Origin: Vulgatibacter incomptus
Lineage (GTDB): Bacteria > Myxococcota > Myxococcia > Myxococcales > Vulgatibacteraceae
Length of the DNA stretch: 64,000 bases
Direction: 5' to 3'
NCBI RefSeq assembly: GCF_001263175.1
Contig: NZ_CP012332.1
Span: 1,048,001 to 1,112,000, forward strand
This document shows positions 1 through 64,000 of the stretch, in pieces. The position numbers and the translations under genes are program-made. Each line of letters opens with the position of its first letter. Position 1 is the stretch's first letter. Under the pieces are notes generated by a model. The model worked only from the letters and a program-made list of their open reading frames with translations. It had not been told where the DNA came from and made no database searches.

Positions 1-1
1 G

Positions 2-3000
2 CTCGGGTCGTCGCCGACGTTCTCGCTGACCTTGAACCAGCCGGTGGCGAACCTCGCGGAGGCGGTGAGGCTCGAGCTCGAGGGCGGGCGGACGGTGGCG
101 CTCAAGCTCGTCTCGGAGAAGCGGCTCGACGAGCTGCGCCGGGAGCGCGCGGACCGGGGCACCGGTGAGAGGTCGGGCTCGGCTCCCGCTGTCGAGGATC
201 GGCGGATTCGCTACGAGCTCGCGCCGGTGGAGTCGCTCCCGCTGGATCGCCCCGTGTCCCTCGTCGTCGCCGGGAGCCTCCGCGGGTCCGAAGGGCCCCT
301 GACCCTCGGCGCCGATGCGACGTATGCGTACCGGACCCATGGCGGGATGCGGATCACGGGCGCGGAGTCGTGCTTCTGGAAGGGGGACCGCTGCCCCTAC
401 GGCCCGCTGGTCCTCTCCACCTCGAACCTCGCCAAGGTCGACGGGCTGAAGGAGAGGCTCTCAATTGAGCCGGCGGTCGAGATCGAGTGGGACTCCGTCG
501 ACGCCCGGATCCCCGACACCTGGGAGCGTCGTGAGTCGCCGGTGATCATTGTGCCCGGGGGCTTCCGGCCCGGAACCACGTACGTGGTCCGGGTGAAGGA
601 CGGCCTGGAGGACGCGTTCGGGCAGAAGGCCGGCGCCTTCGAGGCGCGGATCACGCTGGACGATCGGCAGCCGTCGTTCGACGTGGGCTCGACCCTGGCC
701 CTCATCGAGATGGCGGGGGACGGCACCCTCCCGATCGAGTCGGTGAACCTGGAACGCGTCGACGCCGACCTCTGGCGCGTCACGCCGTCGGAGCTCGCCA
801 AGCTGCTGCGGAGCCACTCGCTCCCGAAGTCGCCGGCGACCCGGCGGGAGACGGTCGACGTCCGGGCGACGAAGAATCGGACGAAGTGGACGCCGCTGGA
901 TGTGCGGAAGGCGTTCCCGCCCGGCGCGAAGACGGGCCTCTTCGCGGCCTCCTTCCGCGCGCCCGGGCTCTCGGACTCCTATCCCCGGCGTGTCTTCGGC
1001 CAGGTCACCGACTTCGCCGTGCATGCGAAGCTCGGCCCCGCCAGCGGCCTCGTCTGGGTGACCCGGCTGTCGTCCAGCGCCTCGGTGCCGAACGCCTCCC
1101 TCGCGCTCTACGACAAGGACGGCGTGAAGCGGTGGCAGGGCGCCACCGACGAGGAGGGGATCGCGAAGGTGCCCGGCCTCGCGACACTCCTCGAGGCCCA
1201 GAGCTCCTGGGAAGGGCGCCTCGCCCTGATCTCCGCCGAGAAGGACGGTGAGCTCGGCGTCACCTGGTCCGACTGGGACGATGGCCTGGGCCCCTGGGCC
1301 TTCGGCCTCCCCTCCGACTGGGAGGGGAAGGAGCCGGTGTCTCTGGGGATGGTCTTCCCGGAGCGGGGGATCTACCGCCCGGGCGACACCGTCCACCTCA
1401 AGGGGCTGGTTCGCTTCCGCAAGGTGGGCGCTCTCGGCACGCCCGCGAAGGGCTCGAAGCTCACGCTCCGTGTGACGAACCCACGGGGCGACGAGCTCCT
1501 CTCGCGGGAGGTGACGCTCTCGTCTTTCGGCACCTTCGCCACCGACATGGAGCTCGGGAAGGACGTTCCGCTGGGGAGCTTCGGCGTCGTCGCCGAGGGG
1601 CAGATCGACGGGCAGACCCTGTCGTACGGCGGGTCGTTCCGGGTCGAGGAGTATCGCGCGCCCCAGTTCCGGGTGGACGCGTCCGTGGAGCGGAAGAACG
1701 CGCTGGCGGGGGAGCCGCTCAAGGCGAGCGTCCTCTCCCGCTACCTCTTCGGCGGCGCGATGGCGGATGCCAAGGTCCGATGGAGCCTGGTGCGCCGGCC
1801 GGAGTTCTTCGCGCCGCCGGGCAACGAGGGCTTCGACTTCGGCTCCCAGGTCTGGTGGTGGGACGACGAGCGTCCCGTGCCTTCCACCGAGGTGATGGGG
1901 AGCGGGGAGGCGCGCACGGCGAGCCACGGGGAGCTGGCGATCGACCTCGGTACGCCGCAGACTCCGGGTGAGAAGACATACGACTATACGCTCGAGGCAG
2001 AGGTCGAGGACGTGAACCGGCAGCGGGTCGCGGCCCGGACCGCGTTCACCGTGCATCCGGCCTCGTTCTACGCCGGGATCCGCGTCGCGGCGACCGGCTT
2101 CGCCCAGGCCGGTCGCCCGCTCCAGACGGAGCTGATCGCGGTCACGCCGGAGGGGGATCGAGCACCCGGCGTGAAGGTCGCGTTCGAGGCGCGGCGGCGG
2201 GAGTGGAAGTCGATCAAGAAGAAGGGCGTCGGCGAGCAGTGGTTCACCGTGAGCGAGCCGGTGGAGGAGAAGGTCTACGGCTGCGAGGTGGTGACCCGCG
2301 TCGAGCCGAAGTCCTGCTCGTTCGAGCCGGCGGAACCCGGGCTCTACGTCCTGGAGGCGAAGCTCACGGACGCCCAGGGCCGCACGCAGATCAGCCGGAC
2401 CTCGGTGTACGTGGTGGGCAGCGGCTGGGTCTCCTGGCAGCGCAACGACACGGACCGCATCGATCTCGTCGCCGACCGGCAGGTGTACGAGCCCGGCCAG
2501 ACGGCGAAGCTCCTGGTGAAGAGCCCCTATCCGTCGGTGGAGGCGCTCCTCACGGTGGAGCGGGAGGGGGTGTTCTCGTCGCGCAAGGTTCTGCTCGACG
2601 GCAGCGCCACCACCCTCGAGATCCCGATCGACGAGTCGATGATCCCCAACGCCTTCGTGAGCGTGCTGCTGTCCCGAGGCCGGGTCTCCGAGGGAGGCAT
2701 CGAGAGCGGCGAGGATCCCGGCAGGCCCGCGGTCCGGATCGGCTACACCCAGCTCAAGGTGGAGAAGCGCTCGAAGCGGCTCTCCGTCCAGGTGACGCCG
2801 GACGCCACCGAGAGGCGGCCTCGGGAGAAGGTGAAGGTCGCTCTCGAGGTGAAGGATTTCCAGGGCAAGGGCGTGCCGGCTGAGCTGGCGGTCTGGGCCG
2901 TGGACGAGGGGGTCCTGCGGCTGACGGGTTACCAGATCCCGGATCCGATCGAGGCGATCCATCCGCTCCGCGGCCTGTCGGTGAAGCTCGGGGAGCCCCT

Positions 3001-5377
3001 GGTGCACCTGGTCCAGCGCAGGCTCTACGGCGAGAAGGGCCAGACCGCCGGCGGCGGCGGGGGCGACGGCACCGGCGCGGGCTTCCGCTCTGCGTTCAAG
3101 ACCACCGTGCTCTTCGCGCCCGAGGTCCGGACCGACGGTCGCGGCCGGGCCAACGTGGAGTTCGAGCTCCCGGACAACCTCACCACCTATCGGATCATGG
3201 CGATGGCGATCACGGAGGGAGATCGCTTCGGCACGGGGCAGGCGGAGGTGGCGGTGTCGAAGCCGCTCCTCGCGCTCCCCGCGCTCCCGCGGCTGGCTCG
3301 CGTGGGGGATCGGTTCGAGGCCGGCGTGGTGATCCACACGGGGCTCGCCGACGGCGGCCAGGTGAAGGTGAAGGCTTTCGCGGAAGGGCTCTCCATCGAG
3401 GGGCCCGCCGAGAAGACGACGGTGGTGGCGAAGGGCCAGCCCCGTGAGGTGCGCTTCCGCTTCGAGGCCAAGCAGCCGGGGAGCGCGAAGCTGCGCTTCT
3501 CGGTGGAGGGAATGGGCGAGCGCGATGGCGTGGAGCAGCGCCTCCCGATCCAGCTGCCGGTCGCGATGGAGGCGGTGGCGACCTATGGGGAGACGCGAGA
3601 CGAGCGCATCGAGGCGCTCGATCCCCCCGGTGGGATCCGTCCGGGGATCGGCGGCCTCGAGCTCACCTTCGCGTCCTCGGTCCTCGGGGGCTTCGATGAG
3701 AACATGCGGCAGCTCGTGGACTACCCCTATGGCTGCCTCGAGCAGCAGGCGTCTCGCCTCGTGCCCTTCGTGGCGCTGCGGGAGCTCTCGGGGCGCTTCG
3801 GCGTGCCGTGGGCCGGACCGGAGACGTACCGGAGCTGGATCGGCGACGAGGCGCTCGCGTCCCGTGGCAGCCCGGATCCGGACGAGGTGATCCGGGCCAC
3901 GGTGAAGTCGATCGAGCAGCTCCAGAACCACGACGGGGGCTACCGCTACTGGGCCTCGAGCGGGTGCTCCACCCACTTCGCGTCGACCTATGCGGTGCTC
4001 GCGCTCGCGAGGGCGAAGGAGGTGGGCTTCCCGGTGGACGCCGCCGCTCTCGCGCGGGGCCAGGCGTTCGTCGCGAACGAGGTGGCCGCCGGACGCTGCG
4101 AGCGCTGCGGCTGGGGCTGCAACAAGGGCGACGATCCGACGAGGGCCTTCGCGCTCTATGCGCTGGCCCGCACGGGTGCGCCGAAGCCCTCGTACTACGG
4201 GGAGCTCTTCGAGCGGCGAAAGGAGCTGCCCCTCTACGCGCAGGCGATGCTGGCCGACGCGCTCTTCGTGGGGAAGGGCGATCGGCGCCTGGCCACGCAG
4301 CTCCTTGGCGAGATCCTCGTCCAGGCGAAGGAGTCGGCCCAGGAGCTCCACTTCGAGGAGACGGGTCCTGCGAGCCGGTGGTCGCCCTGGTCGTCCGATA
4401 CCCGGACCACGGCGCTCGTGCTCCAGACGCTCACGACGATCTCGCCGGACCATCCCTACGTGGCGAAGCTCGCGACCTACCTGAAGCGGATCCGGGGGCG
4501 CGACGGGCGGTATCGGAACACCCAGGAGGCGGCCTTCTCCCTGATGGCGCTCAACGAGGTGAGCCGGACCAAGGAGAAGGAGGTGCCCGACTTCACCGGT
4601 TCGGTGCGCCTGGAGGGCGACGAGCTCGCGTCCGTTCGCTTCCAGGGGCGGTCGATGCAGGTGGAGAAGGCGCAGGTCGAGATGGCGCGGCTGGCTGCCG
4701 CAGGCGCGAAGGCTGGCGCTTCGGCGCAGCCGACGACGTTCGAGCGCGACGGCTCGTCAGCCCGGAAGCTCGCGATCTCCAAGAGCGGCGCCGGGATCCT
4801 CTACTACGGCGCGCTCCTCCGCTACGCGCCCGCAGAGATGCCGACGACGCCCCTCGACCGCGGCTTCGCGGTGCAGCGCTGGATCGAGCCCTACGACGGC
4901 GGCGGTCAGGCGCGGGAGCTGGTGGCGGGCGAGCTGGTGCGCGTGCACGTGCGGGTGGCGACAGCCCAGGAGCGGAGCTACGCGGTGATCTCCGTGCCGT
5001 TGCCGGCGGGGCTCGAGGCGGTCGACACGTCTCTCGCCACGACGGCGACGCTGGCGTCGGCGAGCGATCGGGAGTCGAGCCCGGGCTTCGACGAAGGGGA
5101 CATCGACGGCGAGGATGGCGACTCGTGGAGCCCGTGGGCGTTCCGCTTCTTCTCGCCGTTCAACCACTCGGAGCAGCGGGACGATCGGGTGATGCTCTTC
5201 GCCGATCGGATGCCGGCGGGAGTCCATTCGACGAGCTTCGTGGCACGGGCGACCACGCCGGGAGACTTCGTTCTCCAGCCGGCCCACGCAGAGGAGATGT
5301 ACGGGCCGGAGACCTTCGGTCGATCCGACGGCGGACGCATCCTGGTGATCGATCGCAGCCAGGTGGCGGGACGGTAG
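2..5377 (+). CDS. Bacterial alpha-2-macroglobulin family protein, 5 prime truncated by the window edge
   Basis: Large envelope protease-inhibitor-like protein of the YfhM type. The frame is open from base 2, so the N-terminus lies outside the window; the TTG at 32 is only an internal candidate. About 1790 residues are visible, near full length for the family. The thioester motif YGCLEQQ, with its cysteine codon at 3734-3736, is intact, so a protease-triggered covalent trap is expected. Macroglobulin-like beta domains precede it, including the typical GIYRPGDTVHLKG segment (about 1370-1410). A helical alpha/alpha-toroid thioester domain (about 3700-4500) and a receptor-binding-like C-terminal domain follow. 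The stop TAG is directly abutted by the pbpC ATG. Known pairing: A2M protects the periplasm while PBP1C repairs the wall. Whether it is a lipoprotein cannot be seen. Confidence 0.93.
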   Translation, partial: LGSSPTFSLTLNQPVANLAEAVRLELEGGRTVALKLVSEKRLDELRRERADRGTGERSGSAPAVEDRRIRYELAPVESLPLDRPVSLVVAGSLRGSEGPLTLGADATYAYRTHGGMRITGAESCFWKGDRCPYGPLVLSTSNLAKVDGLKERLSIEPAVEIEWDSVDARIPDTWERRESPVIIVPGGFRPGTTYVVRVKDGLEDAFGQKAGAFEARITLDDRQPSFDVGSTLALIEMAGDGTLPIESVNLERVDADLWRVTPSELAKLLRSHSLPKSPATRRETVDVRATKNRTKWTPLDVRKAFPPGAKTGLFAASFRAPGLSDSYPRRVFGQVTDFAVHAKLGPASGLVWVTRLSSSASVPNASLALYDKDGVKRWQGATDEEGIAKVPGLATLLEAQSSWEGRLALISAEKDGELGVTWSDWDDGLGPWAFGLPSDWEGKEPVSLGMVFPERGIYRPGDTVHLKGLVRFRKVGALGTPAKGSKLTLRVTNPRGDELLSREVTLSSFGTFATDMELGKDVPLGSFGVVAEGQIDGQTLSYGGSFRVEEYRAPQFRVDASVERKNALAGEPLKASVLSRYLFGGAMADAKVRWSLVRRPEFFAPPGNEGFDFGSQVWWWDDERPVPSTEVMGSGEARTASHGELAIDLGTPQTPGEKTYDYTLEAEVEDVNRQRVAARTAFTVHPASFYAGIRVAATGFAQAGRPLQTELIAVTPEGDRAPGVKVAFEARRREWKSIKKKGVGEQWFTVSEPVEEKVYGCEVVTRVEPKSCSFEPAEPGLYVLEAKLTDAQGRTQISRTSVYVVGSGWVSWQRNDTDRIDLVADRQVYEPGQTAKLLVKSPYPSVEALLTVEREGVFSSRKVLLDGSATTLEIPIDESMIPNAFVSVLLSRGRVSEGGIESGEDPGRPAVRIGYTQLKVEKRSKRLSVQVTPDATERRPREKVKVALEVKDFQGKGVPAELAVWAVDEGVLRLTGYQIPDPIEAIHPLRGLSVKLGEPLVHLVQRRLYGEKGQTAGGGGGDGTGAGFRSAFKTTVLFAPEVRTDGRGRANVEFELPDNLTTYRIMAMAITEGDRFGTGQAEVAVSKPLLALPALPRLARVGDRFEAGVVIHTGLADGGQVKVKAFAEGLSIEGPAEKTTVVAKGQPREVRFRFEAKQPGSAKLRFSVEGMGERDGVEQRLPIQLPVAMEAVATYGETRDERIEALDPPGGIRPGIGGLELTFASSVLGGFDENMRQLVDYPYGCLEQQASRLVPFVALRELSGRFGVPWAGPETYRSWIGDEALASRGSPDPDEVIRATVKSIEQLQNHDGGYRYWASSGCSTHFASTYAVLALARAKEVGFPVDAAALARGQAFVANEVAAGRCERCGWGCNKGDDPTRAFALYALARTGAPKPSYYGELFERRKELPLYAQAMLADALFVGKGDRRLATQLLGEILVQAKESAQELHFEETGPASRWSPWSSDTRTTALVLQTLTTISPDHPYVAKLATYLKRIRGRDGRYRNTQEAAFSLMALNEVSRTKEKEVPDFTGSVRLEGDELASVRFQGRSMQVEKAQVEMARLAAAGAKAGASAQPTTFERDGSSARKLAISKSGAGILYYGALLRYAPAEMPTTPLDRGFAVQRWIEPYDGGGQARELVAGELVRVHVRVATAQERSYAVISVPLPAGLEAVDTSLATTATLASASDRESSPGFDEGDIDGEDGDSWSPWAFRFFSPFNHSEQRDDRVMLFADRMPAGVHSTSFVARATTPGDFVLQPAHAEEMYGPETFGRSDGGRILVIDRSQVAGR

Positions 5378-7852
5378 ATGAAGGGCGACCGGCCAGACCC
5401 GGGATCGCCTCACGTGGCGGGCGCCGCGCCAGAGCCCGGGAGCGATCCCGGGGGCGCAATGTCTTTCAGGGCGGCGCCTGTCACGCGGGTGCGGCGCGCG
5501 CTGCGGATCGCCCTCCTGGGCGCGGCGGAGGGAGCGCTCGTCTGCGTGGTGATGGCGGCGGGATTCGTCGCGCTTCCTCTCCCGGGCGACCTGCTTCGCC
5601 GCGACGAGTTCGTGTCCATATCGTTCACGGATCGTGAAGGTGGGATCCTCCGCGAGCTTCGCTCGAGCGAGGACGGCCGGGCGACGCCGCTGCCCGGCGG
5701 CAGGGTGCCGCCGCTCGTCCGCGCGGCCTTCCTCGCCGCGGAGGATCGGCGCTTCGACCGGCATCCCGGCGTAGACCCGCTCGCGCTCGGACGGGCCGCG
5801 CTCCAGAACCTCCGGGCGGGAAGGGTCGTGAGCGGTGCTTCGACTCTGACCCAGCAGCTCGCGCGGCGCCTGGTGCCAAGGCCTCGGACCTTCGTGGGCA
5901 AGATGGGCGAGGCGCTCTGGGCGATCCGCCTCCACCTGCACCTTCCGCGGGAGGCGATCCTACGCGAGTACCTGGATCGCGTACCCCTCGGGAACTCGAC
6001 CTTCGGAGTGGAGGCGGCGGCGCAGCTCTACTTCGGCAGGACCGCAGAGCGGCTCTCCGCCGGGCAGGCGGCGCTCCTCGCCGGAATGGCGAAGTCGCCG
6101 GCGAGGCTCGATCCCTACCGTCACGACGCGCGGTCGAAGGCCCGGATGCGGGCGGTGCTGGCGCGCATGGCGGAGCTCGGCGCGCTCTCGGAGGAGCAGG
6201 CCGCCGTGGCGGCGGAGACGCCTCTCGATCTCGTCCCAGCGTCGGCGGTCTTCGAGTCGCCTCACCTCATCGCAGCGCTGTCGGGCCGGCTGCCGGCGAT
6301 GGGGCTTGGGCGTGCGGTCCGGATCCAGACGACGATCGATCCGGCGCTCCAGGCCGACGTGGAGGCGATGGTCCGGGACGAGGTCGCGGCCCTCGCCGGG
6401 CACAACGTAGGCCAGGCGGCGGTGGTGGTGGTCGACAACGCCAGCGGCGAGGTCCTCGCCTACGTGGGCTCGGCGGACTTCCTCGACGAGGAGCGCCAGG
6501 GCCAGAACGACGGCGTGCGGGCGCTCCGGCAGCCTGGGAGCGCGCTCAAGCCCTTCGTCTACGGGCGCGCGCTGGCGGACGGGAAGACGGCGGCCTCGGT
6601 CCTCTCGGACGTGGAGGTGCACCTCGCCACGCCCTCCGGCGACTACGTCCCGAAGAACTACGACCGGCGCACCCACGGCCCGGTGCGGCTGCGGACGGCG
6701 CTTGCCAGCAGCTACAATGTCCCTGCAATCCGCATCGCGGACGAGCTGGGGCCGGACCGCGCCCTCGCCACGCTGCGTGCGGCGGGCTTCGACTCCCTCA
6801 CCGGGGATCCCTCGCACTACGGCGTCGGGATCGTCCTGGGGAACGGCGACGTCACCTTGCGGGAGCTCGCTCGGGCCTATCGCGGCCTCGCGCTCGGGGG
6901 CGTCCTCCGGCCACTCGCGGACGTGCGGCGGGCATGGGACGCCGAGGGAAGGGCCCTTCCGGTCGAGCGCGAGTTGGAGGAGCGGCGTTTCCTCCCGGCG
7001 CCAGCGGTGGAGCTCCTCACCGACATCCTCGAGGACGAAGGGGCTCGCAGCCCGGGGTTCGGCCTGGACAACGCGCTCCGCCTCCCGTTCAAGGTGGCCG
7101 CCAAAACCGGCACGAGCCGCGCCTACGTGGACAACTGGACCGCGGGATACACGGCGGAGAGGACGGTGGCCGTCTGGGTGGGGAACTTCGACGGCAAGCC
7201 GATGCGCGGCGTGTCGGGGATCACGGGCGCGGGGCCGCTCTTCCGCCGCGCGATGATCCGGGCCATGCGGGGGATCCATCCGTCGCCGCTGGTGGACCGC
7301 AGCCATTTCGTCGTCGAGACGATCTGCCCGCTCTCCGGGAAGAGGGCCGGGCCTGCGTGTGAGGGGGCCATTCACGAGGTCTTCCTTCCCGGGACGGAGC
7401 CGGGCGAGACCTGCCCGATGCACCGGCTGGTTCCCGACGAGGGGCGCGTGGGCCGCGCGGCGGGGGGCGGAGAGGGCGAGCGGATGAGGCCCGCCCTCGA
7501 CGTCGGCCCGGGCTTCTACGGTTGGGCGCACGCCGAAGGGATCGCGTCGGCCCCGCTCGGCCCGGCGCGCCCGGCAGGCGACGGCACGGGGCCGCGCTTC
7601 CTCCTCCCGGCGGACGGGGACGAGTACCTGTTGGAGACCGGCATTCCGCTCGAGTCGCAGGCAATCCCGATCCGGGTCGTCGCGCCGGCCGGCCAGGCGG
7701 AGCTCGAGGTCCGCCTCGACGACGGTTCGGTCGTCCCCCTGCCTTCTTCCTTCACCGCCCGGATCCCGGCCGAGCGGGGGAGGCGGCGCTTGGAGCTCTG
7801 GGCGCGCGGGGGGGACGCTCCCCTGGCGGTCTCGCGCTTCGTGGTGCGCTGA
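5378..7852 (+). CDS. pbpC: Penicillin-binding protein 1C, bifunctional transglycosylase/transpeptidase
   Basis: Peptidoglycan glycosyltransferase (GT51) fused to a transpeptidase, anchored in the inner membrane by one helix (about residues 41-67). The GT51 part has the catalytic EDRRF motif (E122) and a STLTQQLAR signature. The transpeptidase part has SALK (S388, K391), SYN (S445-N447) and KTG (576-578). The last roughly 100 residues match the PBP1C-specific C-terminal beta domain. At 824 residues it is a normal length. Start: ATG 5378 follows the upstream TAG with no gap; ATG 5459 (Met28), closer to the membrane helix, is an alternative. Co-transcription with the alpha-2-macroglobulin gene is very likely and is the classic gene pair. 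Beta-lactam sensitivity of the enzyme is inferred from the family only. Confidence 0.95.
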   Translation: MKGDRPDPGSPHVAGAAPEPGSDPGGAMSFRAAPVTRVRRALRIALLGAAEGALVCVVMAAGFVALPLPGDLLRRDEFVSISFTDREGGILRELRSSEDGRATPLPGGRVPPLVRAAFLAAEDRRFDRHPGVDPLALGRAALQNLRAGRVVSGASTLTQQLARRLVPRPRTFVGKMGEALWAIRLHLHLPREAILREYLDRVPLGNSTFGVEAAAQLYFGRTAERLSAGQAALLAGMAKSPARLDPYRHDARSKARMRAVLARMAELGALSEEQAAVAAETPLDLVPASAVFESPHLIAALSGRLPAMGLGRAVRIQTTIDPALQADVEAMVRDEVAALAGHNVGQAAVVVVDNASGEVLAYVGSADFLDEERQGQNDGVRALRQPGSALKPFVYGRALADGKTAASVLSDVEVHLATPSGDYVPKNYDRRTHGPVRLRTALASSYNVPAIRIADELGPDRALATLRAAGFDSLTGDPSHYGVGIVLGNGDVTLRELARAYRGLALGGVLRPLADVRRAWDAEGRALPVERELEERRFLPAPAVELLTDILEDEGARSPGFGLDNALRLPFKVAAKTGTSRAYVDNWTAGYTAERTVAVWVGNFDGKPMRGVSGITGAGPLFRRAMIRAMRGIHPSPLVDRSHFVVETICPLSGKRAGPACEGAIHEVFLPGTEPGETCPMHRLVPDEGRVGRAAGGGEGERMRPALDVGPGFYGWAHAEGIASAPLGPARPAGDGTGPRFLLPADGDEYLLETGIPLESQAIPIRVVAPAGQAELEVRLDDGSVVPLPSSFTARIPAERGRRRLELWARGGDAPLAVSRFVVR

Positions 7853-7867
7853 TCCTGTCGCGAGTAG

Positions 7868-7899
7868 GCGGAAGACCGCGAGCCCGTATCCGCTTTTTT
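7868..7899 (+). terminator. Possible weak intrinsic terminator after pbpC
   Basis: A 5-bp stem (GCGGA at 7868-7872 with TCCGC at 7889-7893) is followed at once by six T residues (7894-7899), 15 bases after the pbpC stop. The loop is 16 nt and itself holds a small GCGG/CCGC pairing, so the hairpin is marginal. The rest of 7900-8098 shows no gene; it ends in a good GGGAGG ribosome-binding site at 8087-8092 for the next gene. Confidence 0.4.
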
Positions 7900-8098
7900 G
7901 GCCTCCTGCGTTCCGTCGGGCGCCGCGCGGCGTCAAGGTCGTCGGACCGACGCCCGGTTGCCGAGCACGCCCCCCATTCCAATGTTCCCGATGGGACTGT
8001 GTGGACCAGTTGACGAAGGGCCACAGCACTCCTCGATGCACGCCCGCGTGCGCCATACGCGGCCGAGCTAGGTCAACCAGGTCGACGGGAGGTTCGAA

Positions 8099-8785
8099 AT
8101 GGCGGAAAAGACGTATGAGCGCGGATATGAGCGCGGCGGCGGAGGCGGCGGATACGAGCGCGAGCGCGAGGAGCTCCTGGTGGCACCGAAGGCCTCCGCC
8201 CGTTTGAGCCTGGCTGGGATCTTCATCGGCGCGTTCGCGGCCCTGGGCTTGGGCATTCTCTTCAACTCGCTCGGCGCAGCGGTAGGCCTCGCCCGGGTCA
8301 ACCCGCTCATGGGCGACTGGTGGTCGACGGGCCACTTCTGGACCGGCCTCTGGTCCATCGTGAGCATCTTCGTGGCCACCTACCTCGGCTCGATGATCGG
8401 CGTTCGGTCGTCCAACCTCTTCGCCCGCCGGGATGGCGGCGTGCAGGGGCTCGTGACCTGGGCGCTCTCCTTCGTCATCGGGATGACCTTCATCGCCTTC
8501 CTGGCTGCCGGCACAATGCGCCCCAATCCGGCCATGGCTCCGGGCGGCGCACCGTCGGCCGGAGCGCCCGCCGCTCCCGGAATGGCTCCGGCTCCCGGTC
8601 AGGCGGCTGGACCCGGTGTCACGGCGCCCACCCAGCTCCGAGCAGGCGTCCGCTGGTGGTTCTTCGGCACTGCCGTCGCGGGCATGCTCGCCGGCATCTT
8701 CGGCGGCCTCTCCGGCCTCCCGGCGCACATGCAGGCGACGACGCGCCGGGCTCCGGCGCCGCACCTCCGCGAGCGCGAGGTCTGA
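8099..8785 (+). CDS. Four-helix membrane protein of unknown function
   Basis: A 228-residue inner-membrane protein that I cannot assign to a family. The N-terminus (residues 1-27) is soluble, with YERGYERGGGGGG-like Gly/Arg/Tyr/Glu repeats. Hydrophobic segments lie at about 36-65, 83-102, 115-138 and 184-207. A flexible Ala/Pro/Gly/Met linker (141-180) separates the third and fourth helices. The C-terminus is basic. Start ATG 8099 is supported by a GGGAGG site 6 bases upstream. It is monocistronic: a clear intrinsic terminator lies 30 bases after the stop. The Gly/Tyr/Arg head resembles low-complexity heads on stress-related membrane proteins, but that is only an impression. Confidence 0.75.
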   Translation: MAEKTYERGYERGGGGGGYEREREELLVAPKASARLSLAGIFIGAFAALGLGILFNSLGAAVGLARVNPLMGDWWSTGHFWTGLWSIVSIFVATYLGSMIGVRSSNLFARRDGGVQGLVTWALSFVIGMTFIAFLAAGTMRPNPAMAPGGAPSAGAPAAPGMAPAPGQAAGPGVTAPTQLRAGVRWWFFGTAVAGMLAGIFGGLSGLPAHMQATTRRAPAPHLREREV

Positions 8786-8815
8786 ACGGCCTGGGTTCGG
8801 AGGTGGCGCGAGGAT

Positions 8816-8856
8816 GGGCTCCGCTCCGGAAACGGACGCGGAGCCCGCTCTTTTTT
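8816..8856 (+). terminator. Strong intrinsic terminator
   Basis: Perfect 9-bp stem GGGCTCCGC (8816-8824) with GCGGAGCCC (8838-8846). It is extended inside by TCCG/CGGA around a GAAA tetraloop, and followed by GCTC and six T residues (8851-8856). It ends the transcript of the four-helix membrane protein gene. Confidence 0.9.
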
Positions 8857-8898
8857 CGCTGGGCGCGCGTTCCCTTGCGTCGAGGCATGGCCTCGTAG

Positions 8899-9312
8899 AT
8901 GGTGCCGCTCATGCAGCCCCACCGCTCGATCGTCCTCCATTTACACGGCGATTCCTTCGCCCGCCGCTACCAGGTCGCCTCGCACGCGATCACGGCGGCG
9001 GCGTCGGGAGCGGAGGTCCTGGTGATCCTCTGGTTCGAGGGTCTGACACGCTGGGTGAATGGATCCTTCGACGAGCCGGTCGGGGCGGACGACGGCGCGG
9101 TGGCGGAGCGACTCGGCGTCCTCGGCCTGCCCCCTCCCTCTGTGATGCTGGCGGAGGCGCGGGCGCTCGGGGCGCGGATCGCCGCCTGCGAAACCGCGGT
9201 CCGGCTCGCAGGCCTCGATCCGGACGAGCTCGGGGCTGAGGTGGACGAGAGGCCGGGGCTCCAGGAGATCCTGGAGCGGGAGCTCCGGGCAGACCTGGTC
9301 CTCTACGTGTAG
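8899..9312 (+). CDS. DsrE/DsrF-like small protein
   Basis: A 137-residue soluble protein with the look of the DsrE/DsrF/TusD fold. A beta-strand/helix start (IVLHLHGDSFARRYQVASHAITAAASG) is followed by a strand-rich middle and a single cysteine in ARIAACETAVRLAGLDPDEL, the usual position of the DsrE sulfur-carrier cysteine. Family members handle persulfide sulfur, but many homologues have unknown roles. Start ATG 8899 lacks a clear Shine-Dalgarno site; ATG 8911 (MQPHRS) is equally possible. The cyclase gene follows 25 bases later and may be co-transcribed. Assignment rests on motif resemblance only. Confidence 0.6.
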   Translation: MVPLMQPHRSIVLHLHGDSFARRYQVASHAITAAASGAEVLVILWFEGLTRWVNGSFDEPVGADDGAVAERLGVLGLPPPSVMLAEARALGARIAACETAVRLAGLDPDELGAEVDERPGLQEILERELRADLVLYV

Positions 9313-9337
9313 ACTGCGGGTCAATGGAGCGCACCAT

Positions 9338-10027
9338 TTGAAGACCGCCAGCTACACGGTGATGTTCACGGACATCCAGGGGTTCACGGCCCGCACGAGC
9401 CGGCAGACCCGCGCCGAGAACGAGCGGCTCCTGCGCTTCCACGACGCGCTCCTCCTGCCCGTTGTGCAGGGATACCTGGGGCGGCGCGTGAAGACGATCG
9501 GCGACGCCTACCTGGTCGTCTTCGACTCGGCGACTCGGGCGCTCGCGTGCGGCGCGGCGATCCAGGATCGCCTCGCGGCCTACAACCGCAACCTGCCCGA
9601 TGGCGAGCGGATCGACGTCCGGATCGCGCTCAGCGCCGGGGAGGTGCGGGTGGAGCGCGGCGACGTCTTCGGCGCCACCGTGAACATCGCCTCGCGGGTG
9701 GAGGGCCTCGCCGCCGCGGGGGAGGTCTGCTTCACCGAGTCGGTGTACCTCCTGGCGGACCGGAGCTGCTTCGACGTGGTGAAGCTCGGCCCGAGGACGC
9801 TGAAGGGGATCCCGGAGCCGGTGGAGATCTTCCGGCTCCGGCGGGACGAGAGCCTCCCGATGCCATACGGCGGCGGCGCCCTCGAGTCCCTGGGGCTGCC
9901 GGAGCCGACGCCAGAGGCGCTGGTGGGCTTCTGGCGGCCCGGTGCCAAGCGCCTCGCCGCCGCGGCTGCGGTCGCGGTAGCCGCAATCGGAGGCTACGGC
10001 GCCTTCGCCTGGCTCCATCGGACTTGA
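9338..10027 (+). CDS. Tail-anchored class III adenylate/guanylate cyclase
   Basis: Nucleotide cyclase catalytic domain (residues 1-165) followed by a linker and one C-terminal hydrophobic helix (about 204-224), so the enzyme probably sits on the cytoplasmic face of the membrane. Both metal-binding aspartates are present: D12 in FTDIQGF and D56 in GDAYLV. The transition-state pair N116 and R120 (VNIASR) is present too. K52 and D109 match the adenine-selecting pair, favouring cAMP. There is no sensor domain, unusual for a stand-alone cyclase. The start chosen is TTG 9338, just before the first strand (KTASYTVMFTD). The ATG at 9324 is in another frame and stops after five codons, so it is not the start. 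Confidence 0.88.
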   Translation: MKTASYTVMFTDIQGFTARTSRQTRAENERLLRFHDALLLPVVQGYLGRRVKTIGDAYLVVFDSATRALACGAAIQDRLAAYNRNLPDGERIDVRIALSAGEVRVERGDVFGATVNIASRVEGLAAAGEVCFTESVYLLADRSCFDVVKLGPRTLKGIPEPVEIFRLRRDESLPMPYGGGALESLGLPEPTPEALVGFWRPGAKRLAAAAAVAVAAIGGYGAFAWLHRT

Positions 10028-10107
10028 TCTCGCCAGCGGGGCGGCTTCGGTGGCAGAAGGGCCCCGGAGCCGAAGGCGGAGTAATGAAAGCGCGGAGGGA
10101 TGAGTCG

Positions 10108-11289
10108 ATGGCGACGAGGACGGGTCTCGACGTCTGTGTCGAGGATGGATTTTCGAAGCTGCGCGGCCTGCGGGTCGGCGCCATCTGCAACCCGACCTCG
10201 GTGGATCGCTCGTTCGTCCACCTGGCCGATCGCCTCGCCGCCGCCCCCGGCGTGACGCTGGCGGCGCTCTTCGGCCCGGAGCACGGGATCCGCGGCACCG
10301 CCCAGTACATGGTCCAGGTGGACGAGCGCCGCGACGAGCGCACCGGGGTGGAGGTCCACTCCCTCTACGGCCCGACGTTCGACTCGCTCTCGCCTACGCC
10401 TGCGATGCTGGTGGGCCTGGACGCCCTGGTCTTCGACATCCAGGACGTGGGGTCCCGCTACTACACCTACGTCTACACCATGGCCCTGGCCATGCGCGCC
10501 GCCGGTCGAGCCGGGCTCAAGTTCTTCGTGCTCGATCGGCCCAACCCCATCGGCGGCCTCCTCGTGGAGGGCGGCCCGGTCCGCGAGCGCTATCGCTCCT
10601 TCGTGGGGCTCTATGATCTGCCCACCCGCCACGGGATGACCGCCGGCGAGCTCGCCCGTCTCTTCAACGAGAGGCACGAGCGCGCGGAGCGCTGCGAGCT
10701 CGAGGTGATCCGCTGCGAGGGATGGGACCGCCGCAGCGAGTGGGACGCGACCGGCCTTCCGTTCGTCCCGCCGTCGCCGAACATGCCCACGGTGGACACG
10801 GCACGGGTCTACCCCGGCATGTGCCTCTTCGAGGGGACCAACGTCTCCGAGGGCCGCGGCACCACCCGCCCGTTCGAGCTCTGGGGGGCGCCGTTCCTCG
10901 ACCCCTACGCGTTGGCGTCCCGGCTCGAGGCGGAGCGCCTCCCCGGCGTCGCGTTCCGCCCGTGCTGGTTCGAGCCCACGTTCGAGAAGCACGCGCGCAC
11001 CGCCTGCGGCGGGGTGATGATCCACGTCACCGATCGGGACGCCTTCCTCTCCGTTCGCACGGGAATCGCCTGCCTGCGCGCCGCCCGCGCGCTCGGGGGC
11101 GACGCCTTCCGCTGGCGCACGACGGAGTACGAGTTCCGGAGCGACGTCCCCGCCGTCGACCTGCTCGCGGGGGACGACGCCATCCGGGAGGGCATCGACG
11201 CCGGCCGCTCCCTCGACGAGCTCACCTCGGGGTGGGCGCCGTACCTGGCGAGCTTCCTGCCCGAGCGCGAGCGCCACCTCCTATATTGA
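10108..11289 (+). CDS. DUF1343/NamZ family protein (exo-beta-N-acetylmuramidase-like)
   Basis: A 393-residue protein of the DUF1343 family, whose characterised members (Bacillus NamZ/YbbC, Tannerella NamZ) release MurNAc from the non-reducing end of peptidoglycan fragments. The conserved GPEHGIRG motif (E58) is present, as are VFDIQDVGSRYYTY, DRPNPIGG and SPNMPT. Start: ATG 10108 has GGAGGG at 10094-10099; the in-frame ATG 10084 has a GGAG only two bases away and is less likely. I see no signal peptide, so this copy appears cytosolic, fitting turnover of imported muropeptides rather than secretion. nadD starts 35 bases downstream on the same strand. Confidence 0.88.
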   Translation: MATRTGLDVCVEDGFSKLRGLRVGAICNPTSVDRSFVHLADRLAAAPGVTLAALFGPEHGIRGTAQYMVQVDERRDERTGVEVHSLYGPTFDSLSPTPAMLVGLDALVFDIQDVGSRYYTYVYTMALAMRAAGRAGLKFFVLDRPNPIGGLLVEGGPVRERYRSFVGLYDLPTRHGMTAGELARLFNERHERAERCELEVIRCEGWDRRSEWDATGLPFVPPSPNMPTVDTARVYPGMCLFEGTNVSEGRGTTRPFELWGAPFLDPYALASRLEAERLPGVAFRPCWFEPTFEKHARTACGGVMIHVTDRDAFLSVRTGIACLRAARALGGDAFRWRTTEYEFRSDVPAVDLLAGDDAIREGIDAGRSLDELTSGWAPYLASFLPERERHLLY

Positions 11290-11324
11290 GGCGAATCGGC
11301 CCATTGGGCCGTCGGAGCAATGCC

Positions 11325-11885
11325 TTGAGAATCGCGCTCTACGGAGGCGCCTTCAACCCGCCCCACGTCGGCCACCTCATGGTGGTGAGCTACGTGCTCG
11401 CGACCGCGGACGTCGACCAGGTCTGGCTGATGCCCGCGCACCGGCATCCCTTCGGGAAGGAGCTCGTGCCCTTCGTCGATCGGGTGGAGATGTGCACGCG
11501 GCTCGGGGCGTTCTTCGCCAAGGGTGTGCAGACGACCACGGTGGAGTGCGAGGTCAGCGGCTCCGGGCGGACGGTGGACACCCTCGAGCACCTGCGGACG
11601 AAGCTGCCGGGGCACACCTTCCGCCTGGTGATCGGCTCGGACATCCTGGATGAGGCGCCCTTGTGGAAGGACTTCGATCGGGTGCGGCAGCTCGCGCCCC
11701 TCATCGTGGTCCCCCGTGGCGGGCACCCGCATCCCCAGGCGCCTGGACCGGCGATGCCGGCGGTCTCGAGCACGGAGGTGCGCGCACGCCTCGCGTCCGG
11801 TAAGGGCGCCGAGAGCCTCGTGCCCAAGGCGGTGCTCGAATACATCCGCGCCCGCGGCCTCTACGGAGTTCCCCCGGCGCCGTAG
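11325..11885 (+). CDS. nadD: Nicotinate-nucleotide adenylyltransferase
   Basis: Transfers AMP from ATP to nicotinate mononucleotide in NAD synthesis. At 186 residues it is a little short but within the NadD range. The nucleotidyltransferase signature GGAFNPPHVGH (HxGH at H14-H17) is at the N-terminus, and the ISSTxVR-type motif (VSSTEVRARL) near the C-terminus. Start TTG 11325 is supported by GGAG at 11314-11317; the upstream ATG at 11320 is in another frame and runs into TGA after two codons. TTG 11304 would add seven residues. The TAG stop (11883-11885) is formed by the outermost bases of the inverted-repeat element that follows. Confidence 0.9.
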   Translation: MRIALYGGAFNPPHVGHLMVVSYVLATADVDQVWLMPAHRHPFGKELVPFVDRVEMCTRLGAFFAKGVQTTTVECEVSGSGRTVDTLEHLRTKLPGHTFRLVIGSDILDEAPLWKDFDRVRQLAPLIVVPRGGHPHPQAPGPAMPAVSSTEVRARLASGKGAESLVPKAVLEYIRARGLYGVPPAP

Positions 11886-12078
11886 GAGCCTGTTGCGGTA
11901 ACGGCGCGTTCCGCGCCTGCCGTAGCGAGGCGAAGGAGACGGGGAGCGAGGGCGGCGCGCGCACCGATGAGCGACGAGGCGTAGCCGTAGCTACGCCGCA
12001 GGAGCGAAGAGGGAGCACGTCGTCCGCAGCCCCCGGATCGTTCGCCGCAGTAGGCAGCGTTACTGCAACAGTCTCCTA
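11883..12078. mobile_element. 196-bp MITE-like inverted-repeat element between convergent genes
   Basis: The ends 11883-11903 and 12058-12078 are 21-bp terminal inverted repeats matching at 19 of 21 positions (TAGGAGCCTGTTGCGGTAACG against TAGGAGACTGTTGCAGTAACG). The centre carries an 8-bp hairpin GGCGTAGC/GCTACGCC with loop CGTA (11978-11997). Nothing inside looks like a gene. The outermost TA on each side could be a TA target duplication, as made by several transposase families, which would make this a non-autonomous element. It could equally be a bidirectional terminator-like palindrome. Both flanking genes take their TAG stop codons from its ends. Confidence 0.6.
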
Positions 12079-12978
12079 GGGGCCGAGCAGCTCTGCGATG
12101 CGCTCGAGGCCTGCCGGATCGGCGGTCCCCTGGGCCCGGGCGAGCTCCAGCGCATGGACGGACAAGGCGCGGTAGGCGTCGAGCGCCGCCGTCCCCGCGA
12201 GCGCGCGCAGGTGGTCCTGGACCACCGCGGCGTCTCCCCGCGCGACGGGGCCCGTGAGGGCGCCGGGAAGGCGTCGCTCCGCGAGCCCCTGGAGCGACGA
12301 TTCGAGGAGCGGCACCAGCGCATCCAGGGCCGCCTCGCGCGGGATCTCCGCGCCCTCCAGGAGCCCCACAGCGAGATCGGTGAGCGAGACGAGACCGTTG
12401 GCCGCCAAGGCCGCGGCGGCGTGGTAGCGCGGTCGCTCCTTCGCCGGGACCGCGATCGTGCGCAGGTCCAGATCCCGTGCCACGCGCTTCAGCAGGCGCA
12501 CGGCCTCGGGATCGCCGTCCACGGCCGCGGAGCGCCCCCGGAGCTCGACGCGGCCGCCGGAGGCGGCGACCAGCGGATGGAGCGATCCCACCTGGGCCCC
12601 GATCTGCCGGAGGGGCTCGAGGGGAGCGAGGTCGAGGGCGCCGGCGCAGTGGGCGACCACCTGGCCCCCGGCGATCCGCCCGGTCTCGGCGAGGAGCACG
12701 GAGATGGGCGCGACCACCCGATCCGATACGGTGAGGAGGACGAGCTCGCCCGGGAGCCTGTCGGGGAGCTCGCCGCTGCGGTGCTCCACGCCGGCGATCT
12801 CCACCCGCCTCTCGGGCGATCTCGACCAGGTCCGGACCTCCCAGCCGGCGGCGGCCAGTCCGCGGGCCACGGCGGATCCGAGGCGCCCCGCGCCCACGAT
12901 GTAGACCGTGTGACGGGAGCGCTCCCGCTCCAGGTGCGGCCCCCGGATCTCGACTTCGGAGGATCGATGCGAGCTCAT
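12076..12978 (-). CDS. Rossmann-fold/DUF2520 dehydrogenase-like protein
   Basis: A 300-residue protein. An N-terminal NAD(P)-binding Rossmann domain (VYIVGAGRLGSAVARGLAAAGW, glycines 29, 31 and 34) is followed by an all-helical DUF2520 domain related to 6-phosphogluconate/ketopantoate reductases (HCAGALDLAPL, then SLHPLVAA and YHAAAALAANGLVSLTDLA). The substrate is unknown. In other bacteria this gene is often near pantothenate genes, but here it lies 4 bases downstream of the Clp ATPase stop and is surely co-transcribed with it. Its TAG stop (complement of 12076-12078) lies in the end of the 196-bp inverted-repeat element, so its C-terminus may have been trimmed or set by that element. Confidence 0.85.
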   Translation of the reverse strand: MSSHRSSEVEIRGPHLERERSRHTVYIVGAGRLGSAVARGLAAAGWEVRTWSRSPERRVEIAGVEHRSGELPDRLPGELVLLTVSDRVVAPISVLLAETGRIAGGQVVAHCAGALDLAPLEPLRQIGAQVGSLHPLVAASGGRVELRGRSAAVDGDPEAVRLLKRVARDLDLRTIAVPAKERPRYHAAAALAANGLVSLTDLAVGLLEGAEIPREAALDALVPLLESSLQGLAERRLPGALTGPVARGDAAVVQDHLRALAGTAALDAYRALSVHALELARAQGTADPAGLERIAELLGP

Positions 12979-12982
12979 GGGA

Positions 12983-15466
12983 TCACGGTACCGCGGAGCG
13001 CAGGAGCGGTACGAACGAGATCGCGTCGCCGTCGAGCCGGGCCGAGACCGAGTCTCCCGAACGGAGCGTTCCGCGGAGAATTGCGTCGGCCAGGGGCGCC
13101 TCGATCCGTCGCTGGACGAGCTGCCGCATCGGCCGTGCGCCCAGGCTCACGTCGAAGCCCCCCGCCGCGACCAGGTGCTCGATCACCTCGTCCGGCACCG
13201 CCAGCCGGATGCCCCGCTCGCGCTCGAGGCGCGCCGCCGAGTCCGAGACGAGCAGCCGGGCGATCGCGCCCACCTGGTCCCGCTCGAGAGGCAGGAACAC
13301 GCAGCGCTCGTCGATCCGATTCCAGAGCTCGGGGGGGAGCTGGCCCCGGGCCAGGCCGAGGGCCCGTTCGGCCTGCGAATCCGCGGGATCCGCGTCGGAG
13401 ATCGAGGTGAAGCCGACCCGCGCGGCGCCGCGACCCGGAGCGAAGGCCTCGGCGCCCAGGTTCGAAGTGAGGATCACCAGCGCCTGGCTGAAGTCCACCT
13501 GCCTCCCCTTGGAGTCCGCGAGGCGGCCCTCGTCGAGGATCTGCAGGAGGAGGAGCTGCACGTCGCGGTGGGCCTTCTCGAGCTCGTCGAGGAGGAGCAC
13601 GCAGGCCGGTCTGCGGCGGACCGCCTCGGTGAGCTGGCCGCCCTCGCCGTGGCCGACGTAGCCCGGCGGCGCGCCGATGAGCCTCGCGACCCCGTGGGCC
13701 TCCGCGAGCTCGCTCATGTCGAAGCGGACGAGCGAGTCCTGAGAGCCGAAGAGCACCTCTGCGATCGCCTTGGCGAGCTCGGTCTTTCCCACCCCGGTCG
13801 GCCCGAGGAAGAGGAAGGAGCCCATGGGGCGGTGGGAGCCGAAGCCGGCGTAGTTCCGGCGCAGGGTCCGGGCCACCCGGGCGATCACGTCGGCGTGGCC
13901 CACCACCCGGGCGGAGAGCTCCTCCTCGAGTCGGAGGAGGCGCTCGCCGTCGTCGAGGATCAGCCGATCGAGGGGGAGCTTCGCGGCCTGGGCCACCACC
14001 TCTGCGACGGCGTGCACGTCGACCACCGCCTTGCCCGACCGCCGGCAGCGGGAGCCGGCGAGGTCGATGGCCTGGATCGCCTTGTCGGGGAGCTGCCGAT
14101 CCCGCACGTAGCGGGCGGTGAGGGAGGCGGCGGCTCTGAGCGCGGCGGGCTCGTAGCGGACGCGGTGATGCGCTTCGTACCGCGGGGCGATGCCAGCGAG
14201 GATCTCCGCGGCCTGCTCGGCGGTCGGCTCCGCGACCTGCACCGCGGTGAAGCGGCGCTCGAGGGCGGGATCGGCCTCGATGAAGCGCCGGTACTCGTCG
14301 AAGGTCGTAGCGCCGATGCACGGGAACTCGCCTCGGGCGAGGGCCGTCTTCAGCTCGTTGGCGGCGTCCTGGGAGCCCTCGCCGGCGGAGCCCGCGCCGA
14401 CCACCGTGTGGAGCTCGTCGATGAAGACCAGGATCCGGCCGGCCGCTTCGCGGACCTCGTCCTTGATGCCGCCGAGGCGCTCGGAGAACGAGCCGCGAAG
14501 GGACGTCCCGGCGGTGAGCGCGGCCATGTCGAGCTCCACCACGATCCGGGGCTCGTCGCCGGCCTCGAGGAGCCGCTGGGCGACGCCCTCGACGATGGCC
14601 GTCTTGCCCACCCCGGCCTCGCCGACGAGGACGGGGTTGTTGCCGCGACGCTTGCCGAGGATGTCGACGACCTCGTCGACCTCTCGGTCGCGGCCGATCA
14701 CGGGGTCGAGCGCTCCCTGGGCGGCGGCCTCCGTCAGGTTGCGGCCGAAGGAGCAGAGGAGCGGCTGGATCGCGGGGTCGAGCCGGAAGCGTGAGGTGGA
14801 TCCCTCGGCGGCCACCACGTCCGGGCTCGGTTCGCCTGGTGTAGCCCGGCCCGCCGGGCGAGCGGATCGGCCAGGAGGCGCTTCGTCCAGGGCGTTCCGG
14901 CGCACTGGCGGATCCTCCGGCCGGGATTCTTCACGGATTGGCGAGTCGGACCGCACCGGCGGAGGGTTGGGCGCGGGCCGGGCTTCCCGGGGAGGTGCAG
15001 AAGGGCGCGCGACCGGCCGCGTCGGACCTGCGGGGGTGGAAGCGGGCACGCGGGCCTGGAGGTGCTTGGGAACCTTACCGACCGTGTACCAGGAGAGGAT
15101 CGTGTTCCGCAGCGGCGCCAGGGGGACGCCGCACCGCTGCATCAGGTCGTAGGCGAGGCAGTCGGGGCTCCGGCTGATCGCCACGAGCAGGTGGAGGGTG
15201 TCGGCGTTCGCGCCGAGGCCGGCGGCCACCGCCCGGGTCCGCGTCAGCAGGCCGGGCGCGATGGCCGGATCCTCCTGCGGCGCCCGGGTCATCGCCCCGA
15301 GCAGCGCCTCCACCGTCGCGCCGCGCTCCGTGAGGAGGGACGATGCGGGGCAGGGGAGGGTCCAGGCCGCGAGGAGCAGGTGGGCCGAGGTCAGGGGCTG
15401 GCCGGCGGCGGCGGCCACGTCTTCTGCTTCCACCACGAGCTGCGCGAGATCGGGAGCGTCCGGCAT
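12983..15466 (-). CDS. Clp AAA+ unfoldase (ClpA/ClpC type) with long disordered linker
   Basis: An 827-residue Hsp100 ATPase that unfolds proteins for degradation or remodelling. The N-domain spans about 1-135. A Pro/Arg-rich linker (about 140-225) follows, then NBD1 with Walker A GEAGVGKT (282-289) and Walker B ILVFIDE (345-351), and NBD2 with Walker A GPTGVGKT (555-562) and VLLLDE (623-628). There is no ClpB-type coiled-coil M-domain between the NBDs. ARVGFTS at about 682-688 sits where ClpA/ClpC carry the ClpP-binding IGL/VGF loop, so a ClpP partner is plausible. Start ATG 15466 begins directly with the N-domain; an upstream in-frame extension to 15586 looks non-coding. A DUF2520 gene follows in the same operon. 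Confidence 0.9.
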   Translation of the reverse strand: MPDAPDLAQLVVEAEDVAAAAGQPLTSAHLLLAAWTLPCPASSLLTERGATVEALLGAMTRAPQEDPAIAPGLLTRTRAVAAGLGANADTLHLLVAISRSPDCLAYDLMQRCGVPLAPLRNTILSWYTVGKVPKHLQARVPASTPAGPTRPVARPSAPPREARPAPNPPPVRSDSPIREESRPEDPPVRRNALDEAPPGRSARPAGRATPGEPSPDVVAAEGSTSRFRLDPAIQPLLCSFGRNLTEAAAQGALDPVIGRDREVDEVVDILGKRRGNNPVLVGEAGVGKTAIVEGVAQRLLEAGDEPRIVVELDMAALTAGTSLRGSFSERLGGIKDEVREAAGRILVFIDELHTVVGAGSAGEGSQDAANELKTALARGEFPCIGATTFDEYRRFIEADPALERRFTAVQVAEPTAEQAAEILAGIAPRYEAHHRVRYEPAALRAAASLTARYVRDRQLPDKAIQAIDLAGSRCRRSGKAVVDVHAVAEVVAQAAKLPLDRLILDDGERLLRLEEELSARVVGHADVIARVARTLRRNYAGFGSHRPMGSFLFLGPTGVGKTELAKAIAEVLFGSQDSLVRFDMSELAEAHGVARLIGAPPGYVGHGEGGQLTEAVRRRPACVLLLDELEKAHRDVQLLLLQILDEGRLADSKGRQVDFSQALVILTSNLGAEAFAPGRGAARVGFTSISDADPADSQAERALGLARGQLPPELWNRIDERCVFLPLERDQVGAIARLLVSDSAARLERERGIRLAVPDEVIEHLVAAGGFDVSLGARPMRQLVQRRIEAPLADAILRGTLRSGDSVSARLDGDAISFVPLLRSAVP

Positions 15467-15561
15467 CTTCGAGCCGCTATCAAACGCCGGTCCGTCCCGG
15501 CAACCGGCGCGGCGCAACGGCCCTGTGGATTGGGACTTCGGCCCCGTGCTAGAGCGGAGCC

Positions 15562-16074
15562 ATGCGTCGTAACCTGCCAGGTCCACTCCGCGCTCTCCTT
15601 CTCGTCGCTGCCATCTGCGCCGCTCTGACGGGCTGTCACAAGGATCCGCCCAAGGCGCCCGCGGCGCCCCCGGCGTCCGAGGTCGAGCCCGAGTCGATCG
15701 CGCAGGCGAAGCGGCTTCTCTCCGCCGCCGGCATCGCGGTCACGGCGACGGAGCGGCTCAACAACGCCCAGGAGTTCCCGGGCTGCCCCGTGGCGGAGCT
15801 CCGCTTTCGGATTCACTTCTCGGAGGCGCACGCCTTCTTGAACGCCTCGAAGTTCGCCACGGCCGAGGAGGCGGAGATCTGCCGCGACGACTTCCGGGCG
15901 ATGGCCCTCAAGGGGGGCGCCTCCGCCTGGGAGCGGCTCCGCCGCGACGTCGCCATCCAGGGGAGCTGGCTCTACCTCTTTCCGCCGGAGCTGCCGGACC
16001 CGGCGACCCGCGAGCGGATCATCGAGGCCCTCGGGAAGATCGAGCCTCAGAACGAGGCGCCGACGCCCAGGTAG
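15562..16074 (+). CDS. Predicted lipoprotein of unknown function
   Basis: A 170-residue protein with a signal peptide ending in the lipobox LTGC (C25), so it should be lipidated and exported. A Pro/Ala-rich tether (CHKDPPKAPAAPPASEVEPE) leads to a small domain of about 130 residues with two further cysteines (in FPGCPV and EEICRDD-like context) that may form a disulfide. I recognise no family. Divergent from the Clp gene (95 bases between starts). Convergent with the large outer-membrane gene, whose coding 3 prime end it overlaps by 28 bases. Confidence 0.8.
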   Translation: MRRNLPGPLRALLLVAAICAALTGCHKDPPKAPAAPPASEVEPESIAQAKRLLSAAGIAVTATERLNNAQEFPGCPVAELRFRIHFSEAHAFLNASKFATAEEAEICRDDFRAMALKGGASAWERLRRDVAIQGSWLYLFPPELPDPATRERIIEALGKIEPQNEAPTPR

Positions 16075-18893
16075 ACGCGGTTGCCGCCCAGCTCTCCGTC
16101 GAAGCCCCAGGCGTCGCCGAGCCGCAGCGATCCGGCGAAGCCCCAGCCGAGGTCGACGCCCATGCGGAGCTCGGCGCCCACGCTCGGGTGCATCCGCGGG
16201 ATCGGGAGGCCGTCGAAGGCGTTGCCCGCCTCGGCGAAGACCGCGCCGGCGAGCTTGCCCGCGTAGAGCGGGAGCGTGTCGGGGCTGCGATCGATCCACG
16301 CGATGGGGAAGCGGTACTCGAGGCTCCCGAGCAGGAGTGCCTTGCCGACGAAGGCGCCGGGCGCGTAGCCCCGGAGCACGCCGCCGCCGAGGATCCTCTT
16401 GGTGTAGAGGAGATCGACCAGGGGGTCGCGTAGCACCGGGCCGCCCAGCCCGTAGATCCGGCGCTCGCCGAGGTCCCCCGTGCTGACGCCCGCCCTGGCC
16501 GTCGCGGCGAGCACGTGGTGCTTCGTCCAGGGCACGCGGATCCATGCGGTGGCGGAGGCGTCGACCGCGGCGTAGTCGAAGTCGCCGCCCAGGGCCTTCG
16601 AGCCCAGGCGGCCCGTGAGGGAGGTGCCGATCCCGTCCTCGAGAGAGACGGACTCCGCCGGTCGATCGCCGGAGCCATGCTGGAAGCCGAGCTGCAGCTC
16701 CGTAGCGACGCCGGGCGCGGGCTCTCTGCCGGGCCGTGCGTCCACCGGCGTGAACCAGGTCGCCTCGTACCCCAGCCTCACCGAGCTGGAGCGCCACATC
16801 GAAGCCCAGGGCAAGGTGAGGCCGAAGTCGGCGACGGTCACCCGCTCCGTGGTGCCCCGGGGGAAGCCCGGCACGTTCCGGAAGGTGGTCGCGCCGGAGA
16901 TGGCCGGGTATGGGTGAAACCCGTTGTATCCATAGGTGAATGCCCCCTCGGGCTGCCGCGACGAGATCCCGTAGCCGGCGGAGAGCGTCCAGGCGTGGAG
17001 GCCGACGACGTCGCTCCCGGCGATGGACGCGCCGAGGACCGTGCCGGAGATGTCGGTGCCGAAGTAGGGGAACCACGTCTGCGGCCCGAGGGACTGCAGC
17101 GGATCGTAGCGGGTCACGGAGTAGAGGGGCTCGGCGACCTCGGCCTTGGGCGGGGAGCGATCGGAGACGAAGGGCTCGGCAGGCGTGGGCACGAGGGAGG
17201 CGACGGGCGTCACGGCCACGTCGAAGCCGCTGGAGCTGTAGGTCGTCCACGCGAGCCACCGGCCGTCCGGTGAGAGCTCGGGCTGGAACGCGCCGGTGAG
17301 CACGTTGGTGAGCCGCGTGAGTGGACCGCCCGTCGACGGCACCGAGTAGACGTCGAAGATGCCGTTTCGATCGCTGGCGAAGATCACCGAGCGGCCGTCC
17401 GGAGCCCACGAGGGATCCAGGTCGATGGCGTCGTCGTCGGTGAGAGGTCTTTTTTCCACGTCTCCGTGGGCGGGGACGATCAGCAGATCGCGGCCCGGAC
17501 CGCGCCTCGTCTGGGAGAACACAATCCGGCCCCCGTCCGGTGAAACCCGGGGGCCGTAGATCACGCGGCCCTCCGGAGGCCGGTAGACGATCTCGGGAGC
17601 GGCGTCGGGTTCGCGGAAGGGCACGCGGGCGAGGACGGTGCGGCCGCCGCCCCGCTGGACGAAGTAGATCCAGGCGCCGTCGGGCGAGACGTCGGGCTCG
17701 CTCGCGCGGAGGCCGCTGGATAGCTGGCGTTCGCTCCGGTCGTCCACGAGGAAGAGCTCCCCGAACACGCGTTCGGAGTCGAAGAACTCGCTCCGCGCCA
17801 GGATCACGCCGCCGCCGGGGAGGGACGACAGGGTCCCCGAGGTGCCGAGAGCCTGGACCTCGCGGTCGCCGCCGGTCCGGGGGTCGAGGGCGCGGAGCCG
17901 GGAACGGCGGTCGCCCGAGGCCTCCACGTAGTAGAGCGCGGTCCCCGAGCGGTCCCACCGCGGCGCCCCGGTCCGTTCTCCGAACGCGGTGCGCAGGGCC
18001 GGCTCGGTGATGGGCCCCCTCGCGCGGACCCTCTCGGCCTGGGCGGCGTATCGCTTTCGCATCGCCTCCGCCCACTCGTCCCAGAGCTCATTGAAGTCGA
18101 CGCCGGCGGCGCTCTTCAGGTCGAGGTTCATCGAGAAGGGGATCGCGTTCCTGCCGTACGCGTGGATGTAGCGCTGGATGGCCTCGTCGCCGCGGGTCTC
18201 GGCGATCCACTCGAGCATGCGGCCGCCGTAGAGGTACCAGGCCGTGCCCCGCGGCCAGACGAGGGGGCCGTTCGTGATCCGCGACAGCGGCAGCAGCCGA
18301 TCCTCGAGGACGTCTGCGCGCAGATACATGTCGAAGATCGCGGAGCGGATCCGCCCTGCGGAGGAGAGCTGCGACTCGTGATAGGTGGCGAGGCCCTCGG
18401 TGAGAAAGCGGGGGTGCAGACCGTTGGGTGTCCAGAGGTCGCCGAAGATCCAGTTCAGCCACGCGGGGAGGCCCGAGACCGTGCCGATGTGCAGCACGTG
18501 GACGTATTCGTGTGCGACCAGCAGGAAGACGTAGTCGTCGTAATCGCCCAACACGGAGAGGTCGTCGGGAGGCTCGGCGAGCAGGTTGATCCGCGGCCGC
18601 TCGTAGGCGTTGGCGGAGCCGTTGGCCTCGTCGGAGTCGTCGCCGAGGACCACCTGCGTCTTGCGGTTCGGCTCCGCGTCCAGCAGGGGAACGAGCCTGT
18701 CGTGGGCGGACTCGAGGGAGCGGGCGGCGCGCAGCGCGATGGGATAGAGGCCCTCGTGGAAATGGAGGACGAAGTGCGGCGACTCCAGGGTGCGCCAGCG
18801 GTGCTCGGGCGCGTAGGCCCACGCCGGCAGGGCTGCGGCGAGGAGCGCGGCGCCCAGGAGGGCGAGGAACCAGGCGGGGAGGCGAGGGATCAC
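16047..18893 (-). CDS. Outer-membrane fusion protein: gluzincin protease, TolB-like propeller, Omp85-like barrel
   Basis: A 948-residue exported protein in three parts. A signal peptide (1-26, ending AWA) is followed by a metalloprotease-like domain with the zinc motif HEYVH (128-132) and a second EGLAT glutamate (E166), as in peptidase MA-like gluzincins. Next come repeated WD40-like/PD40 blades (about 300-570; motifs such as SPDGAWIYF, SPDGGRIVFS, APDGRSVIFASDRNG). The C-terminal third (about 600-948) is beta-strand rich with LRGYAPGAF near the Omp85/BamA LRGF-type motif and a terminal Phe (VYLGVGASF), so it is likely an outer-membrane barrel with the protease on one face. Substrate and orientation are unknown. 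Monocistronic; its 3 prime end overlaps the convergent lipoprotein gene. Confidence 0.85.
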   Translation of the reverse strand: MIPRLPAWFLALLGAALLAAALPAWAYAPEHRWRTLESPHFVLHFHEGLYPIALRAARSLESAHDRLVPLLDAEPNRKTQVVLGDDSDEANGSANAYERPRINLLAEPPDDLSVLGDYDDYVFLLVAHEYVHVLHIGTVSGLPAWLNWIFGDLWTPNGLHPRFLTEGLATYHESQLSSAGRIRSAIFDMYLRADVLEDRLLPLSRITNGPLVWPRGTAWYLYGGRMLEWIAETRGDEAIQRYIHAYGRNAIPFSMNLDLKSAAGVDFNELWDEWAEAMRKRYAAQAERVRARGPITEPALRTAFGERTGAPRWDRSGTALYYVEASGDRRSRLRALDPRTGGDREVQALGTSGTLSSLPGGGVILARSEFFDSERVFGELFLVDDRSERQLSSGLRASEPDVSPDGAWIYFVQRGGGRTVLARVPFREPDAAPEIVYRPPEGRVIYGPRVSPDGGRIVFSQTRRGPGRDLLIVPAHGDVEKRPLTDDDAIDLDPSWAPDGRSVIFASDRNGIFDVYSVPSTGGPLTRLTNVLTGAFQPELSPDGRWLAWTTYSSSGFDVAVTPVASLVPTPAEPFVSDRSPPKAEVAEPLYSVTRYDPLQSLGPQTWFPYFGTDISGTVLGASIAGSDVVGLHAWTLSAGYGISSRQPEGAFTYGYNGFHPYPAISGATTFRNVPGFPRGTTERVTVADFGLTLPWASMWRSSSVRLGYEATWFTPVDARPGREPAPGVATELQLGFQHGSGDRPAESVSLEDGIGTSLTGRLGSKALGGDFDYAAVDASATAWIRVPWTKHHVLAATARAGVSTGDLGERRIYGLGGPVLRDPLVDLLYTKRILGGGVLRGYAPGAFVGKALLLGSLEYRFPIAWIDRSPDTLPLYAGKLAGAVFAEAGNAFDGLPIPRMHPSVGAELRMGVDLGWGFAGSLRLGDAWGFDGELGGNRVYLGVGASF

Positions 18894-18919
18894 GTAGGTT
18901 GGGGACGATACCAGCCTCC

Positions 18920-18976
18920 GAGACTGGACGCCGAGACTGGACGCCGAGACTGGACGCCGAGACTGGACGCCGAGAC
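18920..18976. repeat. 13-bp tandem repeat, four full copies plus a partial
   Basis: GAGACTGGACGCC is repeated exactly four times (18920-18971) and followed by a partial GAGAC (18972-18976). It lies between the divergent starts of the outer-membrane fusion gene (18893) and the CDF exporter gene (19094), so it occupies promoter space for at least one of them. The copies are identical, implying recent expansion or continuing slippage. Confidence 0.95.
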
Positions 18977-19093
18977 GCGTCGGACGGTGATTTCCGGCTG
19001 GCAGGGCCCCGTCCAGGCGTTTAGGTTGTCATCGAAGCGTCCGGCGACGCCCGCGGACGTCGCGCACCCTTGAGCAGGAGACCGACCCGGCGC

Positions 19094-20095
19094 ATGGCGA
19101 ACGACCCGTTCCATCTTCGAGCGGATGAAGCCCACGACCACGCTGGGCACGGTCACGGGCACGAGGACGGCCACGCGCACGCCCACCTCCCGGACGCCCG
19201 GGCAGTCTCGCGGATGCTCCCGGAGGAGAGGGCGAAGGAGCGGCGGTCCCTCCTCGCGACCCTGATCCTGGTCACCGTGATCATGGTGCTCGAGTGGGTG
19301 GGCGGTTGGCTCACCGGCTCGCTGGCCCTCCGTGCCGACGCCGGGCACATGCTCACCGACTCGGTGGCGATCGTCCTATCGCTCCTGGCGATCTCCTTCG
19401 CCTCCCGGCCTGCCGACAGGAAGCGCTCCTTCGGCTTCTACCGGATGGAGATCCTCGCGGCCCTGGCGAACGGCGTGGCCCTGGTCGTGCTGGCCGCCTG
19501 GATCATCTACGAGGCGGTCGATCGCTTCCGCTCCCCCGAGCCGATCGACGCCGTGCCGATGATCGCCATCGCCGCGATCGGCCTGGTCGCGAACATCGTC
19601 GCGCTCTTCATGCTCCACCGGAAGAACGGCTCGCTGAACATCCGCGGCGCCTACCTGCACGTGGTGGGCGACACGCTCTCGTCGGTGGGCGTCATCGTCG
19701 CCGCGCTGATCATCCTCCTCACCGGCTGGACCCCGATCGATCCGATCCTCTCGATCGGGATCGCCCTCGTGATCGTGTGGAGCGGGCTGCGCCTGGTGCG
19801 CGAGGCCGTCGACGTGTTGCTCGAGGCGGTCCCTGCGCACCTCGACCTCGCCGAGGTGCTGCACGAGATGGAGCGGGCGGACGGCGTCGCCCGGGTGCAC
19901 GACCTCCACATCTGGACGATCTCGAGCGGGATGCACTCGCTGAGCGCCCACGTGGTGGTCGAAGGCTGCGACATGGGCCGGAACGAGGAGATCCTCCGGT
20001 CCCTCCGCTCGTTGCTCGCCGAGAAGTTCGACCTCGACCACGTGACGCTGCAGCTCGAGACGCCGGCGCATTGCCACGGGCTGGATCTGCACTAG
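19094..20095 (+). CDS. Cation diffusion facilitator (Zn2+ exporter, CzcD/ZitB type)
   Basis: A 333-residue inner-membrane antiporter exporting divalent metal in exchange for protons. The two intramembrane HxxxD motifs, H85/D89 (HMLTD) and H189/D193 (HVVGD), are the pattern of Zn2+-selective CDF proteins. Six helices are visible and the C-terminal cytoplasmic domain (about 235-333) ends in histidines (HCHGLDLH). The N-terminal 31 residues contain eight histidines and probably buffer metal. Start ATG 19094 has AGGAGA 13-18 bases upstream; TTG 19070 would add eight residues. The stop overlaps the stop of the convergent R3H ATPase gene in one CTAG. Confidence 0.93.
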   Translation: MANDPFHLRADEAHDHAGHGHGHEDGHAHAHLPDARAVSRMLPEERAKERRSLLATLILVTVIMVLEWVGGWLTGSLALRADAGHMLTDSVAIVLSLLAISFASRPADRKRSFGFYRMEILAALANGVALVVLAAWIIYEAVDRFRSPEPIDAVPMIAIAAIGLVANIVALFMLHRKNGSLNIRGAYLHVVGDTLSSVGVIVAALIILLTGWTPIDPILSIGIALVIVWSGLRLVREAVDVLLEAVPAHLDLAEVLHEMERADGVARVHDLHIWTISSGMHSLSAHVVVEGCDMGRNEEILRSLRSLLAEKFDLDHVTLQLETPAHCHGLDLH

Positions 20096-21624
20096 CCGGG
20101 ATGAATCACCAAGTGGCGGGCCGGCTCGCTGCCCACGCTCTCCGCGTCGAGCGCGTAGCGCGTGACCATCCGGTGCTGGAGGCGCCGCAGGGAAGGGCGC
20201 CTGGGCGAGAGCGAGATCTCGATGCCCTCGGCCATCACCCGGCGGATCGCGTGCTCCGCCTCCTCCACGGCATCCCGTACCTCCTCCTCGTCCAGGCCCT
20301 GGACGAGCTGGAACACGTCCTGGAGCGCCCGCCGGATGGGCGAGGACCCGTTGCGCTTCACGGGGTAGATCCGCACGCCGCTCTTCTCGGCGACGCGACG
20401 GATCCGGGGATCGCCTGCCCGGGCCTTGAGCACCAGGACGAGGTCCGCGGACTCGGGCTTGTCGACGATCCGCGCGTCGAGTCGGAGCTCGCGGATCACC
20501 CGCTCGCCGAGGTCGCGGCTGAGGGCGTGGAAGTGGATGCGCGCAGGTCCGCGCCGGGGAGCCGGCGGTGCCTCCGGCGCCGGGACGGGCCGCTCGGGCG
20601 CTGGCGACGGGGCGAGCTCCTCCACCTTCAGGCTGCCGTCCTCGCCGATCCGCCGCCGCTCGCCGCCGAGATCCCGGCCGGCGAGGAGCCTGTCCACCGC
20701 AGCCGCGGTGTCCCGGTGGACGACCACTTCGTCCCACGAGACCATCTCGACCACGATGTCGAAGGTGGGCAGCGAGCGACGCTCGGAGATCGTCTTCGGC
20801 GTGCCGCGGCGGCGGGCCTCCTCGTCGCTCAGGGTCACGGTGTGGACCCCTCCGACCACGTCGGAGAGGGTGGGGTTCATCACCAGGTTCTCGAGGGTGT
20901 TGCCGTGGGCCGTGGCCACGAGCTGCACGCCGCGCTCGGCGATGGTGCGGGAGGCGGCGGCCTCCGCCACGGTGCCGATCTCGTCGACGATGATCGCCTC
21001 GGGCATGTGGTTCTCGACCGCCTCGATCATCACTGCGTGCTGGCGATCGGGGTGGGGCACCTGCATCCGCCTGGAGGCGCCGATCCCGGGGTGGGGGATG
21101 TCGCCGTCGCCGCCGATCTCGTTCGAGGTGTCGATCACGATCACGCGCTTGTCGAGCTCGTCGGCGAGCACCCGCGCGACCTCCCGGAGCTTCGTCGTCT
21201 TCCCCACGCCCGGCCTGCCGAGAAGCAGGATGTTGAGCCCGCTCTCCACGAGATCGCGCAGGGCCTCCACCGTGCCGAGGACGGCCCGCCCCGCGCGCAG
21301 CGTGAGCCCCACGATGCGGCCTTGGCGGTTGCGGATGGCCGATATCCGGTGGAGCGTGCGCTCGATCCCCGCCCGGTTGTCGCCACCGAAGACGCCCACC
21401 CGCGAGACCACGTGGTCGAGCTGCGCCTGATCGACCGGCTCGGCCGAGAGGCGGGTCGTGCGCTCGGGGAAGCGGGCCTCCGGCGGCCGCCCGAGATCCA
21501 TCACGAGCTCGAGGAGATCCTGGGCGGGGAGCGCCTCGAGCGCGCGGCGCAGGCTCTCCGGGAGAATCGCGACGAGGAGCGAGAGGTCGTCTGGAGAAGC
21601 GGTCGACACGGAAGCGGGCTCCAT
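20092..21624 (-). CDS. AAA ATPase with R3H nucleic-acid-binding domain (SpoIIIAA/Ycf45-like)
   Basis: A 510-residue protein. An N-terminal helical region precedes a P-loop ATPase domain with Walker A GRPGVGKT (136-143), Walker B AIIVDEIGT and a sensor-like LVATAHGNTLENL. This architecture is the SpoIIIAA-like ATPase known from chloroplast Ycf45 and cyanobacterial proteins. A Pro-rich linker (about 340-375) leads to a second small domain and a C-terminal R3H motif (RRLQH, with basic flank RRPSLRR), which binds single-stranded nucleic acid. The role is unknown. Start ATG 21624 has AAGGAG just upstream. The frame stays open to 21777 through stem-loop repeat copy A, so a longer start cannot be fully excluded. 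The stop shares CTAG with the CDF gene. Confidence 0.87.
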   Translation of the reverse strand: MEPASVSTASPDDLSLLVAILPESLRRALEALPAQDLLELVMDLGRPPEARFPERTTRLSAEPVDQAQLDHVVSRVGVFGGDNRAGIERTLHRISAIRNRQGRIVGLTLRAGRAVLGTVEALRDLVESGLNILLLGRPGVGKTTKLREVARVLADELDKRVIVIDTSNEIGGDGDIPHPGIGASRRMQVPHPDRQHAVMIEAVENHMPEAIIVDEIGTVAEAAASRTIAERGVQLVATAHGNTLENLVMNPTLSDVVGGVHTVTLSDEEARRRGTPKTISERRSLPTFDIVVEMVSWDEVVVHRDTAAAVDRLLAGRDLGGERRRIGEDGSLKVEELAPSPAPERPVPAPEAPPAPRRGPARIHFHALSRDLGERVIRELRLDARIVDKPESADLVLVLKARAGDPRIRRVAEKSGVRIYPVKRNGSSPIRRALQDVFQLVQGLDEEEVRDAVEEAEHAIRRVMAEGIEISLSPRRPSLRRLQHRMVTRYALDAESVGSEPARHLVIHPG

Positions 21625-21671
21625 CTCTCCTTGATAAGGCGCCGATGGCGGCGTTGGAAGCCCAGGGCGAA

Positions 21672-21767
21672 TGAAGAAATCGGCCCGCGGATGCGGGCCC
21701 GATTTCTTCAGCTCGCGCTTCGCGCGAGAGCGCTTCTTTTCGTTTGCTTCGCCTTCGGCTCCGCGGG
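21672..21767. repeat. Dispersed double stem-loop repeat, copy A
   Basis: First hairpin: GAAGAAATCGGCCCGC (21673-21688) pairs with 21693-21709 around loop GGAT, with one bulge. Second hairpin: CTCGCGC/GCGCGAG around TTC, followed by AGCGCTTCTTTT. A conserved tail runs to CCGCGGG. It lies between two minus-strand genes: 6 bases downstream of the lipoprotein stop and 48 bases upstream of the R3H ATPase start. A-rich before and T-rich after the first stem suits a bidirectional terminator. Copies B and C lie at 32533-32627 and 37655-37751. Confidence 0.9.
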
Positions 21768-21773
21768 CGACGG

Positions 21774-22355
21774 TCACTCGCCCTTCGGCGTCCAGGTCAC
21801 GGTGGCGTTCATCGGATCCTCGCCGTTGGCCGCCACATGGACGGTCGCCACGGTGCCGTCCGTGGTCTTTCCGACGAGCGACACCGTCTTCGCCCCGTGG
21901 AGCTCGAAGTCGTTGCGTTCCGCCCGGACGCCCTTCTCCTTCAGCTCCTTCTCGTAGAAGCCGGCGACCTTGTCGATCTCCGCGCCCTTCGGGAGCTCGA
22001 AGATCACCATGTACTTTCGGTTCCCGGGCGTTCCACTCGCGGCGCTCGTCACCACCCGCGCGCCTCCGAAGGTGTCGAGGGGGAATCCCTCCGGAACCTT
22101 CGCCGTCCCGACCGAGTCCTCGACGCCGTTCTTGCCCTGGAACGTGATCCCGCTCTGGTCCGTGCTCCGGATCCGGACGTCGCCCCCGTCGACCCGGGGC
22201 TTCGGCTTGCCGTCCTTCCGCTTTTCGGAGGCCTTCTCGAGCGCCGGGTTCGCCGCCTTCACGGCCGGGCCGTCACAGGCGCCGAAGCAGCCGCCGAAAC
22301 TCCCGGAGATCAGAGCCGATGCCACGAGCGAGAACGCCGTCGTGCGAGGACGCAT
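21774..22355 (-). CDS. Predicted lipoprotein of unknown function
   Basis: A 193-residue exported protein. MRPRTTAFSLVASALISGSF is followed by GGC (C23), an acceptable lipobox though preceded by Phe-Gly-Gly rather than Leu-Ala-Gly. A charged linker (about 30-60, Lys/Arg/Asp rich) leads to a compact domain with YMVIFELPKGAEIDKVAGFYEKELKEKG. This resembles a ferredoxin-like alpha/beta module in other small exported proteins, but I cannot name it. Start ATG 22355 was chosen because it begins the signal peptide; the frame is open further upstream. The divergent rsmD gene starts 152 bases away. Repeat copy A follows the stop. Confidence 0.75.
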   Translation of the reverse strand: MRPRTTAFSLVASALISGSFGGCFGACDGPAVKAANPALEKASEKRKDGKPKPRVDGGDVRIRSTDQSGITFQGKNGVEDSVGTAKVPEGFPLDTFGGARVVTSAASGTPGNRKYMVIFELPKGAEIDKVAGFYEKELKEKGVRAERNDFELHGAKTVSLVGKTTDGTVATVHVAANGEDPMNATVTWTPKGE

Positions 22356-22506
22356 GGATGACCCCCCGCGGGGCAAGGCTGCCCCGTCGACACCGATCCT
22401 TAGCACGGCGCTGGTTCGCGGGAACACGGCCCTTGACGGCACTCCTGGCGCGGGGCTTACTCGCCCGGCTCGGCGGAGATCCGCTGACTGACGAGGTCTT
22501 TGCTAG

Positions 22507-23070
22507 ATGCGGATCATCGCGGGCGAAGCTCGAGGGCGCAGGCTGGAAGCGCCCGCTGGCCTCGGTACCAGGCCGACCTCCGATCGCGTCCGGGAGTCGC
22601 TTTTCAACATCCTGGGACAGCGCTTCGACGGGGGCCTCGTCCTCGATCTCTACGCGGGCAGCGGCGCCCTCGGCCTCGAGGCTTTGTCGCGGGGGGCCGA
22701 GCGGGCGATCCTCGTGGACCGGGATCCCGCCGCGGCCAAGGTCTGCGAGAAGAACGCCGTCACCCTGGGCTTCGCCGCCAGGGTGGAGGTCGTTCGAGCC
22801 GAGGTCCCCGAGGCGCTGCGCAAGCTCGCCACCCGCGGCCTCTCCTTCGACCTGGTCTTCCTCGATCCGCCGTACGCCGAAGGGCCCGGCGCCACCCTCG
22901 AGCGGCTCTCCTCCCTCGGCATCGTGGCGAAGGGCGGGCGGGTGATCGCCGAGCACGACCGCCGATCGCCTCCTGCCGAGGCCTACGGATCCCTGAGGCG
23001 GACGGACCTGAGGACCTTCGGCGAGCCCGCGCTATCGTTCTTCGAGCGCCTCGAGACGGAGCATCCATGA
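22507..23070 (+). CDS. rsmD: 16S rRNA m2G966 methyltransferase
   Basis: SAM-dependent methyltransferase of the small ribosomal subunit. At 187 residues it is typical for RsmD. The family start [13 protein letters not shown] is followed by [15 protein letters not shown], the SAM-binding motif [19 protein letters not shown] (about 45-63) and the catalytic motif DLVFLDPPY (about 117-125). Start ATG 22507 begins exactly at the conserved N-terminus. Its stop overlaps the coaD start in ATGA (23067-23070). The rsmD-coaD pairing is very common in bacteria and supports both calls. Confidence 0.95.
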
Positions 23071-23555
23071 AACGCGTCGCGATCTATCCGGGGTCGTTCG
23101 ATCCCCTCACAAACGGTCACCTCTCGATCATCCACCGGGGGCTCCAGACCTTCGACGGCCTGATCGTCGCCATCGCCAACAACTCGAAGAAGACGCCGCT
23201 CTTCAGCGTGGAGGAGCGGCGAGCGTTCATCCTCGACGCGGTCGATCACGATCCGCGGGTGGAGGTGGACTCCTTCGAGGGCCTGATGGTGAATTACGCC
23301 CGGAAGCGCAACGTGAAGACGATCCTGCGCGGCCTCCGGGCGGTCTCCGACTTCGAGTACGAGTTCCAGCTCGCCAACATGAACCGCAAGCTGGATCCCG
23401 CCTGCGACACGGTCTTCATGATGACGGGGGAGGACTACTTCTATATCTCCTCGCAGCTCGTGCGCGAGGTGGCCTCCCTCGGCGGCGACGTGAGCGGGCT
23501 GGTGCCCCCCATCGCCGCGCGGGCCCTCCGCAAGAAGTACGGCTTCGAAACCTGA
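23067..23555 (+). CDS. coaD: Phosphopantetheine adenylyltransferase
   Basis: Fourth step of coenzyme A synthesis: 4-phosphopantetheine plus ATP gives dephospho-CoA. At 162 residues it is the standard length. It begins with [14 protein letters not shown], with the nucleotidyltransferase motif TNGH (H18). [22 protein letters not shown] and the [21 protein letters not shown] segment complete the family signature. Translationally coupled to rsmD through a 4-base overlap. The aminotransferase gene begins 22 bases downstream and is probably in the same operon. Confidence 0.96.
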
Positions 23556-23577
23556 CCCCGGACCGAAAGGATCGATC

Positions 23578-24774
23578 GTGAAGCTCAGCCGCCGCGTCAA
23601 CGCCATCCAGCCCTCTCCGACCCTCGCGATCACGGCCAAGGCCAAGGCGCTCTCCGCCCGGGGGATCGACGTGGTCTCGCTGGGGGCCGGCGAGCCCGAC
23701 ATGGACACCCCCGCCCACGTGAAGCAGGCGGGGGTCGCCGCGATCGAGCAGGGCTTTACGAAGTACACCGCGACGCCTGGGACCCCCGACCTCCGCCGGG
23801 CGATCGCCGCGAAGATGGCCCGCGAGAACCACCTCGCCTACGACGAGACCGAGGTGATCGCGTCGGTCGGCGCCAAGCACGCGATCTTCAACGCCTTCCA
23901 GGCCCTCGTGGACGAGGGGGACGAGGTCCTGATCCCGGCGCCGTATTGGGTGAGCTACCCCGACATGGTGCTCCTCGCCGGCGGCAAGCCGGTCATCGTC
24001 CCCTCCCGCGCCGAGGACGGCTTCGTCCCCAGGCCGGAGGCGATCGCCGAGAGGCTCTCCGACCGCACGGCGGCGATCGTGCTGAACAGCCCCTCGAACC
24101 CCACCGGCGCCGTGTGGAGCCGCGAGGTGCTGGGCCAGATCGCGTCCGTGCTGGAGGGGCACTCCTGCGCGATCATCAGCGACGACATCTACGAGCACCT
24201 GATCTACACGGGCCAGCCCTTCGCCAACATCCTCAACGTGGCCCCGCAGCTCCGGGACCGGACGATCGTGGTGAACGGCCTCTCGAAGAGCTTCTCGATG
24301 ACCGGCTGGCGCCTCGGTTGGGCCGCGGCTCCGAAGCCGATCGTGGCCGCCATGCAGAAGATCCAGGACCAGTCCACCTCCAACCCGAGCTCCATCACCC
24401 AGATGGCGGCGATCGCCGCGCTGCAGGGCGGGCAGGAGTGCGTGGAGGAGATGCGCAAGAAGTTCGACGCGCGTCGGCGGTACGTGGAAGAGCGCCTCGC
24501 CGGAATCCCCGGCCTGCATTGCGGCCCCATCGGCGGCGCGTTCTACGCCTTCGTGGACGCCAAGGCGCTCTGCGCCAGGGCGTATCGCGGCGCCTCCATC
24601 GGGGGGAGCAGCGCTAGGCTCGCGGAGATCCTCCTCGACGAGTTCCAGGTCGCCGTGATCCCCGGGGCTCCCTTCGGCGCCGAGGGCTACATCCGCCTCT
24701 CCTTCGCGACCTCGATGGAGCAGCTCGAGAAAGGGCTGGACCGGATCGCCGCCTTCGCACGGTCGCTTGACTGA
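23578..24774 (+). CDS. Aspartate aminotransferase-like PLP enzyme (class I, subgroup Ib)
   Basis: Fold-type I aminotransferase of 398 residues. The PLP lysine is K237 in NGLSKSFSMTGWRLG, with the phosphate-binding Arg following. NSPSNPTGAV, the SDDIYEHLIY tyrosine/aspartate and SRRVNAIQPSPTLAIT at the start match the subgroup Ib aspartate aminotransferases of thermophiles and many proteobacteria; some of these also accept prephenate. Start GTG 23578 has AAAGGA upstream and leads straight into the conserved N-terminus. It lies 22 bases after coaD. Substrate specificity cannot be settled from sequence. Confidence 0.92.
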   Translation: MKLSRRVNAIQPSPTLAITAKAKALSARGIDVVSLGAGEPDMDTPAHVKQAGVAAIEQGFTKYTATPGTPDLRRAIAAKMARENHLAYDETEVIASVGAKHAIFNAFQALVDEGDEVLIPAPYWVSYPDMVLLAGGKPVIVPSRAEDGFVPRPEAIAERLSDRTAAIVLNSPSNPTGAVWSREVLGQIASVLEGHSCAIISDDIYEHLIYTGQPFANILNVAPQLRDRTIVVNGLSKSFSMTGWRLGWAAAPKPIVAAMQKIQDQSTSNPSSITQMAAIAALQGGQECVEEMRKKFDARRRYVEERLAGIPGLHCGPIGGAFYAFVDAKALCARAYRGASIGGSSARLAEILLDEFQVAVIPGAPFGAEGYIRLSFATSMEQLEKGLDRIAAFARSLD

Positions 24775-24959
24775 CCCTCATGTGTTTCATGAAAAAAACG
24801 CGTTCCCCCTTGCATTGCGGCTTCGTCGCGTGCATTGTCACGCCGTTTTGCGGGGACAGGCATGGACAAAGGTGTCCTGGCGGTTCATGCGAAGCGCCGG
24901 CCAAGTAGGCCGGAAAGGAGGGTGCGTCTTCATCGCACCCGTGAAAAGGAAGCAGCAGA
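24775..24959 (+). promoter_or_regulatory. Long 5 prime leader of the cold-shock gene with hairpin before the ribosome-binding site
   Basis: This 185-base leader holds a perfect 7-bp hairpin GGGTGCG/CGCACCC with loop TCTTCAT (24920-24940), ending a few bases before AAAAGGA (24944-24950). A candidate promoter (TTGACT 24767-24772, spacer 17, TGAAAA 24790-24795; weak minus 10) would give a leader of about 157 nt, similar in length to known cspA leaders. The RNA may control translation with temperature; this is inference from position only. Confidence 0.45.
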
Positions 24960-25160
24960 ATGGCGCAGGGAACTGTGAAGTGGTTCAACGATACCAAGGG
25001 CTTCGGCTTCATCTCGCAGGATGACGGGGAGGACGTTTTCGTCCACCACACCGCCATCCAGACCGAGGGCTTTCGCTCGTTGGCCGAGGGGGAGCGCGTT
25101 GAGTTCGACGTGACCCGCGGGCCCAAGGGCCTCCAGGCGGCGAACGTCCGGAAGATCTAA
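24960..25160 (+). CDS. csp: Cold-shock domain protein (CspA family)
   Basis: A 66-residue single OB-fold nucleic-acid chaperone. RNP1 (KGFGFI) and RNP2 (DVFVHH) are intact, with the start [11 protein letters not shown] and the usual Csp length. It binds single-stranded RNA or DNA and helps translation and transcription antitermination. Start ATG 24960 has AAAAGGA 9 bases upstream. It is preceded by an untranslated leader with a hairpin and followed by a strong terminator (25201-25242), so it is monocistronic. Which cold-shock paralogue this is, and whether it is cold induced, cannot be told from sequence. Confidence 0.96.
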
Positions 25161-25200
25161 CGCGTCGACTTCATGTCCCGGTCCACCAGGACGTGAGACA

Positions 25201-25242
25201 GCGGCCGCGCCTTCCTTCGGGGAGGGGCGGCCGTTTCGTTTT
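25201..25242 (+). terminator. Strong intrinsic terminator after csp
   Basis: Outer stem CGGCCGC (25202-25208) with GCGGCCG (25227-25233); inner pairing CCTTCC/GGGAGG around a TTCG tetraloop; then TTTCGTTTT. It lies 40 bases after the csp stop and isolates csp from carB. Confidence 0.9.
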
Positions 25243-25369
25243 CGCCCTGTTCGTTTCTGGGGGCAGGGCCTATCGGTACCCCCCGATTTCTGCTAGAAGC
25301 CGCGCCCGCCGGGAGGTTCCGCGCGGGCCGGACCTCTGGGCGATAGCGCGCATGCCCGTAGGAGACAGC

Positions 25370-28300
25370 ATGCCCCGCCGCCCCGATCTCCACACCATCT
25401 TCGTCATCGGCTCCGGCCCCATCGTCATCGGACAGGCCTGCGAGTTCGATTACTCCGGCACTCAGGCCTGCAAGGTGCTGAAGGAAGAGGGCTACCGGGT
25501 CGTCCTCCTCAACTCGAACCCCGCCACCATCATGACGGATCCGGGTCTGGCCGACGCCACCTACGTCGAGCCGATCACGGTCGAGACGGCGGAGCGGATC
25601 CTGGCCAAGGAGCGTCCCGACGCGCTCCTGCCCACCCTCGGCGGCCAGACGGCGCTGAACCTCGCGAAGGCCCTGGCCGAGCAGGGGATCCTCGAGAAGT
25701 ACGGCTGCCAGCTCCTCGGCGCCTCGCTCGACGCGATCCGCAAGGCGGAGGACCGCGAGCTCTTCGGCCAGGCAATGGACCGCATCGGCCTCGCCGTACC
25801 GCGCAACGGCGTCGCCCACTCGGTGGAGGAGGCGAGGGCCATCGCCGAGCGCACGGGCTTCCCGGCGATCCTGCGGCCGTCCTACACCCTCGGCGGGACC
25901 GGCGGCTCGGTGGCTTACAACCGGGTGGAGTTCGAGGAGAAGGTGAAGATCGCCCTCGACGCCTCGCCCGTGCGCAGCGTCCTCATCGACGAGAGCGTCC
26001 TCGGCTGGAAGGAGTTCGAGCTCGAGGTCGTCCGCGACCTCGCCGACAACATCCAGATCATCTGCACGATCGAGAACCTCGACCCCATGGGCGTGCACAC
26101 GGGCGACTCGATCACCGTGGCGCCGGCCCAGACGGCCACCGACGCGGAGAGCCAGGCGCTCCGCGACGCCGCCTTCCGCATCGTCCGCGAGATCGGCGTG
26201 GAGAGCGGTGGCTGCAACCTCCAGTTCGCGGTGAGCCCCAAGGATGGCCGCGTCCTCGTGATCGAGATGAACCCGCGGGTCTCGCGCTCGTCGGCGCTGG
26301 CGTCCAAGGCGACCGGCTTCCCGATCGCCAAGATCGCCGCGCGCCTCGCCGTGGGCTACACCCTCGACGAGATCGCCAACGACATGACCGGCTCGACCAA
26401 GGCCGCCTTCGAGCCCGTCATCGACTACGTGGTCACCAAGGTGCCGCGCTTCGCCTTCGAGAAGTTCCCGGCGGCGAACGCGGAGCTGACCACGCAGATG
26501 AAGAGCGTGGGCGAGGTGATGGCCATCGGCCGCACCTTCCGCGAGTCGCTCCTGAAGGCGATGCGCTCGCTGGAGACCGGCAGCCACGGCTTCGAGTCCC
26601 CGCTCGGGAAGACGCCCGGGGACACCTGGACCGCGGACGAGCTCGAGAAGATCCGCGAGGGGGCCCGCAAGCCCACCGCGCAGCGGATCTACTGGGTGGT
26701 GGAGGGCCTTCGTGCCGGGCTCGGCGTCGACGCCCTCTACGAGCTCACCGCGATCGATCCCTGGTTCCTGCGCGAGCTCGAGGCCATCACCCTGGAGCAG
26801 GCGGCCGTGGCCACCAGCGGCCTCGGCGACGCGGGGCGGCTCCGTTCGCTCAAGGCCCAGGGCTTCTCCGACAAGACGCTTGCCAGCCTCACCGGCGCCA
26901 CCGAGGCCGACGTCCGCGCGAAGCGCTGGGAGCTCGGCGTCCACCCCGTGTTCAAGCGGGTGGACACCTGCGCCGGCGAGTTCGAGACGCAGAAGGCCTA
27001 CCTCTACTCGAGCTACGAGCAGGAGTGCGAGGCGCGGCCCACCGATCGCAAGAAGGTGATGATCCTCGGCGGCGGCCCCAACCGGATCGGGCAGGGGATC
27101 GAGTTCGACTACTGCTGCGTCCACGCATGTTTCGCGCTGGAGGAGGCCGGGTTCGAGACCATCATGGTCAACTGCAACCCGGAGACCGTCTCGACCGACT
27201 ACGAGACCGCCGACAAGCTCTACTTCGAGCCCCTCACCTTCGAGGACGTGCTGGAGATCGCCCGGATCGAGAAGCCGGTCGGGGCCGTCGTGCAGTTCGG
27301 CGGGCAGACCCCGCTCAAGCTCGCCGTGGCGCTGGAGCAGGCCGGGGTGAAGATCCTCGGCACCTCCCCCGACGCGATCGATCGCGCCGAGGATCGCGAG
27401 CGGTTCGGCGAGGTGGTGGAGAAGCTGGGCCTCAAGCAGCCGGCCAACGGCATGGCGCGCTCCGCCTCCGAGGCGGTCGCCGCCGCCGAGCGGATCGGCT
27501 ACCCCGTGATGGTGCGCCCGTCGTACGTGCTCGGCGGCCGCGCGATGGAGATCTGCCACGACCGGGCGCAGCTCGAGTCGTACCTCACCCACGCGGTCCA
27601 GGCCTCCGAGGATCGCCCGGTGTTGATCGACCGCTACCTGCGCGACGCCATCGAGGTCGACATCGACGTCCTCTGCGACGGGAACCGCGCGGTGGTCGGC
27701 GGCGTGATGGAGCACATCGAGGAGGCCGGTGTCCACTCCGGTGACTCCGCGTGTGCGCTCCCGCCGTACTCCCTCTCCGAGGAGATCGTGCGGACCATCG
27801 AGTCGCAGGCCCTCGCCATCGCCAAGGAGCTGGGCGTCGTCGGCCTGATGAACGGACAGTTCGCCGTGCAGCACGGCGAGGTCTACGTGATCGAGGTCAA
27901 CCCCCGCGCCTCGCGCACGGTGCCCTTCGTGGCCAAGGCCACCGGCGTGCCGCTCGCCAAGCTGGCGGCCCTGGCCCAGGCCGGGATCCCGCTCCCGGCG
28001 GATCTGCCGGCGCGCCCGCACCTCGCGCACTCGGCGGTGAAGGAGTCGGTCTTCCCCTTCGTGAAGTTCCCCGGCGTGGATCCGGTCCTCGGGCCCGAGA
28101 TGAAGAGCACCGGCGAGGTCATGGGCATCGACGTCGACTTCCCCACGGCCTTCTGGAAGAGCCAGGTCGCCGCCGGCAACGCGCTCCCGACCAGCGGTCG
28201 CTGCTTCGTCTCGGTGCGCGACGAGGACAAGCCCGCCGCCGCCGAGCTCGCGGCGCGGCTCGTCGCCATTGGCTTCGAGCTGATCGCCACCAAGGGCACC

Positions 28301-28591
28301 GCCGCCTACCTCGCCTCGAAGGGGATCGAGGCGGAGACCGTGCTCAAGGTCGCCGAAGGCCGCCCCCACGTGGTCGACAAGATCCTGGATGGGGCCATCC
28401 AGCTCATGATCAACACGACCGCCGGGAAGAAGGAGCTGGCCGACAGCTACTCCATCCGGCGCGAGACCCTGAACCGTGGGATCCCGTACTACACCACGAT
28501 CCCCGGCGCCCGGGCCGCGGTGCAGACGCTCGAGGCGATCCGGGCCGGCGGGACGCCGGAGGTCAGGCCGCTCCAGGCCTACATGGCTTGA
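25370..28591 (+). CDS. carB: Carbamoyl phosphate synthase, large subunit
   Basis: Makes carbamoyl phosphate from bicarbonate, ammonia (from the CarA glutaminase) and two ATP, for arginine and pyrimidine synthesis. At 1073 residues it equals the standard CarB length. Two homologous ATP-grasp halves are visible: [18 protein letters not shown] near the N-terminus and its repeat [18 protein letters not shown] near residue 563. The C-terminal MGS-like allosteric domain (about 935-1073) is present. Start ATG 25370 has AGGAGA at 25360-25365 and gives the canonical [12 protein letters not shown]-terminus. carA is not in the window. The gene stands alone between two strong terminators. Confidence 0.97.
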
Positions 28592-28616
28592 GGGCGTCGA
28601 GGGGCGTCGCGGAACG

Positions 28617-28645
28617 TTGACACCCCCGACCGCGTTGGGCAGAGT
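28617..28645 (+). promoter_or_regulatory. Candidate sigma-70 promoter for greA
   Basis: TTGACA (28617-28622), a 17-base spacer, then CAGAGT (28640-28645). The minus 35 box is perfect but the minus 10 is weak (3 of 6). Transcription would begin near 28652 and run straight into the hairpin at 28653-28699 before greA, giving an attenuator-like leader. It could also be a chance match. Confidence 0.4.
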
Positions 28646-28652
28646 TGAAGGA

Positions 28653-28699
28653 CGAGCGGCCGATCCGGAAGCACCCGGAACCGGCCGCTCGGCTTTTTT
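28653..28699 (+). terminator. Strong intrinsic terminator between carB and greA
   Basis: Perfect 10-bp stem CGAGCGGCCG (28653-28662) with CGGCCGCTCG (28682-28691), an inner CCGG/CCGG pairing, then GC and six T residues (28694-28699). It ends carB transcripts. Because it lies only 35 bases before the greA ATG, it may also act within the greA leader. Confidence 0.9.
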
Positions 28700-28733
28700 G
28701 GACCATTCCGGCCACGAGGATTTCAGGCAAGAC

Positions 28734-29234
28734 ATGTCCGACAAGATCCCGATGACGAACAGCGGCAAGAGCCGTCTCACCGACGAGCTCAAGCGGCTGA
28801 AGACCGTGGAACGACCGAAAATCGTCCGTGAGATCGAGGAAGCGCGCGCCCACGGTGACCTCTCCGAGAACGCCGAGTACAAGTTCGCCAAGGAGAAGCA
28901 GAGTCACATCGAGGGGCGGATCCAGCAGGTCGAGGACTGGCTGGCCCGCGCCGACGTGATCGACGTCTCCCGGCTCGCGGGCGACCGCGTGGTCTTCGGC
29001 GCCACCGTGAAGCTCCAGGACTTCGACGCGGACAAGGAGGTCCAGTACCGGATCGTGGGCGAGTTCGAGGCGGACCTGAAGAAGGGCCTGATCTCGGTGA
29101 CGAGCCCGATCGCCCGCTCGCTGATCGGCAAGGAGACCGGCGACACGGTGATGGTCCAGGCTCCGGGAGGCGCTCGCGAGTACGAGATCCTCGACGTGAG
29201 CTTCGTCGAGGAAGAGGCGCCGGCGGAAGCCTAG
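28734..29234 (+). CDS. greA: Transcription elongation factor GreA
   Basis: Rescues backtracked RNA polymerase by stimulating cleavage of the nascent RNA 3 prime end. At 166 residues it is normal. The N-terminal coiled coil carries the conserved tip EEARAHGDLSENAEY with the catalytic acidic pair D42 and E45. The C-terminal FKBP-like domain ends with SPIARSLIGKETGD and YEILDVSF. Start ATG 28734 is used; ATG 28752 (MTNSGKSRL) is an alternative closer to the usual N-terminus. recG begins 8 bases after the stop, so the two are co-transcribed. Confidence 0.96.
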   Translation: MSDKIPMTNSGKSRLTDELKRLKTVERPKIVREIEEARAHGDLSENAEYKFAKEKQSHIEGRIQQVEDWLARADVIDVSRLAGDRVVFGATVKLQDFDADKEVQYRIVGEFEADLKKGLISVTSPIARSLIGKETGDTVMVQAPGGAREYEILDVSFVEEEAPAEA

Positions 29235-29242
29235 CCGGCGCG

Positions 29243-31888
29243 ATGCCCGTGGATTCGAAGGCCATCCTCGCCGAGCTCTTCGCCCCGCTGCGCTTCGCAT
29301 CCCGCGACGGCTTCGCGAGGGCGGGGAACCTGCGGGATGTGGGCCGCCTCGTCGCCCACGTGGCGGGCAGGGCGCGGGAGGCGGGCTGCGATGGGGCGGC
29401 GCTCGATGCGCTGGCCCAGGCCGCGACCGCCTTCGACCAGGCGCCCGCCGAGCGGAAGGGCGCGGAAGGGCGGCGGATCCTCGCGGCCCTGGAGGCGCTG
29501 ATCCCGCTGCCGCCCGAGCTGGCGCAGGCCAAGGCGCAGCCGGCGGGACCGGTGGACGCCCCTGCGGTAGCGCCGGCCAAGGCGGACGTTCCTGCGGAAA
29601 GGCGCGAGGTCGGCGTTCCGGGCCCGCCACCAGCCGGGGAGCCGTTCCGGCTCTCCGCGCCAGCCGCGCCGAAGCCCCGCGCAAAGCCCGCTGCGGCGGC
29701 GAAGGAGCGTCGGGCTCCTGCCGGCCGGAAGGTCCCCGCGGCAAGCGAGACCGAAGACGCGGGCCGCTCGCGCATCGGCGTGCCGGGGTTCGCGAAGGGT
29801 CTCTCGGCGTTTCCGCTCGAGGGCCAGCGCGGCGTCGGGCCGCAGCTCGCCGCGGCCCTCGCCAAGAAGGGGATCTCCAGCGCCGCCGACGCGATCTACA
29901 ACGTCCCCCGCGGCTACCAGGACCGCCGGCGGGTCGCGACGATCGCCCAGCTCGTCCCGGGCGAGAAGGGGCTCACCCTGGCGCAGGTCGTCGAGGGCCG
30001 GGAGATCTTCAACCCCAGGTCACGCAAGCGGATGCTACGGGTGGTGGTCGCCGACTCCACCGGGCGCCTCGCGCTCACCTTCTTCCACTACTGGCCGTCG
30101 ACGCTGAAGCGGTTCACCCCCGGGAAGCGCTTCTTCGCCTGGGGCGAGGTCAAGCTCTTCGGCGGCCAGAAGCAGATCGTCCACCCGGACCTCGAGGAGG
30201 TGGAGGAGGGCGAGGGCGCGCCGTCGAGCGCCGGGCGGATCGTGCCGGTCTACCGCGGCATGGACGAGCTCGGGCAGGGGCGGTACCGGGCCCTGGTCCG
30301 GCAGGTGCTCGAGGAGCGACTCCCGGCGATCCCCGAGATCCTGCCCGAGGCCCTCGTCCGCGAGCGGAACCTCCCCTCCGAGCAGGCCGCGCTCCGGAGC
30401 CTGCACGTCCCGGATCTGGACGCAGACGCCGAGTCGCTCACCGCCGGCGCCTCGCCGGGCCATCGCCGCCTCGCCTACGAGGAGCTGCTCCTCCTCTCGC
30501 TGGGCCTCGCCCTCAAGGCCCGCGGGATCGAGGTCACGCCAGGCCACTCCTTCGACACCTCGCCCGAGCGGATCGGGGAGGCGCTCTCCGTGCTCCCCTT
30601 CGCGCCCACCGGCGCCCAGCGCCGCGCGATCGAGGCGATCGCCGGCGACATGGCCCGGCGTGAGCCGATGAACCGCCTCCTGCAAGGCGACGTCGGCTCG
30701 GGAAAGACGGCCGTGGCGCTGGTGGCCTGCCTGCTGGCGGTGCTGGATGGCCGCCAGGCGGCGCTGATGGCGCCGACGGAGCTCCTCGCCGAGCAGCATC
30801 ACCGGAGCTTCGGCAAGTGGCTCGAGAGCAGGGGGATCGAGGTCGCGCTGCTGGCCACCGGCCGCGGGCAGAAGGCGCTCACCGCGGCGCGGCAGGCGGT
30901 GTCCTCGGGGCGGGCGCGGATCGCCATCGGGACCCACGCCTTGATGTCGGAGGGCTCCATCTTCCAGGAGCTCGGTCTGGTGGTGATCGACGAGCAGCAC
31001 CGCTTCGGCGTGGAGCAGCGGGCGGAGCTCATCGGCAAGGGGATCCGTCCGGACGTGCTGGTGATGACGGCGACGCCGATCCCGCGCACGCTCTCGCTGG
31101 TGCTGCATGGTGAGCTCACCCAGACCGTGATCGACGAGCTGCCACCGGGGCGAACGCCCATCCGGACCAAGGTCTTCGCCTCCAAGGAGCGGGAGAAGGT
31201 CTATCGGATCATCGAGCAGCAGCTCGGCGAGGGCCGGCAGGCCTACGTGGTCTACCCGCTCATCGAGGAGAGCGAGCGCTCCGATCTCGAGGACGCCACC
31301 CGCGGCCTCGCCACCCTGCAGGAGCGCTTCCCGGGCAGGCGCCTCGATCTCCTCCACGGGCGGATGAAGGCCGAGGAGCGCGACGCCGTGATGGCGCGCT
31401 TCCGCGCCGGCGAGGTCGACCTGCTGGTCAGCACCACGGTGATCGAGGTGGGCGTCGACGTGCCGAACGCCACCGTGATGGTCGTCGAGCACGCGGAGCG
31501 CTTCGGTCTCTCACAGCTTCACCAGCTCCGCGGGCGGGTCGGCCGCGGCTCCGCGAAGAGCGCCTGCCTCCTCGTCGACCACGGCAGCCAGGGGCGGGCG
31601 CAGGATCGCCTCGCGGTGATGGAGGAGACCACCGACGGCTTCCGGATCGCGGCGGCGGATCTCGAGATCCGCGGCCCGGGCGAGTTCCTGGGCACGAGGC
31701 AGGCCGGGCTCCCCGAGCTGGACTTCGCCGATCTCTCGCGGGACGCGAGGCTCCTCGAGCAGGCGAGGGCGGACGCCTTCGCGCTGGTGCGCTCCGACCC
31801 CGACCTCTCCTGGCCGGAGCACCGCCTGCTCAGGGCCGAGGTCTTCGAGCGCTTCGCGAAGCGGATGAGCCTCGCCCAGGTCGGCTAG
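29243..31888 (+). CDS. recG: ATP-dependent DNA helicase RecG with N-terminal extension
   Basis: Branch-migration helicase that remodels stalled forks and Holliday junctions. At 881 residues it is about 190 longer than E. coli RecG. The surplus is an N-terminal region (1-185) with a helical start and an Ala/Pro/Lys-rich linker. The wedge OB-fold follows (RRVATIAQL to TFFHYWP, about 230-290), then the helicase core: Walker A GDVGSGKT (482-489), DEQH (583-586), TATPIPRTL, and motif VI QLRGRVGRG. The TRG-like C-terminus is present. Start ATG 29243 is 8 bases after greA. Such N-terminal extensions occur in other phyla; their function here is unknown. Confidence 0.95.
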   Translation: MPVDSKAILAELFAPLRFASRDGFARAGNLRDVGRLVAHVAGRAREAGCDGAALDALAQAATAFDQAPAERKGAEGRRILAALEALIPLPPELAQAKAQPAGPVDAPAVAPAKADVPAERREVGVPGPPPAGEPFRLSAPAAPKPRAKPAAAAKERRAPAGRKVPAASETEDAGRSRIGVPGFAKGLSAFPLEGQRGVGPQLAAALAKKGISSAADAIYNVPRGYQDRRRVATIAQLVPGEKGLTLAQVVEGREIFNPRSRKRMLRVVVADSTGRLALTFFHYWPSTLKRFTPGKRFFAWGEVKLFGGQKQIVHPDLEEVEEGEGAPSSAGRIVPVYRGMDELGQGRYRALVRQVLEERLPAIPEILPEALVRERNLPSEQAALRSLHVPDLDADAESLTAGASPGHRRLAYEELLLLSLGLALKARGIEVTPGHSFDTSPERIGEALSVLPFAPTGAQRRAIEAIAGDMARREPMNRLLQGDVGSGKTAVALVACLLAVLDGRQAALMAPTELLAEQHHRSFGKWLESRGIEVALLATGRGQKALTAARQAVSSGRARIAIGTHALMSEGSIFQELGLVVIDEQHRFGVEQRAELIGKGIRPDVLVMTATPIPRTLSLVLHGELTQTVIDELPPGRTPIRTKVFASKEREKVYRIIEQQLGEGRQAYVVYPLIEESERSDLEDATRGLATLQERFPGRRLDLLHGRMKAEERDAVMARFRAGEVDLLVSTTVIEVGVDVPNATVMVVEHAERFGLSQLHQLRGRVGRGSAKSACLLVDHGSQGRAQDRLAVMEETTDGFRIAAADLEIRGPGEFLGTRQAGLPELDFADLSRDARLLEQARADAFALVRSDPDLSWPEHRLLRAEVFERFAKRMSLAQVG

Positions 31889-31900
31889 GCGGCTGGCGCC

Positions 31901-32512
31901 TCAGAACGACGAGCCGGGCTCTCGGAGGAAGGCCTCTTCCTCCGGCGTGCTCTTCCTGCCGAGGATCGCGTTCCGGTGGGGAAAGCGCCCGAAGCGGTCG
32001 ACGATCACGCGGTGGCGCACCGCGTAGTCCAGGAACGATTCGTAGGTCTTCCGCACACGCTCCGGAGCCTCCGCGAGGAGGGCCTCGAAGCACGCGACGC
32101 CGCGCGCCTGGATCCCGCGATCCTCGGCGTGCTCCAGCGGCAGATACGCGAAGGTGCGCTCGATCGGCCGCAGGGCCCGATCGTCGCCGCGATCGATCCC
32201 CTCGAGGGCAAGGGCGAGCGCGGCGGGATCGCTCGCGAACGCCTCGGGCGTGCCCCGGAAGAGGTTCCGCGGGAGCTGATCGAGGAGGATGAGCAGCGCG
32301 AGCCTGCCGCGGGGCGTCGCCTTCCATGCGTCGAGGGCGCCGGCGCGCGCGCGCTCGACGTCGGTCGCGAAGCGGCGGCGCAAATCCTCGTCGACCTGGG
32401 GTCCGCCGCCGAACCAGAGCGGATGGCGATCGGCCGGGGCGGCCCAGTCGTCCGGCTCTTCGCCGAACCAGTGGGCGAGGATCTCTTCGCTGCGTTCCAT
32501 GCGGCGCTCCAT
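31901..32512 (-). CDS. DUF924 family protein
   Basis: A 203-residue soluble helical protein of DUF924, a TPR-like family of unknown function. Family signatures are the N-terminal ILAHWFG, the central LLILLDQLPRNLFRGTPEAFASD and the C-terminal FPHRNAILGRKSTPEEEAFL. Start ATG 32512 or ATG 32500 (MERSEEILAHWFG) are both acceptable; the second matches other family members better. The frame is open upstream through repeat copy B, but that extension is repeat-derived and not family sequence. Convergent with recG (12 bases between stops). Confidence 0.9.
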   Translation of the reverse strand: MERRMERSEEILAHWFGEEPDDWAAPADRHPLWFGGGPQVDEDLRRRFATDVERARAGALDAWKATPRGRLALLILLDQLPRNLFRGTPEAFASDPAALALALEGIDRGDDRALRPIERTFAYLPLEHAEDRGIQARGVACFEALLAEAPERVRKTYESFLDYAVRHRVIVDRFGRFPHRNAILGRKSTPEEEAFLREPGSSF

Positions 32513-32532
32513 GCTATTTTGCCCCCAGCGCG

Positions 32533-32627
32533 TGAAGAAACAGGTCCCGCAGAAGCGGGACCATTTCTTCAGCTCGCGCTTCGCGCGAGGGCGCTCGTTT
32601 CGTTTGCTCCGCCTTCGGCTCCGCGGG
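32533..32627. repeat. Dispersed double stem-loop repeat, copy B
   Basis: First hairpin: GAAGAAACAGGTCCCGC pairs with GCGGGACCATTTCTTC around AGAA (32534-32570). Second hairpin: CTCGCGC/GCGCGAG around TTC. The tail TTTCGTTTGCTCCGCC continues to CCGCGGG. It lies 20 bases upstream of the DUF924 start (minus strand) and 31 bases upstream of the divergent zinc-ribbon gene. Same orientation as copies A and C, and closest in sequence to A. Confidence 0.9.
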
Positions 32628-32658
32628 AGCCCTTCCCTCGGTCGTATGGGATGAGTCC

Positions 32659-33096
32659 GTGACCGTCCAGCTAATCGTCTGTCACTTCTGTCATACGCGC
32701 CAGCCGAACGCCTGGGACTGTGCGGTATGTGCACGGCCTCTTCACGAGCGGCCGACCCTCCAGGGCCTGGTCACCGAGACCCTTCCGGAGCTCGAGCTCC
32801 ACGCGATCGGCGGCGGAGAGAACGTGGCGGCCACGCCGGTGGAGGGCTTGGAGCAGACGGCGCTCGTGGAGCACTTCGGGGCACCGCAGCTCGAGGGTCT
32901 CGACGGTTCGCTCCTGGAGCCGACCCTCCTCGAGGCTGCCCCGGCGCTGCCCGTGGAGATGCTGCCGGACCTGGAGCCGTCCCTCACCGCAGACCCTCCC
33001 GCACCGAAGGGCCCCGTCGTCTGCCGGTATTGCGGCACGCCCTGGCGGGAGGGCTCCAGCCGCTTCTGCGCTCGATGCGCGATGGACCTCTTCTGA
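32659..33096 (+). CDS. Small protein with zinc-ribbon motifs at both ends
   Basis: A 145-residue protein with CxxC pairs at each end: CHFC...CAVC within residues 8-24 and CRYC...CARC within about 122-140. Each is a four-cysteine zinc-ribbon-like knuckle. The middle (about 30-115) is acidic, Leu/Glu/Pro-rich and probably disordered. The function is unknown; zinc knuckles joined by a disordered linker suggest a scaffold or nucleic-acid adaptor. Start GTG 32659 is required because the ATG at 32651 stops after three codons. Its TGA overlaps the tmk ATG (TGATG), so the genes are translationally coupled. Confidence 0.8.
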   Translation: MTVQLIVCHFCHTRQPNAWDCAVCARPLHERPTLQGLVTETLPELELHAIGGGENVAATPVEGLEQTALVEHFGAPQLEGLDGSLLEPTLLEAAPALPVEMLPDLEPSLTADPPAPKGPVVCRYCGTPWREGSSRFCARCAMDLF

Positions 33097-33752
33097 TGCC
33101 CCGCGGACTCTTCATCGTGCTCGAGGGCCTGGACGGCTCGGGCACGACCACCCAGGCCCAGACGCTGGTGCGCAGGCTCGAGGCCGAAGGGCACCGCGCC
33201 CACTTCACGGCGGAGCCCTCCAGCGGCCCCATCGGCTCGCAGATCCGGATGATGCTCGCAGGAAGGCTGGTGGGCTGGCGCGGGGCGCCCTGGGATCGCC
33301 GCTCCCTCGCGCTCCTCTTCGCAGCCGATCGCCTCGACCACCTCGCGTGCGACGTGGAGCCGAAGCTCGCCGCGGGGATCCACGTGGTCTGTGACCGCTA
33401 CGTGCTCTCGTCGCTCGCATACCAGAGCCTCGACAACCCCGGTCCGTGGGTCGCCGAGCTCAACCGCTTCGCAGTCCCTCCCGACGTGACCTACTTCCTC
33501 CGGGTGAAGGCCGACGTCGCCCTGGGGCGGCGGCTGGAAGCGAGCCCCGGCAGGGCCGAGCTCTTCGAGACGCTCCCCCAGCAGAGGCGGATCGCCCGGG
33601 CCTACGAGGGCGCCCTCGAACGGGAGGGGAAGCGCCACCGCGTGGTCGCGATCGACGGGGCTGCCCCGATCGAGGCGGTCTCGGATGCGCTCTGGGCCGA
33701 CCTGGAGCCGAAGCTGCGCCGCGCGATGCGCAGAATGAAAGCCCGAGGCTGA
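33096..33752 (+). CDS. tmk: Thymidylate kinase with a non-canonical P-loop
   Basis: Phosphorylates dTMP to dTDP. At 218 residues it is normal for the family. The N-terminus FIVLEGLDGSG is typical, but the Walker A lysine is replaced: G11-x4-G16-T17-T18-T19 instead of GKT/S. The DRY-type motif is present (CDRYVLSSLAYQS) and the lid region contains RAELFETLPQQRRI. I have seen GTT variants annotated as tmk in some bacteria, so this may be a natural subgroup. It may still be enzymatically divergent. Start ATG 33096 overlaps the zinc-ribbon stop. DedA follows 42 bases later. Confidence 0.88.
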   Translation: MPRGLFIVLEGLDGSGTTTQAQTLVRRLEAEGHRAHFTAEPSSGPIGSQIRMMLAGRLVGWRGAPWDRRSLALLFAADRLDHLACDVEPKLAAGIHVVCDRYVLSSLAYQSLDNPGPWVAELNRFAVPPDVTYFLRVKADVALGRRLEASPGRAELFETLPQQRRIARAYEGALEREGKRHRVVAIDGAAPIEAVSDALWADLEPKLRRAMRRMKARG

Positions 33753-33794
33753 TCCCGGAGGGGCGGGAGGCTCGCGCCTGGGGCTGCGGAGGAC

Positions 33795-34472
33795 ATGGAG
33801 CTCGATCCGGTTCTTGCAGCGCTGGTCCAGTCGCTCATCGAGGAGGGCTCGTACGTTGTCTTCTTCGTGGTGCTCCTTGCCGCCGGCCTGGGCGCTCCCG
33901 TCGCCGAGGAGCTGGTGGTCCTCGCCGCGGGAGCCCTCGCGCGCCAGGAGATCGTCCGCTGGTGGGCGGCCCTCCTCGTCTGCTTCGCCGGGGTCATCGC
34001 GGGCGACTCGATCCTCTTCCTCACCGCCCGCAAGCTGGGAAAGAAGGCGCTCGAGCATCGCCGCTTCCAGAAGCTCCTCCCTCCCGAGCGCCGCGAGAAG
34101 CTGGAGGACTTCTACGAGCGGCGGGGCGGGCTCGCGGTCTTCGTCGGACGGCACATCCCCGGGGTTCGGGCGCCCCTCTTCGCGTTGGCCGGCATCCACG
34201 AGATGGAGTTCCGGCGCTTCCTCTTCTGGGACGCGGCCTCCGCTTGCATCAATACTCCTTTCCTCTTCTGGCTCGGCTGGACCTTCTCGGACCAGTTCGA
34301 GCGGATCCAGAAACGCGTGGCCCACGTAGAGCACCTCGTCGTGCTGTTCGCGGTGGCGGCCTTCGCGATCTACGCCGCGGTCTCGTACTGGCGCTCGACG
34401 CACGGTCACCCGGTCCGCGAGACGAAGAAGCGCTGGCGGCGGTGGCGTGGGAGACGACGACACGAGGAGTAG
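33795..34472 (+). CDS. DedA family membrane protein
   Basis: A 225-residue integral membrane protein of the DedA/VTT superfamily, members of which flip phospholipids or undecaprenyl phosphate. The re-entrant motif region GAPVAEELVVLAAGAL is followed by GDSILFLTARKLGKKAL and the hallmark GRHIPGVRAPLFALAG. Several helices are visible (about 19-50, 58-78, 138-165, 185-203). The C-terminus is very basic (KKRWRRWRGRRR), which keeps it cytoplasmic. Start ATG 33795 has GGAGG close upstream. Probably the last gene of the zinc ribbon-tmk-DedA unit. Confidence 0.92.
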   Translation: MELDPVLAALVQSLIEEGSYVVFFVVLLAAGLGAPVAEELVVLAAGALARQEIVRWWAALLVCFAGVIAGDSILFLTARKLGKKALEHRRFQKLLPPERREKLEDFYERRGGLAVFVGRHIPGVRAPLFALAGIHEMEFRRFLFWDAASACINTPFLFWLGWTFSDQFERIQKRVAHVEHLVVLFAVAAFAIYAAVSYWRSTHGHPVRETKKRWRRWRGRRRHEE

Positions 34473-34477
34473 ACGGG

Positions 34478-35560
34478 TCAGTGGAATCCCGTCGGCGCGA
34501 CCTCGGGGAGGATGTCGCGCTTCCAGACGCGGATGAAGCTGACGACCATCATGGACAGCATCGGACCCGCGAGAGCGCCGATCGGGCCCAGCAGATCGAT
34601 CCCGCCAAAGAGCGTGAGGAAGAGGACCAGCGGGTTGATCTGCAGCCTCGCCTTCGTGAAGTAGGGTTTCACGAAGTACTCGACCGAGCCCAGGATGATG
34701 GCGCCCCACACGAGCATGAAGATCGCGCTGAGGATCTTCCCGTTGGCGAAGAGCCAGATGGTCACGGGGACCCAGACCAGCCCGGTGCCGAGGATCGGGA
34801 TGAGGGAGAAGATGACCGCGAAGAAGGTCATCAACGCCGCCCATGTGAGGGCGTTGGGAAGCCCGACGATCCAGAAGCCGATGACCCCGAGGACGCCCTG
34901 GATCGCGGCGGTCACGAAGCTGGCGAGGAAGAGCGCTCGGAGGAGGCCGGCCATGTCGCGGAGGATCTCGGTCGTGTGTGCTTCTTCCATCGGCAGGAGC
35001 GTGACGAGGTCCTTCACCATCCGCGGCCCTTCGAGGAAGAAGTAGTACATGCCGAGGACCACCACGAACGCCTGGAGGAGGATGCGGGCGATGGAGGCGG
35101 CGGCCGACGCGAGGTGGGTCGAAAAATAGGTCGCCGTCCGGTCGAGCCCCTGCCGGAGGGTGTCCTCGAGGCCGAGGCGATCGAGCGCGGCGAGGAGCGG
35201 TGCCAGCGGCTCGCGGGTCTGCCCGGAGAGCAGCTCATGGAGCCCGCCTCGCTCGATGGCCTCCTTCCATTGCATCACGAAGTTCGCTCCGGCCTTGATG
35301 AGCAGGTAGCCGACGAAAGCGGAAGGCACGAGGATCACCAGGATGGTGACGATCGAGCTCGTGAGCGACGCGAGGGATCGACGGCCCTTCATCTTCCGGG
35401 ACAGCCACTCGTTCGCGGGCGCGATGACCGCGACCCCAGCCGCGGCGAGGAAGAGCGGGACCACGAAGGAGCTGATCGTCCAGAAGAAGGCGACGGACGC
35501 CACGAAGAAGAGGACGGCGAAGGTCGCGTCCGCCCAGCTCAGCCTTCGATCGTCGGTCAA
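34478..35560 (-). CDS. AI-2E family transporter (PerM/TqsA-like)
   Basis: A 360-residue polytopic membrane protein of the AI-2 exporter superfamily, which also includes Na+/H+ antiporters and sporulation proteins such as YtvI. Visible features are paired N-terminal helices, a long amphipathic middle segment (about 95-150), and the conserved core LIPILGTGLVWVPVTIWLF with FGGIDLLGPIGALAGP near the C-terminus. The true substrate is unknown. It lies 62 bases downstream of the ATP-grasp gene on the same strand and could belong to that cluster, for example as an exporter of its product. Convergent with DedA. Confidence 0.9.
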   Translation of the reverse strand: MTDDRRLSWADATFAVLFFVASVAFFWTISSFVVPLFLAAAGVAVIAPANEWLSRKMKGRRSLASLTSSIVTILVILVPSAFVGYLLIKAGANFVMQWKEAIERGGLHELLSGQTREPLAPLLAALDRLGLEDTLRQGLDRTATYFSTHLASAAASIARILLQAFVVVLGMYYFFLEGPRMVKDLVTLLPMEEAHTTEILRDMAGLLRALFLASFVTAAIQGVLGVIGFWIVGLPNALTWAALMTFFAVIFSLIPILGTGLVWVPVTIWLFANGKILSAIFMLVWGAIILGSVEYFVKPYFTKARLQINPLVLFLTLFGGIDLLGPIGALAGPMLSMMVVSFIRVWKRDILPEVAPTGFH

Positions 35561-35622
35561 CGCGCGCTCCCCGGTACCCCCAAAGGTGAGCCCGGGCTCG
35601 AGCGAAGGCTACGACGTTCGGC

Positions 35623-36816
35623 TCAGGCGACGCCCCCCGACTGGAGGAGCTCGTCGATCGCCTCCTCCGACTCCGCGAGCGCCAGCGAGGAGAGGGCACC
35701 GAGAGGCACGAAATCCAACCCTTCCCGCCTGACGTCGGCGAGGCCCCGCAGGCTGAAGAGCCATGCGCGGTGGCGCCCCTCGAGGACGCCCGCTGCCCGC
35801 GCGCGCCGGAGAAGGCCCAGGGCGATGGTCCCCATGGTGAAGCGGGCGTTGAGCTCCACGATCGGGCGGAGGACCTCGGCGTCGTCGGGGCCGCGGAAGG
35901 AGAAGGCGTCCACGCCACAGGGCCCGAAGTAGCCGGCGCGGGCGGCGGCGCGGCCCAGCTTCACCGCTGCGCCCCGGAGCTCCTGCTCGAAGCCCGAACC
36001 CACGACGATCTCGCCATCCTCGATGCGTCCCCGGCTCCCCAGGTACACGCCGGACGGCGTGATCACCTGGCGCGTGGTCCCAAGGATCTCGACCTCCCCG
36101 GACGGTGCGACGTGGAGCTGGGTCGAGAGATCGACGTGGCGCTCCAGCCAGGGCTCGAGGACGGCGCCTCCCCTGCGCTCGAGCCGCGCCAGGGCGCCAT
36201 TGCCGAACGGCAGTGCACGGCCAGGCGCCGTCCCGAGCGCCATCGTCCTCTCGGCCGATTGACCTGCCCCGAGGCGACCCCTGCCGCTGCTGCCGAGCCT
36301 GGGCTTGATGGTCCACGAGCCGCGCACCCACGGGGGCAGCGAGGCGATCCACTCCGCGATCTTCTCGACGGCGACGCCGGTACGAAGCTCCAGGGGCTCC
36401 AGGATCCGGATGAGTCCCTCGAGACAGCCGGGCGAAAGCCCCAGCTCCGACGCGACCTCCTGGGCGAAGGCCTTGTCGTGGACCCGGCGCACGATCTCGG
36501 GCGCAGGCATGGCGGGTGCCGCTCCGGCGCCCCTGAGCTCGTCCCAGGCGGTCTTCGTGGAGAGCCAGGCGACGCCTCGCCCAGGCCGGGATTCCAGCCA
36601 CGGGAAGGCGGGGCCGTCGGGGCGCATGCCCAGCAAATCGGGCCAGGCTCCGGTCGGCTCCCCGAGAGAGGTCGCCGATTCTCCGAAGAGGAGGCTCCAG
36701 AGCCAGGCCGCCTCGCGGAGGATCGGGTGGAGCCGCGCGCCAGCCTTCTGAGCTCCGTTCGAGTACTCCCTCTCCTCGGCGCCGAAGTTGGGAAGCAGCA
36801 GCGGCGCCGGTGTCAC
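35623..36816 (-). CDS. ATP-grasp domain protein
   Basis: A 397-residue protein with an ATP-grasp-like C-terminal half. WTIKPRLGSSGRGRL supplies the nucleotide-binding lysine and glycine loop, and VELNARFTMGTIALGL the metal-binding Glu-x-Asn-x-Arg motif. ATP-grasp enzymes form acyl-phosphates and ligate amines or thiols, so a peptide or amide ligase role is plausible, but no substrate can be inferred. Start GTG 36816 has GAGGAG 7-12 bases upstream and overlaps the DUF455 stop by GTGA, so the two are translationally coupled. Longer readings of this frame merely run antiparallel-free through the DUF455 gene in another frame and are not coding. Confidence 0.8.
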   Translation of the reverse strand: MTPAPLLLPNFGAEEREYSNGAQKAGARLHPILREAAWLWSLLFGESATSLGEPTGAWPDLLGMRPDGPAFPWLESRPGRGVAWLSTKTAWDELRGAGAAPAMPAPEIVRRVHDKAFAQEVASELGLSPGCLEGLIRILEPLELRTGVAVEKIAEWIASLPPWVRGSWTIKPRLGSSGRGRLGAGQSAERTMALGTAPGRALPFGNGALARLERRGGAVLEPWLERHVDLSTQLHVAPSGEVEILGTTRQVITPSGVYLGSRGRIEDGEIVVGSGFEQELRGAAVKLGRAAARAGYFGPCGVDAFSFRGPDDAEVLRPIVELNARFTMGTIALGLLRRARAAGVLEGRHRAWLFSLRGLADVRREGLDFVPLGALSSLALAESEEAIDELLQSGGVA

Positions 36817-37628
36817 GGTTCGCTCCTCTCGTACGGCCGCGCGTTTCGGACGTGCTCGATCATCTCCTCCGACAGCCCGGCCCGTCTCCTCGACGGGACG
36901 TCGAACCGTCTCCCCTTGGCGCGGGCGGCGGAGAGGGGGAAGGGGACCGCCTCTCGGTAGGCCTCCACGTCGCTCTGCGCGGGATCCTTGAGGCGCGCGA
37001 GCCAGGTGGCGGCGAGCTTCACGTGGCTCTGCTCGTCGTCGTGCACGCGCTGCATCACCTTCGCGCACTCTTCGTCGCCGGCGGCACGGAAGGCGTCCCG
37101 GTAGAGCAGGCTGAAGTCGAGGTTGGCCTGCTCGAAGGTCAGCCCCACCGAGCAGAGGAAGGCGAGAGGCCCGTTGGCGCTGGCCTCGATCGCCGGCACG
37201 TGCTGCCAGAAGTAGTCGGAGAGCACGTGATCCTCGAGGCGGCTGCCGAGCGCCTCGAGGCGGGCGACGTAGAGGGCGAGGTGTTCCTGCTCGTCCGCGA
37301 GTGCGTGGAGCATTCCGCGGCGCAGCGGCGCCGGCATCTCGGGCCACCGCAGGAGCGCCCACGCGAAGAGCTCCACGGCCATCATCTCGTGGTGCGCGAA
37401 GCGGGCCAGGGTCACGGCGCGGGAGCCTTCTCCTGTGAGCTCCCCGAGGCGCGGAAGGCGTTCGCTGCCGCCCCGCATCCGGATCGACGGACCCCGCGCG
37501 GGCCGGTCGATGTGGAGGGCCGGCGCCATCGGATCGTCCAGGCGCGGGATATCCCGTGGCGAGAGGAGCTTCGACGCCAGGTCACCCGACTCGAGGATCG
37601 TCCGGCAGAGCTCGTTGACGGTCTTCAT
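36813..37628 (-). CDS. DUF455 ferritin-like diiron protein
   Basis: A 271-residue four-helix-bundle protein of DUF455 (COG2833). Candidate di-metal ligands are in the expected places: HHEMMAVE (E81 and E86), DEQEH (E113 and H116), FEQANLD (E166) and DDEQSH (E199 and H202). Related ferritin-like proteins include the tRNA hydroxylase MiaE and oxygenases that use O2; the reaction here is unknown. Start ATG 37628 was chosen because repeat copy C begins 27 bases upstream; the frame stays open through it. The first gene of a coupled pair with the ATP-grasp protein. Confidence 0.9.
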   Translation of the reverse strand: MKTVNELCRTILESGDLASKLLSPRDIPRLDDPMAPALHIDRPARGPSIRMRGGSERLPRLGELTGEGSRAVTLARFAHHEMMAVELFAWALLRWPEMPAPLRRGMLHALADEQEHLALYVARLEALGSRLEDHVLSDYFWQHVPAIEASANGPLAFLCSVGLTFEQANLDFSLLYRDAFRAAGDEECAKVMQRVHDDEQSHVKLAATWLARLKDPAQSDVEAYREAVPFPLSAARAKGRRFDVPSRRRAGLSEEMIEHVRNARPYERSEP

Positions 37629-37654
37629 TCGCGGGGGAGGATAGCGCCCCGAGC

Positions 37655-37751
37655 GTAAGAAGAAATCGCCCCCGCGATGCGGGAGCCATTTCTTCTTCTC
37701 GCGCTGCGCGCGAGAGGCGCTCTTTTTCGATTGCTCGCCTCCGGCTCGCGA
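37655..37751. repeat. Dispersed double stem-loop repeat, copy C
   Basis: First hairpin: GAAGAAATCGCCCCCGC with GCGGGAGCCATTTCTTC around GAT. Second hairpin: CTCGCGC/GCGCGAG around TGC, then AGGCGCTCTTTTTCG. The tail is GCCTCCGGCTCGCGAGA, more diverged than in A and B. It sits between divergent genes: 27 bases upstream of the DUF455 start and 53 bases upstream of the CinA-like start. The second hairpin plus T-run would stop plus-strand transcription. Confidence 0.88.
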
Positions 37752-37804
37752 GAATTGGCCCGCCGAAGGGCGAACGGCGGTAGCCTGCATCAGGAGGTGC
37801 GAAG

Positions 37805-38533
37805 ATGAAGGGCGGCGCAGCGGCGATCGTGATCGGCGACGAGATCCTCTCCGGGAAGATCCGGGACTCCAACGGGCCGCTGCTCGTCGACGTCCTGCGC
37901 TCGGTGGGCGCGCCGCTGAAGCGGATCCTCACGGTGTCGGACGACCTGGAAGAGATCGGCTGGGCCGTGCGCTCCTGCCTGGGCCGGTTCCAGCCGATCT
38001 TCACCTCCGGCGGCATCGGCCCGACCCACGACGACGTCACCGTGGCGGGGGTCGCGGCGGCCCTCGGCCGCAAAGTCGTCCGCCATCCGGAGCTCGAGGC
38101 CCTCGTTCGCAAGCACTTCGGCGACGCGCTTCCGGAGGAGGGTCTCCGCCTGGCGAACGTCCCCGAAGGGGCGATCCTCGTCCGCTCGCCGCGGAGCTGG
38201 TACCCGGTGATCTCGGTGGACGAGATCTATCTGCTGCCCGGCGTGCCCGAGCTCTTTCGCATGCACGTGGAGGGGATCGCCGAGCGCTACCGCGGCAATC
38301 CCTTCCATCTGCGCTGCGTCTACGTGTCGGAAGGGGAGCCGGCGATCGCGAAGATCCTCGATCGGATCGCCAGGGAGCACCCGGACATCGCGCTGGGGAG
38401 CTATCCGCGAATCGACGACGCCGATCATCGGGTGAAGCTCACCCTCGAGGCCCAGGTGGCCGAGCCCGTGGAGCGCGCTCTCGTCGCGCTGCTCCGGGAG
38501 CTTCCTCCCGGGAGTGTGATCCGCGTCGAGTGA
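37805..38533 (+). CDS. CinA-type molybdopterin-binding domain protein (COG1058)
   Basis: A 242-residue protein with the MoCF/MogA-like domain found as the N-terminal half of CinA. Signatures are IGDEILSGKIRDSN at the start, FTSGGIGPTHDDVT (about 67-80) and the LPGVPELF segment. The C-terminal nicotinamide-nucleotide amidase domain (PncC) of full CinA is missing. COG1058 domains hydrolyse ADP-ribose or related pyrophosphates in some bacteria, suggesting pyridine-nucleotide salvage. Start ATG 37805 has AGGAGGT at 37794-37800. Monocistronic as far as can be seen. Confidence 0.9.
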   Translation: MKGGAAAIVIGDEILSGKIRDSNGPLLVDVLRSVGAPLKRILTVSDDLEEIGWAVRSCLGRFQPIFTSGGIGPTHDDVTVAGVAAALGRKVVRHPELEALVRKHFGDALPEEGLRLANVPEGAILVRSPRSWYPVISVDEIYLLPGVPELFRMHVEGIAERYRGNPFHLRCVYVSEGEPAIAKILDRIAREHPDIALGSYPRIDDADHRVKLTLEAQVAEPVERALVALLRELPPGSVIRVE

Positions 38534-38557
38534 TCGCACGGGCGGCGTTCCCGCGTC

Positions 38558-41500
38558 TTACGCCCCCGTCACGGCGAGCCCGAGCCGTCGCCTGAGCGCG
38601 GCGTGCTCGTCCGAAACGGCGAAGAGGAGGAGCTCGGCGAGCTCCGGTCGCCGCTCGATCGCTTCGAGCACCGCGCCCTCCGTCTCCAGCGGTCTGCCGG
38701 GCTGGTGCCCGCGGGCGAGGAGCCCGAAGGACGCTGGCAGATCGCCCGAGAGCAGGAGCCCGAGCCGATTCGCCGATCGCTCCGCGTGGCGCACGAGGTC
38801 GTCCACCGTCGCGTCGCGGGGACCTTCGAGGAGCTGGCGGACCGGCGCCTCCAGCGCCCGTTTCCCCTTGCGCCCGAGCACCTTGCCGAGGCGACGCACC
38901 TCCTCCGCGCCGGGATCCTCCACGCTCGTCGCGTCCGGATGGATGAGGAGGACCGCCGCGCCCACGAGCTCGGCCAGCGTCTTGCGGGGCAGGGACGCCC
39001 AGAGGGCCGATCCCTCGCGGATCCCCCAGGCGGCCCGCGCGAGGAGGAAGGTTTGCTCGGACGGCCGGTACCGAGTGCCGAAGTCCTTGGAGACGATCAC
39101 CGCCGGGGGAAGGGTGGCGGCCACTCCCACACCGTTCTCCCGAGCGGACGAGTAGAGCTCGTACGGGGCCGAAGGCGATCCGAGAATCGCGAAGATTCGA
39201 TCGAGCAGCCGGCGGACGGGATGCCCGGCCTCGAGGCGATCGCCGCGCTCCACGTCCCAGCGCGCGAGCTCGGCGCCGGAGGCCCGGGCGATGGGCTCGG
39301 AGAGCACCGCCGCGATCCCGGCGAGCGCGCGGAGCTTCGAATCCGGATCGCGGAGGACCGCGGGCTCGAGGGTGCTGGTGAGCGTGTGTGGAAGCTCGTG
39401 GTGCCGGTAGTAGAACGCCTCCTCCTCTGCGTCGGAGGCCCGCAGGAGGTGCAGGACGGCCGCCGCGACGAAGGCGCGATCCGTCTCGCCCCGGCTCTGC
39501 CAGATCCGGAGGAGGGCGCGGTGACTGGAGGCTCTCCCCGGCTCCTCCTCGAGCGCGAGGCGGTAGGCGCGGATCGCGGCGTCCTGCGTGCTCGGATCCG
39601 CGGCGTGGAGTCCGGCGAGGGCGAGGCGGATCTCCCGATCCCCAGGGCTCCATTCGAGCGCCCTCTCATACGCCACCACTGCGCGGTCCCGAGCCTGGAG
39701 AGGCCCCGCGAGGATGGAGGCTGCCTTCGCGAGCGCCGCGGAGGCCCGGATCGCCTGCCCCGGCTCCAGCAGGCGCGTCGACCACCGCTCCAGGGCCGAG
39801 ACGAGGCGGGGGAGATCGCGCGCTCGCTCGTAGAGGAGGGCCAGTCGCTCCAGGGTCGCCTCTGCTTCGGGGGTGCGCTCGAGGATCGCCTCGAGGCAAG
39901 CGGCGGCGCCGGCGAGATCCCGGAGTCCGACCTCCAGCACCCGGGCCCGTTCCTCGAGGGCCGGCACGAGCCGGGCGAGATCGTCCTCGACCTCGATCAG
40001 CCGCCGGAGCGCCTCGTCGGCTTCGGCCCACCTCTCGGCGTCGGAGAGGAGCTTCGCCCGCAGCGCCAGCGCCTCGCGGTGTGAGGGATCGACGGCGAGG
40101 GCCGCCTCGAGCTCGAGGAGCGCGCGGTGCGCGTCCCCGATGGCTGACCGGAGGCGGCCGAGGCGGGAGCGGGCCGCAGCAGAGTCGTCGCCCTGGCGGA
40201 GCAGCCTCTCGTAGCGGGCGATCGCGTCATGGGGATCTCCGAGCGCTTCGGCGACCCGGCCTCGCAGCTCCTGCGCTTCGGCGTTCCCGGGCTCGGCGGC
40301 GAGCGCCTCGTCGAGGAGCGCCGCGGCTCGGGCGGGATCGACGAGCTGCTCCAGGTGGATCCGGGCGGCGGCTGCAAGGTCGCTCGTCGACGGGCTGGCC
40401 GCAGTCCGTGCGCGGCTCTCGTAGAACGCGGCGATCTTCGCGGGCTCGCCGCGGGCGATCGCGAGAGCCTCGAGGCGGGCGAGGGCGGTCGCCTCCGCCG
40501 GATCCCGTTCCAGGGCGAGCGAGTAGTGGGCCTCGGCCGCCTCGGTTTCGCGGAGCGCCTCGCTCAGCTCGCCCGCGCGCGCCAGGGCACGGGCCCCTCC
40601 CGTCGCGGCTCGCTGGGCCCGAGCGGAGGCGAGCCAAACGTCGCGGAGCGCGCGCAGGTCGCCGGCCGGCTCGAGGAGCCGGGCGAGGGCCACGAGGGCC
40701 GGAAGGTGTTCGGGGTCGTGGTCCAGTGCACTCTTGTATGATCTGATCGCACCTTCGGTGTCAGCAAGCCGCGCCTCGCGGAGCTCGCCGATGCGAACGA
40801 GGAGCGAGACCCGGAGTCCGGCGTCGGCCGCCGTCGACGCCCGGCGCTCCAGCAGCGCGGCCAGCTTCGCCGGCTCGTCTCGGCGGACGAGCTGACGCTC
40901 GAGGAGCTCGCTCGCCCGCTCGTTGCGCGGGTCGGCGTCGACGGCCCGTTCCAGCTCGTCGGACGCCGCCTCGGAGGACGACGAGCCGCGGTCGAGCGCC
41001 GCGCCCACCAGGAGCGCCGACGCCACCCTCGGATCCGACACCGCCGAGGCGATGCGTGCGCGCGCATCGGCGCGGCGCGGCCCGCCTCCCCGGATCCGCT
41101 CCAGGCAGCGAAGGAGGAAGAGATCGTTCGGCGCGATCGTGAGGCCGGCCTCGCACGACCGGGCGGCGCGGGCGGTATCGCCGAGCTCGTCGAGGCAGAG
41201 TGCGGTCAGCTTCGACCACGCGGCGACCCGGTCCTCGGCTCCGCCCTGGGACGAGAGCGTCTCCAGCACGCCAGCGAGCCGGTGCGTGTCGCCTGAGCGG
41301 CCCAAGATCCTCTCGAGCGCGCGGAGGGCCGGCACGTGGCGGGGGTCTTCGCGGAGCACGTCTTCGTAGGCCCGTGCGGCCTCGTCGGCGCCGGCCGTCT
41401 CTGCCTCGAGGATCTCGGCGACCTGGAAGAGGGCCGCCGCCCGCTCCCCGGGATCGGTGCGCGTGGATGCTTCCAGGCGGAGGAGCTCGGCGAGCTCGCG

Positions 41501-43588
41501 CCACGCCCCCTGGCCCCGGAAGATCCTTGCGAGGCGCCGCATCGCGGGGAAGTGGCCCGGCGAGCTCGCCAGCACCTCTCGGAAGGCGTCGATCGCACGG
41601 GCCTCGTCGCAGAGCTTCTCCTCCTGCAGCTCGCCGATCCGGAAGATCAGCTCGGAGGCCTCGTCCCGCGGCGCGACCTGGGCCTCCTGCCGGTGCATCC
41701 GGATCAGTTCACTCCAGAGCCCCTTCTGCGCGTAGAGCCTGCCCAGCGACCGCAAGGCCGGCAGATACGCCGGCGTGATCGCGAGCACCTTTCGCCAGGC
41801 TTCGATGGCCCGGCCCTTGTCGCCGAGCTGCTCCTCCAGGATCTCGGCGTTCTGGTGGAGGAGGCTCACCACCTGGCGCTGATCACCCGTGTACGTGGCC
41901 TCCGCCTCGTGGGCGCGAAGGAGTTCCTCCCAGTCGCCGAGCTGCTCGGCGAGGCGGGCGAGGGAGCGGATCGTGGCCAGGTGGCCCGGCGCCACGGCGA
42001 GGATCCGGCGGTGGCAAGCGATCGCGGCGGGGAGGTCCCGGCGCTTCGTCTCGTGGACCTCGGCGAGCTGGGCCAGAGCGGCGATGATCGTGTCGCGGTC
42101 CTCGAGGTCCGCGAGCTCCCGCTCCATCAGCGCGACGAGGTCGTCGAAGCGCCCCCGGCCGGCGTAGAGCCGCGCCAGCGCCTTCTGCGCGGGAAGGAAC
42201 CCAGGGGAGCACCGGAGGATCTCGTCGTAGATCGCGATGGCGTCGTCCACGCGATCGAGCCGCTCCTCGAGGATCCGGGCGGCCTTGAACGAACGGGCCG
42301 CCTTCTGCCTGGGGTCCTGTGCGAGCGCCGCCTCCGTCTCGAAGGTCTCGTAGAGCCCATCCCAGTCGCCGCGCTGGTGCTGCAGCCTGCCCAGGGAGGC
42401 GAGGGCGAGATCGTTCCCTGGCGTTAGGCGGAGGGCTTCGCGGTAGTGCTCGATGGCGCGCTCGGGCTGCTCGAGCCTCGCGTCGAAGATCGCCGCCAGC
42501 TCGAGGTGGAGGGCCGCCTTCTCGCCGTCGTCAACCGTCGCCTCGGCCCGAACCACGAGGACCTCGGCCAGGGCGTCCCAGGCGCCCCGCAGCTCGAGGA
42601 GCCGCGCGAGCTCTCCCAGGATCAGCGGGTCACGCGGTGCCAGCCTGCGGCCGGCGACGAGGGCTTCGACGGCCTCGTCCTCCCGTCCGTCTTCCAGGTG
42701 GAGCCTCGAGATCCGGCGGCAGAGCCACGGAGCGCTCTCGGGCGTCGCGCGCTCGAGCTCCGACTCGTACAGCCGGCGCAGCTCCTCCCTGGCACCGGCC
42801 TGCTCCAGCTTGCGCTCGAGCCGGGCCCGAACGACGGGAGAGCCGGGATCCTTCGCGTAGGCTCCGCGCAGGAGCTCGAGTGAGCGCCGGACGTCGACGC
42901 CCTCGAGCAGGTGCGCAGCGCTGCCGAGCTCGATGGACGCGAGCCGCGGGTCGGAGACCACTTCGGCGGTGCGCTCGTGGATCCCTGCGCGGGTTTCCGG
43001 ATCCTTCGTCGCCGCTGGCAGGTGCGCCAGGAGCGCGAGGTTGCCGGGATCGAGCTCGAGGGCGCGCTCGAAGCACGCGGTCGCCTCGTCGGGCTTCGCC
43101 AGGTGCTCTTCGAAGACCAGGCCCCGCTCGAAGAGGAGGCGGCTCCTCGCCGCGGGATCGCGCTCCGCATCGACCTCGGTCTCGAGGAGGTGTGCGACCA
43201 GGGGCCAGTTCCCGACCTCGGAGAAGAGGCGGCGGGCGGCCTGCAGGTTGGGCACGAGGGAGCGATCCAGGCGGAAGGCCTTCTGGTAGGCGATCGCCGC
43301 GTGGCGGGGGCTCTTGCGCCGCTCTTCCCAGTGGCGCCCGATCTCGTGGAGGAGGGCGGCCGCCGAGGGATCGTCGCCCCGTGCCGCCACCTCCCTCTCC
43401 AGCGCCGCGATCGGATCGGCGGCGCCGCTCCCGGCAGGCATCCCCTCGAGCAGGTCGCGGGCGCGGGCGATCGGCGGGGCGTCCGGGATCGGGGCGCTCG
43501 GCGCGGGGGTGTCTTCGTTGGGAAACGAAAGGGGCTGGACCGGGTCGGTGCCGGCTCCAGGTCCGAGATCGTGGCGTTCGTCGATCAT
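38558..43588 (-). CDS. Giant tetratricopeptide-repeat protein (1676 residues)
   Basis: An alpha-solenoid protein made of back-to-back TPR units of 34-38 residues from about residue 60 to 1370. Typical units contain A-x-x-x-Y/F-E-A-L-x-L-x-P-x-x, for example AIEHYREALRLTPGNDLALASLGRL and AIAIYDEILRCSPGFLPAQKALARLYAGRG. The C-terminal 250 residues are not TPR but a globular helical domain (DFGTRYRPSEQTFLLARAAWGI; VGAAVLLIHPDATSVED). There is no signal peptide or membrane helix, so it is cytosolic. Partners are unknown. Start ATG 43588 has GAAGGA upstream. The N-terminus (1-55) is Pro/Asp-rich and disordered. Proteins of this kind are frequent in myxobacteria, where they scaffold signalling or motility complexes. 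Confidence 0.85.
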   Translation of the reverse strand: MIDERHDLGPGAGTDPVQPLSFPNEDTPAPSAPIPDAPPIARARDLLEGMPAGSGAADPIAALEREVAARGDDPSAAALLHEIGRHWEERRKSPRHAAIAYQKAFRLDRSLVPNLQAARRLFSEVGNWPLVAHLLETEVDAERDPAARSRLLFERGLVFEEHLAKPDEATACFERALELDPGNLALLAHLPAATKDPETRAGIHERTAEVVSDPRLASIELGSAAHLLEGVDVRRSLELLRGAYAKDPGSPVVRARLERKLEQAGAREELRRLYESELERATPESAPWLCRRISRLHLEDGREDEAVEALVAGRRLAPRDPLILGELARLLELRGAWDALAEVLVVRAEATVDDGEKAALHLELAAIFDARLEQPERAIEHYREALRLTPGNDLALASLGRLQHQRGDWDGLYETFETEAALAQDPRQKAARSFKAARILEERLDRVDDAIAIYDEILRCSPGFLPAQKALARLYAGRGRFDDLVALMERELADLEDRDTIIAALAQLAEVHETKRRDLPAAIACHRRILAVAPGHLATIRSLARLAEQLGDWEELLRAHEAEATYTGDQRQVVSLLHQNAEILEEQLGDKGRAIEAWRKVLAITPAYLPALRSLGRLYAQKGLWSELIRMHRQEAQVAPRDEASELIFRIGELQEEKLCDEARAIDAFREVLASSPGHFPAMRRLARIFRGQGAWRELAELLRLEASTRTDPGERAAALFQVAEILEAETAGADEAARAYEDVLREDPRHVPALRALERILGRSGDTHRLAGVLETLSSQGGAEDRVAAWSKLTALCLDELGDTARAARSCEAGLTIAPNDLFLLRCLERIRGGGPRRADARARIASAVSDPRVASALLVGAALDRGSSSSEAASDELERAVDADPRNERASELLERQLVRRDEPAKLAALLERRASTAADAGLRVSLLVRIGELREARLADTEGAIRSYKSALDHDPEHLPALVALARLLEPAGDLRALRDVWLASARAQRAATGGARALARAGELSEALRETEAAEAHYSLALERDPAEATALARLEALAIARGEPAKIAAFYESRARTAASPSTSDLAAAARIHLEQLVDPARAAALLDEALAAEPGNAEAQELRGRVAEALGDPHDAIARYERLLRQGDDSAAARSRLGRLRSAIGDAHRALLELEAALAVDPSHREALALRAKLLSDAERWAEADEALRRLIEVEDDLARLVPALEERARVLEVGLRDLAGAAACLEAILERTPEAEATLERLALLYERARDLPRLVSALERWSTRLLEPGQAIRASAALAKAASILAGPLQARDRAVVAYERALEWSPGDREIRLALAGLHAADPSTQDAAIRAYRLALEEEPGRASSHRALLRIWQSRGETDRAFVAAAVLHLLRASDAEEEAFYYRHHELPHTLTSTLEPAVLRDPDSKLRALAGIAAVLSEPIARASGAELARWDVERGDRLEAGHPVRRLLDRIFAILGSPSAPYELYSSARENGVGVAATLPPAVIVSKDFGTRYRPSEQTFLLARAAWGIREGSALWASLPRKTLAELVGAAVLLIHPDATSVEDPGAEEVRRLGKVLGRKGKRALEAPVRQLLEGPRDATVDDLVRHAERSANRLGLLLSGDLPASFGLLARGHQPGRPLETEGAVLEAIERRPELAELLLFAVSDEHAALRRRLGLAVTGA

Positions 43589-43786
43589 CGCCTCGTCCTT
43601 CACGCTCGATGGCGAGCCGTGTCGCAATGAATCGTCGTCGATGAAAGCGCCGATCCCTACCACGCCCCGGACGCGTCGCCAAAGAAGCGACCGCCGGAGA
43701 CCGCGCCGTTCAGCTGCGGACGGGCCGAAACGCGAGGCTTGCCAACCCGTGTTCCCTGGATTCAAGGTGGAGACGAAGGGGGAATC

Positions 43787-44602
43787 ATGGTTCGCGCTGT
43801 GGCGGGGCAGAACGCACGGGACGTCTCCGATTCCATTCTCCGAACCGAGGACGAGCTCCTGGCGCTCGGCTGCGAGGAGCTCGCGCTGCCGTACGCTCGC
43901 GCGCTGCGCGATCGCCGGCTCCCGCTCATCTACGACGTGAACGGGATCCGCGACGTACGGGGAACGCCCGCCTTCTCCGAGCTCGCGGACGCCTTTCGGT
44001 GGGTCACCTCCCGTGGAGGTCCCCGACACTGCCGGCTGGTGTCGAGAGACGCCGACACCATCGTGCACCTGGACGAGCTGCTCCTGCCTCGCGGCTACGG
44101 GAGGCAGGTCTGCATCTCGATGGCGCTCACGAGGCCGGTCCCCGACATCTCGCCCCCGCGCGGCCTGCGGATCGTCGTGGCAAACGGCGACGACGACAGG
44201 CTCCTCGACGGCATCGCCCACTGCCAGGATCTGGTCCGCCGCGAGGAGCTCTGGTACGGCCCTGAGGTCTCGCGGCAGATGGACGCGATGGCCTTCCGCC
44301 AGATGCGACTCGGAGGCGCCGAGTTCCTCGCCGCGACCACCCGGAACGGCGAGGTCGTCGCCTCGCTCCTGCTCTGGTGCCGGGACGACGTCGGCTTCAT
44401 CGCCGACGTCGGCACCGCTCCCGCCTACCGTCGCCGCGGCGTCGCTTCGTCCCTCGTCGCCGCCGCGGCGGCCCTCGCGACCGAGAGGGGCTGCAGCGTG
44501 GTGGGACTCACGGCTCGTCGCGACGACACCCCTCGTCGCATCTACGAGGCCCTCGGCTTCGAGCCGATGGGCGTCAGCGTGGACTGGCTGCGGTCGGCCT
44601 GA
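43787..44602 (+). CDS. GNAT-family N-acetyltransferase
   Basis: A 271-residue protein. The C-terminal half (about 126-271) is a GNAT fold with acetyl-CoA motif A at 206-221: IADVGTAPAYRRRGVA, the R/Q-x-x-G-x-A/G loop being RRRGVA. It is followed by GCSVVGLTARRDDTPRRIYEALGFE, which is motif B with the usual Tyr. The N-terminal half has a related but degenerate GNAT-like pattern (WVTSRGGPRHCRLV, then the strand RQVCISMAL), suggesting a tandem GNAT. The substrate is unknown. Start ATG 43787 follows GGGGGAATC. Divergent from the giant TPR gene (198 bases between starts), convergent with hutH. Confidence 0.85.
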   Translation: MVRAVAGQNARDVSDSILRTEDELLALGCEELALPYARALRDRRLPLIYDVNGIRDVRGTPAFSELADAFRWVTSRGGPRHCRLVSRDADTIVHLDELLLPRGYGRQVCISMALTRPVPDISPPRGLRIVVANGDDDRLLDGIAHCQDLVRREELWYGPEVSRQMDAMAFRQMRLGGAEFLAATTRNGEVVASLLLWCRDDVGFIADVGTAPAYRRRGVASSLVAAAAALATERGCSVVGLTARRDDTPRRIYEALGFEPMGVSVDWLRSA

Positions 44603-44621
44603 CCAGGCGTGGCGTGCGCCG

Positions 44622-46142
44622 TCAGGCGGTAGCGGCCTCCACCGCAGCGAGGATCCGCCCGTCGTCGATCATGCGGCTCACGGCGGCGATGTCGAGGTGG
44701 AGCTCGCGGTCGTTGTCCATGTGCGGGATCTCGGAGCGGATCACCTCGTGGGCCGCCGCGACGCCGACACCAGGGCGGAGGCCCTTGCGCATGTCGAGGG
44801 CCTGGGCCGAGGCGAGGAGCTCGATGGCGAGCACCGAGCGGACGTGCTCGACCACCTGCCGCGCCTTGAGCGCCGCGCCCATGCCCATGGACACGTGATC
44901 CTCGCGGCCGGCGGAGGAGGGGATCGAGTCGACGCAGGCCGGGTGGCAGAGCACGCGGCTCTCGGCGACGAGGGCGGCGGCGGTCACCTGCGCGATCATG
45001 AAGCCCGAATTGAGGCCCGAGTTCTCGGTGAGGAAGGGCGGCAGTCCGGAGAGCGCCGGGTTCACGAGCTGCTCCACGCGGCGCTCGGAGATGGCGGCGA
45101 GCTGCGTCACCGCGATGGCGAGGACGTCCAGGGCCTGGGAGACGGGCTGGCCGTGGAAGTTGCCGCCCGAGACGATCAGGCCCTCGTCGGCGAAGACCAG
45201 CGGGTTGTCGGTGCCGCAGTTGATCTCGATCGCCAAGGCCTCGCGGGCGAAGCGCACGCCGTCGCGGGCGGCGCCGTGGACCTGGGGCATGCAGCGCAGG
45301 GAGTAGGGGTCCTGCACCTTGGCGCAATTCTTGTGGGCCTCAACGATCTCGCTGTCCGCGAGGAGCCGCCGCAGGTTCGCCGCACAGGCGATCTGGCCCG
45401 GCTGCGGGCGCACCTCGTGGATCTGCGGGATGAAGGGCTTGTGGGAGCCCATCAGCGCCTCGACGGTCATGGCGCCGGCGATGTCCGCGATCTCGAGGAG
45501 GCGGCCGGCACGCTGCACCGCCGGCCCACCCACGGAGCCGATCGCCTGGGTGCCGTTGATGAGCGCGAGGCCTTCCTTGGCCTCGAGGACCACGGGAGCG
45601 AGGCCGGCCTTCTCCAGCGCCATGCGGGAGGGCATCCGCTGGCCCTCGAAGAGCGCCTCGCCCTCGCCGATCAGCGTGAGCGCGAGGTGGGCGAGGGGGG
45701 CGAGGTCGCCGGAGGCCCCTACCGAGCCGCGGGACGGGACGACCGGCAGGACGTTGCGGTTGATCAGCTCGAGGAGCGTCTCGACCGTCGACGGGCGCAC
45801 GCCCGAGTGGCCCTTGGCGAGGACGTTCGCGCGCAGCGTCATCAGCGCGCGGGTCTCCATGGGCGGCAGGGGCTCGCCCACGCCGGCGGCGTGGCTGAGG
45901 ATCAGGTTGCGCTGGAGCTGCTTGAGGTCGCCCTTGGCGATCCGGACCTCGGCGAGGGTGCCGAAGCCGGTGTTGATGCCGTAGGCGGCCTTGTCGCCGG
46001 CGGCGATCTCATCGACGAGGGCCCGGGCCTTGCGCAGGCGATCCATCGAGGAGGGGGCGAGGCCGACGCGGCAGTGTCCGTTCGCGATGCGCTCGAGCTG
46101 GGCGAGTTCCAGGGTATCGCCGTCCAGGAGTACGAGGTCCAT
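44622..46142 (-). CDS. hutH: Histidine ammonia-lyase
   Basis: Converts L-histidine to trans-urocanate and ammonia, the first step of histidine catabolism. At 506 residues it is typical. The Ala-Ser-Gly triad that cyclises to the MIO electrophile is A143-S144-G145 in [22 protein letters not shown] (about 54-61, catalytic Tyr) and CGTDNPLVF, plus [12 protein letters not shown], complete the signature and favour histidine over phenylalanine or tyrosine. Start ATG 46142 has AAGGAAGG upstream. No other hut genes are in the window. serB lies divergently, 191 bases away. Confidence 0.94.
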
Positions 46143-46333
46143 GGTGTCCTTCCTTGGGTGCGCGGGCCGGCGGGTTTCCCGTGCCGCGAGGCCGCGCATC
46201 CTAGACGCCGGCAAGCGCAGGCGCCAGCGTGGCGGGCGCTCGCTCTTTTGCCGCAGCGAGCCAAAGGCGGGCGGCCTCGACCCGGGGCCGGCCGGTTGCT
46301 ACAAGGCGGGCGGCCTTCGAAGGAGCCGCACGG

Positions 46334-47515
46334 ATGTCTGCACGGAATCGCCTGCTCGTCACCGCCACGGGCCGAAACGCCGCCGATTGCATCGAGGCCC
46401 TCACCGGGACCCTCGCGCGGTTGGGCGCCGAGTTGCTCGACCTGGAGCAGGTGTCGATCCGGGACCGCTTCGTCCTCGAGCTCCTGGTGGAGGCGGACTC
46501 CACCGAACCCGTGCTCGGCGAGCTGCAGGCCGCCGCCCGGGCCCTCGGCGTCGAGCTCGACGCGGCGCCCCTCCCGGCCTCCGGCGTCGGGCCCCGGCGT
46601 CGTTTCGTGGTCACAGCGGTCGCGCGGGCGCTCTCCGCGGCCCATCTCCACGCTCTCACGGAGCTGCTCCTACGGGAGAGCTGTTCCATCGACCGCGTGG
46701 TTCGGCTCTCCGAGGGCCCACTCGCCGCGGCCGAGCTCCACGTGTCCCTTCCGGCGGGCGTCGACGCTTCGGCGCTGAAGCGCGCGCTCCTCGTCCTCTC
46801 GTCCGCCCACGCCTTCGACCTCGCGCTCCAGTCCGAGAGCCTGTTCCGCCGGAGCAAGCGGCTCGTGGTGATGGACATGGACTCGACGTTGATCCGCATC
46901 GAGGTCATCGACGAGCTCGCCCGCGCCCACGGCGTCGTCGACCAGGTCTCGAAGATCACCGAGAGGGCCATGCACGGCGAGATGGACTACGACGAGTCCC
47001 TGCGCCTCCGGGTCGGGCTCCTCGCTGGCCTCCCGGCCTCCGTCCTCGACGAGCTGGCCGCGAACCTCCCCCTGACGGAAGGGGCCGAGACCCTCGTACG
47101 AACGGTGAAGGCCCTGGGCTACAAGGTCGCCGTGCTCAGCGGCGGCTTCTCCGTGGCCGCGGGCGCGCTCAAGGCCCGGCTCGGCCTCGACCACGCCTGG
47201 TCGAACGTCCTCGAGATCGACGACGGCCGCCTCACCGGCAACGTCGTCGGTCCCATCGTCAACGCCGCCCGCAAGGCGGAGCTCCTCGAGGCCATCGCCA
47301 AGGAGGAGGGCATCCGCCTCGACCAGGTGATTGCGGTGGGCGACGGCGCGAACGACCTCCCGATGCTGCAGAAGGCCGGCCTGGGGATCGCGTTCCGCGC
47401 CAAGCCCAGGGTTCGCGAGGGCGCGGACGTCTCGATCTCTACCAGCGGCCTCGACGCGATCCTCTACCTCCTGGGCCTGAGCGCCCGTGAGCTCGCCGAG
47501 CTCGAAGCTCCCTGA
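46334..47515 (+). CDS. serB: Phosphoserine phosphatase with tandem ACT-like domains
   Basis: Dephosphorylates O-phosphoserine in the last step of serine synthesis. At 393 residues, the N-terminal 170 form two ACT-like regulatory modules (LLVTATGRNAADCIEALTG; FVVTAVARALSAAHLHALTE) that usually bind an amino acid. The HAD phosphatase domain follows: DMDST with the nucleophile and acid D181 and D183, a conserved SGG loop, and GDGANDLPML for magnesium. Start ATG 46334 was chosen because it precedes the first ACT strand; the frame is open 105 bases further but no homology is visible there. Confidence 0.94.
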   Translation: MSARNRLLVTATGRNAADCIEALTGTLARLGAELLDLEQVSIRDRFVLELLVEADSTEPVLGELQAAARALGVELDAAPLPASGVGPRRRFVVTAVARALSAAHLHALTELLLRESCSIDRVVRLSEGPLAAAELHVSLPAGVDASALKRALLVLSSAHAFDLALQSESLFRRSKRLVVMDMDSTLIRIEVIDELARAHGVVDQVSKITERAMHGEMDYDESLRLRVGLLAGLPASVLDELAANLPLTEGAETLVRTVKALGYKVAVLSGGFSVAAGALKARLGLDHAWSNVLEIDDGRLTGNVVGPIVNAARKAELLEAIAKEEGIRLDQVIAVGDGANDLPMLQKAGLGIAFRAKPRVREGADVSISTSGLDAILYLLGLSARELAELEAP

Positions 47516-47578
47516 AGCTGGAAGTCCATCGGGCATCTGGCCGAGGGTGGGCCCGCGAGATCCGCGGTAGCCAGGGGG

Positions 47579-48097
47579 ATGGATTTTCGCGGATGCGTCG
47601 CCGCCATCGGGCTCCTGGCCGGGATCGTCGCGCTGGCCCTCTGGCCGCGCGGTAGCGTCCGACCGATTCCTTCCCGGTGTGCGGACTCCGGCAGGCTGGA
47701 GCGGATGGATCCCGAGCGGCTCCGCGGCGCCGTTCCGGTGTTGGATTGCCCCGACACTCCATGTGACGCCTGCAGGGCCCCGGGCGGGGAGGGCGCGCTC
47801 CTCTTGGGGCTGGCGGTCGACGTCGATCGAGCCGAGGAAGAAGAGCTCCGGGCGCTCCCCGGGATCGGACGAGGGCTCGCCGGCCGGATCGTCGCCGAGC
47901 GGGATCGGCGCGGGCCGTTCGGGAGCCTCGACGGGCTCGCTCGGGTGAAGGGATTGGGACCTGCCCGAATCGGGGTTCTTCGGGGCTGGGCGGTCGCGAA
48001 CGGCGGAATCGAGGGCGCACGGGAAGGGCTGGATACGCCGCTACCTCATGGCGGAAGCCACCGGTCCCGCGAGGCGTCCAAGCGAGCCGTGCCGTGA
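47579..48097 (+). CDS. ComEA-like helix-hairpin-helix DNA-binding protein, probably membrane anchored
   Basis: A 172-residue protein. An N-terminal hydrophobic segment (about 6-24) acts as signal anchor. The helix-hairpin-helix pair VDVDRAEEEELRALPGIGRGLAGRIVAER followed by RRGPFGSLDGLARVKGLGPARIGVL matches ComEA, the DNA receptor for natural transformation, and the related HhH proteins. Two cysteines flank residue 57 (DCPDTPCDAC), possibly a disulfide. A short basic tail follows the HhH. The start is ATG 47579. Its TGA overlaps an alternative GTG start of the glycosyltransferase. Whether uptake machinery exists elsewhere is unknown. Confidence 0.82.
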   Translation: MDFRGCVAAIGLLAGIVALALWPRGSVRPIPSRCADSGRLERMDPERLRGAVPVLDCPDTPCDACRAPGGEGALLLGLAVDVDRAEEEELRALPGIGRGLAGRIVAERDRRGPFGSLDGLARVKGLGPARIGVLRGWAVANGGIEGAREGLDTPLPHGGSHRSREASKRAVP

Positions 48098-48192
48098 CGC
48101 CGCCCTCCCTCGCGGACGCGGAACGCGCGTCTCGTGCGACCCGGGACCTCCAGGGCACGTCCGTTGCTACGCACTCGCCCGGGGGAGGGGCG

Positions 48193-49371
48193 ATGGCGGC
48201 GTGGGTCTTCTGGCTGAGTGCCCTCGGGCTGCTGCACACCTATCTGCTCTATCCGTTGATCCTCGTGGCCCTCGACGCGTGGGCCGGGATCCTCGACGAC
48301 CTCCGCTACCTGGGCGGGGGCCGGGATCGCAGGAAGCGCCCCGAGCCGCTCTCCCTGCCGACGGTCTCCCTCGTCGTGGCCGCCTGGAACGAGGCGAAGG
48401 TCATAGGCGCCAAGCTCCAGAACAGCCTGGAGCTCGACTACCCCGAGGAGAAGCTCGAGATCGTGATCGGCTCGGACGGCTCCGACGACGGCACCGACGC
48501 GATCGTGGCGGCCTGCCCCGATCCGAGGGTCCGCCTGGACGGCTCCGACCGGCGGACGGGAAAGATCGGCGTCCTGAAGCGGGTCGTGCCGCAGGCGCGG
48601 GGCGAGATCCTGGTTTTCTCGGACGCGAACACGATCCTCGATTCCGCGGCCATCCGGAAGCTGGTCCGGCACTTCGACGATCCCTCCGTGGGCTGCGTGT
48701 GCGGGAGGCTCCGGCTCTTCAACCCGCGCAGCGAGACCTACGAGGAGAGCGCCTACTGGCGCTACGAGTCATTTCTCAAGCTCCGGGAGGGCAGGCGGGG
48801 CGCGGTAATGGGGGCCAACGGCGGGATCTACGCGCTCAGGCGCTCGCTCTTCCCCGACATGCCCGCGGACACGGTGGTCGAGGATTTCGTGGTCGCGTGC
48901 CGGACCCTCCTCCGGGGCTACGACGTGATCTACGACCCGGAGGCGCTGGCCTGGGAGGAGACCGCCGAGGACTACGCCCAGGAGCGGGCCCGCCGGGTGC
49001 GGATCGCCGCTGGCAACTTCCAGGCGCTGGGGCTCGTGGGCGGGCTCCTGCACCCGCGCGAGGGCTTCGCGGCCTTCGCCTTCTTCTCGCACAAGCTGCT
49101 GCGATGGCTCGCGCCGCTCTTCCTCGTCGGCCTCTTCGTCTCGAGCCTGCTCTCGTCCGGCCGCCCGTTCTACTCGCTGGCGCTGGGTGCCCAGCTCCTC
49201 TTCTACTGGCTCGCGCTCATCGGCTTCGTGGCTCGGCTCCATGGTCCAATCGGGCGCCTCGGATCCTTCGCGCGGTATTTCGTGGAGATGAACGTGGGCA
49301 TGGCCCAGGGTTTCTTTCGGTGGGCCAGCCGCAGCCAGAAGGTGACCTGGCAGCGGACCGCCCGCGTTTGA
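48193..49371 (+). CDS. Family 2 glycosyltransferase, membrane bound
   Basis: A 392-residue inverting glycosyltransferase with an N-terminal helix (2-22) and C-terminal helices (about 301-318 and 332-352). The GT2 core has VSLVVAAWNEAKVI, SDGSDDGTD (nucleotide-sugar-binding), FSDANT (the DxD position), and a C-terminal ARRVRIAAG in place of the QxxRW motif of processive synthases (QERARR). This domain order resembles cellulose/chitin-synthase-like or WcaA-type enzymes that act on lipid carriers; the sugar is unknown. Start ATG 48193 has GGGGGAGGGG just upstream. GTG 48094 would overlap the ComEA-like stop but adds 33 residues that look non-family. Confidence 0.85.
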   Translation: MAAWVFWLSALGLLHTYLLYPLILVALDAWAGILDDLRYLGGGRDRRKRPEPLSLPTVSLVVAAWNEAKVIGAKLQNSLELDYPEEKLEIVIGSDGSDDGTDAIVAACPDPRVRLDGSDRRTGKIGVLKRVVPQARGEILVFSDANTILDSAAIRKLVRHFDDPSVGCVCGRLRLFNPRSETYEESAYWRYESFLKLREGRRGAVMGANGGIYALRRSLFPDMPADTVVEDFVVACRTLLRGYDVIYDPEALAWEETAEDYAQERARRVRIAAGNFQALGLVGGLLHPREGFAAFAFFSHKLLRWLAPLFLVGLFVSSLLSSGRPFYSLALGAQLLFYWLALIGFVARLHGPIGRLGSFARYFVEMNVGMAQGFFRWASRSQKVTWQRTARV

Positions 49372-49414
49372 GCGCCTGCGAGGCGATCCCGCATCGAACG
49401 GCCGGAATCCGCGT

Positions 49415-49462
49415 TTGACCGCTGTCGGGCCCGTCGGTAAGGTGCCGCAACGCCCGTTCAGC
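49415..49462 (+). promoter_or_regulatory. Candidate promoter with LexA-type operator for the UvrD-like helicase
   Basis: TTGACC (49415-49420), a 17-base spacer, then TAAGGT (49438-49443). The 17-mer CGCAACGCCCGTTCAGC at 49446-49462 follows directly. It fits the Myxococcus LexA box consensus CTRHAMRYBYGTTCAGS (recalled from literature) at 15 of 17 positions, and shares GTTCAGC with the operator of lexA in this window. It lies 13 bases before the helicase start. The minus 10 is weak. Confidence 0.45.
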
Positions 49463-49475
49463 GGATTCTTACCGG

Positions 49476-51728
49476 ATGGCCACCCGCCGTTACCAGCTCC
49501 AGACTACCGCGCCGGCGCCCACCTGGCGGATCGACTACGCCGGACAGCTCAACGCCGAGCAGCTCGCCGTGGTCGAGGCCCCACGGATCCCGCTCCTCGT
49601 GATCGCGGGCGCGGGCTCGGGCAAGACGCGGACGCTGATCTTCCGCCTGGCCCGGATGCTCGAGAGCGGCATCCCGCCCGAGCAGATCCTCCTCCTCACC
49701 TTCACCAACCGCGCCGCCCAGGAGATGCTCAAGCGGGCCGCGAGCCTGGTGGCCAACCTGCCCGGCGTGGACGTGCGCCGGATCACCGGCGGCACCTTCC
49801 ACCACGTGGGCTACGGGATCCTGCGCGAGCACGGCTCCTTGCTCGGCTTCGACGAGCGCTTCGGCGTCCTCGACCGCGAGGACCAGACCGACCTCTTCGC
49901 CTCCTGCATCGCGGAGCTCGGCTACGCGGTGGGGCAGCGGCGCTTCCCCAAGGCGGACGTGGTGGCGCAGCTCCACTCGACCGCGATCAACACCCAGCGG
50001 AGCCTGCCGGACGTGATCCTCGCGCGGCGTCCCCAGTTCGCGAGCCTCACTCGGGAGCTGGTCGACGCCGCCGCGCGCTACATCGAGCGCAAACACGAGA
50101 TGAACCTCGTGGACTTCGACGACCTGCTCCTCCACTGGCGGCTGCTCCTCGTCCGGGAGCCGAGGGTTCGGTCCCTGCTCCAGGAGCGCTACCGCTGCAT
50201 CCTCGTCGACGAGTATCAGGACACCAACCGGCTCCAGGGCGAGCTCGTCGACATGATGGCAGCGGGCCACCGCAACCTCACCGTGGTGGGCGACGACGCG
50301 CAGTCGATCTACTCCTTCCGCGGCGCCGACTTCTCGAACATCCTCGAGTTCCCCGCTCGGTATGAAGAGTGTCAGGTTCACAAGCTCACGGTGAACTACC
50401 GCTCGAGCCCCGAGATCCTGAGCCTCGCCAACGCCTCGATCGCCTGCAACATCCGGCAGTATCCCAAGGAGCTCGTCGCCCGGCGGCAGTCAGGCGGAAT
50501 CCTCCCCGCGATCGTCCCGGCGCGGGACGCGGTCCAGCAGGCCGCCTTCATCGCCCAGCGGGTGCTCGAGCTGCGCGACGAGGGGATCCCGCTCAAGGAG
50601 ATGGCGGTCCTCTACCGGGCCCACGCCCAGTCGATGGAGATCCAGTTCGAGCTCTCGCGGCGGGGGATCCCCTTCGTCATCCGCCGGGGCGTCCGCTTCT
50701 TCGCCCAGGCCCACATCAAGGACGTCCTCTCCTTCCTCCGCTTCGCGACCAACCCCTCCGACGAGCTCAGCTTCAAGCGGCTGGTGAAGCTCTTTCCCGG
50801 AATCGGCTCCGGCACCGCCGACGGTCTCTGGCGCGCCCTCCGCCGGGAGATCGAGGGAGGGAGGCTCTCGATCGCCGATGCGGTGATGGAGCCGTCCCTC
50901 CTCGAGCCCGTGCCCAAGCGGAGCAGGGCGGGGTGGATGGGCTGCCGCGAGCTCCTGCGGGAGCTGGCTTCGCCCTTGCTCATCAACGCTCCTTCGCAGG
51001 CCATCGACGCCGTCCTCGCCGGCGGCTACCAGGCCTTCCTCGAGTCGCAGTTCGTCAACGGCGACTCCCGCATCGACGACCTGCGCCAGCTCGCCGACTA
51101 CGCCCTGCAGCACCCCGACGTGGGCACCTTCCTGGCCGAGGTCTCGCTCCTCACCGAGCTCTCCTCCGAGGAGGTGGTCGAGGGCGCCGAGCCCGACGAG
51201 TTCCTCACCCTCTCCACCATCCATCAGGCCAAGGGTCTGGAGTGGCGGGGCGTCTTCGTGGCCTGGCTCGCCGACGGAAGCTTCCCCTCCGCGCCGGCGC
51301 TCCGGGATCGGGCCGGCGAGGAGGAGGAGCGGCGCTGCTTCTACGTCGCCGTCACCCGCGCCAAGGACGAGCTCTATCTCACCTACCCGATGCTCTCCGC
51401 TCCCCGGGACGGCGAGCGGGTGCTGATGAAGCCCTCCCGCTTCCTGGACGAGCTCCCCGCCGCCGGCGGCCACGAGCTCTACGAGAAGTGGTCCCTCGAC
51501 GAGGTCCCCCTCGCGCCGGCACTCCCGGCGCCTCCCTCCCGAGCCGAGCTCGCCGCCCACGGCCGGCGGCTCCTGGGCGACGGAGCGGACGAAGGAGCCG
51601 CGGACCTCCGGCTGGGCGACGCTGGTTTCGAACCAGCGGCCCCGGCAGGCCTTCCGACAGGAGCCGCGGTGGGAGAGGGCGCCGTGAGCGACGACGAAGA
51701 AGACTGGGATCCTTCCGCGGACGCGTGA
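49476..51728 (+). CDS. UvrD/PcrA-type superfamily 1A DNA helicase
   Basis: A 750-residue 3 prime to 5 prime helicase. Motif I AGAGSGKT ends at K50/T51. LLLTFTNRAAQEML (motif Ia), LVDEYQDTN (motif II, D245 and E246), VVGDDAQSIYSFRGA (motif III), TIHQAKGLEW (motif V) and RRCFYVAVTRAK (motif VI) follow. The C-terminal 60 residues are low complexity and partly encoded by an inverted copy of a tRNA end (51613-51643). Members act in excision repair or displace RecA; which one applies here cannot be decided. Start ATG 49476 begins just upstream of the UvrD Q motif (LNAEQLAVV). A LexA-type box just upstream suggests SOS control. Confidence 0.92.
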   Translation: MATRRYQLQTTAPAPTWRIDYAGQLNAEQLAVVEAPRIPLLVIAGAGSGKTRTLIFRLARMLESGIPPEQILLLTFTNRAAQEMLKRAASLVANLPGVDVRRITGGTFHHVGYGILREHGSLLGFDERFGVLDREDQTDLFASCIAELGYAVGQRRFPKADVVAQLHSTAINTQRSLPDVILARRPQFASLTRELVDAAARYIERKHEMNLVDFDDLLLHWRLLLVREPRVRSLLQERYRCILVDEYQDTNRLQGELVDMMAAGHRNLTVVGDDAQSIYSFRGADFSNILEFPARYEECQVHKLTVNYRSSPEILSLANASIACNIRQYPKELVARRQSGGILPAIVPARDAVQQAAFIAQRVLELRDEGIPLKEMAVLYRAHAQSMEIQFELSRRGIPFVIRRGVRFFAQAHIKDVLSFLRFATNPSDELSFKRLVKLFPGIGSGTADGLWRALRREIEGGRLSIADAVMEPSLLEPVPKRSRAGWMGCRELLRELASPLLINAPSQAIDAVLAGGYQAFLESQFVNGDSRIDDLRQLADYALQHPDVGTFLAEVSLLTELSSEEVVEGAEPDEFLTLSTIHQAKGLEWRGVFVAWLADGSFPSAPALRDRAGEEEERRCFYVAVTRAKDELYLTYPMLSAPRDGERVLMKPSRFLDELPAAGGHELYEKWSLDEVPLAPALPAPPSRAELAAHGRRLLGDGADEGAADLRLGDAGFEPAAPAGLPTGAAVGEGAVSDDEEDWDPSADA
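51613..51643 (-). repeat. Inverted partial copy of the tRNA-Val 3 prime end inside the helicase gene
   Basis: Read on the minus strand, these 31 bases equal tRNA-Val positions 51938-51968 except for two substitutions. They cover the T-arm (CTGGTTCGAAACCAG) and the 3 prime side of the acceptor stem (TCGCCC). No D-arm, anticodon arm or 5 prime acceptor strand is found nearby on that strand, so it is not a functional tRNA. It is translated as part of the helicase tail (LGDAGFEPAAP). Confidence 0.93.
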
Positions 51729-51818
51729 AGGCCGGGAGTCACGAACGCGGGGAGGAATCGCACGCCTTCGAGAGCCTTCCATCCGCGCTCGAAAGGCGTG
51801 ATCGGGCCGTCTTTTCGT

Positions 51819-51847
51819 TTGACAGCCACCGGACCGATTTGCATACT
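51819..51847 (+). promoter_or_regulatory. Sigma-70-type promoter of the tRNA-Val gene
   Basis: TTGACA (51819-51824), a 17-base spacer, then CATACT (51842-51847). The minus 35 box is perfect and the minus 10 matches at 4 of 6. The start of transcription would be near 51854, giving a 43-nt 5 prime leader before the mature tRNA. Confidence 0.7.
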
Positions 51848-51896
51848 CCGCCGCGTTTCGAGGGCAGCAAAACGGCCCCGAAGCACCGCTTCTTGC

Positions 51897-51971
51897 GGGC
51901 GATTAGCTCAGCGGTAGAGCACCGTCTTCACACGGCGGGGGTCGCTGGTTCGAAACCAGCATCGCCCACCA
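51897..51971 (+). tRNA. tRNA-Val, anticodon CAC
   Basis: A complete cloverleaf. The acceptor stem GGGCGAT pairs perfectly with ATCGCCC; the D-arm is GCTC/GAGC; the anticodon stem is CCGTC/GGCGG with loop TTCACAC, so the anticodon is CAC (reads GUG). The T-arm CTGGT/ACCAG encloses TTCGAAA-type loop bases. The 3 prime ACCA is encoded. Its own promoter (51819-51847) and terminator (51976-52010) make a monocistronic unit. No other tRNA gene is in the window. Confidence 0.97.
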
Positions 51972-51975
51972 ATCG

Positions 51976-52010
51976 AGCCCCGGACTCCGAAAGGATTCCG
52001 GGGCTTTTTT
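51976..52010 (+). terminator. Intrinsic terminator of the tRNA-Val gene
   Basis: A 9-bp stem AGCCCCGGA (51976-51984) with TCCGGGGCT (51997-52005), an inner TCC-GAAA-GGA pairing, and a run of six T residues to 52010. It starts four bases after the encoded CCA end. Confidence 0.93.
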
Positions 52011-52074
52011 GTTGGCGATCGCGCTCAAGGGCGGATCGCCTGGCGTCGGGCGGGCTGCGATTGGGCTCCGCGGG

Positions 52075-52449
52075 CTACTCCGGACCGGGGAAGGCGATCG
52101 TGCTCAGGAGGGCGAGCTCGGCCCGCCGCGAGTCGAGCCGCGTGTGCTGCACGACGATGGGCACATCCGACTCGATGACGCTGGAGTAGTCGGTCGCCCG
52201 CGGGATCGGCTCGGGATCCTTGAGATCGTCGAAGCGCATGTGGCTAGTGCGTCGGGCCGGCACGGTGATGGAGTAGGGACCAGCGGGATCCCGGTCCGCG
52301 AAGAAGATCGTGATCTTCACGTGGGCGGGCTGGTCGTTGGGGTTCAGGAGGCAGGCCGCCTCGTGGCTCCGGAACGCATGCCCGAGGTTCTCGGTCCCTG
52401 GCGGAAGGTAGCCCTCCGCAATCGCCCAGCTCTTCCGTCCGATCGACAT
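52075..52449 (-). CDS. Anabaena sensory rhodopsin transducer (ASRT)-like protein
   Basis: A 124-residue soluble beta-rich protein matching the sensory rhodopsin transducer family first known from Anabaena. The family features are GRKSWAIAEGYLPPG at the start, SHEAACLLN, VKITIFFADRDPAGPY, the VPARRTSHMRFDDL segment, and the very conserved VIESDVPIVVQHTRLDSRRAELALLSTIAFP at the end. In Anabaena the tetramer binds a microbial rhodopsin, but most homologues occur without rhodopsin genes and may bind sugars or regulate carbohydrate genes. No rhodopsin gene is in this window. Start ATG 52449 is at the family N-terminus. It lies between tRNA-Val and lexA; 52450-52639 shows no gene. Confidence 0.9.
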   Translation of the reverse strand: MSIGRKSWAIAEGYLPPGTENLGHAFRSHEAACLLNPNDQPAHVKITIFFADRDPAGPYSITVPARRTSHMRFDDLKDPEPIPRATDYSSVIESDVPIVVQHTRLDSRRAELALLSTIAFPGPE

Positions 52450-52639
52450 GCTCTCGTCCTCCCTGGGCCCGGCGGCGCCTGTTCGAGCTGTGGCTCATCT
52501 GGCCGCAGTCGTGAACACGCGCGTGACAGGTCCTCCAATCACGCACGAAACTCGGACCTTGCTGGACGAGCTGCAAGGTGCCGGACCCCGCGAGAGAGAG
52601 GGGAAACGTCCGGGATCAGCAGGTCGCCGGCCGTCGCGC

Positions 52640-53389
52640 CTAGCCGAGCTGGCGGAAGACGCCGACGGCGACGCCGAGGATCGCCGCATCGCGGGCGTCT
52701 TGGCGGCGGATGTAGATCGGCTGGAGGCGAGGGTTGGAGGGCTGGAGGCGGACCTTGTCTCCCTCCGGGTAGTAGCGCTTCACGGTGGCCTCGCCCTCGA
52801 TCATGGCCACCACGATCTCGCCCTTGCGGGCCGTCTGCTGGCGGCGGACGAAGAGGAGGTCGCCGTCGAGGATGCCGTCCCCGATCATCGAGTCGCCCTT
52901 GACCCGGAGGGCGAAGACCTCGTCCCGGGTGGCGCGGCCCAGCATCGACGGGTCGACGCGTACGCTGGAGTCGAAGCTCTCCTCGGCGAGGATCGGGGCG
53001 CCGGCGGCGACCCGGCCGAGGACGGGGACCTCCACCGTGTCGACGTCGGGGCGAACCTCCGGCGCCTCGGCGGTCTTGCCTCCGGTGATGGAGCGCAGAG
53101 AGCGGGCCGGGGGCGTCGGCTCGGAGGCAGGGATCGGGGGACCGGCGGGCTGCCGGATCCCGAGGAGGCGCCACGCGAGCTTGGTGGGGACGAGCGCCCG
53201 GCTCTTCATCTCCCCCCTCTCCAGGAAGCCCTTCCGCTGGAGCGCCTTGAGGTGGTCGTTGACCCCGTTGGTGGACCGGATCCCCATCGCCTGGCCGATC
53301 TCCCGGATAGTCGGCGGGAACCGCTGGTCGACGATGTGCTCGGTGACGAACTGGAGAATCGCCCGCTGGCGTTCCGTGAGCTCTTCCAT
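52640..53389 (-). CDS. lexA: SOS repressor LexA
   Basis: A 249-residue repressor-protease of the SOS response. The N-terminal winged helix-turn-helix (EELTERQRAILQFV to NGVNDHLKALQRKGFL) binds operators. The self-cleavage site is A129-G130 in VAAGAPILA, the nucleophile S167 in GDSM and the general base K204 in ATVKRYY. The linker (about 70-120) is longer and more Pro-rich than in E. coli. Start ATG 53389 has GGAGGGG upstream; ATG 53401 is a weaker option. Its own promoter contains a LexA-type operator, so it should be autoregulated. Confidence 0.96.
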   Translation of the reverse strand: MEELTERQRAILQFVTEHIVDQRFPPTIREIGQAMGIRSTNGVNDHLKALQRKGFLERGEMKSRALVPTKLAWRLLGIRQPAGPPIPASEPTPPARSLRSITGGKTAEAPEVRPDVDTVEVPVLGRVAAGAPILAEESFDSSVRVDPSMLGRATRDEVFALRVKGDSMIGDGILDGDLLFVRRQQTARKGEIVVAMIEGEATVKRYYPEGDKVRLQPSNPRLQPIYIRRQDARDAAILGVAVGVFRQLG

Positions 53390-53462
53390 GACCCCTCCCA
53401 TCGAGGAATGCCTCGTCGAGGCTTCCGGGCCGACCGTGGAGCCGGACCCGGTACGGAACGGA

Positions 53463-53492
53463 AGTATCGCTGAACGCGTGAGCAGAAGTCAA
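53463..53492 (-). promoter_or_regulatory. lexA promoter with LexA operator in the spacer
   Basis: On the minus strand: TTGACT (53492-53487), an 18-base spacer, then GATACT (53468-53463). The spacer is filled by CTGCTCACGCGTTCAGC (53485-53469), which fits the Myxococcus LexA box CTRHAMRYBYGTTCAGS (recalled from literature) at 16 of 17 positions. Bound LexA would directly block RNA polymerase. Transcription should start near 53456, about 67 bases before the lexA ATG. Confidence 0.7.
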
Positions 53493-53551
53493 GGCGTCCT
53501 GCCCGCCCATCCTGCCGGCGAGCGGGCGGCGCAAAGACCTTTCAAGGAAGG

Positions 53552-53580
53552 TTGCCGGCTCATGGGGCCGCCTGTATGTT
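53552..53580 (+). promoter_or_regulatory. Candidate sigma-70 promoter of the Mla operon
   Basis: TTGCCG (53552-53557), a 17-base spacer, then TATGTT (53575-53580), each matching consensus at 4 of 6. The transcription start would be near 53587, 27 bases before the GTG of the lipoprotein gene. Confidence 0.45.
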
Positions 53581-53613
53581 CCGGGCCTTATCAGAGGCCC
53601 TGGTAGACCTAGC

Positions 53614-54132
53614 GTGAGATCGATCAGCACCAACATCATCCTGGCCCTCGCCGCGCTCGTGGCCCTGTCCGCCTGCGGCGCCAAGGGCACATTCCGCGAC
53701 GGCGTCTTCCTCGGGCAGGAGGCCGCGTACCGCGTGGACCCTCCTGCCGCCCCCTGGGAGCGGGTCTCGTTCGCGGGCAACGACCTCGCCTGGGCCGGCC
53801 CGGACGGAGAGCTGCTCGCCGTGAACGCGGTCTGCCAGGAGCACGGCGATCCCAGCCTCAAGGTGCTGACCGACCATCTCTTGATGGGCTTCGAGAACCG
53901 GCGGATCCGGGAGCGGGAGGAGGTCCGTCTCGCGGGGCGCTCGGCGCTCCGCACCCGGGCGGAGGCGCAGATGGACGGGGTTCCCGTCGAGCTCGAGCTC
54001 ACCGTGCTGAAGAAGGACGGCTGCGTCTACGACCTCACCTACCTCGCCTCGCCCTCGCGCTTCGACGCCCGTCTCGGCGCCTATCGCGCGGTGTTGAAGA
54101 GCTTCGAGGCCGTCGCGGGAGGAGATCGGTGA
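53614..54132 (+). CDS. Lipoprotein, first gene of the Mla/MCE operon
   Basis: A 172-residue protein with a signal peptide ending in LSAC (C21). The mature part is a compact domain with FLGQEAAYRVDPPA, WAGPDGELLAVNAVCQEHGDPSLKVLTDHLLMGFENRR and a conserved ARTRAEAQMDGVPVELELTV-like core; two further cysteines may pair. The position suggests a periplasmic or outer-membrane helper of the lipid pathway, in the place where E. coli has MlaC or MlaB, but it is not homologous to either as far as I can see. Start GTG 53614. Its TGA overlaps the mlaE GTG (54129-54132). Confidence 0.8.
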   Translation: MRSISTNIILALAALVALSACGAKGTFRDGVFLGQEAAYRVDPPAAPWERVSFAGNDLAWAGPDGELLAVNAVCQEHGDPSLKVLTDHLLMGFENRRIREREEVRLAGRSALRTRAEAQMDGVPVELELTVLKKDGCVYDLTYLASPSRFDARLGAYRAVLKSFEAVAGGDR

Positions 54133-54968
54133 GCGCCGGATCGGCGGCAGGGCAGGCGAACGCCGGATCGGCGGCGGGGCAGGCGAGCGCCGCGCAGCGG
54201 CCCGTGTCCGACGCCCGGAGGCGGCTGGAGTCCGGGCTGGATCAGCTCGGTGGCGCGGCCATCCTCACGTGGAAGGTCTTCACCCGCGGCCTGAAGCGGC
54301 CGTGGGACCTCGGGAGCATCGCGTACCAGATCGAGCACATCGGCGTGCGCTCGACATCGATCGGGACGCTGACCTCGATCTTCGCCGGCATGGTCCTGGC
54401 CGTGCAGTTCGGCTACTTCCTGGAGATGTTCGGGATCGCCTACACCATCGGGCGCGTGCTCTCGCTCTCGGTGCTGCGCGAGCTCGGGCCAGTGCTGACG
54501 GCCCTCACCGTGGGTGGCCGGGTCGGCTCCGGCATCGCCGCGGAGCTCGGCTCCATGCAGGTGACCGAGCAGATCGACGCGATTCGCGCGCTGGGCGCCG
54601 ATCCGGTGAAGAAGCTGGTGGTGCCGCGCGTGGCGGCGGCGATGATCTGCCTGCCGATCATCACCGTCTTCGCCGACATCGTGGGCCTGGTCGCCGGCGC
54701 CGTGATCGCGAACTCCAGCTACGGGATCGGCTACTCCTCCTTCTTCCGCGAGGCGCTCGCAGTGGTGCGCCTGAACGACTTCACCTCCGGCATCTTCAAG
54801 GCCATGGTCTTCGGCCTCCTCATCGCCATCGTCGGCTGCTTCAAGGGCTTCCGCACCAGCGGCGGCACCGAGGGCGTGGGCCGCGCCACCACCGAGACCG
54901 TGGCGATCTCCGCGATCGGCGTCCTGGTCACGGACTTCTTCCTCACCAAGCTCCTCCTCTCGCTATGA
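54129..54968 (+). CDS. mlaE: ABC lipid-transport permease MlaE
   Basis: A 279-residue inner-membrane permease of the MCE/Mla phospholipid importer-exporter. Family motifs are GMVLAVQFGYFLEMFG, VLRELGPVLTALTVGGRVGSGIAAELGSMQVTEQIDAIRALG, and a C-terminal GFRTSGGTEGVGRATTETVAISAI. About six helices are visible. The first 25 residues are an odd Ala/Gly/Ser head encoded by a 27-bp direct repeat (54135-54188). Start GTG 54129 overlaps the lipoprotein stop. Its TGA overlaps the mlaF ATG (54965-54968). Confidence 0.93.
   Translation: MSAGSAAGQANAGSAAGQASAAQRPVSDARRRLESGLDQLGGAAILTWKVFTRGLKRPWDLGSIAYQIEHIGVRSTSIGTLTSIFAGMVLAVQFGYFLEMFGIAYTIGRVLSLSVLRELGPVLTALTVGGRVGSGIAAELGSMQVTEQIDAIRALGADPVKKLVVPRVAAAMICLPIITVFADIVGLVAGAVIANSSYGIGYSSFFREALAVVRLNDFTSGIFKAMVFGLLIAIVGCFKGFRTSGGTEGVGRATTETVAISAIGVLVTDFFLTKLLLSL
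54135..54188 (+). repeat. 27-bp tandem duplication in the 5 prime end of mlaE
   Basis: Two adjacent 27-bp copies (54135-54161 and 54162-54188) differ at only two bases. They encode the repeated AGSAAGQAN/AGSAAGQAS head of MlaE. In-frame, so recent expansion would not break the gene. Confidence 0.93.
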
Positions 54969-55768
54969 GCCAGCCTTCCCTCCAGCCGCTCTCCCACGGC
55001 GGGCTCCGGACCGGGGCCGCAGAGGAGCTGATCGCCTTCCGCGGGCTCTACAAGGCCTTCGGGCCGAAGCGGATCTACGAGGGCCTCGACCTCGACGTGC
55101 GTCGGGGCGAGACCATCACCGTGATCGGCGGCTCGGGCACGGGCAAGAGTGTGCTCCTCAAGTGCCTCATCGGCCTGCTCTCTCCCGACGAGGGCTCGAT
55201 CGTCTTCGACGGCGAGGAGCTGGTGGGCCGCGACGAGGATGGCTTCCTCCCGGTCCGCCGGCAGATCGCCATGCTCTTCCAGGGCGCGGCGCTCTTCGAC
55301 TCCCTCGACGTGGGCGAGAACGTCGCCTATCCGATCCGCGAGCATTTCCCCAGGATCGGGGCGGGGGAGCTGGCCGACCGGGTGGCCCACAAGCTCGAGC
55401 TGGTCGGCCTCCCCGGCGTGGAGAAGATGCGGCCTTCCGACCTCTCAGGCGGCATGAAGAAGCGGGTCGGTCTCGCCCGTGCGATCGCGATCGATCCGGC
55501 GGTGGTTCTCTACGACGAGCCGACCACCGGCCTCGACCCCATCAACACGAGGCGGATCAACGAGCTCATCATCGAGCTCAACGAAAAGCTGGACGTCACG
55601 TCGATCGTCGTGACGCACGACATGCAGTCGGCCTACATGGTCTCGCATCGGATGGCGATGCTCTTCGACCGGCGGATCATCGCGAAGGGCACGCCGGAGG
55701 AGCTTCGCGGCTCAGCGCTCCCCGAAGTGCAGACCTTCATCGGGGCCATGGACGGCAAGGAGAGGTGA
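54965..55768 (+). CDS. mlaF: ABC transporter ATP-binding protein MlaF
   Basis: A 267-residue ATPase that powers the MlaE permease. Walker A GGSGTGKS (55-62), Q-loop FQGAALFDSL, signature LSGGMKKR (159-166), Walker B VVLYDEP (181-185) and the switch His in VVTHD (H217) are intact. The signature LSGGMKKR is typical of the MCE-linked subfamily rather than nutrient importers. Start ATG 54965 overlaps the mlaE stop by ATGA. Its TGA overlaps the mlaD ATG (55766-55770). Four-base overlaps through the whole operon indicate tight translational coupling. Confidence 0.95.
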   Translation: MSQPSLQPLSHGGLRTGAAEELIAFRGLYKAFGPKRIYEGLDLDVRRGETITVIGGSGTGKSVLLKCLIGLLSPDEGSIVFDGEELVGRDEDGFLPVRRQIAMLFQGAALFDSLDVGENVAYPIREHFPRIGAGELADRVAHKLELVGLPGVEKMRPSDLSGGMKKRVGLARAIAIDPAVVLYDEPTTGLDPINTRRINELIIELNEKLDVTSIVVTHDMQSAYMVSHRMAMLFDRRIIAKGTPEELRGSALPEVQTFIGAMDGKER

Positions 55769-56880
55769 TGGAGCGGGAAAAGCGCTTCTCAATCCGCGTC
55801 GGGGTCTTCGTGGCCCTGGGGCTGGCGCTGTTGGCGGTCATCGTCTTCGTGCTCGGAGGCGACAGGGGCCTCTTCAGCCGCCACGTCCGCTACACCGCGT
55901 CGTTCGAGTCGATCGACGGTCTCAAGCCCGGCTCGCCCGTGCGCCTCGCCGGCGTGGAGATCGGCCAGGTGACCCGGATCGCGTTCTATCCGGATCCGAG
56001 GGACCGCCGCGTGCAGGTCACCCTCGACATGCTCGCCTCCTACGCGGATCGGATCCGGACCGACTCGACCGCGTCGGTGGGCTCCCGCGGCGTGCTCGGC
56101 GACAAGGTGGTCGATCTCTCGATCGGCTCGCCGGAGCAGCCGACGATCGCGCCGGGTGGGGAGATCCCGGTCGGCTCGTCATCGGACTACACCGAGATCG
56201 TCAAGAAGGGCGCGGAGGTCATCGACAACACCCTCGCCATCACCTCCGACCTCCGCCAGCTCGTCTCCTCCTACAACACGCCCACGATGCGTGAGGGGAT
56301 CGGCGAGATGATCGAGTACACGCGCGACATCCTCCGGGAGGTCCGCACCGGCGATGGCGCGCTCCACGCCCTCCTATTCGATCCCGCCTCGGGCAAGCAG
56401 ATGAGGGAGCTGCTCGCGAACGCGTCGTCGATGGCCAAGCAGGCCGACGCCGCCATCGGCCGGCTCGACGCAGTCATCGCCCAGGTACAGAAGGGTGACG
56501 GGATGATCGGCGCGATGCTCTACGACAAGAGCGGAAAACAGGTCGTCCACGACCTCGGCGTCGCCGCCAATGAGATCTCCAAGCTCGCCGCCGCGGTCCG
56601 TACCGAGAAGGACGGCCTCCTGCACGGCCTCTTCTACGGCGCCGAGGACGGCCCCAATCTGAACGCCGAGCTCGGCGCCGCGGCCCGCGACCTGCGCTCG
56701 ATCCTCGCGAAGATCAACGAGGGCGACGGCTCCCTGGGCGCCCTCATCAACGATCCCACCGTCTACGAGGACTTCAAGACCATCCTCGGCAACGTGAAGC
56801 GCAACCGGATCCTCCGGGAGCTCGTCCGCTACTCGATCTCGAAGCAGGATCAGATCGAGCGCTACGGAAAGAAGGAGTAG
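55768..56880 (+). CDS. mlaD: MCE-domain substrate-binding protein MlaD
   Basis: A 370-residue protein with an N-terminal anchor helix (about 10-30) and one MCE domain (about 38-117: ASFESIDGLKPGSPVRLAGVEIGQV, then SRGVLGDKVVDLSIG). A long helical C-terminal region (about 150-360) is far longer than in E. coli MlaD and resembles the needle-forming helices of PqiB/YebT or mycobacterial Mce proteins. It may bridge part of the periplasm. Start ATG 55768 has AGGAGAGG upstream. The 57-kb membrane gene follows with no gap. Confidence 0.92.
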   Translation: MEREKRFSIRVGVFVALGLALLAVIVFVLGGDRGLFSRHVRYTASFESIDGLKPGSPVRLAGVEIGQVTRIAFYPDPRDRRVQVTLDMLASYADRIRTDSTASVGSRGVLGDKVVDLSIGSPEQPTIAPGGEIPVGSSSDYTEIVKKGAEVIDNTLAITSDLRQLVSSYNTPTMREGIGEMIEYTRDILREVRTGDGALHALLFDPASGKQMRELLANASSMAKQADAAIGRLDAVIAQVQKGDGMIGAMLYDKSGKQVVHDLGVAANEISKLAAAVRTEKDGLLHGLFYGAEDGPNLNAELGAAARDLRSILAKINEGDGSLGALINDPTVYEDFKTILGNVKRNRILRELVRYSISKQDQIERYGKKE

Positions 56881-57873
56881 ATGGGCGACGAGCCGCGCGA
56901 AGCGAGGCTCGTCCGGCCGCCGCCCTTCGGGCCGCCGAATCGAGCGCCGGAGGATCCCCCTGGGGGGCCGCCCGGCGAGCCGCCGGAGGGACCGCCATCT
57001 CCTCACGGGTCGCGGCCCTCGTCGTATCAGGTCTTCTCGCGCGGAGTGAGAGGCGCGTCCCGCTCTCCCTCGCTCGCGGCGTGGCTCTTCGCCTCCCGAC
57101 TGCTCTCCTTCCTCGCCACGGTCGGGCCGCTGCTGATCGCCATCGGCGCGTTCCGGCGCGCCGGCCTCCTGGCCTTCCTTTCGCCTGGCGTCCTCGTGTC
57201 GATGGCGGGGCTCGCGCTGGCCGCGATCGCGGTCTCGTCGATGTTGCAGCTCGCGGTCTGGTCGGGCGCGACCGGGAGGCTAGGGGTCGCCGTCGGGAGC
57301 GATGCCCCCAAGGCGCTACCGGGCGAGCTCGTCCGCAGGATCGGCGATCACTTCCCGCGCTTCCTGGCGATCTGGGGCCTCTTCCTGGCTGCCCGGATCG
57401 GTCGGTTCGTCCTGCTGGGCACCCTGGCCGTCGCGGCGGCCATCGCCTACTTCGGAAAAGGCTCGGAGTACCGCGTCGCAGGGGCAGGAGGTCTGGCCCT
57501 GGCAATCGCACTCTGGCTCATCTCCCGACCGCTCCTCCCCCTTGTCTTCCGCATCGCGATGGGCCGGGCTGGTGCCCTGGGTGAAGGCGCGCTGGTTGCA
57601 TTGTACGAGGCCGGAGGCCAGCTCGTGCGCAGGCCGCTCCCACCCGTCCTCATCACCATCCTCATCGGCGTCGCAGGCGTGATCTCAGCGATCCTCGTCA
57701 ATTGGTCCGCCGCAATCGCTGCCGCCGGCGCGTCCGGTGCGGTCGCGACCGGGGCATGGGCCGTCGCGGGACTCGCCCTCGCGGCCATCGCGTCCTTCCT
57801 CGCGATGGCGCGCATGGGCGGCTACGTCGCCGCCACGCTGGACGACGCCGACGCTCGCGGATCCCGCGCCTGA
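56881..57873 (+). CDS. Polytopic membrane protein, last gene of the Mla operon
   Basis: A 330-residue protein starting immediately after the mlaD stop. Residues 1-60 are soluble, Pro/Gly/Arg-rich and probably disordered. Five to six hydrophobic segments follow (about 66-92, 99-122, 150-185, 196-214, 250-280 and 288-312), rich in Ala and Leu. I recognise no family. The position next to mlaEFD suggests a role in lipid handling, for example a partner flippase or stabiliser, but this is inference from context only. Convergent with the hydroxyacid dehydrogenase (34 bases between stops). Confidence 0.72.
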   Translation: MGDEPREARLVRPPPFGPPNRAPEDPPGGPPGEPPEGPPSPHGSRPSSYQVFSRGVRGASRSPSLAAWLFASRLLSFLATVGPLLIAIGAFRRAGLLAFLSPGVLVSMAGLALAAIAVSSMLQLAVWSGATGRLGVAVGSDAPKALPGELVRRIGDHFPRFLAIWGLFLAARIGRFVLLGTLAVAAAIAYFGKGSEYRVAGAGGLALAIALWLISRPLLPLVFRIAMGRAGALGEGALVALYEAGGQLVRRPLPPVLITILIGVAGVISAILVNWSAAIAAAGASGAVATGAWAVAGLALAAIASFLAMARMGGYVAATLDDADARGSRA

Positions 57874-57907
57874 CGGGCCTCGAAGAACTTTTCGGGATCG
57901 GCCAACC

Positions 57908-58909
57908 TCAACCGACCACGTTCCGTGGCGCACCGTCGGCGAAGGCCCGAAGGTTGTCGACGCTGGTTTCGAGGATCCGCCCGACCGCCTCGCGGGTGTT
58001 GAAGGCGCTGTGGGGCGTGACCACCACGTTCTTCATTCGGACGAGCACCTCGTCTGCGAGCAGGGTGGAGAGGTCGTGGTCGCGCTCGTACACCGAGCGC
58101 AGCAGCTCCGCCTCCTCGCGGATGACGGGCTCGTCCGGCAAGACGTCGAGCCCCGCAGCGGCCACCTTGCCCTGGGCGAGTGCGCGGGCCAGGGCCCGCA
58201 CGTCGACGACGTCGCCTCTCGCCGTGTTGATCAGCACGACCCCGTCTCGCATCGCGGCGAAGGCTCGATCCGAGATGAGGTGATGTGTCCGAGGATTGGA
58301 CGGTACGTGGAGGGTGATCACGTCCGAGCTCCCAAACAGCTCGTCCAGCTCGACGTAGCGGAAATGGAGCACGCGCGCCGCCTCCTCGTCGCGATCCACG
58401 TCGTAGCCGAGCACGGTAATTCCGAAGCCGTTGGCGATGCGGATGACCTCCTTGCCGATGTCGCCGGTGCCGATCACGCCGAGCGTCTTGCCGCGCAGAT
58501 CGAAGCCCTCCAGCCCCTTCGACGAGAAGTCGCCCTTGCGGGTGCGTTCGATCGCCTCCTCGAGCCGATGGCTGATCGTGAGGAGAAGGCCGAACACGTG
58601 CTCCGCCACCGTGTGCTTTCCATAGCTCGGCACGTTGCAGACCGTGATGCCTCTCTCGCGGCATGCGTCCAGATCGATGTGATCGAAGCCCGTCGAACGC
58701 GTGGCGATGAGCCGGAGGCGCGGGAGCGCGTCGAGGACTGCCCGGGTCACGGACGAGTCGATGAAGATCGAGATCGCTTCCGCGTCTGCGGATTGGTCGA
58801 CGTTCTCCAGGCTCAGCTTCTCACGACAGAAGCGGACCTCATGCTCCGGCTGCAGCCGCATGAACGCCTCTCGGTCCGGGCGATCGATTTCGAATACATC
58901 GATCTTCAT
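57908..58909 (-). CDS. D-2-hydroxyacid dehydrogenase (LdhA/DdhA type)
   Basis: A 333-residue NAD-dependent enzyme reducing 2-oxoacids to D-hydroxyacids. The NAD-binding GTGDIG loop (147-152) and the catalytic triad R231 (INTARGDVV), E260 (DVLPDEP) and H300 (TPHSAF) are intact. The insertion LLRSVYERDHDLSTLLADEVLVRMKN and the N-terminus with FEIDRPDREAF are like D-lactate dehydrogenase LdhA. The substrate could be pyruvate or a longer oxoacid. Start ATG 58909 is at the family N-terminus. Alone in its transcript as far as visible. Confidence 0.93.
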   Translation of the reverse strand: MKIDVFEIDRPDREAFMRLQPEHEVRFCREKLSLENVDQSADAEAISIFIDSSVTRAVLDALPRLRLIATRSTGFDHIDLDACRERGITVCNVPSYGKHTVAEHVFGLLLTISHRLEEAIERTRKGDFSSKGLEGFDLRGKTLGVIGTGDIGKEVIRIANGFGITVLGYDVDRDEEAARVLHFRYVELDELFGSSDVITLHVPSNPRTHHLISDRAFAAMRDGVVLINTARGDVVDVRALARALAQGKVAAAGLDVLPDEPVIREEAELLRSVYERDHDLSTLLADEVLVRMKNVVVTPHSAFNTREAVGRILETSVDNLRAFADGAPRNVVG

Positions 58910-58986
58910 CGGGGGGAAACTGGGGACACGCCAGAGGTTTGCAAGCGCGGCGGCCGTTCCGCCGGCGACCGGAGAATCGGCCCCCC

Positions 58987-59793
58987 TCAGAACCGCAGCG
59001 AGCCACCGAAGCGCAGGATCCAGCCGGAGAGATCCAGCCGTCCCGCGTCGACGGGCGAGGCCGGGATCCGGCGGGGCGACGTGGGGTCCTTCACGTCCCT
59101 GCGCACGTCGTCGAAGTTCGCGTGGGTGGGAACCACCTCGTAGCCGGCCTCGGCGGAGAGGCCGAGCCTGGGCCCGGATGGGGCGCCGCCGACCTCGAGC
59201 GGCAGAGCGAGCTCGTAGCCGAGGACGCCCTGCAGACCGAAGAGCGTGTCGGCCCCGGAGAGGGGCGGGCGATTCGAGTACGCGCCGTCTTCCTCCAGCG
59301 AGACTGACGCGAAGAGGAGCGAGGCCCCGGCGCGGGCGGTGACCGTTCCGAAGCGGTGGACCGGGATCGCGTAGGCAGCTGCCCCCTGGATCGCGTGGAG
59401 CGTGAACGAGCTCTGCATCACGTCAAAAAGCGAGGTCGAGACCGAGGAGACCGCGTAGCCCAGCTCCAGGGTCAGGCGATCGTCGAGCCAACCGGGCGCG
59501 TAGCCGACGCCGATCTCGGGGCGGAAGAGGGTGTCCGAATCCGCCAGGGCGTCGAAGCGGGGGTCCGTGATCCACCGGGTACCCAGGCGGAGGTAGAGCT
59601 CCAACGGAGCGCTTCCGGCGTCGGCCGCCGACGGAGAAGTGGCGCTCGCAGAGGCCGCCGAAGTTCCCAGGACGGCTGCGTCGAGGCCCTCCGCGACCAC
59701 GGAGTCGGAGCTGGGCGACGGCAACATCGGCGCATCGTCTGCCAGCGCGGCGCCGGCGAGCAGGACGACGGACATGAGCACCAGCGCTCTCAT
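58987..59793 (-). CDS. Outer-membrane beta-barrel-like protein, third gene of an envelope operon
   Basis: A 268-residue exported protein with signal peptide MRALVLMSVVLLAGAALADD. A Ser/Ala-rich segment (about 22-60) precedes strand-alternating sequence such as LELYLRLGTRWIT, GVGYAPGWLDDRLTLELGYAVSS and RLGLSAEAGYEVV, ending in LRFGGSLRF with a terminal Phe, the pattern of an 8- to 12-strand barrel. No family is recognised. The start is in ATGA overlap (59790-59793) with the middle gene, so all three genes are coupled. Confidence 0.82.
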   Translation of the reverse strand: MRALVLMSVVLLAGAALADDAPMLPSPSSDSVVAEGLDAAVLGTSAASASATSPSAADAGSAPLELYLRLGTRWITDPRFDALADSDTLFRPEIGVGYAPGWLDDRLTLELGYAVSSVSTSLFDVMQSSFTLHAIQGAAAYAIPVHRFGTVTARAGASLLFASVSLEEDGAYSNRPPLSGADTLFGLQGVLGYELALPLEVGGAPSGPRLGLSAEAGYEVVPTHANFDDVRRDVKDPTSPRRIPASPVDAGRLDLSGWILRFGGSLRF

Positions 59794-61367
59794 CGGTCGC
59801 ACCCCATGAGGCCGGTGGCGAGGACGCCGTCCACCCGCCTGGCAGCGCGGCGGGCGAGGTCGGAGCTCGGGACGAAGGTGAGGTCTACGAGGGGCGAGGG
59901 GTGGAGGGCGTAGACGAAGCCTCCCACGATGCCGAGGGAGTCGAACGTATCGTCGAGGACGACCCCGCCGCCGACGAGGTCGTCCGAGCGAATCTCGACG
60001 ATCGCGCCGGTGGAGCCGGAGAAATCCTTGCGGCTCCCGCCGTTGGGCGCGGCGCCGCTGGACTCCCTCTCGACCTCCAGGCCCAGGAAGAGCGTCTCTC
60101 CGTCCGTGCTCATGGCAGTCGCGGTGGGCAGGCCCGACAGGCCCACGGGCCTCAGCCGGAGCCTCAGCCGCACCGAGTCCATCTCGACGGTGGCGACGGA
60201 GAGTGCGGCCCCGGCGCCCTCGGCCAGGTGGGGAAGGAAGACGCTCCCCGCTCCGACCCGGGGCTCCGCCACGATCCGGCCCTCGAGGCGGTTCTGGGCG
60301 ATCCGACCGGTGAGGGGATCCCAGGCGGCCAGGTACATCGACCCGCTCCCCTGGGAGGGATCGCCGTGGAGGAGGAAACGTCCCCCGCCCAGGTCTGCGA
60401 TCCGGCTCGGCTCGCCATCCAGGGGCACGGCGGCGGTGCGGGTCGTATCGCCTCCCGCGTCGAGGAGGGCCGCGTTGCCCCGGTAGAGCGCGGCGACGAA
60501 GCCGGCGAATCCTGGCTCCTTCGGAACGGCGATGGCCCGCAGCTCCGTTGCGCCGCCGAGGGAGAGGAAGTTGACCGTGGCGCCCAGCGGGGCCGACTGG
60601 ATGCGGATGGCGATCACGTCGTCGAGCTCGGCGGTGCGGACGAATAGGAAATCCGCCTCCGGCGAGAAGAGCGCCTCCCGGACGTGGAGCGGCAGGCCCG
60701 GCGGGACGAGCAGCGGGACCTGCAGCCAGGCAGCGTCCTCGAGAGCCACGAGGGCGACGGCGCGATCGAAGATCACGGCGGCGAGGCGACCGTCGGCCGA
60801 GAAGGCGACGCTCTGGGGTGCGACGGCGCCGGTGCGGAAGGCGATGGAGGTCGCCTTGCCGGCAGCGAGATCCACGACGGCGATCTGGTTGAGGTCGCGT
60901 GCGAGGGCGCCGGATCTCGGCGGCGCCGCGGGATCGTAGAAGAGCACGGCGTGCAGGCCGTCGGGCGTCGCCGCGATCCGGTCGAACGCCGCCGGCAGCG
61001 GGATCCGCGAGGAGGCGCCTCCCGAGAGCGGGATCCGTTGGAGGGCAGGGCCGTCGACGTCCACGCCGATCACCAGGGCGGCGCCGGCGATCCCGGCGAG
61101 CCCACGGGGATCCCCGAGGGTCGGCGTGCAGGTCGTGGAAGAAGGTGTGGCCGCCACCAGCGCGGACAGGCTCTGGTCGAGCCAGAGGAGCTCGCCGTCC
61201 ACCGCGATCGGGCCCTCGGTCCGGAGGGGCCGATCCCAGCGATCGCCCCGCGACCCGCAGGCCGCCAGGGCGAGGATCGCAAGCAGGGCTAGCGCGGCGC
61301 CGCCGGCCGAGAGGCGGCACCGCCCATGCAACGGGCCACGCAATGGGCCATGCAATGGGCGCTTCAT
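59790..61367 (-). CDS. Beta-propeller lipoprotein, second gene of the envelope operon
   Basis: A 525-residue lipoprotein. The N-terminus (MKRPLHGPLRGPLHGRC) is encoded by a threefold 12-bp repeat, then a hydrophobic stretch ends at LAAC (about C40). The mature protein consists of repeated strand blocks with PDGLHAVLFYDP, ADGRLAAVIFD and SPEADFLFVR, the spacing of a six- or seven-bladed propeller. A C-terminal MGCDR adds a cysteine. No catalytic signature. The start ATG 61367 overlaps the preceding stop (61364-61367). Function unknown; probably a periplasmic-facing partner of the barrel. Confidence 0.82.
   Translation of the reverse strand: MKRPLHGPLRGPLHGRCRLSAGGAALALLAILALAACGSRGDRWDRPLRTEGPIAVDGELLWLDQSLSALVAATPSSTTCTPTLGDPRGLAGIAGAALVIGVDVDGPALQRIPLSGGASSRIPLPAAFDRIAATPDGLHAVLFYDPAAPPRSGALARDLNQIAVVDLAAGKATSIAFRTGAVAPQSVAFSADGRLAAVIFDRAVALVALEDAAWLQVPLLVPPGLPLHVREALFSPEADFLFVRTAELDDVIAIRIQSAPLGATVNFLSLGGATELRAIAVPKEPGFAGFVAALYRGNAALLDAGGDTTRTAAVPLDGEPSRIADLGGGRFLLHGDPSQGSGSMYLAAWDPLTGRIAQNRLEGRIVAEPRVGAGSVFLPHLAEGAGAALSVATVEMDSVRLRLRLRPVGLSGLPTATAMSTDGETLFLGLEVERESSGAAPNGGSRKDFSGSTGAIVEIRSDDLVGGGVVLDDTFDSLGIVGGFVYALHPSPLVDLTFVPSSDLARRAARRVDGVLATGLMGCDR
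61324..61359 (-). repeat. 12-bp tandem repeat in the signal-peptide region of the propeller lipoprotein gene
   Basis: Three adjacent 12-mers: CCATGCAACGGG (61324), CCACGCAATGGG (61336), CCATGCAATGGG (61348). Each is one or two bases from the others. They encode HGPLRGPLHG in the N-region and add positive charge and Pro/Gly before the hydrophobic core. Confidence 0.9.
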
Positions 61368-63010
61368 TCGATCTCTCCGTTGAGCTCGAAGCCCGTGACG
61401 GTTTGCGAGGACCTCGCCGCGAGATCGACGAAGCTGATCCGACCGGCCGGGTGGAGCTGCGTCACCCAGATCCGATCGCCGAGGAGGGGAGCGAGAGGCC
61501 CGGCGGACTCCGGCGCGGAGGCGAGCGGGATGGAGGAGGGGACCAGGGTCTCGAGGTCGATCGCGTCTGCCCGGAAGGCGCCCTCGGGATCGCTGCGGAG
61601 CGTGACGGCGGCGAAGCGGCGGCCCTCGGCGAAGACCACGTCGCGGGGCGGCACGGTGCCGGTGAGCACGAGCTGGGAGCGACCCGAGCCGAGGTCCACC
61701 ACGCTGTAGCCCTCGGCCTGATCCACCATCCGCTCGTAGAGGTCGGCGACGGTGGAGTCCGGGTCGGGCTTGTGGAGGATCACGGCGCGGCTCCCGTCTG
61801 GCGAGATGGCCAGGGTTCGCACCTGCTTCCGGCCTCGATCGAAGACGTCGAATCCGCCGCTGGCGAGGTCGAGGCGGCCGAAACTCTCGGTCCCACCGGC
61901 GTCCGTAAAGAGGAGCGCGAATGACCCGTCGGCGGAGATTCGGGCCTGCCCTGGCCGGACCGTACAACCGGGGGTCTCGCACCGCGCGCCCGGGAGCGAC
62001 ACTTCCGCCACCCGGATCAGCTCGGGCGCCGCCACCGCGTCGGGCAGGGCGAACCACGCGGCTCGTCCCGAGGTGCGCAGGGTGACGACCACCGTATGCC
62101 CGGAGATCGCGAGGTGGCTCGGCGCGCCGGGGAGGGGGAGGGTGGAGAGGGCGCGATGCTCCACGTCGAGGACGAGGAGCTCACCAGACGCGACAGACGC
62201 CAGGAGCAGCCACGCGCCGTCCTCCGACGCGATCACGGTGCGGGTGAGGAGCTCGGAGAACGCCGGCGGGAGGAGGACGCGCTCCGGCGTGGGCATGGCC
62301 GCGGGATCGGCGAGGTCGAAGATCGAGATCTCGTCCTTTCCCACGACGACGGCGTCCCTGGCGGCGCCATCGTCCGAGCGGAAGAAGACATGGGAGTGCC
62401 GCCTGCCCGCGACCCTCTCGATCGCGGGCTGCGGCGTCCCGCCTCGGAGCGCGCCCACGTCCACGAGGAGGACCAGACCCTCGGCGCCGGCGTCCAGGGG
62501 ACTGCCGTCCGGATTCCAGAGCAGCGCCCAGCTCGCGTCAGGAGCCAGCGACAGCTTCGAGAGCCTCCTGCCGAGGCGGAGGACCTCGAGCGACGGAGCG
62601 CCGCCGAGATCGAGGAAGGAGAGGGCGGCGCCCTTGCGGGAGAGGGCGACGATGGCGTCGGTGTCGGGAACGACCGCGAGATCGACGGGCTCGGCCGGGA
62701 GCGGCACGGACTCCACCGAGACACGGACGGGATCGATCACCGCAACGGTCCCGGCCTCGGGCGAGAGGGCGTAGACGAAGCGCTCGGAGGCCGCCGGCGG
62801 CAGGAAGGTGCGGGAATCCGGCTGCTCGGGAGGGAGGTCGTCCTCCGCGCGGCACTCGCGCTCGATGCAGACGAGGCCCTGGGGGCAATCCCGGTCCCAG
62901 GTGCACGGGCCGGGGCCGCTGCCACCGGTGCCGTCTCCGCCAAAGGGCGATCCGGCGCCGCAGCCGGCAAGGGCGAGAACGAGGAGGAGGGGACATCCGG
63001 CCCGCGTCAT
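61364..63010 (-). CDS. Beta-propeller lipoprotein with DCPxGxxC module, first gene of the envelope operon
   Basis: A 548-residue lipoprotein. MTRAGCPLLLVLALAGC gives lipobox LAGC (C17). Residues 35-55 hold the cysteine-rich module CTWDRDCPQGLVCIERECR, a disulfide-knotted motif common on myxobacterial surface proteins. The rest is propeller-like, with blades such as SPEAGTVAVIDPVRVSV, APDASWALLWNPDGSP, SEDGAWLLLASV and SADGSFALLFTDA. No enzyme motif. Start ATG 63010 is just before the signal peptide. It shares a layout with the next gene, suggesting duplication. The 244 bases upstream show no gene. Confidence 0.85.
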   Translation of the reverse strand: MTRAGCPLLLVLALAGCGAGSPFGGDGTGGSGPGPCTWDRDCPQGLVCIERECRAEDDLPPEQPDSRTFLPPAASERFVYALSPEAGTVAVIDPVRVSVESVPLPAEPVDLAVVPDTDAIVALSRKGAALSFLDLGGAPSLEVLRLGRRLSKLSLAPDASWALLWNPDGSPLDAGAEGLVLLVDVGALRGGTPQPAIERVAGRRHSHVFFRSDDGAARDAVVVGKDEISIFDLADPAAMPTPERVLLPPAFSELLTRTVIASEDGAWLLLASVASGELLVLDVEHRALSTLPLPGAPSHLAISGHTVVVTLRTSGRAAWFALPDAVAAPELIRVAEVSLPGARCETPGCTVRPGQARISADGSFALLFTDAGGTESFGRLDLASGGFDVFDRGRKQVRTLAISPDGSRAVILHKPDPDSTVADLYERMVDQAEGYSVVDLGSGRSQLVLTGTVPPRDVVFAEGRRFAAVTLRSDPEGAFRADAIDLETLVPSSIPLASAPESAGPLAPLLGDRIWVTQLHPAGRISFVDLAARSSQTVTGFELNGEIE

Positions 63011-63254
63011 GAAACCACCGCCGCGGCGCCGGCTGCATTCGAGACGGGCCGCCCTGGAATCATCGAGCGGCAGGGGCCACGGGCCCGTGTCGCTCCCATC
63101 CGCGACCTGCCCGACCCGCGAGACGCCTCGGGCGCGTTCGACACGCCCGAAGCATCCTCCCACCCGAAACCACGACGCTATCCGAACCCGGAACTGTTGA
63201 CCAGCCGGGAGCCTCTCGCGGGCATCGCCGCAGGAGGCTCCGGCTGCACCGCGA

Positions 63255-64000
63255 TCAGAAGCCGAGCTTCTTCTTCATGCTGCCGGCGGCATCCTTGGCC
63301 TTCTGCTTCGCCTTGTCCTCCGCTTCCTTCTTCGCGCGTTCCGCGGCGGCCTTCGCTGCCTCGAGCTCGGCCTTCGCCTTTTCGGCCTGGGCGTCGACCT
63401 CCGCCTTGGCGTCCTGCGTGATCGCTGCGGCGCCGCCCTCGAGCTTCTCCTTGGCGGCCTTCGTCGCGCCCTCGCCTCCGAGGAGCTTGTCGAGGACGGC
63501 CTCGGCCTTGCCCGCGAGGCAGGCCTTGGCGACCTCCACCGCGATCTTGCCGCCGTCGGGCCGGACCTCAGGCGCCGTGGCAGGGCCCGTGATCTTCAGC
63601 GGAACGACGGGATCCTGCGTCGGCTTGCAGTGCCCCCCGGTGAGCTGCTCGATCCTCCGGGACGCCACCGTGTAGCTCCCTTCGAGGGCCAGCTCGCCAA
63701 AGATCCCGATCGCGCCATCGAGGACCACGGGGTTCCCGTCGAGGGCCATCGCGAGGGGGCGGCGGAGCTTCATCTTGCCGTCGTGGACCTCGAAGCCCGC
63801 CAGGAGATCGCGCAGGCCCTCGTCCTTCGAGAGCCGCTCCTTCGCGAAGCCGGGCAGCCCGGAGAGGTCGCCGAAGACGGCCTGGCCGAGGCCGAGGCCG
63901 GTCATGCGCCCCTCGCGCATCGAGAGGCTCCAGTCGCCGGTGAGGTACTTCTCGAGCTCCGGCTTCTCCGTGCCGTTGCCGGAGAGGTCGAAGGAGAGAT
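63255..64000 (-). CDS. AsmA-family protein, 5 prime end outside the window
   Basis: The C-terminal 247 residues of a protein that continues beyond base 64000. The AsmA_2-like C-terminal region is clear: FDLSGNGTEKPELEKYLTG, LGLGQAVFGDLSGLPGF and the strand MALDGNPVVLDGAIGIFGELALEGSYTV with KITGPATAPEVRPDGGKIAVEVAKACLAGKAEAVLDKLLGG. It ends in an Ala/Lys/Glu coiled coil of about 55 residues (AEVDAQAEKAKAELEAAKAA). AsmA proteins bridge inner and outer membranes and carry phospholipids, consistent with the Mla operon nearby. The ATG at 63920 is internal and not the start. Confidence 0.85.
   Translation of the reverse strand, partial: LSFDLSGNGTEKPELEKYLTGDWSLSMREGRMTGLGLGQAVFGDLSGLPGFAKERLSKDEGLRDLLAGFEVHDGKMKLRRPLAMALDGNPVVLDGAIGIFGELALEGSYTVASRRIEQLTGGHCKPTQDPVVPLKITGPATAPEVRPDGGKIAVEVAKACLAGKAEAVLDKLLGGEGATKAAKEKLEGGAAAITQDAKAEVDAQAEKAKAELEAAKAAAERAKKEAEDKAKQKAKDAAGSMKKKLGF

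Follow-up and report, generated by a model that had tools for sequence, protein, structure and literature searches.

The question raised by this locus of Vulgatibacter incomptus is what a DUF455 protein and an ATP-grasp-like protein, encoded by two overlapping genes, may do together. The window, i.e. the whole stretch of 64,000 nucleotides that was analysed, belongs to a genome of 4,350,553 bases on one contig, and the features of interest are:

35623..36816, minus strand: gene of the ATP-grasp amide/peptide-ligase-like protein, 397 residues, GTG start, assigned from a structure model and fold match.
36813..37628, minus strand: gene of the DUF455 protein, a predicted ferritin-like diiron protein of 271 residues, PF04305 match of 134 bits.
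36813..36816, minus strand: GTGA stop/start overlap, read from the sequence, formed by the DUF455 stop and the ATP-grasp GTG start.
34478-35560, minus strand: gene of an AI-2E-type membrane protein, PF01594 match of 163 bits.
37646-37747: repeat in front of the pair, approximately 105 bases and partly palindromic, with copies at approximately 21660-21761 and 32521-32621.

The earlier note had identified the product of the upstream gene as a DUF455 diiron protein, and this was borne out by a PF04305 match well above the cut-off (134 bits against 34.3, residues 39-257) and by an invariant ligand set of the diiron type. In an alignment of 46 rows (45 of the 49 DUF455 matches and the window protein), E81, E86, E113, H116, E166 and E199 are found in all 46 proteins and H202 in 45 of them. 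In the structure model of the single protein (pLDDT 94.8) these residues are distributed, in the order E, E113xxH116, E, ExxH, over the four helices of a four-helix bundle (residues 67-94, 100-126, 154-182 and 186-213). The E, ExxH, E, ExxH arrangement is the ligand pattern of bacterioferritin and of aldehyde-deformylating oxygenase (ADO). With both the bundle and the ligand set in place, the protein is classified as a ferritin-like diiron protein, for which metal binding and reaction with O2 are predicted. The fold matches are also ferritin-like, with bacterioferritin, Dps and rubrerythrin among them, but distant: ADO gave a Z of 14.3 (rmsd 3.4, 189 aligned), which is approximately the chance level for helical bundles, and the best Foldseek E value was 0.09, with no close solved relative. 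MiaE and other diiron families were absent among the DUF455 fold matches listed.

Outside the bundle, K20, P43, R45 and R247 are invariant, and they are common also to three alphaproteobacterial DUF455 proteins whose regions contain no annotated ligase neighbour, so that the chemistry of DUF455 may not need the ligase. In two of these three regions, on Sphingomonas and Sinorhizobium megaplasmids (L065 and L067), the distant DUF455 gene lies directly behind a peroxiredoxin gene. Two tandem DUF455-like genes were also observed behind a putative HPr-kinase-related gene in a genome of the Acidobacteria phylum (L152, 48-3008), and similar tandem matches occur in G273 and G289.

Neither Pfam nor NCBIfam gives a match to the window ATP-grasp protein at E values up to 1, and the initial proposal of an ATP-grasp partner therefore rested on motifs. 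The proposal was substantiated by the AlphaFold2 model of the single protein (pLDDT 89.7, pTM 0.91), built from an alignment of 51 rows (50 of the 63 ATP-grasp matches and the window protein), and by its fold matches to amino-acid and peptide ligases. Foldseek placed BesA first (E 3.5e-13), and structural alignment gave:

3wvr: Z 26.5, rmsd 3.5, 335 aligned.
BesA: Z 25.3, rmsd 3.5, 342 aligned.
8ynd, a Streptomyces peptide ligase: Z 25.1, rmsd 3.7, 333 aligned.
7r8q, Staphylococcus aureus SAOUHSC_02373: Z 21.3, rmsd 4.2, 312 aligned.
PurK: Z 19.8, rmsd 3.9, 297 aligned.

3wvr, BesA and 8ynd are separated by at most 1.4 Z units and rank well above SAOUHSC_02373 and PurK, in a set where 775 of 1000 aligned chains reach a Z of at least 8; the carboxylases (PurK, biotin carboxylase) share the ATP-grasp fold at lower Z. 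A profile search gave BesA (E 5e-7) and SAOUHSC_02373 (7r8p, E 3e-6) as the best solved chains. Among the 51 relatives, weak NCBIfam matches were obtained to LdmS in five (best E 1.6e-5) and to BesA in one (best E 2.9e-6), with the window protein matching neither equivalog model, and six touch ATP-grasp_3, also weakly (best E 0.0025).

K171, E221, D303, N323 and R325 are invariant in the 51 aligned proteins, and position 321 is Glu in 49 and Asp in two; these six residues are taken to be the nucleotide and Mg ligands known from ATP-grasp enzymes. Fold and conserved ligand residues together place the window protein in the ATP-grasp superfamily, as judged from model and alignment, and we read it as a probable ligase of the amino-acid/amide type rather than as a proven member of the BesA or LdmS family. 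Both the diiron and the ATP-grasp residues are conserved in the relatives, which had been the second point on which the earlier proposal was to be checked, besides the depth of the pairing. In four genomes (G090, G091, G092 and G180), three of them of one genus, the ligase match was seen to contain one in-frame stop (TGA or TAG).

The GTGA overlap of the two genes was also found as initially described, with four shared bases at 36813-36816, and translational coupling is expected from it. The same 4-base overlap is present at 18 of 35 unfused loci, and at 29 of the 35 the genes are at most 30 bases apart. As to whether the pairing extends beyond close relatives, it is kept far past them. A scan of named genomes yielded 33 ligase relatives (two of which, L046 and L055, are from one isolate), and 29 of them have DUF455 directly upstream on the same strand. 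Two more (L053 and L062) are cut by contig ends; in their genomes the missing start of the ligase forms the end of a different contig, which also carries DUF455, so that the pair is adjacent or fused at 31 of the 33 loci. For L048 and L061, a search of both locus and genome found no DUF455.

Across 195 genomes of the phylum, strong DUF455 matches were found in 25 and strong ATP-grasp matches in 27, with all of the 25 within the 27 (Fisher p 1.5e-29, a value that ignores relatedness). The ‘strong’ class was set after seeing the gap in the scores, i.e. 122.8 versus 41.6 bits for DUF455 and 117.7 versus 57.6 bits for ATP-grasp. The 41.6-bit match is a partial one above the Pfam cut-off in G069, a genome with no strong ATP-grasp match, and the two genomes with the ligase only (G187 and G066) gave no DUF455 with the subfamily profile either. 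The genes are adjacent or fused in 21 of the 25 genomes. In G091 they lie on separate contigs, the ligase standing at the beginning of its own, and in G184, G185 and G186, of one genus, both are present and unlinked, in G185 at interior positions of a 204 kb and a 100 kb contig.

The association was also found in two other phyla. In that of L061 (titled Eisenbacteria), the DUF455 subfamily is present in two of 47 genomes, as an operon with the ligase at L089 and fused to it in frame up to the contig end at L117. In that of L047 (titled Acidobacteria), it is present in two of 247 sampled genomes, once fused and once in an operon, the sample being centred on G199, already known to have the pair. 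A further 13 of the 247 contain a related lone ligase (116-154 bits); DUF455 was not found beside any of the 13, and they share no neighbouring gene in the regions inspected. In each of the three phyla, every genome found to have the DUF455 subfamily thus also has a ligase (25/25, 2/2 and 2/2 genomes). The pairwise distances of the two proteins are correlated (r 0.90 over 49 rows, a value uncorrected for the species tree). Three rows were dropped as copies, namely L002 and L003, which come from L040's contig, and L055, which repeats the isolate and the match of L046. A plasmid search for the ligase found none, and phage and defence libraries gave no matches.

At 11 of 46 distinct linked loci both domains are encoded in one open frame, always with DUF455 first, as in L032, L034 and L036. 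Mapped on a 49-row tree, the fused state requires five changes, at least four of which are forced by supported branches, so that fusion or fission happened several times. Three related loci (L035, L038 and L051) have no ATG, GTG or TTG at approximately 5920-6010, between the preceding in-frame stop and the conserved ATP-grasp start motif, and in L035 a TTG is found at the motif itself. The ATP-grasp protein of these loci either starts at a non-standard codon or is joined to DUF455 by a frameshift fusion.

The idea that two unrelated genes simply stayed adjacent by chance draws on the gene order common to related genomes, but it is very improbable, and already disfavoured, in the light of the repeated fusion, of the co-occurrence of the genes when unlinked and of their presence in three phyla. 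The module is genuine, deep and repeatedly fused.

No other gene is recurrent beside it. Of 50 loci, 44 contain the DUF455/ATP-grasp cluster, and no further gene cluster is present at more than eight. The AI-2E-type gene does begin 62 bases past the ATP-grasp stop, as previously reported, but its suggested role as an exporter of the system was abandoned: among 63 loci searched it was found only in the window and at one sister-genus locus. On the other side, a divergent gene whose product has MoCF_biosynth and FLAD1_M domains lies 176 bases away. The repeat designated copy C indeed lies in front of the pair, but it has 42 matches across the 4.35 Mb genome, as a MITE- or REP-like dispersed element, and was ruled out as a regulatory part of the locus. 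The search for nearby short precursor genes that the earlier note had recommended covered short ORFs of up to approximately 90 codons within 800 bases and returned 705 of them near 42 loci, none recurrent; for a RiPP or graspetide precursor, the widest short-ORF cluster comprised six related loci of the 42 and resembles gene fragments or other-frame translations. What holds of the earlier interpretation is the diiron and ATP-grasp types of the two proteins and their deep pairing; the exporter, the short precursor and a place for the repeat in the locus are not supported.

Some lone homologues of the ligase have neighbours of their own. In L141, L142 and L143, which share their gene order, lone ligase relatives lie directly ahead of bchH-like, hemA-like and bchL-like genes; these three related genomes yielded no partner for the pair. 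A tRNA link was likewise set aside, a lone homologue adjoining a miaA-like gene in related genomes only and another a queG-like gene, with no recurrence beyond.

A close parallel among known systems is provided by BesC/BesA of the beta-ethynylserine pathway of Streptomyces, which, like the pair, combines a diiron oxygenase with a stand-alone ATP-grasp amino-acid ligase; BesA is among the best matches of the window ligase in both sequence and fold. BesC, which reportedly acts as the diiron oxygenase of that pathway, is said to be of the heme-oxygenase-like diiron type, with the Bes enzymes encoded within a larger cluster, whereas the oxidase of the window pair is a DUF455 protein. LdmS/SAOUHSC_02373 and 3wvq/3wvr, the latter presumably the pheganomycin ligase PGM1, are also among the nearest ATP-grasp folds, at 14-16% aligned identity, and we know of no DUF455 partner for either. 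In the literature searched, which covers few subscription papers, no description of the pair was found under PF04305 or COG2833, or under ferritin-like or diiron proteins with ATP-grasp, and no function assigned to DUF455. The survey of amidoligases that Iyer and colleagues published in 2009 may contain an earlier mention.

The association of HDO-type diiron oxidases with ATP-grasp ligases is established, as seen from PMC13185094, where 1447 HDOs near an ATP-grasp ligase are counted. MboA with MboC/MboD (mangotoxin) and the HDO/ATP-grasp clusters resemble the pair in joining a diiron oxidase to ATP-grasp amino-acid ligases, but they use HDOs of IPR016084, whereas the window pair has DUF455 and consists of two genes only, often fused. 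HDO-cupin and ATP-grasp operons were predicted earlier to encode an oxygenase and a peptide ligase (PMC2922099), with another oxygenase family and with extra cupin and Rieske genes compared with the window pair. DUF455 appears as a fold assignment or table entry in passages of PMC4520260 and PMC6214176, and PMC8939145 mentions neither ferritin, diiron nor DUF455. Thus, the oxygenase plus ATP-grasp logic is already known for other diiron families, and DUF455 in that role was not found earlier in the literature searched.

Since the genes travel together and are sometimes fused, the pair probably makes or finishes one small molecule, and a self-contained two-enzyme module, in which an oxidase and an amide ligase act on the same compound, is the reading that we favour, at somewhat short of even chances. 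By analogy with the nearest structural relatives, which use amino acids, the ATP-grasp enzyme would activate a carboxylate as the acyl phosphate and join it to an amine, and we infer a small, amino-acid-like substrate. DUF455, with a diiron centre of the bacterioferritin/ADO type, would oxidize the same small molecule with O2, more likely as the second step and on the ligated product, because the DUF455 subfamily was never seen without the ligase and the ligase is sometimes alone. This order is weakly indicated, as some genomes are incomplete and the lone ligases are partly divergent. Hand-over between the enzymes may take place within a complex, which the two proteins probably form given that evolution repeatedly fused them. 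Linkage, fusion, co-occurrence, conserved sites and folds are computed results, on which the two chemistries, their order and the complex are proposed.

Two other readings, both rather unlikely, start from the same data. The pair might modify a macromolecule, a protein or tRNA that would receive an amino acid or amine from the ligase and be hydroxylated on this added group by the diiron protein. RimK-type ATP-grasp enzymes and MiaE-type ferritin-like hydroxylases are precedents, and a module lacking a transporter, a regulator and a precursor fits a target encoded elsewhere; but a patchy spread (25 of 195 genomes) would be odd for a core target, and the pair itself has no recurrent tRNA-modification neighbour. 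Alternatively, and at a similarly low probability, DUF455 might bind iron, scavenge peroxide or have a regulatory role, and so protect or supply its ligase partner, rather than serve as a pathway oxygenase. The bacterioferritin, Dps and rubrerythrin matches and the adjacent peroxiredoxin gene in Sphingomonas and Sinorhizobium speak for such a function, and against it the invariant K20, R45 and R247, in N- and C-terminal regions that do not belong to the bundle, suggest a bound substrate, while repeated fusion to a ligase would be unusual for iron storage.

A bolder and rather unlikely reading may also be put forward, in which DUF455 would represent a novel class of tailoring enzymes that activate O2. 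Joined to the ATP-grasp ligase in one polypeptide, it would form a minimal oxidative amide synthase, whose product in Myxococcota, Acidobacteriota and Eiseniibacteriota would be a small metabolite or cofactor not yet described. The natural single-chain fusions lend themselves to direct reconstitution in vitro, with one protein, ATP, O2 and amino-acid mixtures. The ligase partner, never seen missing and repeatedly fused, provides a concrete handle on the chemistry of the DUF455 subfamily.
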